From Siderastrea radians (lineage: Eukaryota > Cnidaria > Anthozoa > Scleractinia > Rhizangiidae): DNA of 64,000 nucleotides. The DNA is taken from the NCBI GenBank assembly GCA_964017195.1, contig OZ024895.1:9607501-9671500 (forward strand), in the 5' to 3' direction. Below are positions 1 through 64,000 of this stretch, piece by piece. The notes under the pieces are model-generated. The model searched no databases. It was not told where the DNA came from and worked only from the letters and a program-made list of their open reading frames with translations. A program made the position numbers and the translations under genes. Every line of letters starts with the position of its first letter. Within the stretch, counting starts at the first letter, position 1.

Positions 1-1482
1 GTTGTGTGCTTGCAGATTAAATTAAGGACAAAAATTTGTTTCTTCTCCCCATGAGCTCCAACCCTTTTTTTCAAATAATTTCACTATTAATTCGTGAAGG
101 ATCATGAATTCAAATTTTAGATAGCTAAGAGCCAAAACGCTAGTGCAAAATGGAGCAGTACCCGGTGTTGTTGTTGGCATTAGTAACTGGTCAGCTGCTA
201 CTGACAGAATAATATAACACGAGAGAACTAAATGCAGGGAAAGCTTGTTGTAAATGAAGGTTGTTGAACGAAGAATTTTCTCAAAAACTGACTGTTTGAC
301 GATTCTAAGATGATCTCTGAAACGTACGGATCTATATATTTGATCGAAGATGACAGAAAATTGAGGTAACGGGTGCAAATGTAAACAGAACAAGATGCCC
401 TTCGTTGATTTCATTGTTTTGCAAGGCACTAAGTGTTCGCTAAATAAGTTTGCAAAACACAGGCTGTGATATAGGCAATATGACTTGCTTTCATTGATTT
501 ATTCTCAGATTAATAGTTCTAGATCAAGGTTGTTTTGTAAAGCGCAATTAGCAATCATCGAGTGGCATGTACTTCATAACTTGTTTATCTTGTGAATTGA
601 ACATAGTTAATGAGCTATTTGAATGCTGTACATTTTAATTAAAGCTATATGCGAAATGTTACCAGTTTACATTTGTGTCCTGCTGTAGTTTGAAACTATT
701 TTCGTGTTTTCCTGATGTAAGGGAGCATTGCTCGCATCACAGTTGCTCTTAAATTCCACGCATAGGTTGTGGTTCGTAATTTGCATAATGAAGAAATACT
801 GGTGTTTCAAAGCGGCGCCACGTTCTTTAAACCGTCTGGCCGCACGATTTTATTTTATTATAATTAAGACCAAGTCTTTAACTTTCCCTGACTGTAAGGA
901 AATTGCTAGACGAGGTCTCACTTTTTGTTAACATGTATTTTTGTTTACCCATTTTTCCTACTTTTTTAAAAGCTGTTATACTGGGTTGTTAAAAGGAACT
1001 GTTTTAACTACTCAAAACAACTACATGGAAATGTCAGTAACAATGTAGGATAAGGAAGAGTTGTACTTATCAACCAATAGTAGAATTTTGTCCTGCATCA
1101 AATTTTAAGTGTTGTGAGGAATTACCAAAGTTATTGAAAATTGGCATTTTTGTACCAGTAAAATGTGCATTTTTGTCCACCAGGGGACCCCCCTTGTAAC
1201 CTGTTGAAGAAAGCATTTAGAGCCCAAACGAAAAGTGTTTTTAAAGTACCCAGACAAAGTGCAATTCACATACAAGATTTGAAGGAAATCTATTTTGTGA
1301 CCAATTTGGGTTATGAGGATCTTAGGGAGACAGCCACTTAATGTTCTATGTTCAATGTTCAATGTTCACACTTCAATCTTGACTCTTCAATGTTCGAAGT
1401 TCACTTTTCTCAACAGTTTGTTACACATGGAAAAATGAATTTTAGGAAAACCAATAAGTAATGTAGGTTAACTCGTTAAACA
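1..1482. other. Intergenic DNA, no gene recognised
   Basis: No ORF here has recognisable domains or coding character. Around 1345-1400 there is a small run of imperfect TTCAATGTTC-type repeats just beyond the 3' end of the first helicase gene. No clear terminal repeat marking the edge of the helicase/recombinase locus was found. Confidence 0.5.
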
Positions 1483-4400
1483 TCAATTTGTAACACAAGT
1501 GCTAACTTTTTTCAATGTTTCCTGACAACATGAAAATTTGATTTTTACTCTTGACTCGGAGTAAAAAAAGTGAGTTATTCTTCCTCTCTTGGGCACTGAG
1601 GTACTTGTTTGCTCGCCTCGTCGCTTCTGAGACTTCTGTTTCTGAGAGGATGAGCGACTGTGCGCTTTGGGCGCCCTCGAGGGTGTTATGAAGAGATTCT
1701 CCTCCTCCTCGTCTTCCATCTCTTCACAAGGACAGGGTAGGGGGCACCAGATACTGTTAATGCGTTGGGCTTGAGAAGGGGATACCCACTTCATTTCCAC
1801 AGCCTTTCTTCTCCACTCCAACTGTACCAGTTTCGCGAGACCGGAAACTTCTTTCTTCTGAAATTTCAACTTGAGGGCTTCGACAGTCACTTCCATCATG
1901 TAATGGAGCGCACGCTTCACTTGCTCGTCTTTCGCTCCGTCCTCTTTTTTCTGAAGTTCTCGGAGTTCCTTTTTTTTCTCCATGACCCACTCATCGTTAA
2001 AGTACTCGCGCGCCTTCTTTTCGAGAATCCGTTGGTCTTCTTGCCTCTTCTTCGTAAAGTATTCTTCTCTGGAACGTTCTATGTTGGGATGATAAGGTCC
2101 GTTCACCGACTGTAGCAAGTGGGCGTCTTCTTCCCTTATCATCCCCAGTGAGATCCAGCGTTCCTTAGTTTCTTCAAGGACACGTAATCGTGCACACTCT
2201 TCCCGGCTGTCCCTTTCATCCACGGTGCGTTTTACTTCAGTGGCGAGTAGAACAAGTTGCCTCTGCTTGAGACTGTGACATGGCTGTTGTTCTCGCAGAC
2301 TTGCAATTTTCTCTAGACTCTTCTCCAAACAGGTAGAATTAGTGTCTTCGATCTCTCCCTCCTCCGCGCTGACTTCTTTGTCCGTGTTCGATTCCTCTTG
2401 CTCACTGCCTTCGTGCTCGCTTTCGATTTCATCTAGTTGAATGGTTCTAATTCTGTTCTTTTCGTCTTCATCGATCTCTTCTGGCTGTAAACTGGTCCCT
2501 GGCATGGGAGGGGGTAGCTCATCTTCCGGAGTACGTGCAAGGCCACATGCCCAAATAATGCAGTCCTTTGCATTAGCTCGCAAGAATTCTTGCACTCCCG
2601 CTACACACGGCGAGGTCAGACTTCTAAAGAAGAACTTTCTTAAGCGGGCGTCCATGGCAGTGTTGTGCTCCCCACCGAAATCCATGTCCGTCTGACAGGT
2701 GATAAACATTGGACACCTTATGACTGCCAGGCTTGAAGTCTTATATTTGCGGTCGTGTGCCGTGAGCCCTCCTTGTGTCAATATCTTCCAGTCGTCTGGA
2801 TCCATCAGCTTGGTGTGCGCCTCGTCCAGAAAAATTATTTGAGTGTTTTCATCGACCAGGCTCTTGTTGAAAGCCTTTTGCTTGCTGATCATGGCCATGT
2901 ATCTTGCTGGGATCAAGCGAGAGATGGGGGTGAAAAGGCTCGTCTTTCCACTATTAGGCTCACCTATGAGGCACATGACCCTTTCTTTGTGCTGTTTAAT
3001 GCGGCAGTTGAGGAGTCGAATGTAATATTCGCAAAAGTGTGCCATTTCTAGCTGGTTGAGGCTATTCTGTAGTATTTCTTTGAAGTATCCAGGATCCGGC
3101 GTCTTAGTGTGTTGGTAGTCGATGTAGGCCCTGAGAGATTCTTTGCCGATGTCTGTTTCTTTGATGGGATGGAAAAAGAACTTTCTCTGGTTTATTGAGA
3201 AGCACCAACCTCCATTGACTTCGATCAAGTCGTAGTTGATACACAGCTGCTTCACGAATTCGCAATCTTTATCTCCAAGGATTTCTACGAGCTTGTTCAG
3301 ATTCTTGATGATGGTGTCTTTAAACTGGTCGTTGCTTGCCAGCAGAGGAAGAAATTTCTTCACCGAACAGCAGTGGTGATATGTGTATTTAGAAGACTTC
3401 GCCTTTTTGAAAACTTCTCCACTGTACAGAGCGTAACCCAATTTCCCCATTGCTCGTTCGATGTCATTAATCGCTACAACAATCGGCGATGCCAGAGCCT
3501 TTGTGACTTTTGGGACCTCTGAAGGCAAATCGCATGCTTCGATGCCAATCATCAAATTGGAGGCCGGAACGGACAAGAGAGTGTATTAACTTGTCTCGCA
3601 GATTTGCAGTAAACGAGGTACCAACAACTTGTAACCTTACAACACGTTCACTTGCGGTAAGTGCACGTGACTCCAGTGGCTCCTCTATCAATTGGTCTTG
3701 TAGCAATTGGAGACTGTAGGAAAACGACTTGTCCACTTTGGTCTGAATGAAGAGGTTATTGTGATCTTTTAGCGTAGTACATAATGGTGCACAAGATTCC
3801 TCTTCACCTCGTCGTTTGCAGACTGGCAGGGTTTTAGCTGTAATTTCCATGCCTGTTTGTAATAGGGCCGAGTGCAAGGGTACCGTTGAAACGCGCATTC
3901 CGTTGGAGGATTGGACTGCAATCCAGTAAGTTATTGCTGGCCTGTACTTTTCTGGTAATTCATCGTTCTGGTCGTCCTCTTGTTCTTGGCTGTTTGCCTT
4001 CTCTCCCTTTTCTTTACTTCGCTTCTCTAGTGCGGCGACAGAGGAGAAGAAAAATGCTACTCCTTTCATTTTCTTTATCTTTTCGTCACACTCATCACGT
4101 TTCTGGCATATGTTTAGCCACAGATCGTCACAAGACATTCCCTCATGTTTGCTGTAAGATAATTTAGCTGCCAAAAGAGAACAAGTTCCCTGGACAGCTG
4201 GCAAGACCTTGCTAAGCACAGCACTCCTGATTCCCTAAAATAATTACAAGGAAACAGTAAACTAGTCAGCACAGAATCACTACAATTGACGAATAATCTG
4301 TAGGAAGTATTTAGACTACAATGCCTATTAGATTAACTGGTTAGAAAAGCCTAAGCAATATAGCATTTCGTTCCTGTTAATTGCTACGTTTTAAGCTGAA

Positions 4401-4540
4401 CTTTGTAAATTCGTTCACTAAAAGAACTGAGAGCAACTTTTCTTCGTTAACTTGTTTTAAAGCTACGAAGAAGGAATATGAAATCTAGTACATACCTTAT
4501 TATTGAGTTGCCTTGCTGGTGCTGTGGCCATCACTGTCAT
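1483..4540 (-). CDS. E1-like superfamily-3 helicase, copy A (one apparent frame break)
   Basis: Predicted DNA-replication helicase of mobile-element or viral origin. A 15-codon first exon (4496-4540, ATG at 4540, donor GTATGT) joins in phase to a long exon starting at 4234. The reading frame breaks once near 3540 (+1 shift); the next frame then runs uninterrupted to a stop at 1483. In the downstream frame the core lies at about residues 200-320: Walker A GEPNSGKT, Walker B QIIFLDEA, the conserved DWKILTQGG, the B' segment HDRKYK, motif C CPMFITCQ and an Arg-rich finger region (ARLRKFFFRSL). The B'/motif C layout resembles papillomavirus E1 more than parvovirus NS1. The segment before the core is where an origin-binding domain would lie, but none is identified. 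The C-terminal half is Glu/Lys-rich coiled coil, then LFITP, a basic stretch and a PIP-box-like RITHFF. The frame break could be real decay or an assembly error. It is paralogous to the 8933-12256 gene along its whole length. Confidence 0.75.
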
Positions 4541-5060
4541 CGAGTGAAATGAGAACGAAGCAACGTTTCAGAGTTCTTTTATAGCATGCTAGCTTCATTG
4601 TTAAAGTTCCTCAGTTTGATCTTTTCTTTTCGATAAATTACGGGCAAAAATAGGCGGTTAGTGGTAAAAAATGCCCCGACGAGCTACATTTTTAAACTTC
4701 CTGTGTGTGATTTTTTTTGTTTTCGATACAATCAAGTCAAAAACAAAATGCCCGTGCAATTTACAGTGGTTACATAACTTCTTCTCCTTGGCAAAAAGTG
4801 TAATAAAGAATCTGGAAAACAATGAAGCGCAAACTAAACATTCATACCGGCATATGATCAATGCCTTAAAAACATGTCACCTTAACAAGCATTTCCAGAA
4901 TCAACAAAAAGCTTAACGATATTTTTAAAATACTAGCGAGCTAATTGAAAGGATTATTCTTTTGTGCAGCACAGTTGTAATTAATAGCTTTTCTCGGCGT
5001 CTCCGTCACACTACGAGAAATATGCAATTTAGATAACGCACGTTATAGGAATATATTAAG

Positions 5061-5062
5061 AA

Positions 5063-5094
<32 letters not shown>

Positions 5095-5226
5095 ATAATA
5101 ATAATAATAATAATAATTATTATTATTATTATTAGTAGTAGTAGTATTGTTAATATATAATAATAATAATAATAATAATAATTATTATTATTATTATTAG
5201 TAGTAGTAGTAGTATTGTTAATATAT
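5061..5226. repeat. Two head-to-tail trinucleotide palindromes (ACT/AAT : ATT/AGT)
   Basis: The sequence runs (ACT)n(AAT)n(ATT)n(AGT)n and then repeats (AAT)n(ATT)n(AGT)n. Each half is its own reverse complement, so it would fold into long AT-rich hairpins. The motif TATTGTTAATATA follows both palindromes. It may be an expanded microsatellite or an origin-like cruciform. Confidence 0.85.
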
Positions 5227-6084
5227 TCCTATACATATACTGTAAGTTGTGTCCCCGCCGTCTCCGTTGTCTCTGTTGTACTTTATATTATTTTATATTC
5301 CTTGAAACTGATCTGATGAACTGTAAGTTCTGTCCCCGTTGTATCCGTTATCCCCGTTTTACTTGAGATATTTTGACTACTGAGATCTGACTAAAAGTTT
5401 AATTATTTCTTTAGTATGACGGATAAAACGGAGATATCGGGGAATAGTAGTTGGAGCTTGTTTAAGTTGATATTCCTTTTTGCTCTTTTCATTGAGCGTG
5501 AGTGTTTCGCCATTTGTGTCTGTGATCTATTTCCTATTTAGTTTGTTCTGATTTGCACGATTGTATACATTCAACGGAGATCACGGCTATGCCGGGGACA
5601 AAGGGACTCACTTTTGTATCATGGAATAAGATAGCTCTGGGAAAACCCTTGTTTTGCTGATATAAATTTAAGGCCATCATCTCTTAACACTGTTTCAGGA
5701 ACAAGTGTGCCTTTTTTGTAGCTGTTCCTCTTATAAGGAACACTTTGGAACATAAACCTTCCCATTTGAGGTATATTTTTGGCAAAAGCAGGTAAAACGT
5801 AAGTTTTAGCAGTGCCCTACATAAACCTACATGGAAACGTAGTTATGGAGAGATTTGCGCGGCAGTCAGAACTATTTTAGGGTTTTTAAAATCAGGAACT
5901 GAAATTTTGGGAAACGATCTTATACGTTTCCCAAAATTTTTACTTTCAAATTTGAACATGTTCTAGCATGATTTTATCAATCAAATTTTGGCTGTTGTAT
6001 CTGTTCAGTATAGAGAGTCATAAGATGCTTTGGCATATTTTATGCATCCTTTACGTGGCTTTTTAACTTACTTTTATTTTTTAG

Positions 6085-6645
6085 CACTGTTCCCATTTTT
6101 GCTTTGGGAACGTTCCGATTAAGAGATGATTGTTCCTCTTTGGAGTGGTCCTTTTAGCATCAAAAGGAACAAATTGCTGTTAAAAATAGGAACAAAGTGT
6201 TCATTTAGAGCTAAAAAGAACCTTTTGTTCCGAATTTTTAACATTGAAAGGAACTTTTGTTCCTAAATGAGTGGCCTAGGAACAGGTGTTCCCAATGGTA
6301 TTGTTCCTCTTTTATCATTTTGGTCCTTTTTAATCGCTTGAGGAACAATTGTTCCCATTAATGCGTTCCGTTTTAGAGTGGCTGTTCTTTTATGCTGACA
6401 CGAGGAACTTTGGTTCCCAATTAATTACGTTCCTTTTTTTGTAAAGGAACGTTTGTTCCTTTCTAACATTGTTCCTGTTTTGAAAAATTGGTTCCTTTTT
6501 ATTCACTTGAGGAACAATTGTTCCCATTAACAGGTTCCGTTTTGAACGAAATGTTCCTTTTTATTGGCACGTGGAACAGTTTGTTCCTAACCATTAGTTC
6601 CTATTTATGTAAAATGGTTCCTATTTAGAAATGACAGTTCCTTTG
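6085..6645. repeat. Array of GGAAC/GTTCC half-sites, many paired as palindromes
   Basis: About 28-30 GGAAC or GTTCC pentamers lie in roughly 560 bp. At least seven pairs form GGAAC-N4/5-GTTCC palindromes, starting near 6250, 6279, 6342, 6403, 6446, 6511 and 6573; two are GGAACAATTGTTCC exactly. Most successive pairs are about 43-65 bp apart. The inner hexamers AACAAT/ATTGTT match the papillomavirus E1 site type AACNAT (established knowledge). The neighbouring genes encode E1-like helicases, so an iteron-like origin is a reasonable hypothesis. A recombinase-binding or Myb-binding array is the alternative. Confidence 0.7.
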
Positions 6646-7033
6646 TACATCTTGTTCAACAGAAACATTCTTCTTTTCTTGCCATCTATGATTTTATCGC
6701 TTTTTAATTGGCAAAAACATTTGGTGTAGTGTTTTAAGTTTCAAACAACACGAAGCAGTGTCAATAGCAGATTTTTAAAGACTTTTCGAGGCCCTTATAG
6801 ACTTGCCCGGGCAAGGTTGAATATAATCGCACCAACGCCATATATCACCTCGAATTTGTAAGCTTACTTAAGAATAATGAACAGTGGCAAGCAGACACAT
6901 GCCTGAGCAAGCAGGGGCAAGTTGGGGCAGGTTGGGGCAAATTTAAACTTGCACAATACAGCCATTGTTTTTTGTCGCATTTGTGTTTTGTTCTCTATTT
7001 ATGTAAGTGGAACAAATTGTGTGAATCACTCAG

Positions 7034-8719
7034 ATGTCCGACATGAACAAAAAGGGTAAGGTTGACTGGTCGAAAATTGATGGCTCATCACCAAAACCAA
7101 AACGGCTTCACTTGGAAAAAGAAGAAACAGATAGCTTGTATCACTGTCCAATACAAACGTGTGATCACGATGGATTTAAAAGTCAACGTGGCTGCAGGAA
7201 ACATGTGAACACCAAGCACAGTTGGTTCTTTTTCTTTGACGAAAAACCCGACGTTTCAAGTACCAAAGAACTTGCCGATGATGATACATCGGGTGAAATC
7301 ACAAAACAAACTGCCAGGGTAATGCCTTCGTTTTCAGTTTCCAGCCAAATTGGCGAGTTATTCACGAAATGGTTGACTGGAAGTGGTGGGGGTTGCAAGA
7401 AAGATCGTGCAGCTCAGCAGATAGCCAAGAGATGCTTTAAATTTCTCAAATTTTGCTGCGAAGATGAAGAGGAATTGAGTTTTGAAGTGCTGGACTTTAG
7501 CCTGTGTTCTCATAGTCTGTTGTTCAAGTTTATCGACTACTTGCAAGATGAATGCAAACTCGGACACGGTGGCCGATTGGGCTACATTGATGCGATCTCC
7601 GAATTAATCGACTTCAGAAAAATAAACGGCGCATCAGACACAGTTCTTCGAAATTTGTCCTCAACGGAGCTGTACCTTAAACGAGCGCGCAAGACGGTGG
7701 CAAAGATGATGAGACTGCAGTGGACACAAGATCTAGACATTGAAACTTTGGATGCTAGGGGGCACTGGGCAACCATGGAAGAACTGTTAGAAGTGGTGAC
7801 ATTTCATTTGCCTCGTTACGAGAACACTGTGAAGACGTGCAAAACTATTCCAGGTCAAGTTAGTCCTTCGGACTTGACATTTGCCACGAAATTTGTCGCG
7901 GTGTATTTGTTCATCAAGGTAAAGGGGTCTCGCCCTATGACTTATCAGTACTTGACCGTGGACATGGTCAGAACAGCGAAGGAGAACGGGGGATTCATTG
8001 ACCAGAAAAAGTTCAAGACCGCTAGCAAGTATGGGTTTGACTCCTTAATTTTGACCGATGCAAGCATGCAGGTGCTCGATAGTTACATCAATTTCGTAAG
8101 GCCATTGCTAAAACCCCAGTGCGAGTTCGTTCTGGTCACGAAAACTGGAGGTCAACACAGCAAATTGGGCGACGTCATGAGTAAACTAGTCTTTGATGCA
8201 ATCGGAAAGTACATTCATCCGACCCGCTATCGTCAAATTGTCGAAACGGAAAGCCTTAATCAGCTCACTAGTAAAGAACAAAGGATTTTGTCCGAAGACC
8301 AAAAACACAGTTCAGCCGTCGCCAAAGTTCACTATCAAAAGCAGAGGTCGCACGAAGTTGCTGCGATGGCCCACGAGTGTCTACAAAAACTACAAGGTAC
8401 CAAGGGATCGGAAGTGGACAAGGAAGTCCACACGAGGTTTGGCTGTTCAACTTCAAGCTCGTCGCCATCAGTTGAAACTGCAGAAAGAACAATCACGCCT
8501 CCCAAAAAGGTTGTCTCCTCAACTTCACCCTTGCGCATTCAACGGAGCCATCGTCGGGTCTTAAAATTTACGACCGACGAGGACCAATTTCTAAAAGAAG
8601 GGATAGATAAACACGGGTTTGGACAGTGGACTGCCATCTTGAGAGATTCCGAATTCAAATTTCAAGAGGGAAGAATGGCAGACTCTTTAAAGAAAAGGGC
8701 CGAGCTCAAATTCATGTAA
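7034..8719 (+). CDS. Tyrosine-recombinase-like protein with C2H2 finger and C-terminal Myb domain
   Basis: This is a 561-residue single-exon ORF whose start ATG directly follows CAG, a possible splice acceptor for a 5' non-coding exon. Residues 38-62 form a C2H2 finger (C38-x4-C43-x13-H57-x4-H62). The middle is helical. The C-terminal half has a tyrosine-recombinase constellation: R300 (GSRPMTYQYLT), H395-P-T-R398, H425 and Y434 in KVHYQK. This is the catalytic pattern seen in Crypton-type transposases. A Ser/Thr-rich linker leads to residues ~508-561, which resemble a telobox Myb/SANT domain (DEDQFLKEGIDKHGFGQW, then an ILRD...F...GR stretch). It probably binds and recombines DNA to integrate or excise the local element. 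It is convergent with helicase B (213-bp gap) and divergent from helicase A. The recombinase assignment rests on spaced residues only; a captured host nuclear factor is the alternative. Confidence 0.7.
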   Translation: MSDMNKKGKVDWSKIDGSSPKPKRLHLEKEETDSLYHCPIQTCDHDGFKSQRGCRKHVNTKHSWFFFFDEKPDVSSTKELADDDTSGEITKQTARVMPSFSVSSQIGELFTKWLTGSGGGCKKDRAAQQIAKRCFKFLKFCCEDEEELSFEVLDFSLCSHSLLFKFIDYLQDECKLGHGGRLGYIDAISELIDFRKINGASDTVLRNLSSTELYLKRARKTVAKMMRLQWTQDLDIETLDARGHWATMEELLEVVTFHLPRYENTVKTCKTIPGQVSPSDLTFATKFVAVYLFIKVKGSRPMTYQYLTVDMVRTAKENGGFIDQKKFKTASKYGFDSLILTDASMQVLDSYINFVRPLLKPQCEFVLVTKTGGQHSKLGDVMSKLVFDAIGKYIHPTRYRQIVETESLNQLTSKEQRILSEDQKHSSAVAKVHYQKQRSHEVAAMAHECLQKLQGTKGSEVDKEVHTRFGCSTSSSSPSVETAERTITPPKKVVSSTSPLRIQRSHRRVLKFTTDEDQFLKEGIDKHGFGQWTAILRDSEFKFQEGRMADSLKKRAELKFM

Positions 8720-8932
8720 AAATGTAAAAATAATTGCTTCAGAGTACACGCTGTATGTTGGAGTCTCGAGATTGTGACTTAAATCACAGACAGCATAACT
8801 CAACAGGAAATCTTTATTATAGACTGGCAAAAACCAAAACCTTTCGTTTCGATTGACATTGTGATCGTGTACATTTTAGGCTTACTCCTTCTACTATTTG
8901 TACTACTGCTACTAACACTACAACTTTTAAAT

Positions 8933-11900
8933 TCATTTCTGACTCTGGTAGTAGTTAAAGAGGGTGTTCTTCGGTTTCTTGGCAACCGGCTGACTTCGGG
9001 GAAGACCACCTCTCGTCGGCCTCTTTTTCCTCGCGGGTGAGGGATTGCAGCTGGTTGACTGAGGAGTTATGAAGAGTTCTTCTTCGGCGTTGTCGTCTTC
9101 CAGTTCTGGTGGAGTTTGTGCCTCAGTCGGCAGATGCTCTGCAACGCTTTTGACTAGGTGCTGGTCTTCCTCGCGAAGAATTCCAAGCTCTATGCATACC
9201 CTTCTCCGCTCCTCCACTGCCTCCTTAGTGTTCAATGTGACGAGGTTGCGATGGTGTAGCTTGAGCTTCTCGCACAAAATCTCTTTATAGGCTCGCAGGT
9301 TCTTAAGGAGAGACGGATCCAGAGCCGCGTTACATTTCTCAACACATTCCTTCAGGTCCTTCTCTGTAGACCTAAGCCAATTTCCCGCGTAGGCTGAACG
9401 CGCCTTTTCGCGACGCAGCTCCTCCTCGGCCGCCTTCTGAACACGTTCGTGCCTCTGAATGTCTCGGACAATTGGACTTGGAATGGGCTCGTCTGGGTTG
9501 ATGGGGAGCAGTCTTGCGTTCTGGCTCGAAACGCCCCTGCGTCGGAAAAGAGCTTGCCTCCTTCCGTGCTGCTCTTGTTGCAACCGCTCTTCTTCGTTTC
9601 TTCTTCTCTGCTCCATTTTCAGCATCTGCTCTAGTTGTCTTCGGCGCAGAGTACCAGGGTGCGACTGCTCGATAAGATTTTGCAACTCCTTCACTCGATC
9701 GTCTTCCGGGGAGCTGTCCGTGTCGTCGGGGTGTGTGTTGTCAGTTAGTGCCTCCTCACCCTCGTCGGCCGGTGCATCCTGAGTCAAGAGTGCAGGCAGC
9801 GACAGAGCTCTTATCGCTCCCTTCTCCTCCTCCAAAAGAACACCTTCGGCAGCAGTGAGTTCGTCTTCACTAGCGCTGGTTTCTTCTTCGTCTGCCGACT
9901 CTTCATCTTCTTCCGGTGCCTTAGCCATCTGCGCGGCCCAAATGACACAATCCATTGCGTGTTTTTTCATCCACGCAGAGGCTCTCTTTTTCGGCTGTGG
10001 TAGGCTTCGAAAGGTATAAGTCCTCAGCCTTCTGTCCATAGCGGGCTGGTCGGCTGGACCAAAGTCAAGCTTTCGCTGCGAGGTTATCAACATCGGGCAC
10101 CGATTTATGAAAGCCCTTGCGTTTCGGTACTTGACGTCATGTGCGGCGTAGCCTCCTTGGGTTAAGATCTTCCAATCGTCCATGTCAAGTGTCTTTTCTG
10201 TGGCCTCATCAATGAATATCACCTCTGTGTATGGTGTTATCATTGACTTGTTAAAGGCGCGTTGTTTCGTAACAATGGCTACATTCCCGTGATGGATAAG
10301 ACCGAGAATTGGAAAGAACAAACTGTTTTTTCCGCTGTTTGCGTCACCCACTAAGCAGGGAACTTTATCCTTGTGACGTTTCTGATTATAGCTCAGCAGT
10401 TTTAGGAAATCGTCGCAGAAGTTCCTTAGGTCCTGCTCTCCGAGACTGTTTTCCAGAACTTCTTTGAAGTACTTTGGATCGGGATCTCTTGCTGGATCAT
10501 AAGGGCAGAACGCTCTTGGCGACACCTTACCAATTTGGTGATCTTGAATGGCATTTTCAAGGAAGGATCGCCTCTTTATAGACCAACACCAGCCATCGTT
10601 CACCTCGATTAGATCATGGTTGATGGTCAACGGCGCAAACAGTTCGCAGAACGGGTCTGACAGAAGTCCTATGACGCTCCTCATCTCTCGAACCAGTCTG
10701 GCCTTGAAAAACTCGTTTGTTGCCATGGTGTTGATGAACGCCGCGGCATCGCATTTGTAAGCATAGGTGAACTTCGAGCGCGCCTCTTTTTTGTAAACTG
10801 TTCCACGATGGCTGGCGTATCCTAGCCTATTCATTGCGATCGATATATCGTTTATTAAAACCGTCAACTTGTCTGATAGCATCTTATCCCCACTGGTCTC
10901 CTCGAGTGATGAACTTGAGGATTCGCTGCTTACACCAGCTGCATCAAAGCCAAATTTGTCGACTCGCAGCCCTGCTCCGATGAGTTTGTCTGTTGCTGTT
11001 GCCAAAGAGGACTGGAAACGTGAGTTAACCAGAGTCACTCGGACCACGTTTTCGGAACCACATTCATCTAGCTCCTGCGATGACGGTATTTCCTCGCCGA
11101 CTACACTTCGAAGCTCCTTCGCGAAACTCTGCCTGTAGGAAGATTGTACCAGCTCTTCCATGAAGGAATTCTTGTGGTCTTTGAGAACCTTGTAGAGTTC
11201 TTTCATAGCCTCACATTCTTTACCTTCTGTAAACGTAACCTGTGAAAACAAATATTCGCCATTAGAGAATACAGTTACAACGCATATACATGTATTGTAA
11301 TTGGGATACTGGTTCAAGCCTGGTCTGTTTTTTTTCTTTTCTTTCATTTCCAGTATCATTTTTGGGCCTGTAGATTTTATTTAACGCATTCAGAAAGTGC
11401 TGTTATATTGGAATTGATGAAAGCAAAGCCCCTGATTTTTATTCGGACAATACAAATACAATTACCAAACCAGAATAATTGTAAAATGTGCCCGAGTGTC
11501 ACCTGTAATCTTAGGTTTCAAATGGCATTTAGTTTGTTTCGGTTCGTTTGAAACTTACTGCATATGATGTTTTTGTTCAAGGACAACTACAAAACTCTTC
11601 AGTAACCTTCAAGGAAATCTATTTTGACATTCATAAATGAAATAACATGATTCTTTACCTTGTTAGCTGTCACACTCACACCATGTTTCAACAACTTTTT
11701 GTGTACTGTAATGGGGTTTGCTGGAGCACCGTTAGGCGTCGTCAAAGCGAGCCAGTAGGATATAGCGGGATAAAGTGATTTGTTTACAACTGCAGGATTT
11801 CCATCGATCCATTGTTGAGTTGTGCTGGTTGGAACTTGGCTGGATGTCGATTCGTCACTCTCATCACTCTCTTCTTCATGTTCTTCATTCACTTTAGCCT

Positions 11901-12256
11901 TACTCTTCTCCTGCGTGCTTATTGCACTGAAGAAAAATGCCGCATCTACAATTTCTGAAAAGGAAGAGCAAAAATAATTCTTCATGTAAAAACTTTTAAA
12001 CCACGCTTTTGGTAGCTTGAAAACAGTAAAGAGTCACGTTTTGACAATACCAACCTGAAATGGCCGTGTGGCAAGCATCTCGCGTTGCGCAGATCTTATC
12101 CCAAGACTTCTTGAGATCCCTTTCCTTGACGTCGCATACACATTTAGCACTTATAATGCTGCATTTTCCAGATACAACAGGACCCATGAAACACAAGGCA
12201 TTTCCCTTTATGGCCTCACTGTTCAACTGTCTGCAAGGCTGTTTGGCCCGCAACAT
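8933..12256 (-). CDS. E1-like superfamily-3 helicase, copy B (three coding exons, altered Walker A)
   Basis: Paralogue of the 1483-4540 gene. Exons 12055-12256, 11659-11954 and 8933-11239 join in consistent phases (1, then 0) with GT-AG borders. An optional three-codon exon at 12371-12379 (ATG-GTG-AAG before GTATGT) could precede them. The N-terminal exons share with copy A the motifs RQLN, W..IC..RD.C, an AFFFS block and YPAISYWLA. The core shows Walker A GDANSGKN (Asn replaces the usual Thr/Ser), Walker B EVIFIDEA, DWKILTQGG, B' HDVKYR and motif C CPMLITSQ (Gln where SF3 proteins usually have Asn). A long Glu-rich coiled-coil region follows, then LFITP, a Lys/Arg-rich segment and the C-terminal PIP-box-like KNTLFNYY. 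The frame is open throughout. The altered Walker A raises the question whether it hydrolyses ATP or acts as a partner subunit. Confidence 0.78.
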
Positions 12257-12424
12257 CTTTGCGGATCTGATAGAAATGAATCAAAATAGTTTGAGAAGTG
12301 GCTCTTTAATAATTATGCGATAAGATAGTTGTGAAATCAGAAGGAATAAATTTGACAGAAAAGCACATACCTTCACCATCTTAGGAAGGCACTGCTACAT
12401 TTAAACACTCCTCTGGTTGCAAAA

Positions 12425-12880
12425 TCTTCGCGTGAGGTGCTAATTAGAGTAGAAACTGCTGCTGCTTAATGAGCGTCAATGCACCTATCGTTTCCAAAAT
12501 AATGATGTACTGATTGCTGCGTTCAACTTTGTAACACAACACGGAGCAATTCGGACGGACAAACATATTCTATCACCACATTGAGAAATATGGTTCTACA
12601 TTTTAACACTGTAATTCTGAAGTAAGTGCTAATTTGGCTACAAGCTGCTAATGTCAAATGAACTGTATGGTTTTCTACACAATACTGGACTACTCAAAAC
12701 TGCAGTTGGATTTCATGGCTGTGATCAGCTTCAAGTTATTTGTAAGATCAAAGGAATGGCACATCACAGGCAAACACATGCATTCAGCATTTTGGGAATT
12801 TCAAAGTTGTTATTTTGTCGCATAATCAGATGAACGGTGCTAATTTGACTAAACGCTGCTTTTGCGTAACGAACATCACT
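12425..12880. repeat. Three degenerate ~200-bp direct repeats upstream of helicase B
   Basis: The block GGTGCTAATT(tga)CTA...GCTGCT recurs near 12435, 12624 and 12834, spaced about 190 and 210 bp. Similarity outside the core is low. The interval lies upstream of helicase B and encodes nothing recognisable. It could be a decayed satellite or a regulatory repeat. Confidence 0.4.
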
Positions 12881-13284
12881 TGTTCTATGGGTTACAAATA
12901 CTGAATGGTGGCCTAACTTATCCCCAGTTTTATTAGAATGGTGTTTTCTTGGTGTTAAAAGGTCTAAAATGCATTTGCAAATTCATGAATAAAACAGATA
13001 CTATCTTGAAAAGCAAAATCACCGATTACAGCTGGATTTTTCTTTTTTTTTTAGTCTTTGATCTTGCTAAAACTTCACTTTATTCTGTCACATTTCCTTC
13101 CTCTCCGCTTACTAGAAATTATCTGGTAAGGATGTTTTCCTTTTTATCGCTTGTAATAACAAGGAGAATTGGAAAAAACCAAAGGGAATAAATTACTCTT
13201 GCCTACGACTTTTCCGTGATATTCATCGTTTCCCTCTGCCAACTTCTGGCTGAGCAACAAAATTCATTTCAGTAATCCTGCACT

Positions 13285-14615
13285 GTAATAGAAGATAATG
13301 TATTCTTGTTTCCGCCTTCTCCTTGATAACCCTTCTTACCGTCTTCCAGAAAAAACTTTGGGCTGTGAAATATAATCCATTCTTGAATGTCAAACACTGC
13401 AAGTTCTCCCTTGTGAAAGACTTTTAAAAAGAGAGCGGAAAGGAAGGCCATCACGGAAAAGTCGGAAACGATAATATATTATCCTATTTTACTTCTCTTT
13501 GTTACTGTAAGTAACGAATAACATTATATATATTCTTATAAGTACTTACAGTAAGAAAGAGAAGTAATAGAAGGTAATGTATTCTTGTTTCCGTCTTCTC
13601 CGTGATAACCCTTCTTACCGTCTTCCAGAATAAACTTTTGGCTGTGAAATGTAATCCATTCTTGAATGTCAATCACTGCAAGTTCTCCCTTGTGAAAGAC
13701 TTTTAAAAAGAGAGCGGAAAGGAAGGCCATCACGGAAAAGTCGGAAACGAGAATATATTATCCTATTTTACTTCTCTTTGTTACTGTAAGTAACGAATAA
13801 CATATATATTCTTATAAGTACTTACAGTAAGAAAGAGAAGTAATAGAAGGTAATGTATTCTTGTTTCCGCCTTCTCCGTGATAACCCTTCTTACCGTCTT
13901 CCAGAAAAAACTTTTGGCTGTGAAATATAATCCATTCTTGAATGTCAAACACTGCAAGTTCTCCCTTGTGAAAGACTTTTAAAAAGAGAGCGGAAAGGAA
14001 GGCCATCACGGAAAAGTCGGAAACGAGAATATATTATCCTATTTTACTTCTCTTTGTTACTGTAAGTAACGAATAACATTATATATATTCTTATAAGTAC
14101 TTACAGTAAGAAAGAGAAGTAATAGAAGGTAATGTATTCTTGTTTCCGTCTTCTCCGTGATAACCCTTCTTACCGTCTTCCAGAAAAAAACTTTTGGCTG
14201 TGAAATATAATCCATTCTTGAATGTCAATCACTGCAAGTTCTCCCTTGTGAAAGACTTTTAAAAAGAGAGCGGAAAGGAAGGCCATCACGGAAAAGTCGG
14301 AAACGAGAATATATTATCCTATTTTACTTCTCTTTGTTACTGTAAGTAACGAATAACATATATATTCTTATAAGTACTTACAGTAAGAAAGAGAAGTAAT
14401 AGAAGGTAATGTATTCTTGTTTCCGTCTTCTCCGTGATAACCCTTCTTACCGTCTTCCAGAAAAAACTTTTGGCTGTGAAATATAATCCTTTCTTGAATG
14501 TCAATCACTGCAAGTTCTCCCTTGTGAAAGACTAATAAAATGAGAGCGGAGAGGACGGCCATCACGGTAAAGACGGAAACGAGAATATATTATCCTATTT
14601 TACTTCTCTTTTACA
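13285..14615. repeat. Five tandem repeats of ~276-279 bp, each joined by a hairpin
   Basis: The marker TATTCTTGTTTCCG occurs at 13301, 13580, 13856, 14135 and 14412, giving units of 276-279 bp with very high mutual identity. Between units, TTACTTCTCTTTGTTACTGT is followed about 50 bp later by its near-perfect inverse, so every junction can form a hairpin with arms of about 26 bp. The minus-strand ORFs beginning MMAFLSALF repeat with the unit and are not taken as genes. The last unit is the most diverged. Confidence 0.9.
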
Positions 14616-14764
14616 TTATTTTAAAATAACAGCAGAAGGGAAGGATAACACAGATTTTACGAGATGTGACTTTATTTCATAACCCTTTTTTCCTTATCTT
14701 CTACATATTGATTACTTACAGCTTTAAGGAGAAGCCAAGAAGGAACAGAAATTTTGGGAAACGA

Positions 14765-14766
<2 letters not shown>

Positions 14767-14808
<42 letters not shown>

Positions 14809-14925
14809 TTCTTCTTCTTCTTCTTCTTCGTCTTCTTCGTCTTCTTCGTCTTCTTCTTCTTCTTCTTCTTCTTCTTCTTCTTCTTCTTTTTTTTTCTTCT
14901 TCTTCGCTTCTTCTTCTTTTGAATG
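14767..14925. repeat. (TTC)n microsatellite
   Basis: About 160 bp of nearly pure TTC triplets with a few TCG and TTTT interruptions. The poly-Ser, poly-Leu and poly-Arg ORFs across it are artefacts of the repeat. It forms the left edge of the duplicated block that reappears, with a shorter TTC run, near 24290. Confidence 0.95.
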
Positions 14926-15880
14926 AAAGTAACCGATTTTTAAAATAACAAAGAAAACGAAAGTTAAATACTGTCTTTATTGGCATGTTTGCGCAATTCA
15001 AAAAAACTTCAGGATAAATAACAAGCAATGAAGCGTAAGGGAAAAAAAAGATGTCAGTAAAGACGCTTGACCAGTAAATTGATGATTATAGATGAGACAT
15101 ATCGTTCACCTATTTAGGAATTTCTCTAAATAGTATGTTTTTGCCGAAAGCGGAATCTGAACTTATGTATTTACCCTGGTATTAGCTTTGATACGTGACC
15201 CTTGTTTGGGTATCATCTTTATATTTTACAGCCACTACGTTTTTTCTTTATTAGGATATTGTGGCAAAAATGAAGCTTTATTTGGTCGCAAAATGGTTGT
15301 TCTTGGGAACCCTTGACTAATTACGTGTTCCGTTTTAGTCCAAGAAGCTTATATATGGTGTTGCATTCGTAAGAGATGTATTTATTATTACTATTCTCTT
15401 TTCAAAGCTAACTATCTACTTTTTTGTTTTTTGAAAGAAAAATATTGTTAGGATATTTTCCCTAGGTCGGTTTGCTCATCGATACGGGAGGAGTCAAATC
15501 CTTTAAAAATATTTTCTGTTCATAATTTTAGAACCAACAATATATTATTTTTATCCCCTGAATTTAGTCACAGGGCCATTAAGATTTATGTTAATTTACA
15601 CGAAACTGTTTTCCAACACCATTTTGCCGTTGTTATCAGTAGAATAAAATTCAGCACCATTCATAAGATTTTTGAAAGATACAATAATAAAAAGACACAA
15701 ATATGGAAGCCAGTTTTCAATACCCTTTCATGGACATACGACTTTCGTTAACTTCATGTAAGGTAAATTTTATTTATGCAAATTTTCGATAGATTAGACT
15801 GATCCCTTGGTTTCGTGTAAAGTTCTTTTCATTGGGCATCATTCTTCGAAAAGATTGTTTCCGATTTTACAGATATTTTG
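14926..15880. repeat. Copy of a duplicated upstream block (partner 24290-25285)
   Basis: Shared landmarks in the same order include AAGTAACCGATTTT, GGTATCATCTTTATATTTTAC, TTAGGATAT(G)TGTGGCAAAA and TTTTTATCCC..TAGTCACAGGGCCAT. The block ends just upstream of the signal-peptide exon at 15904, so it probably contains the promoter or 5' flank of that gene. The two copies have diverged by many indels. Confidence 0.65.
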
Positions 15881-15903
15881 TCTCAGTGGTTATCATTGCA
15901 ATC

Positions 15904-18900
15904 ATGTCGCCGATCGCGTACTTTATGTTGTTACTGCTTGAATTTGTCATTTCTGTCATAAAGCAGGTGAGTTTTCTATTTCTTTTTTCTCTTTAAATTT
16001 ACCAAGCTAATTACTGGCGTAACAGCAAGATACCTTGCTGAGCTACATTTCCGTGTTTTCCTGCTTGTTTCTCGTTTTTCATTGAATATTTTAAGAAATA
16101 AATGGCTGGAAAACGTCCCATAAAATTGCTTTCCATAAAGCTACCGCTGGGCAGCGGCAGCTTTTTTTTACAGGCGAACACCGTGTATGTAACGGTTACA
16201 TCTTTCCAGTACTAAACGTTAATGGTTGAGTTTAGACTATGGATGTGTTCTGTTTCTTTTCTAGTACATCAATATCGTTCTGAGCTTCAGAAAGCTTATT
16301 ACGGTTTCTCTTGGGGATATTTTAGTTATTATATAGTAACAGCATACCAGAATTAAAAATGCAAAATAAAATCTTTTGAAAAGTAGGTTTTTCTTTGTCC
16401 CACGCTCGCGACATGTTGAATATTCCATCTTTTGTTAGAATAAACTTATCTAGGTAGCCACGGGACTTGAAAACTAAAGGTCTTCAGTTGGCAACTTTCA
16501 GTCGGATGGGCGGGTGCCCAAAATTTCCAAAAAAAGTATTGTTTTCCTGTTCCGATGTTTCCGAGACAACGTGTCTGTCTATTTTCTGTATGCATACAAG
16601 GTGATCCCATTATAGCCATGATGTGTAAAAAATGGTGGGTAGGTGTAATTAGGTACAGTAAACAAGATTTATTTGATAGCAGAATCCACAGTCACCGCAA
16701 TGTTGCTGTTGATATTTGGATGGCTAGACGCACGATTCTCCAAAAACTGGGTTTGTTTTATTGTTTCTCCAAGATTGATATTTATAAACACTATTATACT
16801 GAACAGGAAAAAATACTCATGGACTAACGGTTGTCGCTCACAGCTACGACCTGGAAGGAAAAATGGCTCTTGACTTTTTCTATCCTTCCAAGCAAACATT
16901 TTCTTTTATTCTTCACTGCATTAACGCGATCAGGCGCGTACCTGCCTATAAGCCAGGTAAGCACTGGCTTACAAATTTTTTATTGAAATTTCTCTAAAAT
17001 CTATATGGGCCCGCGGGTCATTGCACTATGAAAACTTCCAACAGGTTTTGTCAAGAGTGTCAAGTGAAGACCGTCCCAAAAGAGCTAGGGATTGAAAATT
17101 CGTGGTAGCTGTCGTAATAACTCACACTCACTGCTCAGAATTCCGCGAAATCGAGTTTCTTTTTGTAATTATCTTTCCCGGATATAAAATGGGTTTGGAA
17201 GGCCTGCACGACTCCTACTTCACATCTTTGTACGCCACGCCTTATTTCGGTCTTTTGACCAATTTTGCTTCTTGGGGTTTTGTAGTGAATTTAGTTTGGA
17301 GGGTTCTTAAATGGTGAATGAATTGAGCCGTTACAACTTCGGCGTCGCATTTTTAATTCTTTGATCTCGAGGTCATATCTGATCAATTTTTCTGATAACT
17401 GGTGGATTCTTGTGGATCGAACTGCTTGTTATTCTCGACACGACAGACTAGATTTTCAACACATACTGATGAACCCGACTTAAGGGAGAGAGCCGTGTTT
17501 GATGGTGAGATTGTGCGATGGAAAGCGAAGTGGGCACACGTTGACCCAGAAGACAAACCAACCACTCTGCAGCATACGCTTTGCGGCACCAATAAAGAAC
17601 TGTATCCTTATGTTACGGCCATCCTCACCATCCTTGTCACAATGCCCATGTCGACAGAAACCCCTGAGCGTTCTTTTAGGACTATGCGGAGTGGGTTAAG
17701 ACCTATATGCGGTCTACCATGCAAGCTGACAGGCTGTCTGGTCTTAAGGCGTCCAGGAGGTTTGTGCTAGGAAGCTGCGCCGATTGAACATTTATAACTG
17801 AAACGTAAGGTTGGCATTGACCCTGCATTTTAGCGAACTAGTGTAGTATGATCTTGTTTATACACGTCACGTTTCATTTTGAAATTCCATCTGGTAACTA
17901 TTTCATGGTACAGCACTAAACCATAGCCAATCCGTACAACTGCGTAAATCTGGCGTGCGGACTGAAAGTATTGTTAAATGTAGCATGATGTTCAAAATTC
18001 GTAATAAGCTACAATAATGACAATAACGCTATGTCTATTCTTGATCTAGATTCTAGATGAAACTGTTGGTTCTATTTTGACTAGTGCTCTGCACTATTTG
18101 TTAGTCATACTGAAATAGTCCTACTACTTTTAAACCCAGAAGCGAGATAAGTTCCTATTAAGTGCCTATAGGAGTCATATTTCGCCTGTAGGTTTAAAAA
18201 AAAAAATTTGATACTAACATTAAACATTCCTTATGTTGCCTCGGTCCAAGTTTAAGTCTGTAGACTAGACTGCTTCCCATACTGCAAATGCGAAACTTGC
18301 AGGTCACAAAGCTTGTATCAATTCATGTACCTGTAATCAGTATTATGCTATATTAAACATTTTTTTTCATCTTGTGCATCCTGGCTTACAGGTAAAAAAT
18401 GGCCAGGAACGCACCTGGCGATCATTCTGTTAATGGAAGCAGAACGTTTCATAGACGTCAGTGCAATTTTTTTACGAAATAGATATTGCTAGTAGGAAAG
18501 GAAAACATCTGTGCATGATTATATTACGTTAAGGCATATGTAGGTAATCTGTGGGTGCTATACTAGCTTTCCTGCTGACCGTCGTATGGAGAACAGCACA
18601 TGGTGGCATCTTATTGGGTTAACTGTATCCCAAAAACCCTTTCTCTGCCAGTCACCACGTTAATATCGTTTCCTCACTGTGAAGGAATATTCTAAACCAG
18701 AATCGCCTCTTATTAGATACTCTTGCTGTTGTTAGTTGAGCCTGAATGAGAATGAATATCTGTCTATTTTCAAAAATAAATCCATATAATACGCAGTGTT
18801 AGGTTTGCTGGTTTTCATTTGCTAGAAAATCAAGGCCGGTTTACACGCTACTATTTGTTGCCTCGTCATTATCGAAGCACTGTGTTTACACCTTACAATC

Positions 18901-21900
18901 TGTCGTCTCCGGGTCGGCCCAATTTGTTGGCCACGCAGTATCGGACAGCCGATTCTATGAATGGCGGCTTTTTTAAGAATGTTGGCCCGACATGAGAAAA
19001 ATCTGCTGCACTTCGACAGCTTTTTTGAATCGGGCCGATTCGAGTCGGCCCTGAATCCGGTGGCAAATTACGCCTATGAGTCGTGCCCGATGTTGTCGGG
19101 CAGACAAATACAGCCGACTAATCGTAGCGTGTAAACTAGGCTCAACGAATGACACGACTCAATTTAAACCACTTCGTACAAAAAAGGAAACGAACAAAAA
19201 CAAAGAGGGAGTAGTGCAGTAATGAATGGAGACATTAAATTCATCTTGCAAGTGGTCTGACAACAATTCTGTTCTGCTACAATGGAAACCACCTAAGCTT
19301 GACCTAGCCTGCAGAGCAGGCGTATTTTGCTGGGCGAGCGATGAATAATCCGATATGCAGCCATCTTGGATAATGAAACTGACAGAGGGTTGGGGCGAGC
19401 AAAAAAAAGATTCCAGTTGAGAGGACGATGAGTTTATTTTTTATTTGCATCCAAAATTAATGGCGGCCTAAGAGAACGAATATTAAAGTAGCGTTCATTC
19501 CGTCAGGCTAAGCCTGACCAAACGTTAGGTGGCTTTCAGACCACTTGCAAGATAAATTAACCCTATCTTGCCTGGGCTTTGTTTGAGTTTCTGAGCCTGG
19601 GGGTTCACCCCGATAGATGTCGAAAACTATTAGACCTTTTGTAATGAGACTTGGCACGTTTTAGCACGTTAATACCTTAACAGATTCGGCTTATGACGTG
19701 TCAGTTATGACGTTTTATGACGTCACAATGACGTCTCGAACCAGCTATTTTGAATTAAGACGCCGCCATATTGGATCCCAAACCTGCAGCCATACAGTTG
19801 AAAATGACGACACCGAAAAATATATGTTGTAAACCTAAATATAATTACAATACTGCAAAAGCATAGTTTAGAACGAAAGTTAACAAACGTAGATAAGAAA
19901 AACTATACGATAGAAAAAGAGGGTTAAGCGGACTCCTATAGGCCCTGTCTTATGTTGTTACTGTGAAAGAAGATTGTAAACCAGAGTCCCCCGTAATAAG
20001 TATTCCATACTGATGTTGGTCGAGAATGGTGATTCTCCTTATTTGCTTTGTGATGGTCGTACCTTACGTACTTAGTGTTAAAGATTAAGAGATTGAAAGT
20101 GATAGCTTACATTTGACCCTTCTTACAGGTGCTATATTTATGTAGACTGCCCCTCGTCCAGCTTGGAATCAAACTAACGGAGGAAGTGATCGCGCTGACA
20201 TTCAAACTGCTGTTATTCAAGTGCTAAATGGAAGTACCAATGTTATCGTCAGGTGGAATTACACTCTCTTACCTGGTCAAAGTATCTATTTCACCTCCTT
20301 TATCATTAAAAATGGCATCAACTCGCAAGATACTGTAGGAATTGTGACTGGCAGACGTTCTAAAATAAATAACAGGAATGGTTACCGAACTCGGTTCAGT
20401 ATCGACAGTTCGAATGCGTTTTCTACTTTGAGAATAAACACCATGACTGAAAGAGAGAATGCTACATTCCAGTGCACGATTGACTTGGTGGACACTGATT
20501 GTGCTTACAACATAAGGATTGAGGTTACAGGTGAAAATAAATTAAATAACGTTCCTTGCCTTGGAAAAATGCACCCGTGTGCATTTTTATTGTCACTTGT
20601 ACTGGGCAACTGTGTTTCCTGTAAAAATCGCTCACGTATGTTTGTTTGTCCCATTTGTCTGTGTAGGTGTAAATTTAAATATGTATATATGATGTACGTA
20701 TTGATTTGTATTTATTATTCTTGTTGATGATTCTTGTTGCTTTGACTTTGTAGTTCCTCCAAAGATTACTTACATATCTGAGGATAGGACAGTGAATATG
20801 GGTGATGTGGTATTACTAGAATGTACTGGCGATGGTTATCCAGCTCCAAACATTACCTGGACAAGACTCTCTGATAACAATGGCGTCACCTTTCCTTTGA
20901 CCATCACTGGAAAACAGGATGAAGGAGCCTACAGATGTACTGCTAATAATGGCTTTGGAAGTCCTGCTATCAGGGATGTCCTGCTATCAGGGATGTCAAG
21001 TATGTATGTATGTATGTATGTGTATGTCACTACTGCCCTTCCAAATAAGACCTTCTTCAGTTGACTTACACTGCACAGAGAAAAAATATCACAGTAGTAT
21101 GTGATACTATCGGACAGAACTCAAAAAATTGTTTTGGAAATCAATCCTTGTTGTCAGTATAAAGATGAACGGGCTCCCAAGCGGCATCCGAGACACCTGT
21201 GCTCTATGCGTCCTAAACTGAGTTTACCTTTCAGTCATCCGTCTTTTTAAACACTCTAACTTTTTTTTATTTTCTGTCTTCAGGTCCTCCTGAAATTACG
21301 AAACCAAAGACAGTAACACGGACAGTAACTGCTGGGGAGTCTGCCTATGTCACATGTCATGCAAATGGCAGCCCTAGCTATAGACCACAGTATGTTTGGA
21401 CAAGTGCAGCTGGCGAGGTCGTTACAACTGAAAAACATCTCCGTTTGCATAACGTGAATGATAGTCATGGTGGAAATTATACTTGTACTGCGACAAATAG
21501 CCAGGGTTCTGCCAGCTTCTGTATCGTAGTTATAGTTACAAGTTCATGTAAGTCTTATTTATGTGCTCTTGTCTGAACACAGTTTAATGTACTCCGTACC
21601 TTTCAGTAAGACTTTTATCGTGCCTAGATAGTTCTCGTGAATGTTAAGAGAAACATGTGGATATAACATCATATGCACATGTACTTGAAACATAAAGTCA
21701 CTTATAATTTTTTTTTATGCAGCTTCTAGGAAACCTTTCTCTTCCTCTCCTACTACACGTGTCACGCCAGAAAACGAGGCAACAAAAACGTCGTCGGGTA
21801 CGTTTTAAAGTCATCTGCGCATAGCTAGGGCAGAACGACTACGTACTGGTTTGAAATAAGCTTCAGTCTGTAGCAGCTTGAACTCTGCTAGGTCTCCATA

Positions 21901-22513
21901 ACGACTTAGTTTTTGTTCATAATCTATGACCTTTAAACAAAGTGTCTGTCTTGGCCGCGCCGGAGACACAGAAAGAGGGCTATCGAACTCTAATAGCTTC
22001 TATTGAAGAAGCCTTTTCACTACACTTAAATACTGCTCGTTAACCTTCACAAACAGCACCTTTAGATATCACTGCGACAAAAAGTGCTAATTTGATGACA
22101 ACAATTTAACATTTCATTAAGTGACTCATTACGGTGCTTTCAAAGGTTCGGGTTTTTTTACGTGAAAGACTGAAAATCAACCACGATGACAAGTTAAGTT
22201 TGTTCATCTTTACTTTGTAATCCTTGAAGAACAAGTTTAAAAAAAAAGCTCTTATTAGCTTTTCACCATTTTGAACATATAACGTTACTATATACACTGA
22301 TTAGGCTATTTAAAATATAATCTTATTGTATACAACCTGGCAACTTCGGGACTTCTAAGCACTTTTGTTTCAATGTGTTCTAGACGATTCTTCATGGATC
22401 ATTATGGGTGTTGCAGTAGGAGGAGCTCTTGTTTTAGTTATTATTGTTGCCTTAGTGGTGTGGTGGATGCGAAGGCACACTACAAGTCATGACAAATTTA
22501 AAGTCCTTTTCAG
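15904..22513 (+). CDS. Ig-domain single-pass membrane receptor (kinase exons not seen)
   Basis: Coding exons inferred from frames and splice borders are 15904-15966, 20146-20530, 20754-20999, 21284-21547, 21723-21797 and 22384-22513. All phases agree: 0, 1, 1, 1, 1, then 2 at the end. Exon 1 encodes a signal peptide (MSPIAYFMLLLLEFV...). Exon 2 is a V-like Ig fold that seems to lack the first canonical Cys. Exons 3 and 4 are I-set domains (LECTGDGYPAPNITWTR..GAYRCTANN and VTCHANGSP..GGNYTCTATN). Exon 5 is a Ser/Thr/Pro stalk. Exon 6 carries the membrane segment WIIMGVAVGGALVLVIIVAL followed by WWMRRH. The layout is that of a receptor tyrosine kinase ectodomain, but no kinase exon was found in the next 27 kb. 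Reading through the last donor hits a stop at once. The 4.2-kb first intron and the exon 1 to 2 link are the least certain parts. Confidence 0.72.
17165..17410 (+). repeat. Dispersed repeat, copy 1 (copy 2 at 38755-38975)
   Basis: About 200 bp are closely shared with 38755-38975, including GGAAGGCCTGCACG, CGGTCTTTTGACC and TTGAGCCGTTACAACTT. The shared part ends near GGTGGATTCTTGTGG, where the hAT-like remnant begins in this copy only. The repeat family is not recognised. Confidence 0.8.
17430..17765 (+). pseudogene. hAT transposase C-terminal remnant
   Basis: The frame from about 17402 ends in a segment typical of the hAT dimerisation domain (LYPYVTAILTILVTMP, then ERSFRTMR). A frameshift near 17690 moves the following KTYMRSTMQADRLSGL-like block into another frame. 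No DDE region, terminal repeats or start is present, so this is a decayed fragment, in the first intron of the Ig-receptor gene as modelled here. Confidence 0.75.
18834..19141. mobile_element. MITE with ~18-bp terminal inverted repeats and TCAA flanks
   Basis: The left end GGCCGGTTTACACGCTAC matches the inverse of the right end GTAGCGTGTAAACTAGGC. Both sides are flanked directly by TCAA (18830-18833 and 19142-19145), a probable target-site duplication. The internal ~270 bp is non-coding and GC-richer than its surroundings. Confidence 0.75.
19235..19560. mobile_element. MITE with ~26-bp inverted ends
   Basis: TTAAATTCATCTTGCAAGTG at 19235 is mirrored at 19535-19560, and a second inverted pair lies inside (AACCACCTAAGCTTGACC against GGTTAGGTGG-type sequence near 19515). 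There is no coding potential. It sits in the first intron of the Ig-receptor gene as modelled here. Confidence 0.7.
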
Positions 22514-24289
22514 GTAAATTCTGATTATTTTATGCCTTTGATTATGACAATGACAGTGGCGAGGACGATAATGATGATGATGATGATGATGATGCCATTT
22601 ATTGACACAATTAACAATTTCGACTATTCAGAACGTCTATGCTGTGCTTTAACGTTTTGGTTTGGTTTGGTTTTTTGGTTTCAAATTTTTTAAACCAGTT
22701 TGATTTTTATTTTCCCCTGCTCACAACATATACCCTGCTAGCAGTGGTTCCCGGCGAACTAGAGGACGATGAACCACTGCAAGCACCTTTTAGGTTTCTG
22801 TCGAGCATGCGTGAGTGACAGAGTCTGAGCTGTCAGATTTTGGCCAATCAGAGAAAACACGCGCCCTGGACGAACGCGCGACAAAAGGTCAACAGTTCAA
22901 CTTGTAAAAATATAAATTGTAGCCTGAAGCTGCGGAAATTTCTGCGCTATTTTCGATTTTTTGTGCCAGTAAAAGAGCTTTCGATTATTTTAGCATTTTG
23001 GCGGCTTTTTAATGACCAAGCAATCAAGGAATGTTTGTGTTCGTATTAAAGCGAGCCTCTGCAAAATATTCAGTGCGCTACACAAAATACCCGGCGTAAC
23101 CAATCGAACCAATCCGAACGAAAAATCAATCGAACTCAATTCGATTGGTTTTCGATTGGTTCGGCAGTCGAGCATAATCGAACAGGATCTTTTGGGTGAG
23201 TTCGATTACCGAACTCGCGAGTTCGATTTCCGCACTAAATCGAACCAATGGAACTTAATCGACGCGATTAGTTCGGTTTCGTTCGGTAGTAAAACGACAT
23301 AAATATTGAATTCTAAGACAGAGAATGCGGGTTTTTATCCTTTTTTAGGTGACAAAATCATAAAACAGAAAGAATTATATGAAGATCATCGCAGTGAAGG
23401 TGTTTCAACTTAAGCAGTTAAATCATAAAACGTTGGAAAAAAGCAGCAAAATGTTAAATTATGTCATATTCAACATGTCTTGCATCAATTCCCGCCGTTT
23501 TGTGATAATTTATAATTTCAGGTCAAATCCAAGATGGCGACCACATTGGATAACCTCACAGGCCCCCAGCAGCGCCGCAACCCAAAAAATTTGCTTCATT
23601 TTGTAGATCACCCGTTTTCTACGTAGATAAACTATTTTCGAAATATTGCCAGTAAAACCCAAGGTAAGGTTCCTTCACCCAGCCCCCCCCCCCCTCACCC
23701 CCTTGTTCCACAGTGGGGTGTGAGTTTGCTTGTACGTCCGAGGGTCAACTTTTACGCACCGAAATATGAATTTTTGTGTTTCAATATTATCTGTGAGTTT
23801 TACTGTAATATGCATATTATCGCCATCATTTGATTGCCTGTAATGTTTAAGCGTTAACATTTTGAATAATAACTTGTGTGGTAGGCCCCCCGAGGGCGTG
23901 ACGCACGGAAAGCGAGCGGAAGAAGGTGGCAACTTTTTCTTATCTTTCCTCAAAGTCGGTACACGCAAGTTTTCTCTGCTCCGACCTTTCGTTACCTTTT
24001 AGTGAAGGATTTCACATGGTTTGGCCAGCTAGCTGCAGGCTTGCCAGAATTGTATTTTTTATTTATCCAATAAGATTTGTGTTTGAAAGTGAATATCTGC
24101 TATCTGTGTTTTCTATTCTCAGTGTACATTTATAATTACCGACAAATTTGAAAGACAACCATCGTTCAGTTATCATAGCAGTTCTGTAGACGAGTACATA
24201 GATTTAAGTCAATGAACACGTGAGCTAACAAGTTGTTCTGCCGAGTCTCTTCTTGTTTTTTTCCTCCACTCATCAGTATCAGCATCATC
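22514..24289. other. Non-coding interval with a GAT microsatellite and a TCGAA-rich patch
   Basis: After the Ig-receptor membrane exon there is a short (GAT)n run at about 22570-22595. Between 23095 and 23290 lies a patch dense in ATCGAAC/GTTCGAT words, which looks like a cryptic simple repeat. No kinase motif or other gene was seen. Confidence 0.5.
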
Positions 24290-27200
24290 ACCTTCTTCTT
24301 CTTAATTAAAGTAACCGATTTTCAATCCAACGAACGAAAACGAATTAATTCTGTCTTTCTTGAAGGTGTAAGGGAAAAAACAGAAATTCGGTGAGGATGC
24401 GTCATTCACATATTTAGGTATTTCTCGTAATACAATGTTTGAAATTGACATCTCCATCCCTGTAAACGCATCTGTAACGTTTTATTTAGCCTACGCGACA
24501 GTTGTCAGGCTGTGTATTCTCTGAGTTTCCTGTTTTTGACGAAAGCAGCACTTCAGCCTATATATTTACCCATTTTCTTCCGTAATCTTGTTAGACGGTA
24601 TCATCTTTATATTTTACGCCTACTACATTTCCCCTTTGTTAGGATATGTGTGGCAAAATTGAAACCCATGTTGCTGCTTTAGAGCTGTCTTTGGGAAACT
24701 TTTGGTGAAACTGAAAGAATGAAAAAATTAATATTCTCAGTAGTGGCTTTTTCATATACAAGCATTTACGTATTCGGTAAGAATTTAAAAAAAGGTAGTG
24801 TTTGATGGCTTTCTAAGAACTGTATCGTAATTCTCCCTTTAAGGCTAACCATTTATTTTTCCATAAAAGGCGATTTTCCTTATTTAGTATGGGTGTGTCA
24901 TGACAACCATTGCTTTTCGATGCCTGAAGTCATGATAATTTTTTGTTTCCGACTTAAAGGTTGAAATAAAGAGCAGATTAAAAAAGGGTTCATGATCATA
25001 ATTTTAGAATCATGAATAAGATTTTATTTTTATCCCTTGTGTATAGTCACAGGGCCATCACTATCTATTTACGCGGGACTACCTCTTAAAACCTTTTTTG
25101 TTATCGAGAATAAAATTAAAGTCACGTGAAAAAATTCCACTCCATGCCATTTATAAGGTTTTCGAAACACAAGAAGACACAAATAAGGCACTACTTCAAA
25201 TTCGTCGTTGCCAGTTTTTTCATGCCCTTTCATCCACAAAGCGAATTCAGTTTCCTTAACAATTAGAATACACCTTGACATTTCAGTTTTTGGTTAAGAG
25301 TCAGTTTCAGTTTGATTACGCTGCAAATGTGATAATATTGATCAGGGAATGCATTGAGGGTTAATACACACGGAAATGAATTGTGAATTGTAAACTAGTT
25401 AAAAGAAGGCTCCAGTCACGTATATGTTAATTCAGTTGTTATTTTGCTGACGGACCTACGTGCATTATGGGGATACAAAGAAAAATAATGGCAAAGTTTA
25501 GAAGGAACAATCTGTCATATTTACTATTCTTAGGAAAATAAATTAAAAAGGATTCCATGGGACACTTTTTAGCATCTATCTTTTGCACAAGATTTCATCT
25601 GAGGCCGTTTTTATAATAATTGAGGGGTAAAAGATGAAGTGCAAGAGTAGTTGTACTTTGCAAGCTAGGATCGCATGATTGGGCAGGATTTGCTTTTCTT
25701 TCTGGCCCTATTTTCCTGAAACGTGAATATGTTTTTTTTTTTTGTTCCTTTTCAAGAGGACGAAAGATTCGAATGAGTCTTGTCATGTTTGTCACGAGGT
25801 TTGTTGGCATAAATTGGAATACACGAGTAGGGTACTTTAACCAATAAGTATCAAGCAAGGAAACATGAAAATAAACTTGTTTGAGGCATAATTGTTTCTA
25901 TAAGGCTGACTTTAAAGCTGGAGATCAAACAGGTAGCCTTGCCAACCAACAAGGAACAGGTGTTTAACACGCGACAGGAAAGCTCACTAGATAAGCGTGC
26001 GCGAACCTCACTCATGGGGCATTGCTCACTGATGTACAATTGTAATAAGAATAGTGTTTCTTCTTTTTACATTTTTAGGCCATTTGGCCTTTAAGTTAAC
26101 CTATATAGCTTTTTTGAAATATGTACAGTTGTTTAAATACAAATGAATGGAAATACAATGGAAACGACACTAAACACACAGTGCACCTGCTATTTGAACC
26201 CCTCCAGGCTATCTCGACTCCCACAGTTCCCCTTGAATTTGCATGCTTACCATTTTTTAATCATTTGCTATTGTCCCACTACCTTGAGTTCGGTCATCTC
26301 AAACCGGTTAAGCAGAAGAGACGCCATTTTTTGTTTTGTTTTCACAGTGCCAAAAGGCTGTAGCACGCAAAACAAATGTGTCAAATTGTTGGACATTTCA
26401 ACAGAGTATAGGTAGTGGAATTGCCCAGACCGAACTGTCACCTACAGGTTTTGTTATTTCAACCTGTGTTTGAGCTCTTGTGGAAAACGAAAACAAAACT
26501 AAGTCTTCATTTGTAGTTCCAGCTAAATTTCAGCCTTAATTTTGGCCAACCTCAACTTCAACGGTCATAAAACGATGAAAATTTTCACGTAATCACGCTT
26601 TTTTCGTTGTTGTTCTTGCTTATATTTTCATTAACAATTCAAATTACTGTGACATATATAAAGCCCTGTTTCAGCATTTTCATTCAACTGAGGATGGCAT
26701 CAGGGATTCCGAAACATGTCTTGTTTCAAGTTTAAAAAGTGTTGTGTTGTCTCTTAAAATAATTAAAAATAAATGTAAATAAAAAAGTCGCAATTATACA
26801 ACTTGGTTATAACAAAGGCTGATGCATATTTAGATAACTCATTTTTATCCTATTACATGTTCAGTTGACGGCAAAACAATCCCCAGGGACTTGAAACATG
26901 AAATTCAAAACTACAATGGCAAAAGTCCAATTTACACCTCTCAGTTCTTGTCTGAAAATTAATGCGACCTCTCTTTCCACGTGAATTTGCAGGTGTACCT
27001 ACATGATATTATGATCTTGACAATTTGTAAATGAGTTGAACGCTGATTGACAAATAAAAAGGAACTAGTAACTGAAGAAAGACACGTTCACTGACGTACA
27101 TGTTAAGTGAAATTGTGTATTTGGCATTTTGTTCTGCCTGTGAGGTTCGCTGAGAACGTGCAAGCAAGACAAAAGATGTTCATGAACACTGCAAGCATAC

Positions 27201-28320
27201 TATTGACGGTGTGTAAGTACATGTTCTTTTTATACTTTGATTAAAAAAAATAGCGTGCATTCACTGGTGAGTTCAAGGGGCCTTAATGGAGATACCATAA
27301 AATAGGAAGTGTTCTCATGGGCTCAAGGACCCGCGTGTTTAACTCTAGCCAGTAATTAGGGGTTCGTTTGAGGTGACTTCCAACCTGAACCTTACATGAA
27401 CCAACGAAGATCATTTTATAGCCAGATGGTAAATGATTGCGTTTTCTGCCATCGTTTAGCGTCCTAATTAAACCTGAATAGATAATTTAGGTGGGTATAC
27501 ATTATTTTGGAACAGAAAATTCTCTAAGCTCGAAAACATGTTAACAAAGAGATGCAAAAGCTTGCCGAATGGCAAAGAAAATGAGATAATAATTTTGACT
27601 ACCTTGTTATAGGAAATTAAAGCTCCTTAAATTAAGGTATTTGAAATTAACGCGACTTAAATTAACGCGAATTGGAGGGAAAATCTCTTTCGAATAAAGG
27701 AAATTAACGCGAGAAAGGGGGCAAATTTTCGAAATGAAGAAAATTAACGCGATTATTGATGTCTCTTAAGAATTTTTGGCTGCAGTGTAAAAAACCGGAT
27801 GTCGAGAACCATTTCTGAAAGGAAGAATGAACTGGAAATATTGCAGATGACATATCTTTAAGACTTTTACATCGTAAAAGACTGAAAAAGAGTGTGCAGA
27901 AAGAGGGAGGGTCATTGTTTCCTAGTTGCTATATGTGTTCGGACAGTATCCAGAATTTGGGGGTGAAATTAAGGTCTCGGAAATTAACGCCCCACTTAGA
28001 TAATGTCGCGGAAATTAACGCTCACAAAAAACAATATATTTGACAGCGTTTTACCCAACAAAGGGGTCAATCAAAATGACGTTTTGACAATTTTCCGCAG
28101 TTGCGAAAATCTGCTTGTTGAAATCACATTTTACATTTTGGGATATGACTGTACAATTTGAAAAGTTACGCGCGATATAATTTTGTATCTAAATTTATGC
28201 GCCAATTTTATGAATTTCATTGTGTTTAACACCAAGCCTGACTGAGATACCCCCGTAGAACTACTGAATCAGCCAATGTAAACGTGACATCATCGATATT
28301 TTCACATGTGATATCAACAA
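24290..28320. repeat. Duplicated block A (partner 34190-37890)
   Basis: The part from about 25250 is collinear with 34190-37890. Shared landmarks include ACACCTTGACATTTCAG, AGTTAAAAGAAGGCTCCAGT, GTCATGTTTGTCACGAGG, TCAGTTGACGGCAAAA, AACACTGCAAG..TATTGACGGTG and GCGAAAATCTGCTTGTTG. The part before it (24290-25285) matches 14926-15880. Each A/B copy has a short open stretch starting with ATG (27176-27212 here) directly before GTAAGTAC. It could be a leader exon but is very short. Confidence 0.75.
27600..28035. mobile_element. Insertion rich in AAATTAACGCG words, present in block A only
   Basis: The collinear block B lacks this segment: the flanks GATAATAATTTTGACTA and TTGACAG(C/A)GTTTTA are close together in B. 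The insert repeats GAAATTAACGCGA-like words near both ends in forward orientation. It is non-coding and probably a non-autonomous element; its exact ends were not determined. Confidence 0.5.
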
Positions 28321-28639
28321 TTATTCACCGAAGCGGAGGTGATTTAATAGTGGTGGATATTTGCCAAGCCGCGAAGTACACACCAAATCAGTAGATAGTC
28401 AGAACCAAATCGTTCCGTCTTTCTTTCTGAGAAATGAGAGAAAACTCGCTCGCGAAATCCAGAAAAAATGCCGGAAGGTGAATAGCAGATAATGTCCCGG
28501 GTCTGAGTGGCCCATTTGCTATCAGAGTGCACGAAAACCACTATCCAGTGGTTTGGTATACACTAAGTTTACCCGTCGCATAAGCCTGGTATCCATCATT
28601 TTTTGATATTTGATTTTTATTTTCTAAGTTCTTCTCTCA

Positions 28640-28998
28640 CCACTTGCAATTATTAACGAGTTGATGAGAGTCAAAATAGCAACAAAACTTTGCCATCAGT
28701 TATCAGTTAACGAACAGTTGTTTCGGCATTTAGACTTGTTGGCAAACTGTTTCTTGAGACGTTCACACCCTTCCGGCAAACTATTTTTGTTTTTGCGACC
28801 TTTACACTGGCAAACTGTTTTTGCAACGTTCACACGTTCAAACTGTTTTTGCGACATTGGCGCTGGCAAACTGTTTTGGCGACGTTCACACAGGCGCGAA
28901 CTGTTTTTTTAGGCTTACACTGGCAAACTGCTTCTGCGACGTTCAAACTAGAGACAGTTTTGGCGACATTCACACATGCAAACTGTTTTGGACACGTT
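28640..28998. repeat. Minisatellite-bearing repeat (unit about 28-30 bp)
   Basis: Imperfect units of TGGCAAACTGTTTTTGCGAC plus GTTCACAC recur about nine times. The flank before it (GTTGATGAGAGTCAAAATAGC) is also found before the related array at 42915-43130, so this is a dispersed repeat family and not a local expansion. The short ORFs across it follow the repeat. Confidence 0.85.
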
Positions 28999-31150
28999 TA
29001 CCCAATCAGATCTCTTTGATCTCTTTGTGCTTTGTGATTTATCAGAGATAAAAATCGGCTTTTCCTTGTATATTTTGCTATGCTTTTGCTGATCTTTAAA
29101 AAAAGCCTCCCTGTCATCAGATCAATTATACAACTTACTCATGGCACAAACGTTCTATTTTGGCCTTATTGTCCTTTTCTTGAGACTAAAAATCTCCCTA
29201 CAGTAACCTGCTCGATAACCGAATGTTCTTTTGTGTCCCAGCTAAATGCCCCATAACATCAGTGAAACGAATCAGTAATATTTGACAGCAACATACGCAA
29301 TTAATGTTACATTTCATTCCTTCGTTTATTTTTCGTACTTTTTGCGGTTACTTCTGAGTCAGAATTTCGCGAACTAAAGTGATCTACAAAATACAAATCG
29401 TGAATACCTCATCGCGCAGAATGGCTGGACATCATTAATTATTCATAACCAGTGAAGCGGCAAATTTGAAGTCGAGTGCGCTTTGAAAAGCCCAGAATAA
29501 GAGAAGAAAGGGCCGAAATCGATCAAGTAGGGCTAGTAAAAATATAATTTTTCATATACAGAAGTGAGAAGTTAAACTTTCACGCACGGCGTTTTGAAGA
29601 ATAATGTTGTACCTACAATTTAAGCCTAAAACGAAGGAAATTGAAGAAGTGTAAGGACTGTTCTTTTAAACTTGAAAATCATGAAAAATCGGCCTTTTTT
29701 TGTATGGAAGCCGTTTTCAAGAGCGATTTTCTAAAATTTTTTACGGCCTTCCAAATTTTCACGCGCGGCAAATGGAAGATGGAACTTTTCATGAACAGAA
29801 TCCGTTTTAATTTTAAAAATCGGCCAACAGGAACCACTGTTCTTTTTAGGTTGAAAACTGTTAGTTGAAGTTGTGTTTGAAAATGGCGCGTTTTGGGCAA
29901 GCAACCTATTGTTTGAAGCCCACGACTACGTAACAATGGCTGTCAAAATTAACAATACCCATTCAAGAAAACAACTCAATTGGAAAATGGCCCAGAATAG
30001 CCGCGAATTTTAAACTGATCTCAGTGCGCCAGCTGATTCATTCCATGTGCCGACCAAATCGCGCAATGAGCAAGGAAACAGAAAATGTCAGTGATCGGGA
30101 GCTCTTTTCAGAGCTCTTCGAAAACCCGATCCATCCCTTACAAATCCATATGGTACCCTCCATTTGTTGATGAAAATTCACCGATGTTTTACCTGCAAAT
30201 AAATGGAGACGTAGCGTTGAGATAGAGAGAAGTTTGTGGGAAGCCGAGGACAGTGTTTGATCTACTTCAAGAGAGCATCAACTCACTTAGTTAACGATTC
30301 GAGGAATCAGCTCGGGAGCGTGTTGGGCACGCAATCGAAGAAAGCATTCGACGATTTCCGCGTAAGATGTAGGACACGATATCTTTCACGTGTTTGACGG
30401 TGATCGAAGAGTTCAAATTGCTTTGAATGAACTGAAGCTGGCGAGTGGAGTTTTTATAGTAATAAATGACCAGACAAGGAAATGCCGCCGGATCGAAAAG
30501 CACCAATAGTTTTCAATCCCACAACGAAACACATATTAAAATTAGTATAACAAGATCACTCCAAGTTCAGTCTACCTACCGAAAAAAATTACATAGAATG
30601 GTTGTAAAAGTGAAAGTAAAAGTCTATTAGCGAGAACAACAGAAGTATTCGTTTGTTTTTATCATGACGACACAATCGGCTAGGCTCCATTCACTGGCAC
30701 GCGCAAGTTTATTTATGTTTAGAAACCTATGCACAAAGGTAAAAGACTTTTGAATCTTGTGCGTGGGGTTGCGTTTTTAGTGTTTGTATGTGCTGGTAGT
30801 TTTCTCTTTTGCGATATATGTAACGAAAATGCAGACAGAAGGAAAACGGATCCTTTCTCTCAGCAAGAAAAAAATCTGAAGGACGCTTTGCGAAATAAGC
30901 AATTGAAGGTGTGATATCATGAAACAAAAGGTTTAACAATGCCTCGCATATGTATTGTCTCTTTGCTCCACCTCCTGCACTTTGATGAGCAGAAGGTATT
31001 CCCAGTGGAAGAAAGCGCGCGTTATCATTAACCAATCAAATGCGCTTAGTTGAAGCAGAACAGACAATATTACAGACCTACGATTATAACTCGACTGTAA
31101 GTAAATGTCCCAAGAACAATAGGCATTCTGCGCGATGTTTGTTATACCAA
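28999..31150. other. Intergenic or intronic DNA, no gene recognised
   Basis: No recognisable domain was seen. A weak direct repeat (TTTCACGC[AG]CGGC with following similarity) occurs near 29578 and 29757. Confidence 0.4.
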
Positions 31151-31154
31151 GATT

Positions 31155-33588
31155 TATGAGCAAGGCGTCATTAATTCCAGTTTCAGACGACCTTATTAAA
31201 GAAATAAATAAATTGATCTACAACTTTATTTGGCATGACAATGATGAAATTAAGCGTACGGCACTTATTAATGATATTGAGGACGGGGGCTAAAAATGCT
31301 AGATATTGAGTCAATTATATCAGCTCAAAGGATAATGGTATTAAAGAAATAATTTGATGATGACGAAAGCTCTTGGAAGGTGATTCTAGATGAATTTCTT
31401 CAAGGCGTAGGTGAAAAAGTTATTCTTTTTTGTAATTTTGATACTCGCAAACTGCCAATTCATATTCCGGTTTTCTTTAAAGAATGCCTCGAAACGTGGT
31501 CTTAGTTAGTATCTTCGACAGTAAATGCCTACGACGATGCTATTAATCAGATTATTATTCAACAAATTGTCACTATGCCCATATATGGTAAGGAAGCCCT
31601 CAATATCTGTCATCCTACATAACAGCTATCCTGCGATATACGTAAATGACCATATTTGGAAGTGCACTGCAGATTTTCTTTCATTGCTTGTTTATTTGGC
31701 GGCCATTTTGAAAAGCGAGGCAGCTTTAGCAGTGTTCACCGTAAATTTTAACTCTCTGGAAGAAACTTTCCACCATTAAATGCTCTCAAAATGTTCAACA
31801 AGTATTTGCTTCAGCTCAAAAAGATATCCAGAGGTTGACTTGGAATTTTCATAGTGAGAACTCAACCAAGAAAATGCTATTGCGAAAGAAGCAGCACACT
31901 TGCTCATGGAAAGTTGTAAAGACTAAAGTTGAAAAGATTTTAATTCACAGGAAGAGGACTTATTCTCGGTAAGGTAGCAATATTTTTTTCCTTTGTCTTG
32001 TCATTTCCAAATATGAGTTTGTAAAGTCTTTTTAAGTGAACGGCAGTAAACTTCGATTTCTTGAAGTTCTGTTTTGATTTTTATTAAGCTTTATGTGTTG
32101 CTAGCTTTTAGGGTTTTTAACATAGAGCCGTAGTTTTTCTCGTTCTGAAAATGGTAGTCGATGGGAATTTGTTGAATAATAAAACAATTATCCTGCTCAA
32201 TCTTGTAGAATATCCCCTGATTTAGCCAACTCGTACAACTAAGTACCCCAAGCTTGCCGTGGATTGGAAGAAAATTTATTCGCAGAATATCCCCTGATTT
32301 AGCCAACTCGCCTCGTCGGCTAAGTATCAGGTGATATTCCGCGCGATTTTGCAGGATAATTGTTAATTATTGCTCAAAAAAAAAATTGAAAACTAAGTAC
32401 CCCAAGCTTGCCGTGGATTGGAAGAAAATTTATTCGCAGAATATCCCCTGATTTAGCCAACTCGGCTCGTCGGCTAAGTATCAGGTGACATTCCGCGCGA
32501 TTTTGCAGGATAATTGTTAATTATTTGGAATAATAAGAGTATCGTTGTAAAAAAAGCCTCAGTTTTCGAACGTTGCCTCTTTTCGGCTGGAGTGGTAAAA
32601 AGCGGAGACTTGTTATCCAACACGGGCAAATTTTTCGAAGGTGCAAAAGTTTCTGAAGCAATCTATCCACCATGGATTATTTTAAATTAATGAGTATTGT
32701 TGACGCTATACCGAATAATTGGAGACTCGTTTTTTAACATAATTCTCGACACTTTCCACCTCAATCCCTCAATTACTTTATATATAGCGAAAAGCCAGAA
32801 AGCAAACTCCTCCCACTGCTCAAAAAAAAAAAAATTTGAAAACTAAGTACCCCAAGCTTGCCGTGGATTGGAAGAAAATTTATTCGCTACCTTTTGTTGT
32901 TACCATTGAGACAAAGATAAGAGAGTTTCAATACAAACTACTCAACGACATTGTTTTTACAAATGAAAAGCTGTTTCGATTTAAAATGATTGATTCACCT
33001 TTATGCTCCTTTTGTAAGAAAGATGTTGAATCCCTCGAACATTTACTGTTTCACTGCAATTTTGTAGAAAGCTTTTGGAAAACCTTCACATCTTGGCTTA
33101 CGAATCAAAACATAACTTTAGAAACTTTAACTTTAGTGAACATCTTGTTTGGTGTATACAATGAAGATGAGGACAACATCATTTTGAATCACTTGATTCT
33201 TATGGCGAAGTTTCATATCTATAAATGCAAGTTAACACGAATCGTCGTCGTTGAAATTTTTCGAAGCCAAGACCAAGACAGTTTATCAAGTAGAGCGACA
33301 AATTGCAACTAAACATAATAAGCTCCTTAAGCACTATGGGAAATGGAAAAAAATCTGACCAAGCATTCAGTGAAGGAAAATTTTGCAAGTGTTTCTCCTC
33401 CTTTCTCCTTTTTTCTTAAATTGTAATGATTGTGTACGTAACATCTTTTTTTTTCCTTTTTTGTGTAAAACTGTAATCTTTATTGTACCTGTAAAAGCAA
33501 TCTTTTTCTGTATTCCTGTAATTCGTATTCTGTAATTCTTTCGTGTATATGGAAAATTAAAAAATACTTAATTACAAAAAAAAAACTT
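31155..33588 (+). pseudogene. Decayed LINE, 3' half of the reverse transcriptase ORF
   Basis: Open patches in several frames read like the C-terminal part of an L1/Tx1-type non-LTR polymerase: DDLIKEINKLIYNFIWHD near 31185, KMLDIESIISAQRIM near 31295, and at 32836-33235 a zinc-binding tail (LCSFCKKDVESLEHLLFHC). Stops and frameshifts interrupt the frame repeatedly; the last shift is near 33235. After the stop near 33358 comes an AT-rich 3' UTR ending in TTAATTACAAAAAAAAA. Hairpin repeats interrupt it at 32206-32523. It is not functional. Confidence 0.8.
32206..32523. repeat. 154-bp direct repeats containing a snap-back element within the LINE
   Basis: AAGTACCCCAAGCTTGCCGT occurs at 32241, 32395 and, as intact LINE sequence, 32844. 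In the first two copies the LINE segment is followed by GAATATCCCCTGATTTAGCC, which folds back on CGGCTAAGTATCAGGTGATA. The repeat thus fuses a piece of LINE coding sequence with a short palindromic element, and was then duplicated. Confidence 0.8.
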
Positions 33589-34189
33589 AAGTGATCTTTA
33601 TTTCGCGAGACTAATGACTACAGGGTTTTAAATTTTTGCTTAAAAGTATGGCCTTAACTTTGCCGATTCTTTCCATCAAAAGGACTATGTCAGCTATTTT
33701 TAGTGGCTCTTTGAAAAGCCAAAAGTCACATACTTGAAAAAGTTGGGCCAACTTTTTCAAATTGTATCGTTGTGTCTTAAAAACTTAAAACTGTTATAAT
33801 TTGCCCTCCCTTCGAAAATTCAATTGATATCTTCCTATTGCGGGGATAGGGGCATTTTGTGCATGAAAACGATTAATAAGTTACACTATTAGCATAATTA
33901 TGACAAAAAATAAGCAAAATCCCAGTGACATAGTTCCTTTATTATCGCAAAGGGAAATACGTGACAGTGAAACAGTATATGGCCCCTTACTGTCTCAGTT
34001 TTCCTTTGACTGAAAATCATCAGAAAGAACAATATGCAAGTAATGGGCAATCATTCGTTTTCCTTTCAATGATCATTATATTTCCTGTCTTTTGCACAAC
34101 CAGCAAATACCGTTGCATTTTTTTCTTCCTTCCACAGAGGGGAAACTGCAAGAATATTGCTAAAGTTGTAACTGTGGAAAAAAAAATTA

Positions 34190-36411
34190 GATTACACCTT
34201 GACATTTCAGTTTTTGTTTAAAAGTCAGTTTCAGTTTGCAAACGCTGCAAATCTGATAATGTTGATCCGGGGATGTGTTGAGGGTTAATACACACGGTAA
34301 TGAATTGTGATTGTAAACTAGTTAAAAGAAGGCTCCAGTCATGTATATGTTAATTCAGTTGTTACTGGCAAAGTCTAGAAAGAGCAATCTGTCATATTTA
34401 CTATTGTTAGGAAAATAAATTAAAATTAGGACCCGTGGGGCACTTTTTAGCATCTATCTTTTGGACAAGGATTCATTTGAGGCCGTTTTAGAATGATTGA
34501 GTTGATCAAAGATGAAGTGGTAGATGAAGTTCTACTTTGCAAGCTAGGATCGAATGATTGAGCAGGACTTTCTTTTCTGTCTCTACTGATGTTGCTGAAA
34601 TGTGAACATTGGGTTTTGGTCCTCTTTAAGTACGTGAGATTCGAATGAGTCTTGTCATGTTTGTCACGAGGTTTGTTGGCATAAATTGGAATACATGAGT
34701 GGGGTACTTTAAGTAATAAGTATCGAGCAAAGAAAGATGCAAGCAAACTTGTTTGAGAGATTATCGTTTCTATAAAGCTGTTCAAAGGTGGTGGTCAAAC
34801 AGGTAACCTTGCCAACCAAAGAAACAGGTGCTTAATTAGTACTCGACAGGAAAGCGTCACTAGGTATACGTGCGCTAACTTCTCGCTTTACAGCATTGCT
34901 CACTAACATACAATTTAAATAAGAATAGTGTTTCTTCTCTTCACAGGAGCCAGTTTCCCTTTTTAGGCCATTATGCCTTTTAGTTAATCTATATAGCTTT
35001 TTTGAAATATGTACAGTTATTTACATAAAAATATATGGAAATACAATGCACATAATATAATAATATTATACAGTGCACCTGCTATTGCAACCCCCCCCCC
35101 CGGCTTTCTCAAATCCCCCGCTATCTTGATACTTACCCTTTTCTAATTATTTACTATTGCCCGGCTACCTTGAGCTCGGTTATCTTAAACCGGTTAAGCA
35201 GGAGAAACGCCATTTTTTTTTTATTTTCACAGTGCAAAAAGCCCGTTTCACGCAAATGTCAAATTGATGGTAATCTCTATATAATACTGAGGTAGGTAAT
35301 TAAAACGTAAATAGATTTCATTTATCTTTATACAGCTCAAATTTCAGATACAGTGTGATCATATATGCTTTATTCATTTCTTTTAACTGGTTTACTGTCG
35401 GTACACAATTGCATTTAAAGGAACGGCTGAGTTTCGAGCTGGGGCTGAGCCGGGAGTGCAGGTTCTTACATTTTGGGCAAATTGAGCCTAAAAATGTTCT
35501 CTCCAGGTTCATAAGGAATATGGTACAGTATTTCAGGCATGACAAGAAAAACAAATTAAAGAAAAAAAGAAGCAAACACACTTTATGTATTACTAAGTGC
35601 AAACTAAGTGGGGCTCAATTAGCCTGATTGTGTGCAATTACTCAGACCAATTCAAACTGTTGCCTATTATGTTTTGTTGTTTAAACCTGTGTTTCAGGAC
35701 AAAATTAAGTCTTTCCAGCTAGATTTCAGCCCGGGCATGTCTTTAGCGTATTTTTAGAATTTTGGCCATTATAATATCGTTAGCTTCAACGGGCTCATAA
35801 AACCACGAAAATTAAAAAAAAATTATAATGAAAATGTTGCATTTATATAGCTGGGGTGTAACTGGTCTTTCAATGCATATTCAAATTAGACATAATTTTA
35901 TCACACGTGTTCCGGTGTGCCGAATTTGTGTTACATTTATTTTCAGTGATGCTTATTACAAAATTAGGGAGAACTCCATTTTTAAATAGCACAGAATTCT
36001 CAGTTTAGGCATCCATCCGTCAGCTAAATACTGACCTCAAACCTTCACATCTTACAATTACTTGTATTTCCAATAATCATGTCTCCTCAGCATGTCGCTA
36101 TATTAATTAGCGTTCTTCGTGTTCAGTTGACGGCAAAAAATATCTCCAGTGACCCTGAAAAGGGAAAATTAAAATAACTGTGGCACAAGTCTAACTAACA
36201 CACTTTCAGTTATTTGAAACTTAACCCTCGGACGTACAAGAAAAGTCACACCCCCACCGTAATACAAGGGGGGGGGGGTTGATGGACCCCCCTTGGGTTT
36301 TCGTTATGTTACAATATTTTGAAAAAGATTCCACCTTTAATAGGAAGCCTGTGATGTGCTCTACAAGATGAGGTACATATTATGGGTTGCCGCACTGCTG
36401 GGGGTCTGTGG

Positions 36412-36442
<31 letters not shown>

Positions 36443-37890
36443 CATCCTTTATTTAAACACGATAAAAAATTTAAAGCATAATGCTTGTGGGGTCGTGTAA
36501 TTAAATAGATTTTACCAAAAATTAGAAATTGTCAAAAAACGTTAAAAACTGGAAATTTTTGATGCTGAACATGTAGAACGTGAGAATATGACAAAATTAA
36601 ACATTTTGCTACCTTTTGTTGGCATTTTTTGCATTTTTTTTACCTAAAAACGGTTAAAAAACGAATATTTCCTCAAAAATGGCTTGACCAACTGCTACTT
36701 ATGACGTCATACCTCGTAACCATAGCAACCAATTCTCACCAAACGTATGTGAAAACGTGTCTTAGGGATATGCCCACAGCTACTGAGAACGGCAGTTCTA
36801 GATAATAATTCGTCTTGGAGACCGAGGGTTAAATAAATGCGAGCTGTCGGGTTTCCATCTAAATTTGCAGGTGTACTTACATAACGCGATGATTATGATA
36901 ATTTGGAAATGAGATGAACGCTGATTAACAGATTAACAGGAACTCGTAACTGAAGAAAGGCTTACGTTTACGTACAATTTAAGTGAAATTGTGTATTTGG
37001 TAGTTTGTTCTGCCTGTGAGGTGCGTCGAGGACATGCAAGCAACGCAAAAGATGTCCATGAACACTGCAAGGATAATATTGACGGTGCGTAAGTACATTT
37101 ACTTTTTATACTTTGATTAAAAAAAAGATAGCATGCAGTCACTGGGGAGTTGAAAGGGCCTTACAGATACCAGTGCTCTGATGAGCTCAAGGATTGTGTT
37201 TAACTCTAGCCAGTAATTAGGGGTTTGTTTGAAGTGAGTTACAACCTGAACCGTATATCTACCAACGAAGATAATTTTGTTAGCCAGATTGTAAATGATT
37301 GCGTTTTCAGCCATCCCTTAGCGTCCTAATTAAACCTGAATAGAAAACTCAGGTGGGCTTACATTCATTTTGAATCAGAAAACTTCTAAACTCGAAAACA
37401 TATTAACAAAGAGATGCAAGAGCTTGCCGAATGGTAAAGAAAATAAAACAATAATTTTGACTATTCTTCTTTCAAGCTGATGGTAACAGAAGTACGCCAT
37501 ATTTAATGATGTTAAATCTTGATTCAAAGACCGGAAAATTCATTCGCCTTTCAAAGAAAATCCTTAGACAGAACAATATACAAATAAGGTGCGAGCACCA
37601 ATAATTAGGCAAAATATTCAGAGTTTGACAGAGTTTTAATGCAAAAAAGTGGTCAGTCAAAACGACATTTTGAGAACTTTCCCCAGTTGCGAAAATCTGC
37701 TTGTTGAAATCACATTTTACATATGGAGTTAAACAGGTACAATTTGAAAGTTAAGCCGGATGTAATTTTTAATCTGGATTTCTGCGTCACTCAATACTAG
37801 AAATGGGTCAATACACATAGTGTATGGTGCAACAATATATTAGCGAACGTGACATTATCGATCTTTTTACATGTGATATTTACTTTTTTC
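34190..37890. repeat. Duplicated block B (partner 25250-28320)
   Basis: Collinear with block A over about 3 kb, with the landmarks listed there. It carries its own insertions: a C-run near 35090, a G-run near 36270, an (ATC)n microsatellite at about 36413-36443, and 36450-36830, which is missing from block A. The short ATG-plus-donor segment is at 37052-37088. ORFs of 90-94 codons near 35320-35630 on both strands resemble nothing recognisable. Confidence 0.75.
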
Positions 37891-38754
37891 ACCCGTCGCA
37901 GTACGAGCGGCAGTCAAAACCGTCGTGTCCTGCAAATGCACTGCACATGAGCAATGAACTGGTTTCAGAATGCTTTAAAAACAGATAAAGCTCCAGTATC
38001 GTGCAGTTTGTAAGCAAAAAAGCAAGAGTTATAAATTGCAACGGATGGGTAGCTTGAGTTGATTTTGTTGAAAAAGGCTTTTTTTCCCTCTTATTTTCCT
38101 TAAACTTTTGCATTAAGGGGTTTTGTGGGCTTACAACAAAAGAGAAAATAAGTCTGAAGATATTAAACATTTAACATTTAACTTTATTTAAACACGGTTT
38201 AAAACATCAGGCCTTAAATTTACAAATGAAACTAAATTAAAAAACAGCGAACTCCAAACTAAGTATAAATTCCAACTACAAAAATATAACTACTGGAATT
38301 ACTCGTTCCTAATTAAAGGACCAATATCCGGTTACTGCGCATGCTCCAAACTTTGATTTCCTGACAGGATGTCGCGAATTCAAAAGATGCGAGAAGTGAT
38401 ATAGAACCTTCAAAAATCCGTTTGCATCGTGCTCAGCTTAGTTCAATATTACCCTAAAGCTTCTCCCAGTTATGGATTAATTATATATAGTTTTCGTTAA
38501 GTTCCAATTTGTGTGAGATCGGGATTTTTTGGCGTTGTTTTCAATGCCATTGTGCGGAGGACGGAGAGGAGGGAAACGCTATGGCGTCGGTCGAAGGCTT
38601 CTTTCTCCCGGCAGCCTCCATAAAAGCTCAGAAAATCGTGAAAAGAATAAGAAGAAATGGAACCAGCAGCATACCAGAATATATATCAAGAAAGCAAACC
38701 ATGAGACATGGAAACGACTGAAGGGATCAGTGGTGTCTGTATTCGAGCGACACA

Positions 38755-38975
38755 GCCATAAACTAATGGGTTGGAAGGCCTGCACGCTGCACGACTTCTA
38801 CTTGTTCTTGTACGCCGCGCCTTATCTTGGTCTTTTGACCCATTTTGCTTCTTGTTTTTTTGTAGCGGGTTTAGAACGGAGGTTTTTAAATGTTGACTGA
38901 ATTGAGCCGTTACAACTTAGGCGTCGCATTCTCGAGGTCATATCGAGGTCATAACTGGTGGATTCTTGTGGCTTT
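38755..38975 (+). repeat. Dispersed repeat, copy 2 (copy 1 at 17165-17410)
   Basis: Highly similar to copy 1 from TGGAAGGCCTGCACG to CTGGTGGATTCTTGTGG. An open frame of 123 codons (38529-38900) runs into it from upstream with a Lys/Arg-rich stretch (IYIKKANHETWKRLKG), but it has no identified domain and is probably part of the repeat. Confidence 0.75.
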
Positions 38976-40004
38976 GGTCGTTTGTTATTCTCCGTTGGTT
39001 TGACTTCTGATCGTTTGTTAAGCGACTTAATATGGTTTTAATGCCGCTCTTGCATAATAGGTACGTTGAATTTGGCTCATTTAGGAAATTTATGGGGTTT
39101 TCAGCCTCTCATGTTTATATTTTTGACAATAAAGGATCTGAAATATTCAGTGCAGCGTGACGAGTTTCCCTGCTGATGTTTGTAACGCCGGGCTCGGCTT
39201 ATTGTTTTTAATTCTGTTGCAGGATTTTGTGTTTCGCATCACGCTCTGTTAAATCTTTGTGTATAATCTTGGGCACCCAACGAGAAAATTTTAGCAAAAT
39301 ACTTAAAATATTATTTCCTGCTTTCTAAGATTGCTGCAGAGGTTTACAAAGGAATATTTGTGAAAGCTAATACGGATTGATCTGTTCGGATTTTTTAGCT
39401 GAAAATTTAGGCCGCAGAAAAATTTTAGGAAACAGAATCCTATCCGCGAATTTCGGAGCTGCTGATGGCTCGCCGAAAATGCTAGCTGACCTTATTTTGC
39501 ACTCTAAACGACATAGTTGTCCCTCCAAAAACAATAGGAACTAATAAGTCCTCTTGTTACCAAAGTCCGACGTGATGTTTCGCCAAAGAAATCTCTAGCT
39601 TTCACTGCAATTAAATCCGAAAATCTCCGCTGATTTATATTTTGTGTTTCGCATCACGGATTGTGATCTATAGACCCTTTTCGTCCAGAAATTTAAGTTC
39701 TAGCTTCCTTGGAGCCATAAAACGCGAGCAAAATATTAACTTGCGGATGTAAACAGCGGATCACCGCGTGGGCCGCGAGGTAATCTTGTCGCCTCAATGT
39801 GACAGTTCTATTGTTTTTTTGAAAGATAACAGCTGACGTTCACGCGTGCGCATTATCGGGATAGTGTCCCTTTAAGTAATAACAAAAATATGTACAAAAG
39901 GATGCCTGCTTTCCATTAATGCCATGTATTGAATGCAATTAACCATTACATATTATCGAAGAAACCGCGGCAGCCGGATTTGGAGCTGGAGGGAGTTTGT
40001 GCTT
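38976..40004. other. Non-coding DNA, no gene recognised
   Basis: AT-rich sequence with no domain-bearing ORF. The words GTGTTTCGCATCACG recur near 39228 and 39644, suggesting an internal degenerate repeat. Confidence 0.4.
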
Positions 40005-40225
40005 ACCGCAGCCTGACAGGTAGGCTATTCCACGGCACCGCACCACTGTAGCTCAAGCTGTTTTTTGGAAAGTTGGTGCGGGGCAGAGGAATAGCTGTTT
40101 TGGCCTCACAGTCTCTTGGTGCATAACTCGAAGTGTCACTACGATCTGTGAACTTTGATCGCAAATACTCTGGGGCAAGACCATTTAGAAATTTATAAAC
40201 ACATAGTGGCTGTTTGAACTGAAAT
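40005..40225 (-). pseudogene. Non-LTR retrotransposon 3'-end remnant
   Basis: Read on the minus strand, an open stretch contains VYKFLNGLAPEYLRSKF, then LPRTNFPKNSLSYSGAV and WNSLP. This is the usual C-terminal end of CR1/L2-like non-LTR reverse transcriptases in invertebrates. No upstream polymerase motifs adjoin it, so only a truncated tail is present. Confidence 0.75.
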
Positions 40226-40249
40226 CTCTAGCGTCTGATTTGCTGCATG

Positions 40250-41780
40250 GTTAATGTGTTGGATTAACACTGCGAGTCGATTAAAGGGTAAGATTAAAGA
40301 TTAAAGGCCGATTAAAGAGCGACAAGATGGATACTAAAATCGTAATATGACGCCAGAATGTTATTCTCGATATCAGAAGAGTTCACTGAGGTGCTCTACT
40401 TGCAGCAGCCCCACTGGGATCAACTTCGGGGAAAGAAAAACACCACCACACCACCGCTACAAAAACAGCTAATTCCAGCAAGACTTTTTGCTGTTTGGCA
40501 TGCTCTGGGAAACAGAAGTTGAGGTGACGTTAGCATCAATACAAGTTACACGGCGATTACGTGTGCTTGCTAAGGAAGAAAAATATTTTACACGTCCTGT
40601 TTATGACTTAAGCGGCGGGAAAGTCACGTTTATATAAGCTTAATGCAACTACCACACAAGGGATAAGCTTTATATTCTATACAAGCCTGATCACAAATTT
40701 TTTTCATTGGTTTTTGAAGTACAGCTTCACCTCTTACAGCCACTTGTAATTATCACTTCTTTCTTTTTGCAACGAATCCGACTTAATGCAAAGTTGTATA
40801 TTTCTAAAACTCTTTCGGTACTGCGGTCTGTTGCAGGGCCGCTTTGATCTGCATTTTGCTCATTTAAAATTACTTCACTTTTCCACTTTGAATAACTCCT
40901 ATTGCCTGAATTCTAGAGTAGTTGTGGCCCTTGTTCCTTTTAATTATAACAATTTAAATCTTGTTGAAATTTCGTGAAAAGTAACACACTTTCTTCTCTT
41001 TGCTTTTTGTCTCTAAAAGTCGATTGATTGCAAGTTTGAATTGGCGTTGACATAGACATATCAATATTTAACTAAATCAGTGTTTATAGAGTTTGTTCCT
41101 GCAATTACCATTCCAGTTCAAGTTAATTATCCACTTTCGAAGACAGGGCAGGTAACAGTTATTTTACTTTCCTTTATGAGTAAAGCAAGCGAAAGTGTCG
41201 TTCACTTTGCGGTCCGCATGTTGTTTTTGCTTAGCCTGAATTTCAAACAAGTTTTGACTTTTGAGAAGAAAAGTAATTTTCTGCGGCTTTTGATTACGAG
41301 CTTTTGCTGTTACGATGACACAAGGAAGCTCCAAATTCCAAAAAGGCCTTTTCTTTCGTCTCTGGTTGTGGAATATTGTACAAACTATCCTATTTCCAAA
41401 GAGAAGCATCAGCTGCGCAACCATGCAATGATGATGGATCAAATTTGTCAAACATTCATGATGAGTCTCAAATCTGATGAACAGAAGATTTTTCCTCTAA
41501 AAGATAAAGTTTCATCCTGAGAAGACCACTCTGGACATCGAGAGGTAACAACAATCCTGACAGCAGGATAGCACAGGCCTTCGGAGCTGGCATAAATTAA
41601 AACCAGACATGAATTACACGAGGAAAACAAGTAGTGTGACCGAAGATCTTCACCAGGACAGAAGGCCGATTGTTATTGACCCAACATTACTAAGAGCTGC
41701 TCAGTTAATGAACATCCATGTGATGAGCAAAACCAAGGAGAATGAAAATGATGAAAAGTTTCTTGTGAAAACGTAATCTG
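40250..41780. other. Non-coding DNA with one unassigned ORF
   Basis: A 146-codon plus-strand ORF at 41080-41520 is the only open frame of note. It has no recognisable domain, signal peptide or paralogue in the window, and may be chance. Nothing else was identified. Confidence 0.3.
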
Positions 41781-41916
41781 CGTAGCAGGCGTAAACGGGG
41801 AAGGGGAAAGGGAGTGAGAACTCGGGAGAAAAATGGGGGACTGTCCCTAACCCCCCGACCCCAGTTTTTTCCCGCACTCTCGCTTCCTTTTCCCTTTCCC
41901 ATTTACGCCTGCTACA
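41781..41916. mobile_element. Small snap-back MITE
   Basis: GTAGCAGGCGTAAACGGGGA at the left is mirrored by TTTACGCCTGCTAC at the right, with purine-rich GGGGAAAGGGA paired to TTTTCCCTTTCCC. The whole 136 bp can form one long hairpin. Confidence 0.75.
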
Positions 41917-42318
41917 CAAATAGGGAAAACACACTCAGCTGGACTGTTAGCCAGAGGAAAACTTATACAACCTCCTTCGCAGTCAACTTCAGTCAGCGAA
42001 ATTTTCCACCGCAGAAAAAAGTTTCAGGCTGCTTAACCAGTCCATATGATTGCAAACACTGTATTACAAATAGCCCGTAAGAAGGCAAAGCGGTTAATTT
42101 TAAGAAAACACTGTAATAAATCCACATGTCGACAGTAAAAACTTCGCTCATCATACAGAAATCGAAGCTAAGCGAATCAATGAATTGCTTATTTAACATC
42201 TAACCAATCAGAGAGCACTAAATACGCGTGAAGGTCAAAACACCACAGCTTTTCCCGCCTACGAACGCTGATTGGTTAATTCGAATTTCACCTTTTGCAA
42301 AGAAGCCTAGTCTCCTTC

Positions 42319-42388
42319 ACAGTCGTTTTAACTGACGTCACGCAACGCTGTGGGGAAAGCATTGCGTGACGCCACTAAAAACGGCTGC
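42319..42388. repeat. Hairpin repeat with ~30-bp arms
   Basis: CAGTCGTTTTAACTGACGTC plus ACGCAACGCT is followed by its near inverse, ending in AACGGCTG. It is probably a short non-autonomous element or its remnant. Confidence 0.65.
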
Positions 42389-42499
42389 GTGGGAAACTGA
42401 AAAAAGGCTGGTTTAAATCATTTTTTGGTACACGTGGAGGAGGTTTAAAGATTTTAATTTTTATTTTCCGATTTTTTTTTTCTGAAATTATGAATATAT

Positions 42500-42676
42500 G
42501 AAATTCATATATTTGAACTGCGGAATGAAGAAATAAATGTAAAGAAGATCCTCGCAGTTATTAACGCAACTCATACAGTTGCGAAAAGAAAGCCTGAAAA
42601 CATCAGGCTTGCCGGGATTCGAACCCTGACCTCTGCGATACCGGTGCAGCGCTCTAACCAATTGAGCTATCAAGCC
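42500..42676 (-). mobile_element. tRNA-derived SINE, minus orientation
   Basis: The head at 42606-42676 (minus strand) reads like a tRNA: acceptor GGCTTGA paired with CAAGCC, D-arm GCTCAATTGGTTAGAGC and T-arm GGTTCGAATCC. The tail CTTTCTTTTCGCAACTGTAT plus GCGAGGATCTTC is shared with the plus-strand copy. Pol III A and B boxes lie within the head. It is taken as a SINE and not a working tRNA because the tail travels with it. Confidence 0.8.
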
Positions 42677-42735
42677 ATATATTCATAATTTCATCTTCAT
42701 CTTTCCCGGGTATATTACGAACCAATTTAATGACC

Positions 42736-42902
42736 AGCTCCCGGTTGGCTTGATTGGTTAGAGCGCTGCACCGGTATCGCAGAGGTCAGGGTTCGAATCC
42801 CGGCAAGCCTGATGTTTTCAGGCTTTCTTTTCGCAACTGTATAAGTTGCGTTAACAACTGCGAGGATCTTCTTTACATTTCTTTCTTTCTTTCTTTCTCT
42901 TT
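42736..42902 (+). mobile_element. tRNA-derived SINE, plus orientation
   Basis: Same head and tail as the minus-strand copy. Here the acceptor/D-arm junction lacks about eight bases (GGCTTGATTGGTTAGAGC), so the tRNA fold is broken. The tail ends in a (TTTC)n run. The two copies sit head to head about 60 bp apart. Confidence 0.8.
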
Positions 42903-42914
42903 GTCACAATTATA

Positions 42915-43130
42915 AATAAGTTGGTGAGAGTCTAAATAGCAACAAAAATTTGCCAAAAGTTATCACTGAGTAAACGAGCTGTTGTTGTGATGCTAAGACT
43001 AGATGGCAAACTGTTTCTTTTTTTATTATTATTTATTTATTTATTTATACAGGAACATCTGGTTTACCATTAAAATAGACGTTCACACCAGTCCGGCAAA
43101 ATGCTTTTTGTTTTTGCGACGTTCTCACAC
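42915..43130. repeat. Minisatellite repeat, left part
   Basis: Related to 28640-28998: the flank AAGTTGGTGAGAGTCTAAATAGC is followed by GGCAAACTGTTTC and GTTTTTGCGACGTTCTCACAC units. A TTTA-rich insert lies at about 43020-43075. The array is cut at TTAA (43131) by the next element and resumes at 47543. Confidence 0.75.
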
Positions 43131-46100
43131 TTAAGAGCGCCTGTCTGTAAAAATCAGACAAAATTTAAATTCCGCGGCAAGGGTGGAAAATTTGATTTCT
43201 TTCATATTTTAATGTTAGACAGGTTAGGGTATAACTGAAATCGCTGGATACTTTTTTGGCAAAATATCCTTTTATTTCAAAGAAAAATGCAAACAACGAA
43301 CTTCCGTTAAGATCGCCATTTAAAGGAGTAAATTATGACATCAATTTGAGGCGTTCACTTGCAAAAACAAATCCCTCTGTCGTCTTTTAAACACTCAATT
43401 TTACTTTTGCAATCTCTCAAGAGCTTCAAAAATGATTTTGGTAGAAACTGCGCTGTTCTTTGTGTTTGAAATAATTTAATTTTGAAAGTATAAATTTCTC
43501 ATCAGGAAAAGTACTTCGTGAATTAAATTACTTTTCACCATGTGCTAAACCTTCAAATCGATCCAGCTTCTGGCTGTTGAATTAAGAAAAGATGTTCTCA
43601 GGATTGCTACAAAAATTTCTTTGGGTAAAAGATTGAGAGCGACGCGAGAGCTTTTCAAAGTTCGTTAAAATGCAGGTTATTTGACCCTTTTTGGCAACAT
43701 TCCATTCGCGAGTCACGCACATATTTTGATGTGTTTCGACCCATATGAGATCGAAAACGTCAAACAAAAGCAGTTCGAAATGCTCTTACCTCATTTGCTG
43801 TAGGGGACGGGTCCAGAGGCCATTTCTGAATGATTCTCTTGCCGTTCGACGTATTTTGGTCCTGTTGATGACGTCCAATGAACACCGCCAACTAGGTCAG
43901 TGTATTGTAAACGGTCGAACAGCTCAACAACAACCTTTCTTGCAAAACGTTCGACATCTTTCTACACTGTGACATCTTACTCAACGGTTCAGTTGCTGGT
44001 CAGTGTTGCTTTGTTGGCAATACACAAAAAGGTTTTTATCACTACATGTCGCCGCTAACGTGGCCAGAGTTCTATCTAGAGCCGCTTCACTCAATGCAAA
44101 TCATCGGAATGGACATTTAACTAGAGGGTAGGGGAAGGGCAAAATCTGCTCTGATCCTTTTTAAACGGCTCCAGTTTCGAGAAATGGGAGGAACTAGTAA
44201 TGGACCAAAAATACGAAACAAAGTTAGAGCTACATTTAGGCACCTCAACCTCCCGTGCCAGAATGCAGAAAAAGTAGTCACCCCTCGGCGTGAGTTGTAG
44301 GCATGCAAAGAACAATGCTAGAGCACGAAAATTAGCTAAAAGGGTACGTGTACTAGCTTAAGTTAAAAACCTCTTCAAAACGTCGAGTCCAGAACATTAA
44401 AATCGTTTTTATCAGGGAAATTGCGATGTGACTAACTAGTTTGTGCTTATTGTTTTGGCTTAGAGGGGGGAACCTCGGACTTTTTTTTTCACAAATCATA
44501 CATATTTACCTACATGAATTGCTTCGTTACACAGAAGACGGTTGTTGTTGGTTCCATTTTCTTGTTGTCGAAGTTTGTGGTTACAACACCAGACGAATCA
44601 AAAGCTTGAAAACAACTGTTGCCTTACTTTCATGCACCAAGAATATCCAAGCCCGTACAAGGGGGAGGGGCAGGGGGGGGGGGGGGGGGGGCTCGAGCCC
44701 CAGAATGTTTGGAAGTTGAAAAAACATTACTGACAGTAAATGAGCCAAAAAATATATAATTAAAACGGATTAATGTGTAACTAATAGTCTTAAATGCTGA
44801 TGCTAAAAGTTCCTTTTCTAATTTTACAACCTTTAACAGGGTTTGACATCTGTTGAGTCACTAGCCACCGGGCAAGTGGGCTTCAAAAATCTACTAGCCC
44901 ACCGCACATTTCAGTCGCCCAGGTTCCTTACCAATGTCTTTCTTCACCCATATCACCTTGACCCTGGCAGTATAGCTTTACTGTGAAGGACCTTAATGCC
45001 TTTAATAGCTAAGCGACTGCTGTGTATTTGCTGCAAGCTTTAAGCTCATCATGTTGTTTCAAAACAAGTCTAAGGAACAAAACTATTTTTATCTCACCAA
45101 TCGAGTGATAAAAGTTACGTAAACGTTTACGAGAGTTAGGTAAAACAGGTCCGAAATTCGTAGCTTGGTTGTCGAAATGTTTTAATTTTAACAAACCTCG
45201 TAACTTTAAGGGTACGTTTTTTAAAACTGATGTTATAAATCTGGTGGATGTTGCCAACAACTTTGTCGGCGAAAAAGCAAACAGGAAGCAGCTTTTTGGC
45301 AAATTTTCAACGAATGATGTCCCCAAAAAGGTGTCGTTTTTGACGAAATCGACACAAACTGTGGCATTGTGAACAGAGTTAGTATCTATGTGAGTGTGTA
45401 TTTTGAAGGGGGGGAGGCTTTGACTAGGCCAATTTGCTCGCAGCATTTATTTCAGCCTTGGTACGGGCCTGATACCACAAGTTACAAGTCAGTTTTTACA
45501 ACGAACGCTTGAATACAATGACGATATGTCCCAGCCATCGTGCAAAACTTGGAATAGTGTCGAGCAGAAGCTGCAGCACAAGGGGCCGGGTCCCGGGTCA
45601 CGGTAAGGAAAAGGGAGTGGCCAAAAAGTGAAAGAGGACTGGGGGAAAAGGGATCTGCAGTTATCTTACGCGAGACTGGATCAGTTGGAAAGTTGGATCA
45701 GTTGAGTTTTATATTCGCTTGTGGTCTATCCGAATATTAGCCAGGTTATCGTTGGAAGCCTCACTCTTCTCTTCGTCCTCATTAAGGTGTACGTAGAACG
45801 TGAAAGAGGTAACAGACGTTTAAGGGCAAGATGCGTGACGTATTTGTGTTATGATATCCTCATATCCATTATGATAAGTATGCTAGCTGCTGTGAGAGAT
45901 CTCGCTCACTGGGAACCTGTCTCAGTAAGATTCGTAAACAGAAATTCAGGAACAGAACCTCATTTTTTGTTACCTTGGTTACCTGCCATTTTTCACAGTC
46001 TTCAAACAGCACTGGCGTGCTGTTAGAAGCCCCACTCATTAGCCAGGACAAACTAATGTAGACTATGTCAAACAGCTGACAAGAGAGCACAGTTAAAAAC

Positions 46101-47542
46101 TTCGATCGCACCCATTTGTTATGAAGAGAGAACCCTTCCTGTCCAAAACTGAGTCAGACCATCCGACCCTTTAACAGCGAGCTGACTTTCACTCCTGATA
46201 GAACTGTGCCTTGTGCCGGTCCTGTGCCAGCTGAGAACCAGCAGACTGACACCAATGATCATAGGTAGAATACACGCTCGTCAATTAACGAAAGGGAGCC
46301 CCTTGTAGTTATAGGTTTTCCCCGTATTAAAGTTGGGTCTAGTTAAGAATAGCGCCACTTCTGTTGCACCACTCAGCTGTAAGCTTGTACAACGGTTGGA
46401 ATTGCGTTTCAGACCACTAGGGTAACAAATACAATTTTTAATGGTTGTAACAACACTGGTAATAAGTGGGAAAGACAACGCCAACACTGTATGTTATTTT
46501 ACTTCACCTCAAAGGTTTTGCCCTTCTCCTACCCCCTAAAATGCCTTTGATACGCATTGCGTAACAAACCAAATGCGCACGCGGCGCCATCCACGTTTGG
46601 TCCCAATTTAGCAGTCAAATCTGATAACGCTTTTGTCCATTGGAAACTGAGCAACACTCGTATTAAATCAACTGAACCGTTGAGTAAGATGCCGTAGTGC
46701 AGAAAGACGTCGAACGCTTTACAAGAAAAGATGGTGTCGTTGAGCTGTTCGACCGTTTACAATTAAGTTGACCCAGTTGGCGGTGTTCATTCGGTTCATT
46801 GGGCGTCGTCAGCAGGACCAAAATACGACGAACGGCAAGAGAAACACACGAAAATGGCCTCTGGACCTGTCCTCTACAGCAAATGAGGTTAGAGCGTTTC
46901 GAAGTGTTTTTCTGTTTGACGTTTTCGATCTCATAAGGGTCGAAAAATACATTAAAATATGTGCGTGACTGGCGAATGGAATGTTGCCAGGAAGGGTAAA
47001 AAAACCTGCATTTTAACGAACTTTAAAAAGCTCTCGCGTCGCTCTCAATCTTTTGCCCAAAGAAATTTTTGCAGCAATCCTGAGAACATCTTTTCTTAGT
47101 TCAACAGCCAGAAGCTGAATCAATTTGAAGGTTTAGCACATGGTGAAAAATAATTTAAATCACAAAGTACTTTTCCTGATGAGAAATGTATACTTTCAAA
47201 ATTAAATTATTTCAAACACAAAGAACAACGCAGTTTCTACCAAAATCATTTTTGAAGCTCTTGAGAGATTGCAAAAGTAGATTTGGGTGTTTTAAAGACG
47301 ACAGAGGGATTTGTTTTTCACGCGAACCCCTCAAATTGTTGTCATAATTTACTGCTTCAAATGGCGATTTTAACGGAAGTTCGTTATTTGCATTTTTCTT
47401 TGAAATAAAAGGATATTTTGCCAAAAAAAAGTATCCAGTGATTTTAATTATACCCTAACCTATCTAACATTAAAATATGAAAGAAATCGAATTTTCCACC
47501 CTTGCCGCGCTATGTTTGATTTTTCCAGACAAGCGCTCTTAA
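43131..47542. mobile_element. 4.4-kb TTAA-flanked DNA element with ~0.86-kb inverted repeats
   Basis: The element is bounded by TTAA on both sides (43131-43134, 47539-47542). Its ends GAGCGC[CT]TGTCTG are inverted, and the arms extend to about 43993 and 46672 with moderate divergence. TTAA target duplication is typical of Kolobok and piggyBac elements. The 2.7-kb centre has no transposase-like ORF; the 145-codon minus ORF at 45009-45446 is unrecognised. A run of about 18 G lies near 44680. It interrupts a minisatellite unit, which fixes both ends. It is non-autonomous and, given arm divergence, not recent. Confidence 0.8.
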
Positions 47543-47710
47543 ACTGTTTTTGCGACGTTCACACTGGCAAACTGTTTTTGTGACATTTACACTGGCAAAC
47601 TAATTTTGTGACATTCACACTGGCAAACTGTTTTTGCGACATTCACACAGACAAACTGTTTTTGCGACATTCACACTGGCAAACTGTTTTTGAGACGTTC
47701 ACACTTTGGC
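47543..47710. repeat. Minisatellite repeat, right part
   Basis: Six consecutive units of about 28 bp (ACTGTTTTTGCGACGTTCAC, then ACTGGCAA) continue the array interrupted at 43130. Unit identity is higher here than at 28640-28998. Confidence 0.9.
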
Positions 47711-48290
47711 AACCTGGAGCTAGCTGAAGAGAAGTAGATTATAGCAGTCGTTAAGCAATTTCCGAAGTTGCAACAATAGGCTTTGGCAGGATTTGAACAA
47801 GCTTGAACACGGGGAGTAGCCGGTAATACGCCGACTCCTCTAAAAACGACTACAGACTACCATTCCTTGATACTGTCTTGAGTTGTTCCTGTTTTCTGTT
47901 GACAGGCTTGTGCAAGTATAACCATGGTATTTGCATCTGGTAAGTTAATCTTCCTAAACGTTAATCAGGGGGCTTAGAAACCGAAAAAGTCGGTTCAGTC
48001 AAAAGTAGTTCTGGAAATTGGAAACTGAAACTGTCTATTTTACGTAAAATTGCGTTAAAAATTGATCTCCTACGTAAAAATGATCCTCTGATCCTGAAAC
48101 ATACCTTGACAGTATTGTTTTGTTTTACCGGGACAATTCGCAGTTCTCACTGTTTTTCACTTTTTTTTTTTGCTCAGTTCTGAGGCGAGGAGTTGTTTAC
48201 ACAAATTGACCCAATGTTATGCCCATACAATCTTGTCGTAGCTCTTTCACTCTCACACCTAGACCGTGTGTTATATTATGTGGCTCTTAA

Positions 48291-49028
48291 GGCCTGTTTA
48301 TACAGAGCATGAACTCGAACGCGAACGCGAACGCGTTCACATTAGATTGCGTATAAGCAATTTATATGAATCCGTTTACACCAAAGGCGACCACGAACGC
48401 GGCTGGAAATTGGTTCGTGCGGAAAGTTGCAGAGATTGCCTCCAGAGCGAATTTTGATGCGATGGTTACACGAGCTATTTCTTGTCAACCAATCAGTTCT
48501 TTTGTTTTCGTGTAACTCGGCCCAGGTGACACGCGGTACCGGAACTCGCCTCAAACAGATAGCAAGTCGCTCTCTTGGTGTAAGTGCCTTGCGCCAGTTG
48601 GTGTTTTTCCTTGTTTCCAATATCATCATCTATCATGTCCAGCACGTAGTCAAACTGTTCCTTTGTCATTCTGAAGTAGCGATGAAACTTGTCTTGGTGG
48701 AAATGAAGCTCCTTTACTAGGTGGTGGTGTTCGCCACAAATATGACGCTTCTGTAAAATCGGGTGTATAGATATACGCCTGTATTCCCTCTTCCTTCCTC
48801 TCCTCCGTGTGAAGAGGTAAAATACCAAAATGTCATCAGAATCTGTGTCTCAGGCTTTTGCTGCTATTTTCATGAGATGGTGCATGGCAGCACAGATCGC
48901 GACTGTCACAGCCCGAATTACTGCGTTCTGTAGGAAAGGTGGTTCGTGCGAACTTTCAAGCGGAAAGTCGCGCGGAAAGTTTCAATGGTCGCGTTCGTGG
49001 TCGTGGTCGCGCTCTGTATAAACAGCCC
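48291..49028 (-). mobile_element. Harbinger-type remnant with terminal inverted repeats
   Basis: The ends GGCCTGTTTATACAGAGC and GCTCTGTATAAACAGCCC are inverted repeats, with TTAA on each side. The minus-strand ORF 48493-48828 (111 codons) contains HHLVKELHFHQDKFHRYFRM and TKEQFDYVLDMI, a segment typical of the N-terminal part of PIF/Harbinger DDE transposases. The catalytic part is missing. Harbinger elements usually duplicate three bases (TWA), which fits inside the TTAA flanks. Confidence 0.75.
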
Positions 49029-49537
49029 TTAAATTTTGAGCAAGTTAATGAAATCATGCCCATAAAGCAGAAATGAATGCTATGGACAGCAATCTTCTGT
49101 GGGGATTTTTGTTAGTTGCTGCATAAGTTGTTTCTACCGTTTAACTCTGTGGATGACCTGTCCTTAAAAGTAAAACCCGTGATTCTTTTTATTATGCTAT
49201 AAAAAGTTTCTCCATTGATTGTTTGAGTCTGTAGATAAAATCTAGAATGATCTTTGTTGGTCGCTGCATAAGTTGTTTCTATTGCTTAACTCTGTGGATG
49301 AAATCTTATATCGTAAAAGCTGCCGAGCAGTACATCCTTGTGGTACGGTTTATTATGTTGTACAAGGTGGCTTCAACTTTTAGGTCTACTAAAGAAATCC
49401 TCTAAGCTATTTTCAGCAGTGATTTCTTTTGATGCTGTTTGACTCGCCATATTTTCCCAAAGCAATTTTTACATCGAAAAACTGGTTTGTGTAGGTCACG
49501 CAGTTATTTGCCTCATCTGTTTGTATGTTGGTTACAG

Positions 49538-49753
49538 AATACCAAAGTTGTGAGGAAGTCGATTGGAAAATTGTCAGCCAGGATGGGCAAATTGCTCACG
49601 AGGAAAGTACTTGAATGGACTATGGATAAAATCACCTACTATTCAGGGCGGTATTGACCGTGTTAAAAAAGCAAGGTGCTGCATCCCTCTTCAAGAGTAC
49701 CAAGATGAAACTCCTGTCTGCCAAACAGTAAACTGGAAAACGTCATTGAGCAG
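49538..49753 (+). pseudogene. Candidate 5' exon of the receptor kinase gene, frame broken
   Basis: After the acceptor TTGGTTACAG the first frame reads YQSCEEVDWKIVSQ, then the match to the neighbouring repeat domain continues in a second frame as GWANCSRGKYLNGLW, then KKARCCIP and CQTVNWKTSLSR. The 3' end (phase 2, donor GTCAGC) fits the exon at 50915 exactly. A one-base indel near 49585 breaks the exon, by mutation or assembly error. A 34-bp segment at 47906-47939 between strong splice signals (TTTTCTGTTGACAG and GTAAGT) is in compatible phase and may be the preceding exon. Confidence 0.55.
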
Positions 49754-50914
49754 GTCAGCTTTGTAGAATGGAGTGGTTTTGAATTGAGCGGCGAAAGTGA
49801 TTTGCGTTTTGCGTTGGTTTTGCTTTACTACAATCTGTAATCCACCGAAAAAGATGGCGACTGGAACATTTACCCATAGTTCTTAGCGAACAAGATCCCT
49901 AAAAACGCTCATAAAAACGCAAAGAAAAGTTCTAAAAACTTCAAACTTAGCATACAAAATGTTGCTAGCACAGGGACAAATGTATGCAAAAATATGGCTT
50001 TTTATGTGCGTATTGGCTGTGTTAGGTTTGCAAGGTATTGAGGTAAAATGTACAGCCGCCATCTTTTTCCGTACGGCGGATTGCATATTATTGGTTAAAA
50101 TTTATCACTCCGCTTTCTGAACCAATCAGATATATAAAGCCAAAACCAATCATGACGTGCTCGCACGCGTTTTCCCGCGCTTGACGGTAATTACTTGCTG
50201 AGGTTTCTGATTGGTTCATTTGTTTTTTGCTCCTTTTTATATAATTTGTGATTAGTTAGAGTAAGTACTTTGCTTTTGATTTTACGACACTCAGTTGAAA
50301 ACCACTCTATCATGAACAGCATTTGGTAACTATTTCCCAATTCATCTTCGCTTCTCGCGTTTTGAAGGGCTTCGAATTTAATCGATTGTAGGCAAAAACA
50401 AAACTGAACAAAAGAAAAGAAGATAATGCAAAGAATGACAGTGGAAGCTCAAGCCCTACTTAAGTGTTACAAAACCTACAGCGTCAGCAGTTTTCACTGC
50501 ACGCTATAAAATACTCATTATCACACATTCTGGAGTGAAATTATAATTAAAATGTTCTAGTTACCTTCTTTTGCTATTGCTTGCGTTTAATTGGGAGACC
50601 TTAATTAATTAAGGTCTGCACGCAACAGAGAACTCTTCACCGGGACTAGACAATCCCTCTTTAGGCACATTCCCTTTCGCCTCTACAATCTCTATGGTGT
50701 ACTACAGTGAGCACCAACAAATGGCTGCCATTACTGTGTGTCGTAGTGTTTCTGTGTATACTGTGTATCGAGACTTGTCTTCAGCGTCTTCACAAGCCAA
50801 CAACAAACAGTCAATTGATAAATTACCCAAACTCTTATGGTAAATTATAATAAGTTAACGCTCCCAGATGGAAATTAAATAGCATTAGAATTTTGCTTTG
50901 TTTTGTCATTCTAG

Positions 50915-53900
50915 AAAGAACAGCTGGGCTACCTGTCCAGACGGTTATTTTCTTCAAGGATTTTACCGTTCAAATGACGTCTGGCTGTCCAACATTGAAC
51001 AAGCAACGTGCTGCAGGCCTAGAAACTTTACAAACAAACCGTCGGATTGTTATGATCATGATGTGAGCGTTTCACTCGATAAAACAGGCTGGAGCACATG
51101 TCCAGAAAAGTCATACATGGCGGCTGTGTACAGAAGTGACTGTGACGAGTTGCACTGTATTGAAACGTTTAGATGCTGTAGGATGCCGTCGGCAGGTACA
51201 AACTCTCAGCATTACAAAGGCTTTTTTTTCATATTTATAACAGACTTTGTTCGTCGTAAAGAACCCCTATTTTTTTAGATATCCACTATAATGTCTATAA
51301 TCAGTAATACGATGCTTCAAAGTTTCTTTTCATTTTTAGCAAGCGGTAACATTTGAACCAACATAAAGGGCGGTAAAAGTCTCGGTAAATAACAGAGATT
51401 GCAACAATTTTCAAAAAAAAGGCTTTCCAACTTATTTTAAAGTAAATCTTCAAAGGTGTTTGAAAAAAATAGCACATAAAAATAGCGTGTATGTATGACA
51501 TGTTGAGTAGAGTAAAACAAGAGACCTGTTTGCAGCTTGCTAAATGCAAGCTAGAACAAATAAAATTAAATTAACTTCTTGCAAACAAAGAGGAATAAAA
51601 GGAGTGTAATGTAGTATATAAATGTAGTATATTGTTTATCTATTGAGCAATCGCCTGACAATAATGGAAAATATGAAAAAGCTGGCAATTCAAGCAGTTC
51701 GACATGGCTTACATTTAAGTTACTGTTAATACATTTATGACAATGTAAATTACACCTCTTTACTTAGGAATTTGCATAGGTGCCCCTGTGATCTTAAACA
51801 AGGACAAGGAAGTAGCAGGAACAGCTGTTGTAGTCAGGTGGGAGCCTCCCTTGGAAAGGGCGTGTCCAGTTATGAGTTACAAAGTTTACTACGGAGAGGT
51901 GATTTCACAAGTAGAAAAAGTCCATTCGAACATGGTTAACGTTAGCAGAAATGCTACCAGTTTCACCCTTCAGCTGAACTGTGGGAAGGAATATGAAATT
52001 GCAGTTACGTCACTGAATACTCATGGAGAAAGTGATTTGAAGGACAGCCGGAAATGGCGTTTTAAAACTCCAGGAGGTAATAAAGTCTTGTTTGCAGCTT
52101 ATGCTTTGGAAAATCGGCTTTTGTGCGACCTTTTGAGACTAACAGCTCTGACGGAAAGCACCGTCAGTAATCAGTGGGAAGCCTGTGAAACGTTTCGTAA
52201 TTAGATCAGTAATGCTCACATGGTTTATACTAACTGCAGCATGATAACACCAAGTTACAGGCTTCGTATACCAGTTTTATTGTCTTGTCGTTCTCTTTAC
52301 AGTCGTTCCTAGCTGTTAAACGGTGTTGTATTTATCTCGTGGATAAAGCAATGTAGCTGGGATTAGGGTCCACCTTTGAACAAGGTGGGCCAAAATGTTT
52401 TTGAATTATATCCATGAAGACTTCATATATTGAAAATTTACCTCTTTGAATTATTTCCCAAACACTTAACCCTTTCACTCCCACAGTTACTTATGGAGAA
52501 TTTTAGGCCATTCTAACTTCTGAGTCTGTGGATGAAATCCTATCATATGACCATTCTGTGGATGAAATCCTATCATATGACCAGTCAAACGAAACCTCTT
52601 CAGCAGTACTTTAACATGGTACTATTTATATTTAAGTATTTTATATAATGAAATTTGGAATTCGTTTTGAATTTTGATTTAAGCACTCTTGGAAGTGAAA
52701 GGGTTAAAATGCTTTTTCTAACTTTTTCAGGTGTTCCTTTACCCCCCACCATAAACATCTCGAAATCCGAAAAATTGAGCTGCAACGCCAGCCTGGTTTG
52801 GAGTAAACCTGCTACTAACGGATGTCCGTTGACCATGTACTCGGTTTATTACCGACAGATTCAGCCCCGAGAAACAGGAAACCCCTGGTACGAAATTAAC
52901 ATCACTGACGTTTCAAAGACTCAATATGCTCTATCGTTAAAATGTGATACGCAGTATATGATAGAAATATCTGCCTGGAATGAGTTAGGGAAAAGCGACA
53001 GATCAAACACGTGGTTAACAACAATAAACTCAGGTACGTTTCCAAGAAGGGAAAGTTCTGTTATTACCGGAGTGGGAGAAAGGGAGTTTAAGGACGGTGC
53101 CTCCTCATAGAGATGTATTTTTGCAAAGGTTAGGACTATGGGGAAAAAGTAGATCTTAGCAAGGGTTATTGGAATCCAAAAAGAAAAATGTGGGTAACCA
53201 CGCATTGTTCAGAAATAATTAAGTCACCATAATTCTAAAAAGCGTTAAAATACAAAGAATGTATGGCAATTCCTTCCAAATTTAAGCTCAATTATCTCTG
53301 AAAAATGCGAGGTTACCCACAATTTTCTCTTTGAATTCTGATAGCCCTTGCTAAAATCTGCTTTTTTCCACATAGTGATAAGCCATGCAAAAATATCGTT
53401 GTTTTAGGGGGCAAATTCCTTAAGAAACCCGAATATTCCGAGATGCGCAGAACGTATGCGTAGTAACAAAAGGAGGTAACGTCCTTAATAGCAATTCTGA
53501 GAACGTTAACCGAAATCCAAATGGTGTCTCTTCTAGCTACATTAAGAGCCATGTTAGTCTTGAAAGAAGTGAAGGCCTTGGGAACTGAAGATGCTGACCA
53601 GAGCCCTTATGCATGTTTATGTCAGACTAGATAATTTCACCACCAAGCCTCGCTTTCAGAGTAGAAACTTGTATAGTTTACCACGAGCAAAATCCCAAAG
53701 CAACAAAACTGAAAAGAATATCCATGTGCAATGTGCCAGACGATGAAAATAATTTAGTGCAAACGAAGTTTAGCGGTGAATTTTGGGCAAGCGACGCAAT
53801 CATGCATAAGGCTAATTGCAATTCAAGTGACAGTTGGCTCGATAAATCAGAGCAGAAAAAACGATTAGGTTAGTTTAACTGAAAGCCGGTTCTATTGAAG

Positions 53901-56900
53901 GTATCAGCTCTACGGTAAAACTAGACTCGTATGTCCAAAACGTGTATTTGAACTGCACTAACTCTTTTAATGTATAAAGTCGAATGTCTCAGTGCCATAT
54001 CGTTTGGTTCACTTTTATACTGGTAGCGTATTGCAATAGCTTTGTTTTGTGCGAACTCTCCTTTTACGCAGTCATCACACCAAGTACAGACTGAATGATT
54101 TTCTCTGTTTTCATCTGTTTTGAGTTTCTAAGGTGCGAATCAGTTTCGGAAAATTTTCGTCCGAAGAGTGTGCGTGATTCTCGTTATTGGCAAACTGGAC
54201 ATAAACTTTTGTACCCTATTAGCAAACCACTGTAATCCAAACACAGTACACGCAAGCTTTGCGCTCCCAATTGTTAGCTTTTAAGACAATCCAGTCCTTC
54301 TCCTATCCAAACACGGCACATGCAAGCTTTGCGCACCGAATTGTTAACTTTCAAGACAATCCAGTCCTTCCCCTATCAAATACAAAAGGAATCAGAACCA
54401 TAGCAAAGAAAATAAATGATGTAACGACAAAAACGAATCACACAGAGCCAGTGAAGAAAACTGCGTATAAGATTTATTGTTTACATCAAGGACGCTTCAA
54501 AGACCCACCACTAACTCTACTGATCATGGGTTGCTTTCTTTAAAGAATTCAATTGATTTCTTCGTCTTAAAGTTCGAGAGGCATTTCCATCTGAGTAGAG
54601 CTACGTTTTTATTTTAATTAATTTATATTTATTTATTTGCCACACAGACATTAAGTACACCGCTGTAACACCAGAAATTAAATACATTACGTTCACCGCT
54701 ATAGTACCAGAAATGTACATGACTTCCATTTGCCTCCCGTTAGAACCAACTGGGGCAAGCAACTCTCTCTTCCGCTCAGGTTGTCGAAACGTCAGTCAGT
54801 GTCATCACAAACAGTCCTTCTCAGGACCACACTCACCCAGACGATCATAATTTACCGACCTATGATATGACTCCTGGGTTCAAACCATTTACAGTCTCTC
54901 CCATTAGTCGTAAGAAACAGTACTACCATCGCTACTTTTAGGTCTAGTTTTGCTAACTGTTCAGCCCTGTAACACGTTCGACTATCGTGTGGCACTAAAT
55001 TTTTGCGGGAGTTTAATTTTGCGGATTGGCGATTAGCGGGAACTAATTTTTGCGATTGGAAAAGACTGGTTTTTCTTGCTGGGAATTAATTTTTGCGATT
55101 TTCTGGAAGTCGCGTTCAAATATGTAGAACTGATAACATTTTCGTTTTTTATTATAGTATATGCAAAAGAAAGACGGATAAACGATAGCGAGAGTACTAT
55201 CGAGAGTTGATGTACTATCGACCGAGTTATCTATAGCGTTTTCTCCTTCAAACCAGTATTTTTGTATAGACCTCTACAGTGGAGTAAATTTTTGCGGAAA
55301 AAAAAATTTGCGGTAATTTTATTTTACGGGAAATTATTTTGGCGGATCGCGAAAAAACCTGCAAAAATCGCAAAAATTAGAACCCGCAAAAATTTAGTGC
55401 CACATGGTACTATTAATCATCTTAATGTCACTTAGGTAATCAATTTATATTTCTTTATTTTAATGTAAAGAATAGGCCTTCTTCTTTACTCATTTTTGTT
55501 ACTCCACAGGTTGTTAAGGACGGGCCCTTAAAACCACATTTGTGAAAGAGTTCCTTCTAACTTAGTTATTATTGTTATTACTACTTGGTTGAATTAATTT
55601 TAGCTCTGGTTTGACCAAACACAACACATGTCATGACGGCGACATTGCTCCTTCACATTCTTAATTTCAGATGAATACTCAAGCTTGGCAACGTCGTCAG
55701 CCGGACAAAGTGGCAAATCTCTTTCTGTGCAGCAGTTTGCTGGTTTAACGGTTGGAATTATTGCCCTTCTGATAATTTCTGTTTTGTTGATATTCTGGCT
55801 TCGACGAAGAGCATTAAAAAAGAAGTTACTGGCCCGTAACTCAAGACCAAGGAGGTGATTTGTCAAGTTATTTGTAACTGCATTTTATTTTAAGACATTT
55901 TAAGAACCAAAAAATTGGTTTAAAATCTAGGTGTTGAAAATAATGTGAAATGGTATTATTTATATTTCTTAATGGAGCATTTTTGGCTTAGACGGTCTAC
56001 AAACGTTTTCGTAGTTACTTGAAATTGAGAAAATATGGTGTTTCCCATGCAGTAACTCAACCCTCAAACCAATTACAAATCGCCATTGTTACCAATATCA
56101 AACAAAATTTAGAACAAAACGAAGTGTCCTATTTCTGCGCGCGTACTGTCAATTTGTCAGACATGACGAGTAACCTGTCCCAAAACAGGTCTGCTAATAT
56201 TCAATGAGATTCAAGAATTCTGTATACAGATGAGGTATAATCAAATCTCCCCTTGCGGACCCTTCGCTACTTTTCGGCACTCCGTTATTACACTGATCGT
56301 GAGACAGAATTTAAGGTCCTGGCGAAAACAGAGTTACTTAAAACAACTGCCGTCATTACTTACTCTCTCTATTGTACTACGGGGACTAAAGCTTGGTCCC
56401 TATGGTTTCCGTTATAACGAGAGTTGACTGTAGTTATGCTTATTATGTTAATTGATCTTTTTTTTTGTCCTATTCATTCATTGGCTCCACCAAACCTCGG
56501 ACCCATGGCTGGAAGAAGACAGACCCCCGGCATGGGGACGAGGTTGAGAAGAACTGTTAAAACGTGTTGAAAGGTTCAACTACTGGGAGCTCTTTTCCTT
56601 TTCTCAGATCCAAATCGAACATCATTCTACTTTTGAAATGGGAAGTTCTACCGGAGCAGGTCGAATTCAAGGAGGAGATTGGCCGTGGCGCATTTGGCAA
56701 AGTGTTGAGAGGCGTATTCAGAGAGTCACCTGGAATCGAGGTGTTTTACGAGTCCAAAGCTCAGACTGCGGACTTCAAACAGGGCCAGGTAGTTGCCGTT
56801 AAATTGTTGGAAGGTAAGCGACTTGATTCTGGAGTACTCATGCAACAACAATGATTTCACTCTGCAACTTGACATAATACAATAGAACTCAGTCTTACGG

Positions 56901-59900
56901 CCACCTAGTTAATGCGGCAAACCTTATTATTACGATTACTTTGTTTTGGCTCAAGAGAAAGCTCGTGTAGTTATTTTCGTATGAAAAGACCCAGAATAAC
57001 AAGCTATGCAACGGGGGCAAAGCTCGCCGGGAGAACGCTGGGATGATAATACGAAATGAAATCCGTATATGATCTGTTCTTTTTCTCAAGTGGCCGAAAA
57101 ACACCATTTTTGCCGTCTAAATCATGCAGTGTGGCCAAAGTATCCAGAAGCTGAATTTGTAGGGACGGCATTTAAGTTCTGAGAGGGAAAGAAAATCAAC
57201 GTTTTGAATTCACCCTCGTGTGTGAACGGTTTGGGTTTATCGTTTTACCTCTCTCTTATTATATGAAGGTTTTAAATAGCTAACGCAAAACCTTCTAACC
57301 GCCAAAATTCGCCGTTTAGAGTCACAAGGACGACAAAATACAGTGACCGAGTTAAATTTCCAACTTTTTAGTATAAGTATTCCTCGCAACATTTTGCTAT
57401 AACACAAACCTTTGAACATTCCTATACATGGCCCATATATTTGAAAAAATGAAACGGTCACAAATTTGACGTGGGCTCCCTGTGCTGACGACGTAGCGCA
57501 GCCTTGGCCTCTTGACCACCCTCATTGCCAGCATGTCGTGGGAATGGGAATTTGCCATATGCTAGAAAATTTACAAAATACAATGGTCGATTATTTAAAC
57601 GAAGTTTAGACTGCGTTTAACAAAACCGCGGTCTAAACCAATTTGAAGATGGCCAACCCTAACGTTTAAACGCTGTTTATTGTAAACAGTGTCAAGAAGG
57701 CATGAAGTACAGACCAGAACAAAATTTATCTGCTTAAAATGATTCATTAGTAACCAGATTTGGAGGTCAAGTCATTGTCTTAAACCGCGGTCTAAGTTAG
57801 ACTTCGTGTAAATAACCGGCCCAGTGTTTTTTCCGTTCATGCAATTTTGTCTTTAGATTCGACAGATGAAGAGGCCAAGGACCAGCTTTTGGAGGAAATA
57901 GAGCTTATGAAATCAATTGGTTCGCATAGGAATGTTGTAAACATGCTGGGCTGTTGGGTCAAATCAGACCCAATCTTTCTCCTGCTAGAATATGTGCCAT
58001 ATGGAGATCTACAGCACTGGCTTAGGAAGAAGAGAATGCAGGTAAGTCTACAAGAGCAATTTCGTCAGGGTTACGTATACAATCATCATCTCAACGATAA
58101 TGGGGAAAAAGCTAGCTTGTTAACCGTTTAACAGGAATTTCAAAACAATTTTAGATGCAAAAAAAAAAGCAAGCCTCAAATGAGGTGTTGTCAGGTAACC
58201 GGTACAACAATTCCCTCAATTACTGTTATAAAGTCTGTATTGCTAACAATTAGTGAATGTTGAGATGAAATCGGTGGTTCGGTATATTAAGATATCATGA
58301 GGCGTCTACTTTTCAGGTATTTTTAGTTTTTAAAATTTTTGAAACTTGGACTGGAGGCGGGAGCCCGGGAGAAAAATGCGGGAGGCGGGAAAAAAAGGTG
58401 CTGGAAGCTGGAGAAATACGGAAACATTGCACAAAAATGCGTAATATCCCCTTACACTCTCCGGCTCCTCCGCAAATTACGTATCTGAGACTGACTTGCT
58501 GTTTTTTGATCGATTTTCCTCCTGTAGAAGGGCTATCGAAAGGTTTACGATAACGACGGTCAACGCTTTGCACTGGATGTTGAGAAAACACAACTTTCGA
58601 CCGGGGATGACTCAAAAGTAGCGGTGCCTGAAATTACCGGAAGAGAAGTCGAAGAATCAGATAGCCTTGAGAAAACGAACATGAACGGTGGACAGGAAAG
58701 GAGTGTTGAAATAGACGGGGAGCTCTTGACTCTAGATGCCATTGAAGGGAAATTTGGCAGTAGTGATAACTTGGTTGAAACTAAAAAAGAAAGAAAAGAG
58801 TGGATCAACGGTGGAAAAACAAAGATGGCTCAGCCTGCAAACAAAGAGATCCAAGATAATATAACCACTCGAGCAAACGCTGAAGATGCAAACCAATCCA
58901 ACAGGGAGGGGAGGGTGTGGAATCGCAATGAGGATTCCATTAGTCTTAGAAGTGCTGTCCCTCAAAGTGGTTACCATGGAGACGAGCCAGATGATGACGA
59001 TGTCTCAGCGAAGGAACTTCTTTCTTTTGCTTGGCAAATAGCAAAGGGGATGGTAAGTAGTCACTGGAAAACGATTGGCAATCGATCACCAGCTAGGAAT
59101 GAGCATATTGAAATGAATTTAGAAAAGAATTACTCGCGGCATTAGTATAGCTACACATTTTGTATCCAAGGCATAAAAATGTGTGCTTGGTTAACGAGGG
59201 CCATAAGGTTACGGAGACGTAAATAAACCGTTTTTATACTATGGACACTCTGTTTGATAAAAGACAGCAGGCAAAACAAGGGACTACGTCACTGTACGTA
59301 ATATGCTTTTTTTAAGTCAAAAAAGAACTGCTGTAAACAACAGGTTTTTGTTAAGTCAAAATGCATTTGTCCTTGAGCCTGTCTAAACAGGCGCTAAATT
59401 GATGCCTGAATCCTATGCTACCTACCCTGGATGCCGCAGGAGATTCTCAAACTCGCAGCGTTCAAGTTTCTCATATTTGCTACTTTTCAGAGTTAATTGC
59501 GCAGTCTGTAGTCAGTTTATGGAGTTTAATCCAACCTTTTATGTCCTGGGTGCCAGAGGAATTTCGCACGCGCGCAGCCACTCGCTATGAGGCTTGGTTC
59601 AGACGCCTTACTTTAGCCATGTGCCGTACCCAATATAATTAAGTCCATCTTTGGCGCGACAAGTTGATTCAAAAGGCGTACCTACTGTAATTGATTTCGA
59701 CCTTTGCGCGAAGGAAGCATGTGACTATGTGACGTCGTTCCATTGTGGCACGCTCTGTGACATCCTCAAATTTTGCCTGGCCTAGTTTAAATTAGCCTGC
59801 GTGCAGACGTCTCCTATTTCCTTCCACCCGCGGAAAAGGGACGTCTGCGAAACGGCGTCGCTAATCGTGTTCGGGTATCCTGCTGTTCGGGTTTTAAATT

Positions 59901-62900
59901 TCGCATAAATTATGATAACACAGTTTTGTTTTCTGTGCCAGAATCGTTTCCCTCTGATCGCTCCATGATCGGAGGTCGAACAGGACTAAGAGGAGGAATC
60001 TGAATTTTTCTCACAGAAGCATTGCGAACGGCTTTCACAGGAGTTGACGTAACCAGCGAACTGAGATCGTTCGACGAACGATCTACCGACTCCCCCAAAA
60101 GAATTCGCTTCTCGGGAGAAGCCGAAGTTCCTACGCTGTCCTTTCCTAGTGTCTCGATCTTTTTTTTTTTACTGTAAGTCCTACCTTGAAAGCTTTGGAA
60201 CTATAATCGCTAAAAAGTTCGTCCTCGATTTTTCTCACGTTGGCGTAAAGACCTCTCCGCTTTCGCAACTTTCCCACGCACGATCTACAAATATATGGCG
60301 ATGTTTCGTGTACGATGAACTGAAGAGAAAGGATTTCTTCCTGAACTATAAATTCACTGCGACTTTTCACAAGGTTTCTGTCGTTGTTGTTCAGAATAGT
60401 CGAGAAGCACAACACACAATCGGACATGTTTTTATCAATGGAAAAAACCCCGCTAAATGTAGATCGCATACATTATCTCGAGCATTTCCCGACGATAGCA
60501 AATCAGAGTTGTTTCTAACAGTGGCTATTGTCAAGCAACCAATAAAAGCACTTTCCACGAATTCCTGAAAAACAGCAGGACATTGGAACACGATTAGCGA
60601 CGCCGTTTCGCAGACGTCCCTTTTCCGCGGGTGGAAGGAAATAGGAGACGTCTGCACGCAGGCTAAGTTGAAATTTACCGAACCAAATTGATTCGGACGC
60701 CGTCCCGACTGATGAACCACGGCTGGGCAACGTGTGAAGCGAGCCCCATATGAGGTAGGGCTTTCAAGTCGAGTCTTAGTTCCATAGTTTATTTTTGGGT
60801 GACGACATAGAGATACCCTAATTTTGTTTTCCATCGCAGAGTTTCTTGTCAGGTAAAGGATTTGTTCATCGTGATTTAGCGGCGCGGAATATACTTCTTG
60901 GCGATGGCAAAGTAGTGAAAATTTCTGATTTTGGATTGATGCGGCACGTTCAAGAAGATGTTTACCATCTCAAGAAAGGGAGGAAGTTGCCATTTAAATG
61001 GATGGCGCCTGAGGCACTTTACAACAGTGAATACACCACGAAAAGCGACGTGTAAGTGTTATGCATGACGCTTACTTAAATTAATTTAAAATCAAAATCA
61101 TGCTCAACTTACTGTCCATCAACCAAAAACAGAAGATTGTCTATTGCCATCGGTATTTTGTCAGCCTGGTCATTAAAAAAAGGAAAACATATATGGTTGT
61201 CATACCCTTTGCCCAGCCGATTAAAGAAAGTGAAATGAACTGTGTATTTACTTGACAGAATCCAACAATATTACTTGGATCTTTTAGACCAGTTGTCAAC
61301 AAATGACAGCAAACCATTGGGCGCTGTGGAAAGCTAACAGCGATGAATCTTAAGTTTATTGTAAACATCATGCCGCTGGAACCGTTCTCTTTTTTCTTAC
61401 AGATGGTCCTTTGGAGTTCTGCTCTGGGAACTTTCCACAATGGGTAAGAAGATAAGAAAGTATTTGTCTTTTGCCCGGACGGTCATTTCAGCCGGTCACG
61501 GACCAGTCAATTCGTTAACGGGGAGCACGCCAGTTCGTGCGACTACCCATTCTTGTTTTGCCCAACTAAATACGAGGACGTGACCAGGCTTGAACCATAC
61601 CTGATAACATAGGGCCAATACCAGTTTTTCGAATCGATCCGATACGAGTACGAAATTTACCGATATTTATGATGTCAGAACAAGACTCATATTAAGACGT
61701 CAGCCGTCAAGGTAAACTTCAGGCTTAAAAGGGTCAAAAATGCGTAAGGTAAATATTCACACAGTTATTTCTTCAAAGTCGTCACATGAGAAGTTTCACA
61801 TTACAAAATATCTGTTTTCAGGAGGAAATCCGTACCCTGGAATCAACAACAAAGAGTTGTACAATCTTCTGAAAACAGGATATCGTATGGAGAAACCGGA
61901 CACGTGTTCCGACGAACTGTAAGTGAAGGTGTTATTCCAAGGAATGGGACATTTTTGTTTTGTTTTGTTTTGTTTTTGTTTTGTTTTTTGTGTTTGTTTG
62001 GTTTTCTTTTTTGTTTTTGTTTGGAACGCCATTCTCCGGTTTGGTTTATAGCGATTCTGGGTTCGACTCGACTGAAGACAGTTTCACGGTCAACCGACAA
62101 ATGTCTTAACTGTCAAAAACCCAACCATTGAAAATATAGCCCTTGGGGGTGGGGGGGCTGGTTACTCCTTATACTGGGCTATACGGGGAGGCTCCTCCGG
62201 AAAGGGCTGCCATTTTGCGGTTGCAGTGCACGAAAGGGTGGGAAATCGTCTTCAATCAGTATTTTAAAGGTCTGCTGAAGTGCACACACATAGTAGCTAA
62301 GTCCGGCAATTAAAACTTTGGAAATTCTTGATCATTCGAGTGACTAAAAACCGACGATGATCTCCTGTTTTTGGCTTATCTTTGAGGTACAACAAAGCAG
62401 TATAATTTTTGACGTCCTAGGGAATATGGAAGGCGTACTATTTCCATAACGATTAGCAGATTAAAGGGCAAGGGTTCAAACCGGAGCGGAGCCTTCCCGT
62501 ACAAAAATTTTATTATTGACTGCACCATGAGAAATTTAGCCTTTACCGGTCAAAGCCGCATCTGAAGGCCGTCCTTTTGTCACATGACCAAGCGGACAGG
62601 GCCCTTGTAAAGAGCTTGCCCCCAGCTTATTTCCTTTTCACCTCTTATCCTGAATTAAAAATTCAGCCAATTAGAGGACGAAAAATTTCGCTTTCAAAGC
62701 ATTTTTGCGAATTTGTCTTCGTGCATGCGCTTAATAAAAGGTATCTAAACCAGAGCGATCAGTTAGTTTTGGTTGCAACTTCTTGTGAAAAAAAAACCTT
62801 TCCCGACTTAGAGGCCAAAACCTTTCCACCAAAAAGAAATGCCATATACGGCCAACAAAACTTTTAAGACTTGAGCGCCAAAAACAACGGGAAGGAACAC

Positions 62901-63380
62901 TAAAACTCAAAATGTAAATCTCAAAGTTTTGAATTAGTACATTGCCTGGTGCATCAGTTGGTTGTTAAAACGTCTGATGTCAATAAAAGTGTTGAGGTCA
63001 GGAACCAAACAAAGTCCCTGGTCCCGATGACGGTCGGTTTTGGCCGGCACGGCTGTTAATGGGTTATTATTATGTCTCACTACTGTAGATAGAAAATGAA
63101 TAACATATTGCTTACTGGCAGACAAACACTCACTGTTAACATGGTGTACTGGAACCTTTTTAATAGATTTCAGCTGGTGCTGGAGTGTTGGAAGGAGGAT
63201 CCTAGTGAGCGACCGACATTTGACCAGGCGACAAAATCTTTGGAGAGGATGATGGTGGAGGACACTCCTTATTTTGATCCTGAATTGGTTGACGAGTCGA
63301 AGGCATATTACAATGAGGTGTTTGAAGAGGATGGCACCGCACCTAGCCCTGTTGCCACATTTGATTTGTTTTTATCCTAA
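50915..63380 (+). CDS. Receptor tyrosine kinase with Cys-pair repeats, two FN3 domains and a split kinase
   Basis: Exons with consistent phases are 50915-51195, 51768-52076, 52731-53033, 55671-55854, 56608-56813, 57857-58041, 58528-59052, 60840-61051, 61403-61443, 61822-61918 and 63167-63380, giving 851 residues plus any upstream exons. The order is two W..CP..(Y/F)..G..YRS..CC repeats, two fibronectin III domains, a membrane segment ([20 protein letters not shown]) with basic stop-transfer, then the kinase. Kinase motifs are [14 protein letters not shown], an alpha-C Glu in [23 protein letters not shown], a single activation-loop Tyr (EDVYHLKKG), WMAPEAL, and [10 protein letters not shown]. 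Exon 58528-59052 is a ~160-residue acidic kinase insert. The tail contains AYYNEV, a Grb2-type pYxN site. It should signal at the plasma membrane; the ligand is unknown. The true start exon was not found, and the FN3-1 acceptor could be 51768 or 51780. Confidence 0.85.
53112..53400. mobile_element. MITE in a receptor-kinase intron
   Basis: Inverted arms of about 75 bp: AAAAGTAGATCTTAGCAAGG and ATGTGGGTAACC on the left, mirrored by GGTTACCCACAATTTTC and CCCTTGCTAAAATCTGC on the right. Non-coding. It begins 79 bp past the exon ending at 53033. Confidence 0.75.
54636..54910. mobile_element. Possible retroelement 3' tail
   Basis: The block with CTTCCGCTCAGGTTGTCGAAACGTC and an accession-like run of short words is of the type found at 3' ends of cnidarian retroelements. 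This is pattern memory only; no coding remnant adjoins it. Confidence 0.25.
54987..55405. mobile_element. MITE with GTGGCACTAAATTTTTGCGG ends
   Basis: The left end GTGTGGCACTAAATTTTTGC is the inverse of the right end GCAAAAATTTAGTGCCACAT. Inside, TTTTTGCG(G/A) words repeat in both directions. It lies about 270 bp before the membrane-segment exon. Confidence 0.8.
57585..57820. mobile_element. MITE in the kinase intron before 57857
   Basis: The end GGTCGATTATTTAAACGAAG is mirrored by CTTCGTGTAAATAACCGG, and the internal pair CCGCGGTCTAAACC/TTAAACCGCGGTCTAA is also inverted. It ends about 37 bp before the exon at 57857, so it overlaps the region where the branch point would lie. Confidence 0.7.
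59792..60666. mobile_element. 875-bp DNA transposon with perfect 81-bp terminal inverted repeats
   Basis: Bases 59792-59872 and 60586-60666 are exact inverse copies by eye, starting TTAGCCTGCGTGCAGACGTC. Perfect arms suggest a recent insertion. It lies in the intron between the kinase-insert exon and the HRD exon. No clear target duplication was seen. It carries the minus-strand ORF listed separately and no transposase, so mobility would need factors from elsewhere. Confidence 0.88.
59910..60469 (-). CDS. Small zinc-finger-like protein inside the TIR element (one frame break)
   Basis: The minus-strand ORF from 60469 encodes a cysteine-pair module: DCVLCFSTI, about 40 residues, then [12 protein letters not shown]. 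This spacing suggests a treble-clef or ZAD-like zinc-binding fold. After a run of 12 A's near 60160-60172 the frame is lost, but the adjacent frame continues to a stop at 59910 as a Ser/Pro-rich tail ([20 protein letters not shown]). The homopolymer suggests a slippage indel or sequencing error. Function is unknown; it may be an accessory protein of the transposon family or a captured host fragment. Confidence 0.5.
61919..63166. other. Last intron of the receptor kinase gene
   Basis: Apart from the TTTTG tract and a G-run near 62145 it holds no recognisable feature. The donor is GTAAGT at 61919. The acceptor used is TTTAATAG before 63167, because it keeps the phase and yields FQLVLECW; the nearer CAG at 63173 does not fit the phase. 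Confidence 0.6.
61953..62012. repeat. (TTTTG)n low-complexity tract
   Basis: About 60 bp of TTTTG/TTTG units in the intron after the exon ending at 61918. Confidence 0.85.
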
Positions 63381-64000
63381 GCAAGATAAGATCAGAAGAC
63401 TGAGCTTATCTTTTCTTCGTGATTTTTAGTCTCGGGAGTAAATAAATAAATAAATGAAGGATATTGCAAAACGGCTATTTTGACTATCAGTAACATACAA
63501 TAATTTATTGAAATAAAACATTTTTGTCGCTTTACGGACGTTTCGCTTGAGAATAGCTGTTCATGAAACTTTTTGTGACTTGAAATTTTGCTGTGAAAAA
63601 CTAAGCGAGTTTTAGTCTCCAGTACCAGAACGGAGAATAACGTACATCAAAGTCGCAATAACTATGAATTAAGTTGAATGTTGTAAAAAAGCTGTAACAA
63701 TCTTTTAGCCTGAAGACCGCTCCATGAGGTATATATCATAACGCTGATAAAAGAAGAATTATTTTGGTCAGATTTTGTAACTAAAAGCCTGATGGGATTA
63801 GGTCTCAAGAACGTAAAATAAAGCACAGAATATTTAGATATTTAGGACTTTGGAATTGCAACACTCTTGGTTTCAAGACCTGCCCTTTATTATGTCTGTC
63901 TTTCAACTCGAATGTTCGCAAGACCTCTCCAGCACAAGATCTGTAAGATCAACGACCCTTGTACGTAAACGTTCTTTCGTTCTCTATGAAAACAGCCCAC
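63381..64000 (+). other. 3' UTR and downstream flank of the receptor kinase gene
   Basis: AATAAATAAATAAATGA at about 63439 and AAATAAAAC at about 63511 are candidate polyadenylation signals 60-130 bp after the stop. Nothing else is recognised up to the window end. Confidence 0.6.

Follow-up and report, generated by a model that had tools for sequence, protein, structure and literature searches.

A locus of the coral Siderastrea radians is best read as carrying a two-gene hexacoral mobile DNA element that measures ~9 kb and moves in circular form—a reading to which we assign a probability of roughly 0.7. The element pairs the gene of a tyrosine recombinase (YR) with that of an SF3 helicase. 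Both genes are enclosed by the same two ends, and the pair recurs across the 805-Mb assembly of this species, which was surveyed for further copies.

Unit layout and the two genes

The window, that is, the whole stretch of 64,000 nucleotides that was analyzed, contains at 1483–12256 parts of two units arranged head to tail, with three genes where they had first been noticed (Table 1). The open reading frames of Hel1, YR, and Hel2 could all be confirmed. The preliminary description had combined them into a single element, with one recombinase flanked by two helicases; the unit junction at 5902–5939 rules out this arrangement, and the layout is that of tandem units. In unit B, the YR gene on the plus strand is convergent with the spliced Hel2 gene on the minus strand. 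No YR gene of unit A was found at 1–1500 of the window or in the 3 kb preceding it. Apart from the two genes, the ORFs of at least 100 aa in unit B are frames that overlap these genes and a single one running through the microsatellite. Hence, as described before, no capsid, polymerase, or protease gene is evident, as judged from this general—not capsid-specific—ORF listing.

Table 1 Features of the tandem locus in window coordinates
Feature	Position	Strand	Remarks
Unit A, remaining part	1483–5916	-	from helicase gene through right end
Hel1, SF3 helicase gene of unit A	1483–4540	-	first exon ~4540–4496, exon from ~4234, helicase frame 3585–1483
Head-to-tail junction of units A/B	5902–5939	.	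form expected of a circle junction
Unit B, one full mobile unit	5917–14768	+	8.85 kb; from junction core through dyad array, YR gene, Hel2 gene, and tandem repeats to right end
Palindromic dyad array GGAAC-N4-5-GTTCC	about 6215–6590	.	candidate replication origin, or recombinase/regulator binding array
YR gene	7034–8719	+	561 aa, no internal stop; ORF 7025–8719 = 564 aa
Hel2, SF3 helicase gene of unit B	8933–12256	-	ORF 8933–11380 = 815 aa, further exons up to 12256
Tandem array of 276–279-bp repeats	13285–14611	.	4.8 copies, internal inverted arms; between helicase 5' end and right end
Right end of unit B	14741–14768	+	27/28 bases match 5894–5921
(CTT/TCT)n microsatellite	14765–14918	.	entered by unit B right end; presumed insertion target

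The E1-like core and the paralogy ascribed to the two helicases, which are both encoded on the minus strand, are borne out. Hel1 matches two Pfam families, Parvo_NS1 (E = 5.3e-5) and, passing the curated threshold, PPV_E1_C (E = 5.7e-7). Hel2 lacks a Pfam helicase match of its own; it aligns with Hel1 over 674 aa at 35% identity (E = 6e-116). The 700-aa ORF of Hel1 (1483–3585, minus strand) and its N-terminal frame (3467–4234, minus strand) overlap at 3467–3585, and a convincing intron is absent; hence, the window copy is probably frameshifted. For Hel2, exon limits were set from GT-AG sites and protein alignment rather than RNA, and the predicted exons (12256–12055, 11954–11659, and 11239–8933) would encode about 934 aa. 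Its Walker A motif reads GDANSGKN, with an N that no other row among the 40 aligned has at that place. Judged from their sequences, both window helicases look defective.

The Walker A/B ATPase domain and the fold that define SF3 helicases are present, and the ATPase parts share 12–18% identity over the aligned region with papillomavirus E1, parvovirus NS1, and AAV Rep. In the structural comparison of the predicted helicase model, the SaPI5 primase-helicase takes the top row, tied with NS1 and Rep. Model residues 13–183, where an origin-binding domain of the HUH or E1 type would be sought, appear as an α/β region; this N-terminal part is barely probed by the comparison, so that the lack of other families there carries no weight; one Rep68 row spans residues 28–605 of the model at an rmsd of 15 (N-terminal domain within the whole model). 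Foldseek rows for D5 and AsfvPrimPol were not taken as closer kinship, because they mirror the ATPase common to all. Sequence searches against the PDB returned nothing meaningful, and those against PHROGs gave weak matches alone. The C-terminus is a long charged region, often ending in a PCNA-box-like motif.

The YR comprises N-terminal C2H2-type residues, catalytic residues, and a C-terminal TRF-like Myb domain. The catalytic signature R...HxxR...H/W...Y of tyrosine recombinases is present at its usual spacing: numbered from 7025, R303, H398-x-x-R401, H428, and Y437 are spaced R303-98-R401-27-H428-9-Y437, compared with 99-23-9 in XerD, and the R-to-H distance exceeds that of XerD, FimB, and FimE by 4. 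R303, R401, H428, and Y437 are kept in 42/42 aligned YRs and H398 in 40/42, and the HxxR-H/W-Y part by itself was seen in 43 of 5000 shuffles. It is this motif geometry, together with the structure of the element ends, that supports the assignment as a putative tyrosine recombinase—not a Pfam match or a fold. The window YR gives C-terminal Myb-like Pfam matches just below cut-off and a weak RFC1 match. Among 21 YR members, all have the C-terminal Myb-like match and none matches a YR or DUF3504/Crypton-type Pfam family at E up to 10, a search in which HMMER filters can lose weak matches. The AlphaFold2 model is poor (pLDDT 36), and hhalign found no match of YR to XerD of E. coli.

Ends, insertion targets, and copies

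The junction between units A and B consists of perfect 15-bp inverted repeats (5902–5916 and 5925–5939) around an 8-bp core (5917–5924), reading GGGAAACG-ATCTTATA-CGTTTCCC with ATCTTATA as the core, and occurs likewise at two further loci, L043 and L046. A second subfamily has a junction with a ATCATCTA core and imperfect arms. Inverted arms around such a core and circle-type junctions—seen here in chromosomes only—make up a site of the tyrosine-recombinase type, in which cores measure 6–8 bp. Eight free right ends could be delimited, and each passes into a (CTT)n or (ATC)n tract. Two of five single-copy left ends adjoin a microsatellite, and the other three a short ATC-like stretch or none. 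Set aside in these counts were L045, a third-subfamily locus whose end is undelimited, and the tandem junctions L037, L039, L040, and L043. Within 13 kb, 36 of the 100 listed end sites have a neighbor on the same strand, and none has one on the opposite strand. One array contains six units with a period of 8,972 bp.

Of the 30 best helicase loci, among them the window's own and seven from one cluster, 29 have a convergent YR within 1.5 kb, the exception being L027; both genes are enclosed by the same two ends in delimited units. The common origin of helicase and YR as one element, which had been inferred from adjacency, is hence well supported, chance adjacency is ruled out, and the earlier reservation that the two genes might never be found together elsewhere falls away. 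Of the Hel1-type loci, 12/18 have no listed YR within 1 kb, the listed YRs being a small part of the YR candidates. These number 751 at first look, and many of the listed copies belong to units without room for a complete helicase. Units that have lost the helicase but retain an intact YR abound and likewise occur in tandem; the helicase is hence not required in cis. YR and helicase types show no one-to-one matching, and YRs near the window's type occur with three helicase types.

Some copies have moved recently, as five ATC-type copies differ from each other by 0.02–0.19%. Close copies of the window's unit are older than these (C4 YR dS 0.07, from an analysis in which three L002 rows read in a wrong frame were left out).

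Proposed life cycle and rival explanations

Most likely, the element has no capsid, leaves its site as a circle, is copied with the help of host factors, and integrates again. The anatomy of the ends suggests that the YR would recombine them at the ~15-bp arms flanking the 8-bp core, releasing or accepting the circle. On this circle, the SF3 helicase—of the E1/Rep/NS1/D5 fold—might act as replication initiator, probably at the GGAAC-N4-6-GTTCC array, and its C-terminal motif might recruit host polymerases via PCNA. Palindromes of this form lie upstream of the YR gene in three subfamilies; at 5922–7033, seven full GGAAC/GTTCC dyads and 32 half sites were counted, compared with no full dyad in 200 shuffles. 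The interval between the divergent genes, described before as origin-like, does contain this array, and it contains the unit junction as well. The pattern of ends suggests that the circle would then integrate into core-matching trinucleotide microsatellites, CTT or ATC by subfamily, or alternatively join a resident copy at its end, which would give rise to head-to-tail tandems. Helicase-deleted units with an intact YR may borrow the helicase in trans. The earlier proposal was of a replicating transposon without a capsid or, alternatively, of a locus that derives from a virus and integrates by tyrosine recombination; of this, the mobile two-gene unit without an evident capsid gene stands, and replication is what we infer for it.

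A viral origin, in which a small circular DNA virus of the E1, NS1, or Rep lineage or a polinton-like virus was endogenized, lost its capsid, and kept the YR for integration, appears unlikely. SF3 helicases of such fold are typical of viruses, and the accessible part of PMC4642659 describes YR and SF3 helicase combined in polinton-like viruses. There and in the accessible part of PMC12220804, polinton-like viruses and virophages share with the coral element a YR integrase, an SF3 helicase, and a predicted circular intermediate; they also carry capsid proteins and a packaging ATPase (14–40 kb in PMC12220804), and several of their helicases are fused to a polymerase, whereas no capsid or packaging ATPase gene is evident from the ORF listing of the 9-kb coral unit. 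YR-using endogenous viruses integrate in microsatellites: as described in the available portion of PMC10871703, endogenous crustacean nimaviruses of the telomere-repeat YR group have a YR whose N-terminal parts are C2H2 and SAM-like, insert into simple repeats, and are suggested to form episomes or concatemers; compared by description only, they differ in being large dsDNA virus genomes with a (TAACC)n target. A helicase-bearing cressvirus has been reported as possibly endogenized in sea anemones (PMC11071296). Against this origin stand the lack of evident capsid, polymerase, or protease genes among the ORFs of unit B and three scans in which helicase and YR queries were run against 2.9 million IMG/VR viral contigs and which yielded no confirmed relative. 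The coral helicase resembles papillomavirus E1, parvovirus NS1, and AAV Rep in ATPase fold and Pfam matches, but has its own N-terminal domain, the long charged C-terminal region, and the PCNA-box-like end, and no viral structural genes were noticed in its unit.

It is likewise improbable that the element is mobile but uses its helicase for excision, integration, or regulation, copies being gained by host repair or S-phase transposition. E1/Rep/NS1-type hexameric helicases are established initiators of replication, and the PCNA-box-like tail with the iteron-like dyads suits replication better. The abundance of tandem-forming, helicase-deleted units would fit a nonreplicative helicase, but these may be served in trans; most described Cryptons, too, have a YR without a helicase, as far as the accessible text of PMC3212892 shows. 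That a Crypton merely lies beside helicase genes of another repeat family or of the host is highly improbable: short YR units and the company of three helicase types would suit it, but the YR occupies the same convergent place at nearly all helicase loci.

Known systems and significance

Cryptons are YR DNA transposons of fungi, oomycetes, and animals, with which the coral element shares YR-driven transposition, a proposed circular intermediate, short-core recombination, and abundant non-autonomous derivatives (PMC3212892, accessible part). Unlike them, it has an SF3 helicase gene—"helicase" is absent as a word from the main text of PMC3212892—a C-terminal Myb domain, inverted-repeat junctions, and a microsatellite target. 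In the same accessible part, animal Cryptons have neither a C-terminal domain nor terminal repeats, with YRs that match DUF3504; the coral YRs show the C-terminal Myb-like match in 21/21 members and have no DUF3504 match in Pfam, a distinction from CryptonA and CryptonI that is drawn from profiles and descriptions, not Crypton sequences. The label Crypton-like given earlier is thus doubtful.

Tentatively, and at somewhat below even odds, the element would represent a class of mobile DNA in animals that resembles integrative plasmids: a circular replicon that has no capsid and is equipped with a clamp-recruiting helicase of the E1/Rep type, an iteron-like origin, and a YR that lodges it in microsatellites. 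SaPI-type satellites and integrative plasmids of prokaryotes combine an SF3 helicase acting at a site-specific origin with integrated and circular states, and on paper the coral element shares their YR integrase and SF3 helicase. SaPI-type satellites are bacterial and phage-packaged, whereas the coral genes have predicted introns and reside in an animal nuclear genome.

In the literature searched, which was accessible in part, with Repbase and most subscription papers outside its scope, we found no report of a transposon that combines a YR and an SF3 helicase, whether in corals or lacking a capsid; within these bounds, the pairing of YR-driven transposition with an E1/Rep-type helicase without virion genes is undescribed. 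If the helicase copies the circle, animals would harbor integrative-plasmid-like elements, which would bear on the plasmid versus transposon origin of small DNA viruses. Such a class would stand as a free-living equivalent to the modules by which these viruses replicate and integrate, and would add one more kind of self-replicating transposon to the Polintons and rolling-circle elements of eukaryotes. The YR appears to choose trinucleotide repeats via a short core, which could be of use for site-specific integration and is relevant to how coral microsatellites acquire long insertions. The near-identical dispersed copies suggest that this activity might be caught in living corals.

Genes and their linkage

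The three genes claimed by the preliminary description are present as described: two SF3 helicases, Hel1 and Hel2, whose helicase fold is evident, and a putative tyrosine recombinase (YR). The Walker A motif of Hel2 reads GKN, with N at that place in 0 of 39 other aligned rows. No convincing intron accounts for the overlap of the two Hel1 frames at 3467-3585, so this gene is probably frameshifted.

Features of the window
Feature	Position	Strand	Remarks
Inverted duplicate	1-844		pairs with 1-812 of locus L050, 88.5% identity, ~2.2 kb apart; spans the window's left edge, beside the truncated end of unit A
Unit A	1483-5916		right part of a unit
Hel1	1483-3585	minus	passes the cut-off of the papillomavirus E1 helicase model
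Hairpin	5044-5248		large, of TAC/TAA/TTA/GTA trinucleotides, inside unit A; similar hairpin at corresponding place in L046 and L052
Junction	5902-5939		AAATTTTGGGAAACG-ATCTTATA-CGTTTCCCAAAATTT; perfect 15-bp arms, 8-bp core
Unit B	5917-14768		one unit
YR	7025-8719	plus	open frame, 564 aa, between Hel1 and Hel2
Hel2	8933-11380	minus	35% identity to Hel1 across 674 aa
Hel2 exons, predicted	12256-12055, 11954-11659, 11239-8933	minus	limits set from protein alignment and GT-AG sites, without RNA
Open frame	17399-17770		presumably resembles a hAT-type transposase end
Open frame	32788-33312		presumably resembles a retrotransposon-derived protein
tRNA gene	42605-42676	minus	Rfam, 44.8 bits

A protein database search (E up to 0.001) returned 151 helicase and 1,026 YR relatives, the best 120 of each being examined by row. 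Among the matches listed, named helicase sources are Montipora, Porites, Oculina, Acropora, Desmophyllum, Actinostola, and Nematostella, and the only named YR source is Oculina. Five contig sizes—three near 80 kb—are common to both lists, against a mean of 0.1 and a maximum of 2 in a shifted-size control, which suggests, without proving it, that relatives of both genes share contigs.

In the window's own genome (804.8 Mb, 439 contigs; the window being C9:9607501-9671500), Hel2 matches at least 67 stretches, and six of the matching helicases lie on contig C9 at a spacing of 8,972 bp. Thirty loci surrounding the top helicase matches were extracted; the window's own is among them, and seven come from one C9 cluster. 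In 29 of them—all but L027—a convergent YR lies no more than 1.5 kb from the 3' end of the helicase, and nine of these loci, read with longer flanks, show the same arrangement. That the two genes belong together, previously argued from adjacency only, is thus borne out. For the 18 Hel1-type loci outside the window, a convergent listed YR was found within 1 kb in six and within 6 kb in two more, a lower bound because 77 of 751 YR candidates were listed. YR and Hel1-type genes also cluster at G000:C9:9485695-9501152, somewhat more than 100 kb before the window.

Helicase and YR types do not pair one to one. YR31-type and YR44-type genes accompany helicases ~60% and ~50% identical to Hel2, respectively, and YRs close to the window's have three kinds of partner: Hel2, the L028/L029 type (49% identity to Hel2), and the Hel1 type. 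Either modules were exchanged between units, as window-like YRs beside different helicase types in L028 and L029 versus L001, L002, and L020 suggest, or the helicase evolves faster. This leaves the linkage standing, yet speaks against strict co-descent.

Ends, junctions and target

Nearly identical copies located in different places agree up to abrupt boundaries. Two subfamilies differ in presumed target: CTT-type, which includes the window's copy, and ATC-type. Free right ends of the window's subfamily run into (CTT)n (window and L047), and its junction recurs in L043 and L046. ATC-type array junctions read GGGAAACG-ATCATCTA-CATTCCCC with imperfect arms, and all six free right ends read, GGGAAACGATCATC, continue into ATC-rich trinucleotide arrays (L032, L034, L036, L038, L041, L049). 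Left ends adjoin microsatellites in L031 and L042, show at most a short ATC-like stretch in L033, L035, and L048, and are tandem junctions in L037, L039, and L040. Hence, a microsatellite target has good support at the right ends but weaker support at the left.

The junction and end data thus divide the single span of the preliminary description, a YR flanked by two helicases, into parts of two units. Neither window positions 1-1500 nor the preceding 3 kb yielded a YR for unit A. The genome has 237 occurrences of the end word TTTTGGGAAACGATC (reversed control, 3), 17 of which go on into ATCATCATC. For 36 of 100 listed sites, a further site lies on the same strand within 13 kb; no site has such a neighbour on the opposite strand. 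A circle integrating into a resident end would produce this pattern, although head-to-tail arrays of this kind could also grow by unequal crossing-over.

Internal repeats and helicase-deleted units

Between junction and YR gene, where an origin-like structure had been noticed, lie seven GGAAC-N4-6-GTTCC palindromes. Two further subfamilies carry eight and two (~1.1 kb in each of the three), the bounds for the third being chosen by us as the left end of that unit is not delimited. Shuffles gave at most one, and window positions 16,000-64,000 hold none. Retention across deeply diverged subfamilies argues for a function: we prefer a candidate helicase-bound origin over accessory sites for the recombinase or control of transcription. 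The opposite element end bears 276-279-bp repeats (unit B) or an ~870-bp palindrome (L032). A 355-bp palindrome (94%) between the convergent YR and helicase stop codons of the ATC-type locus L031 (6586-6940) may end transcription in both directions.

Shorter units of ~4.6-5.8 kb hold many of the YR copies most similar to the window's. No helicase match was found in L051, and L052 retains only 67 helicase codons. The short, helicase-deleted unit in L046 keeps an open 152-aa frame (1037-1495), the helicase N-terminal domain alone, which may be a vestige or may act as a small DNA-binding regulator. An exact right-end site follows 34 of the 46 listed YRs on contigs C1-C6 at a distance of 1.2-5.5 kb (1.9-3.2 kb in 27), the search reaching 8 kb downstream. 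Full units require ~6 kb; helicase-incomplete units are therefore the majority of these 46. The same predominance of non-autonomous derivatives is reported for Cryptons (PMC3212892).

Age, selection and proposed mechanism

The ATC-type subfamily is recent: over ~5.26 kb, divergence is 0.02-0.19% among four dispersed copies plus one array unit. A further two copies stand 0.9-1.1% away from those five and 0.4% from each other, and array units differ among themselves by 0-5 of 5,262 bases. With its C4 sister as reference, the window's copy is older (YR dN 0.014, dS 0.072, ratio 0.19). Between subfamilies, leaving out L002 rows, pN and pS are 0.21-0.26 and 0.76-0.84 for YRs and 0.27-0.36 and 0.77-0.81 for helicases; both genes have been under purifying selection.

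By function, the known relatives comprise Cryptons, polinton-like viruses that bear a YR, and nimaviruses that insert into microsatellites; in the available portions of their descriptions, a YR with an SF3 helicase but without virion genes does not figure. The helicase may be of viral descent. We propose that the element is most likely a YR transposon that would form a circle and whose helicase would start replication using host enzymes—perhaps with PCNA recruitment and, for helicase-deleted units, supply in trans.
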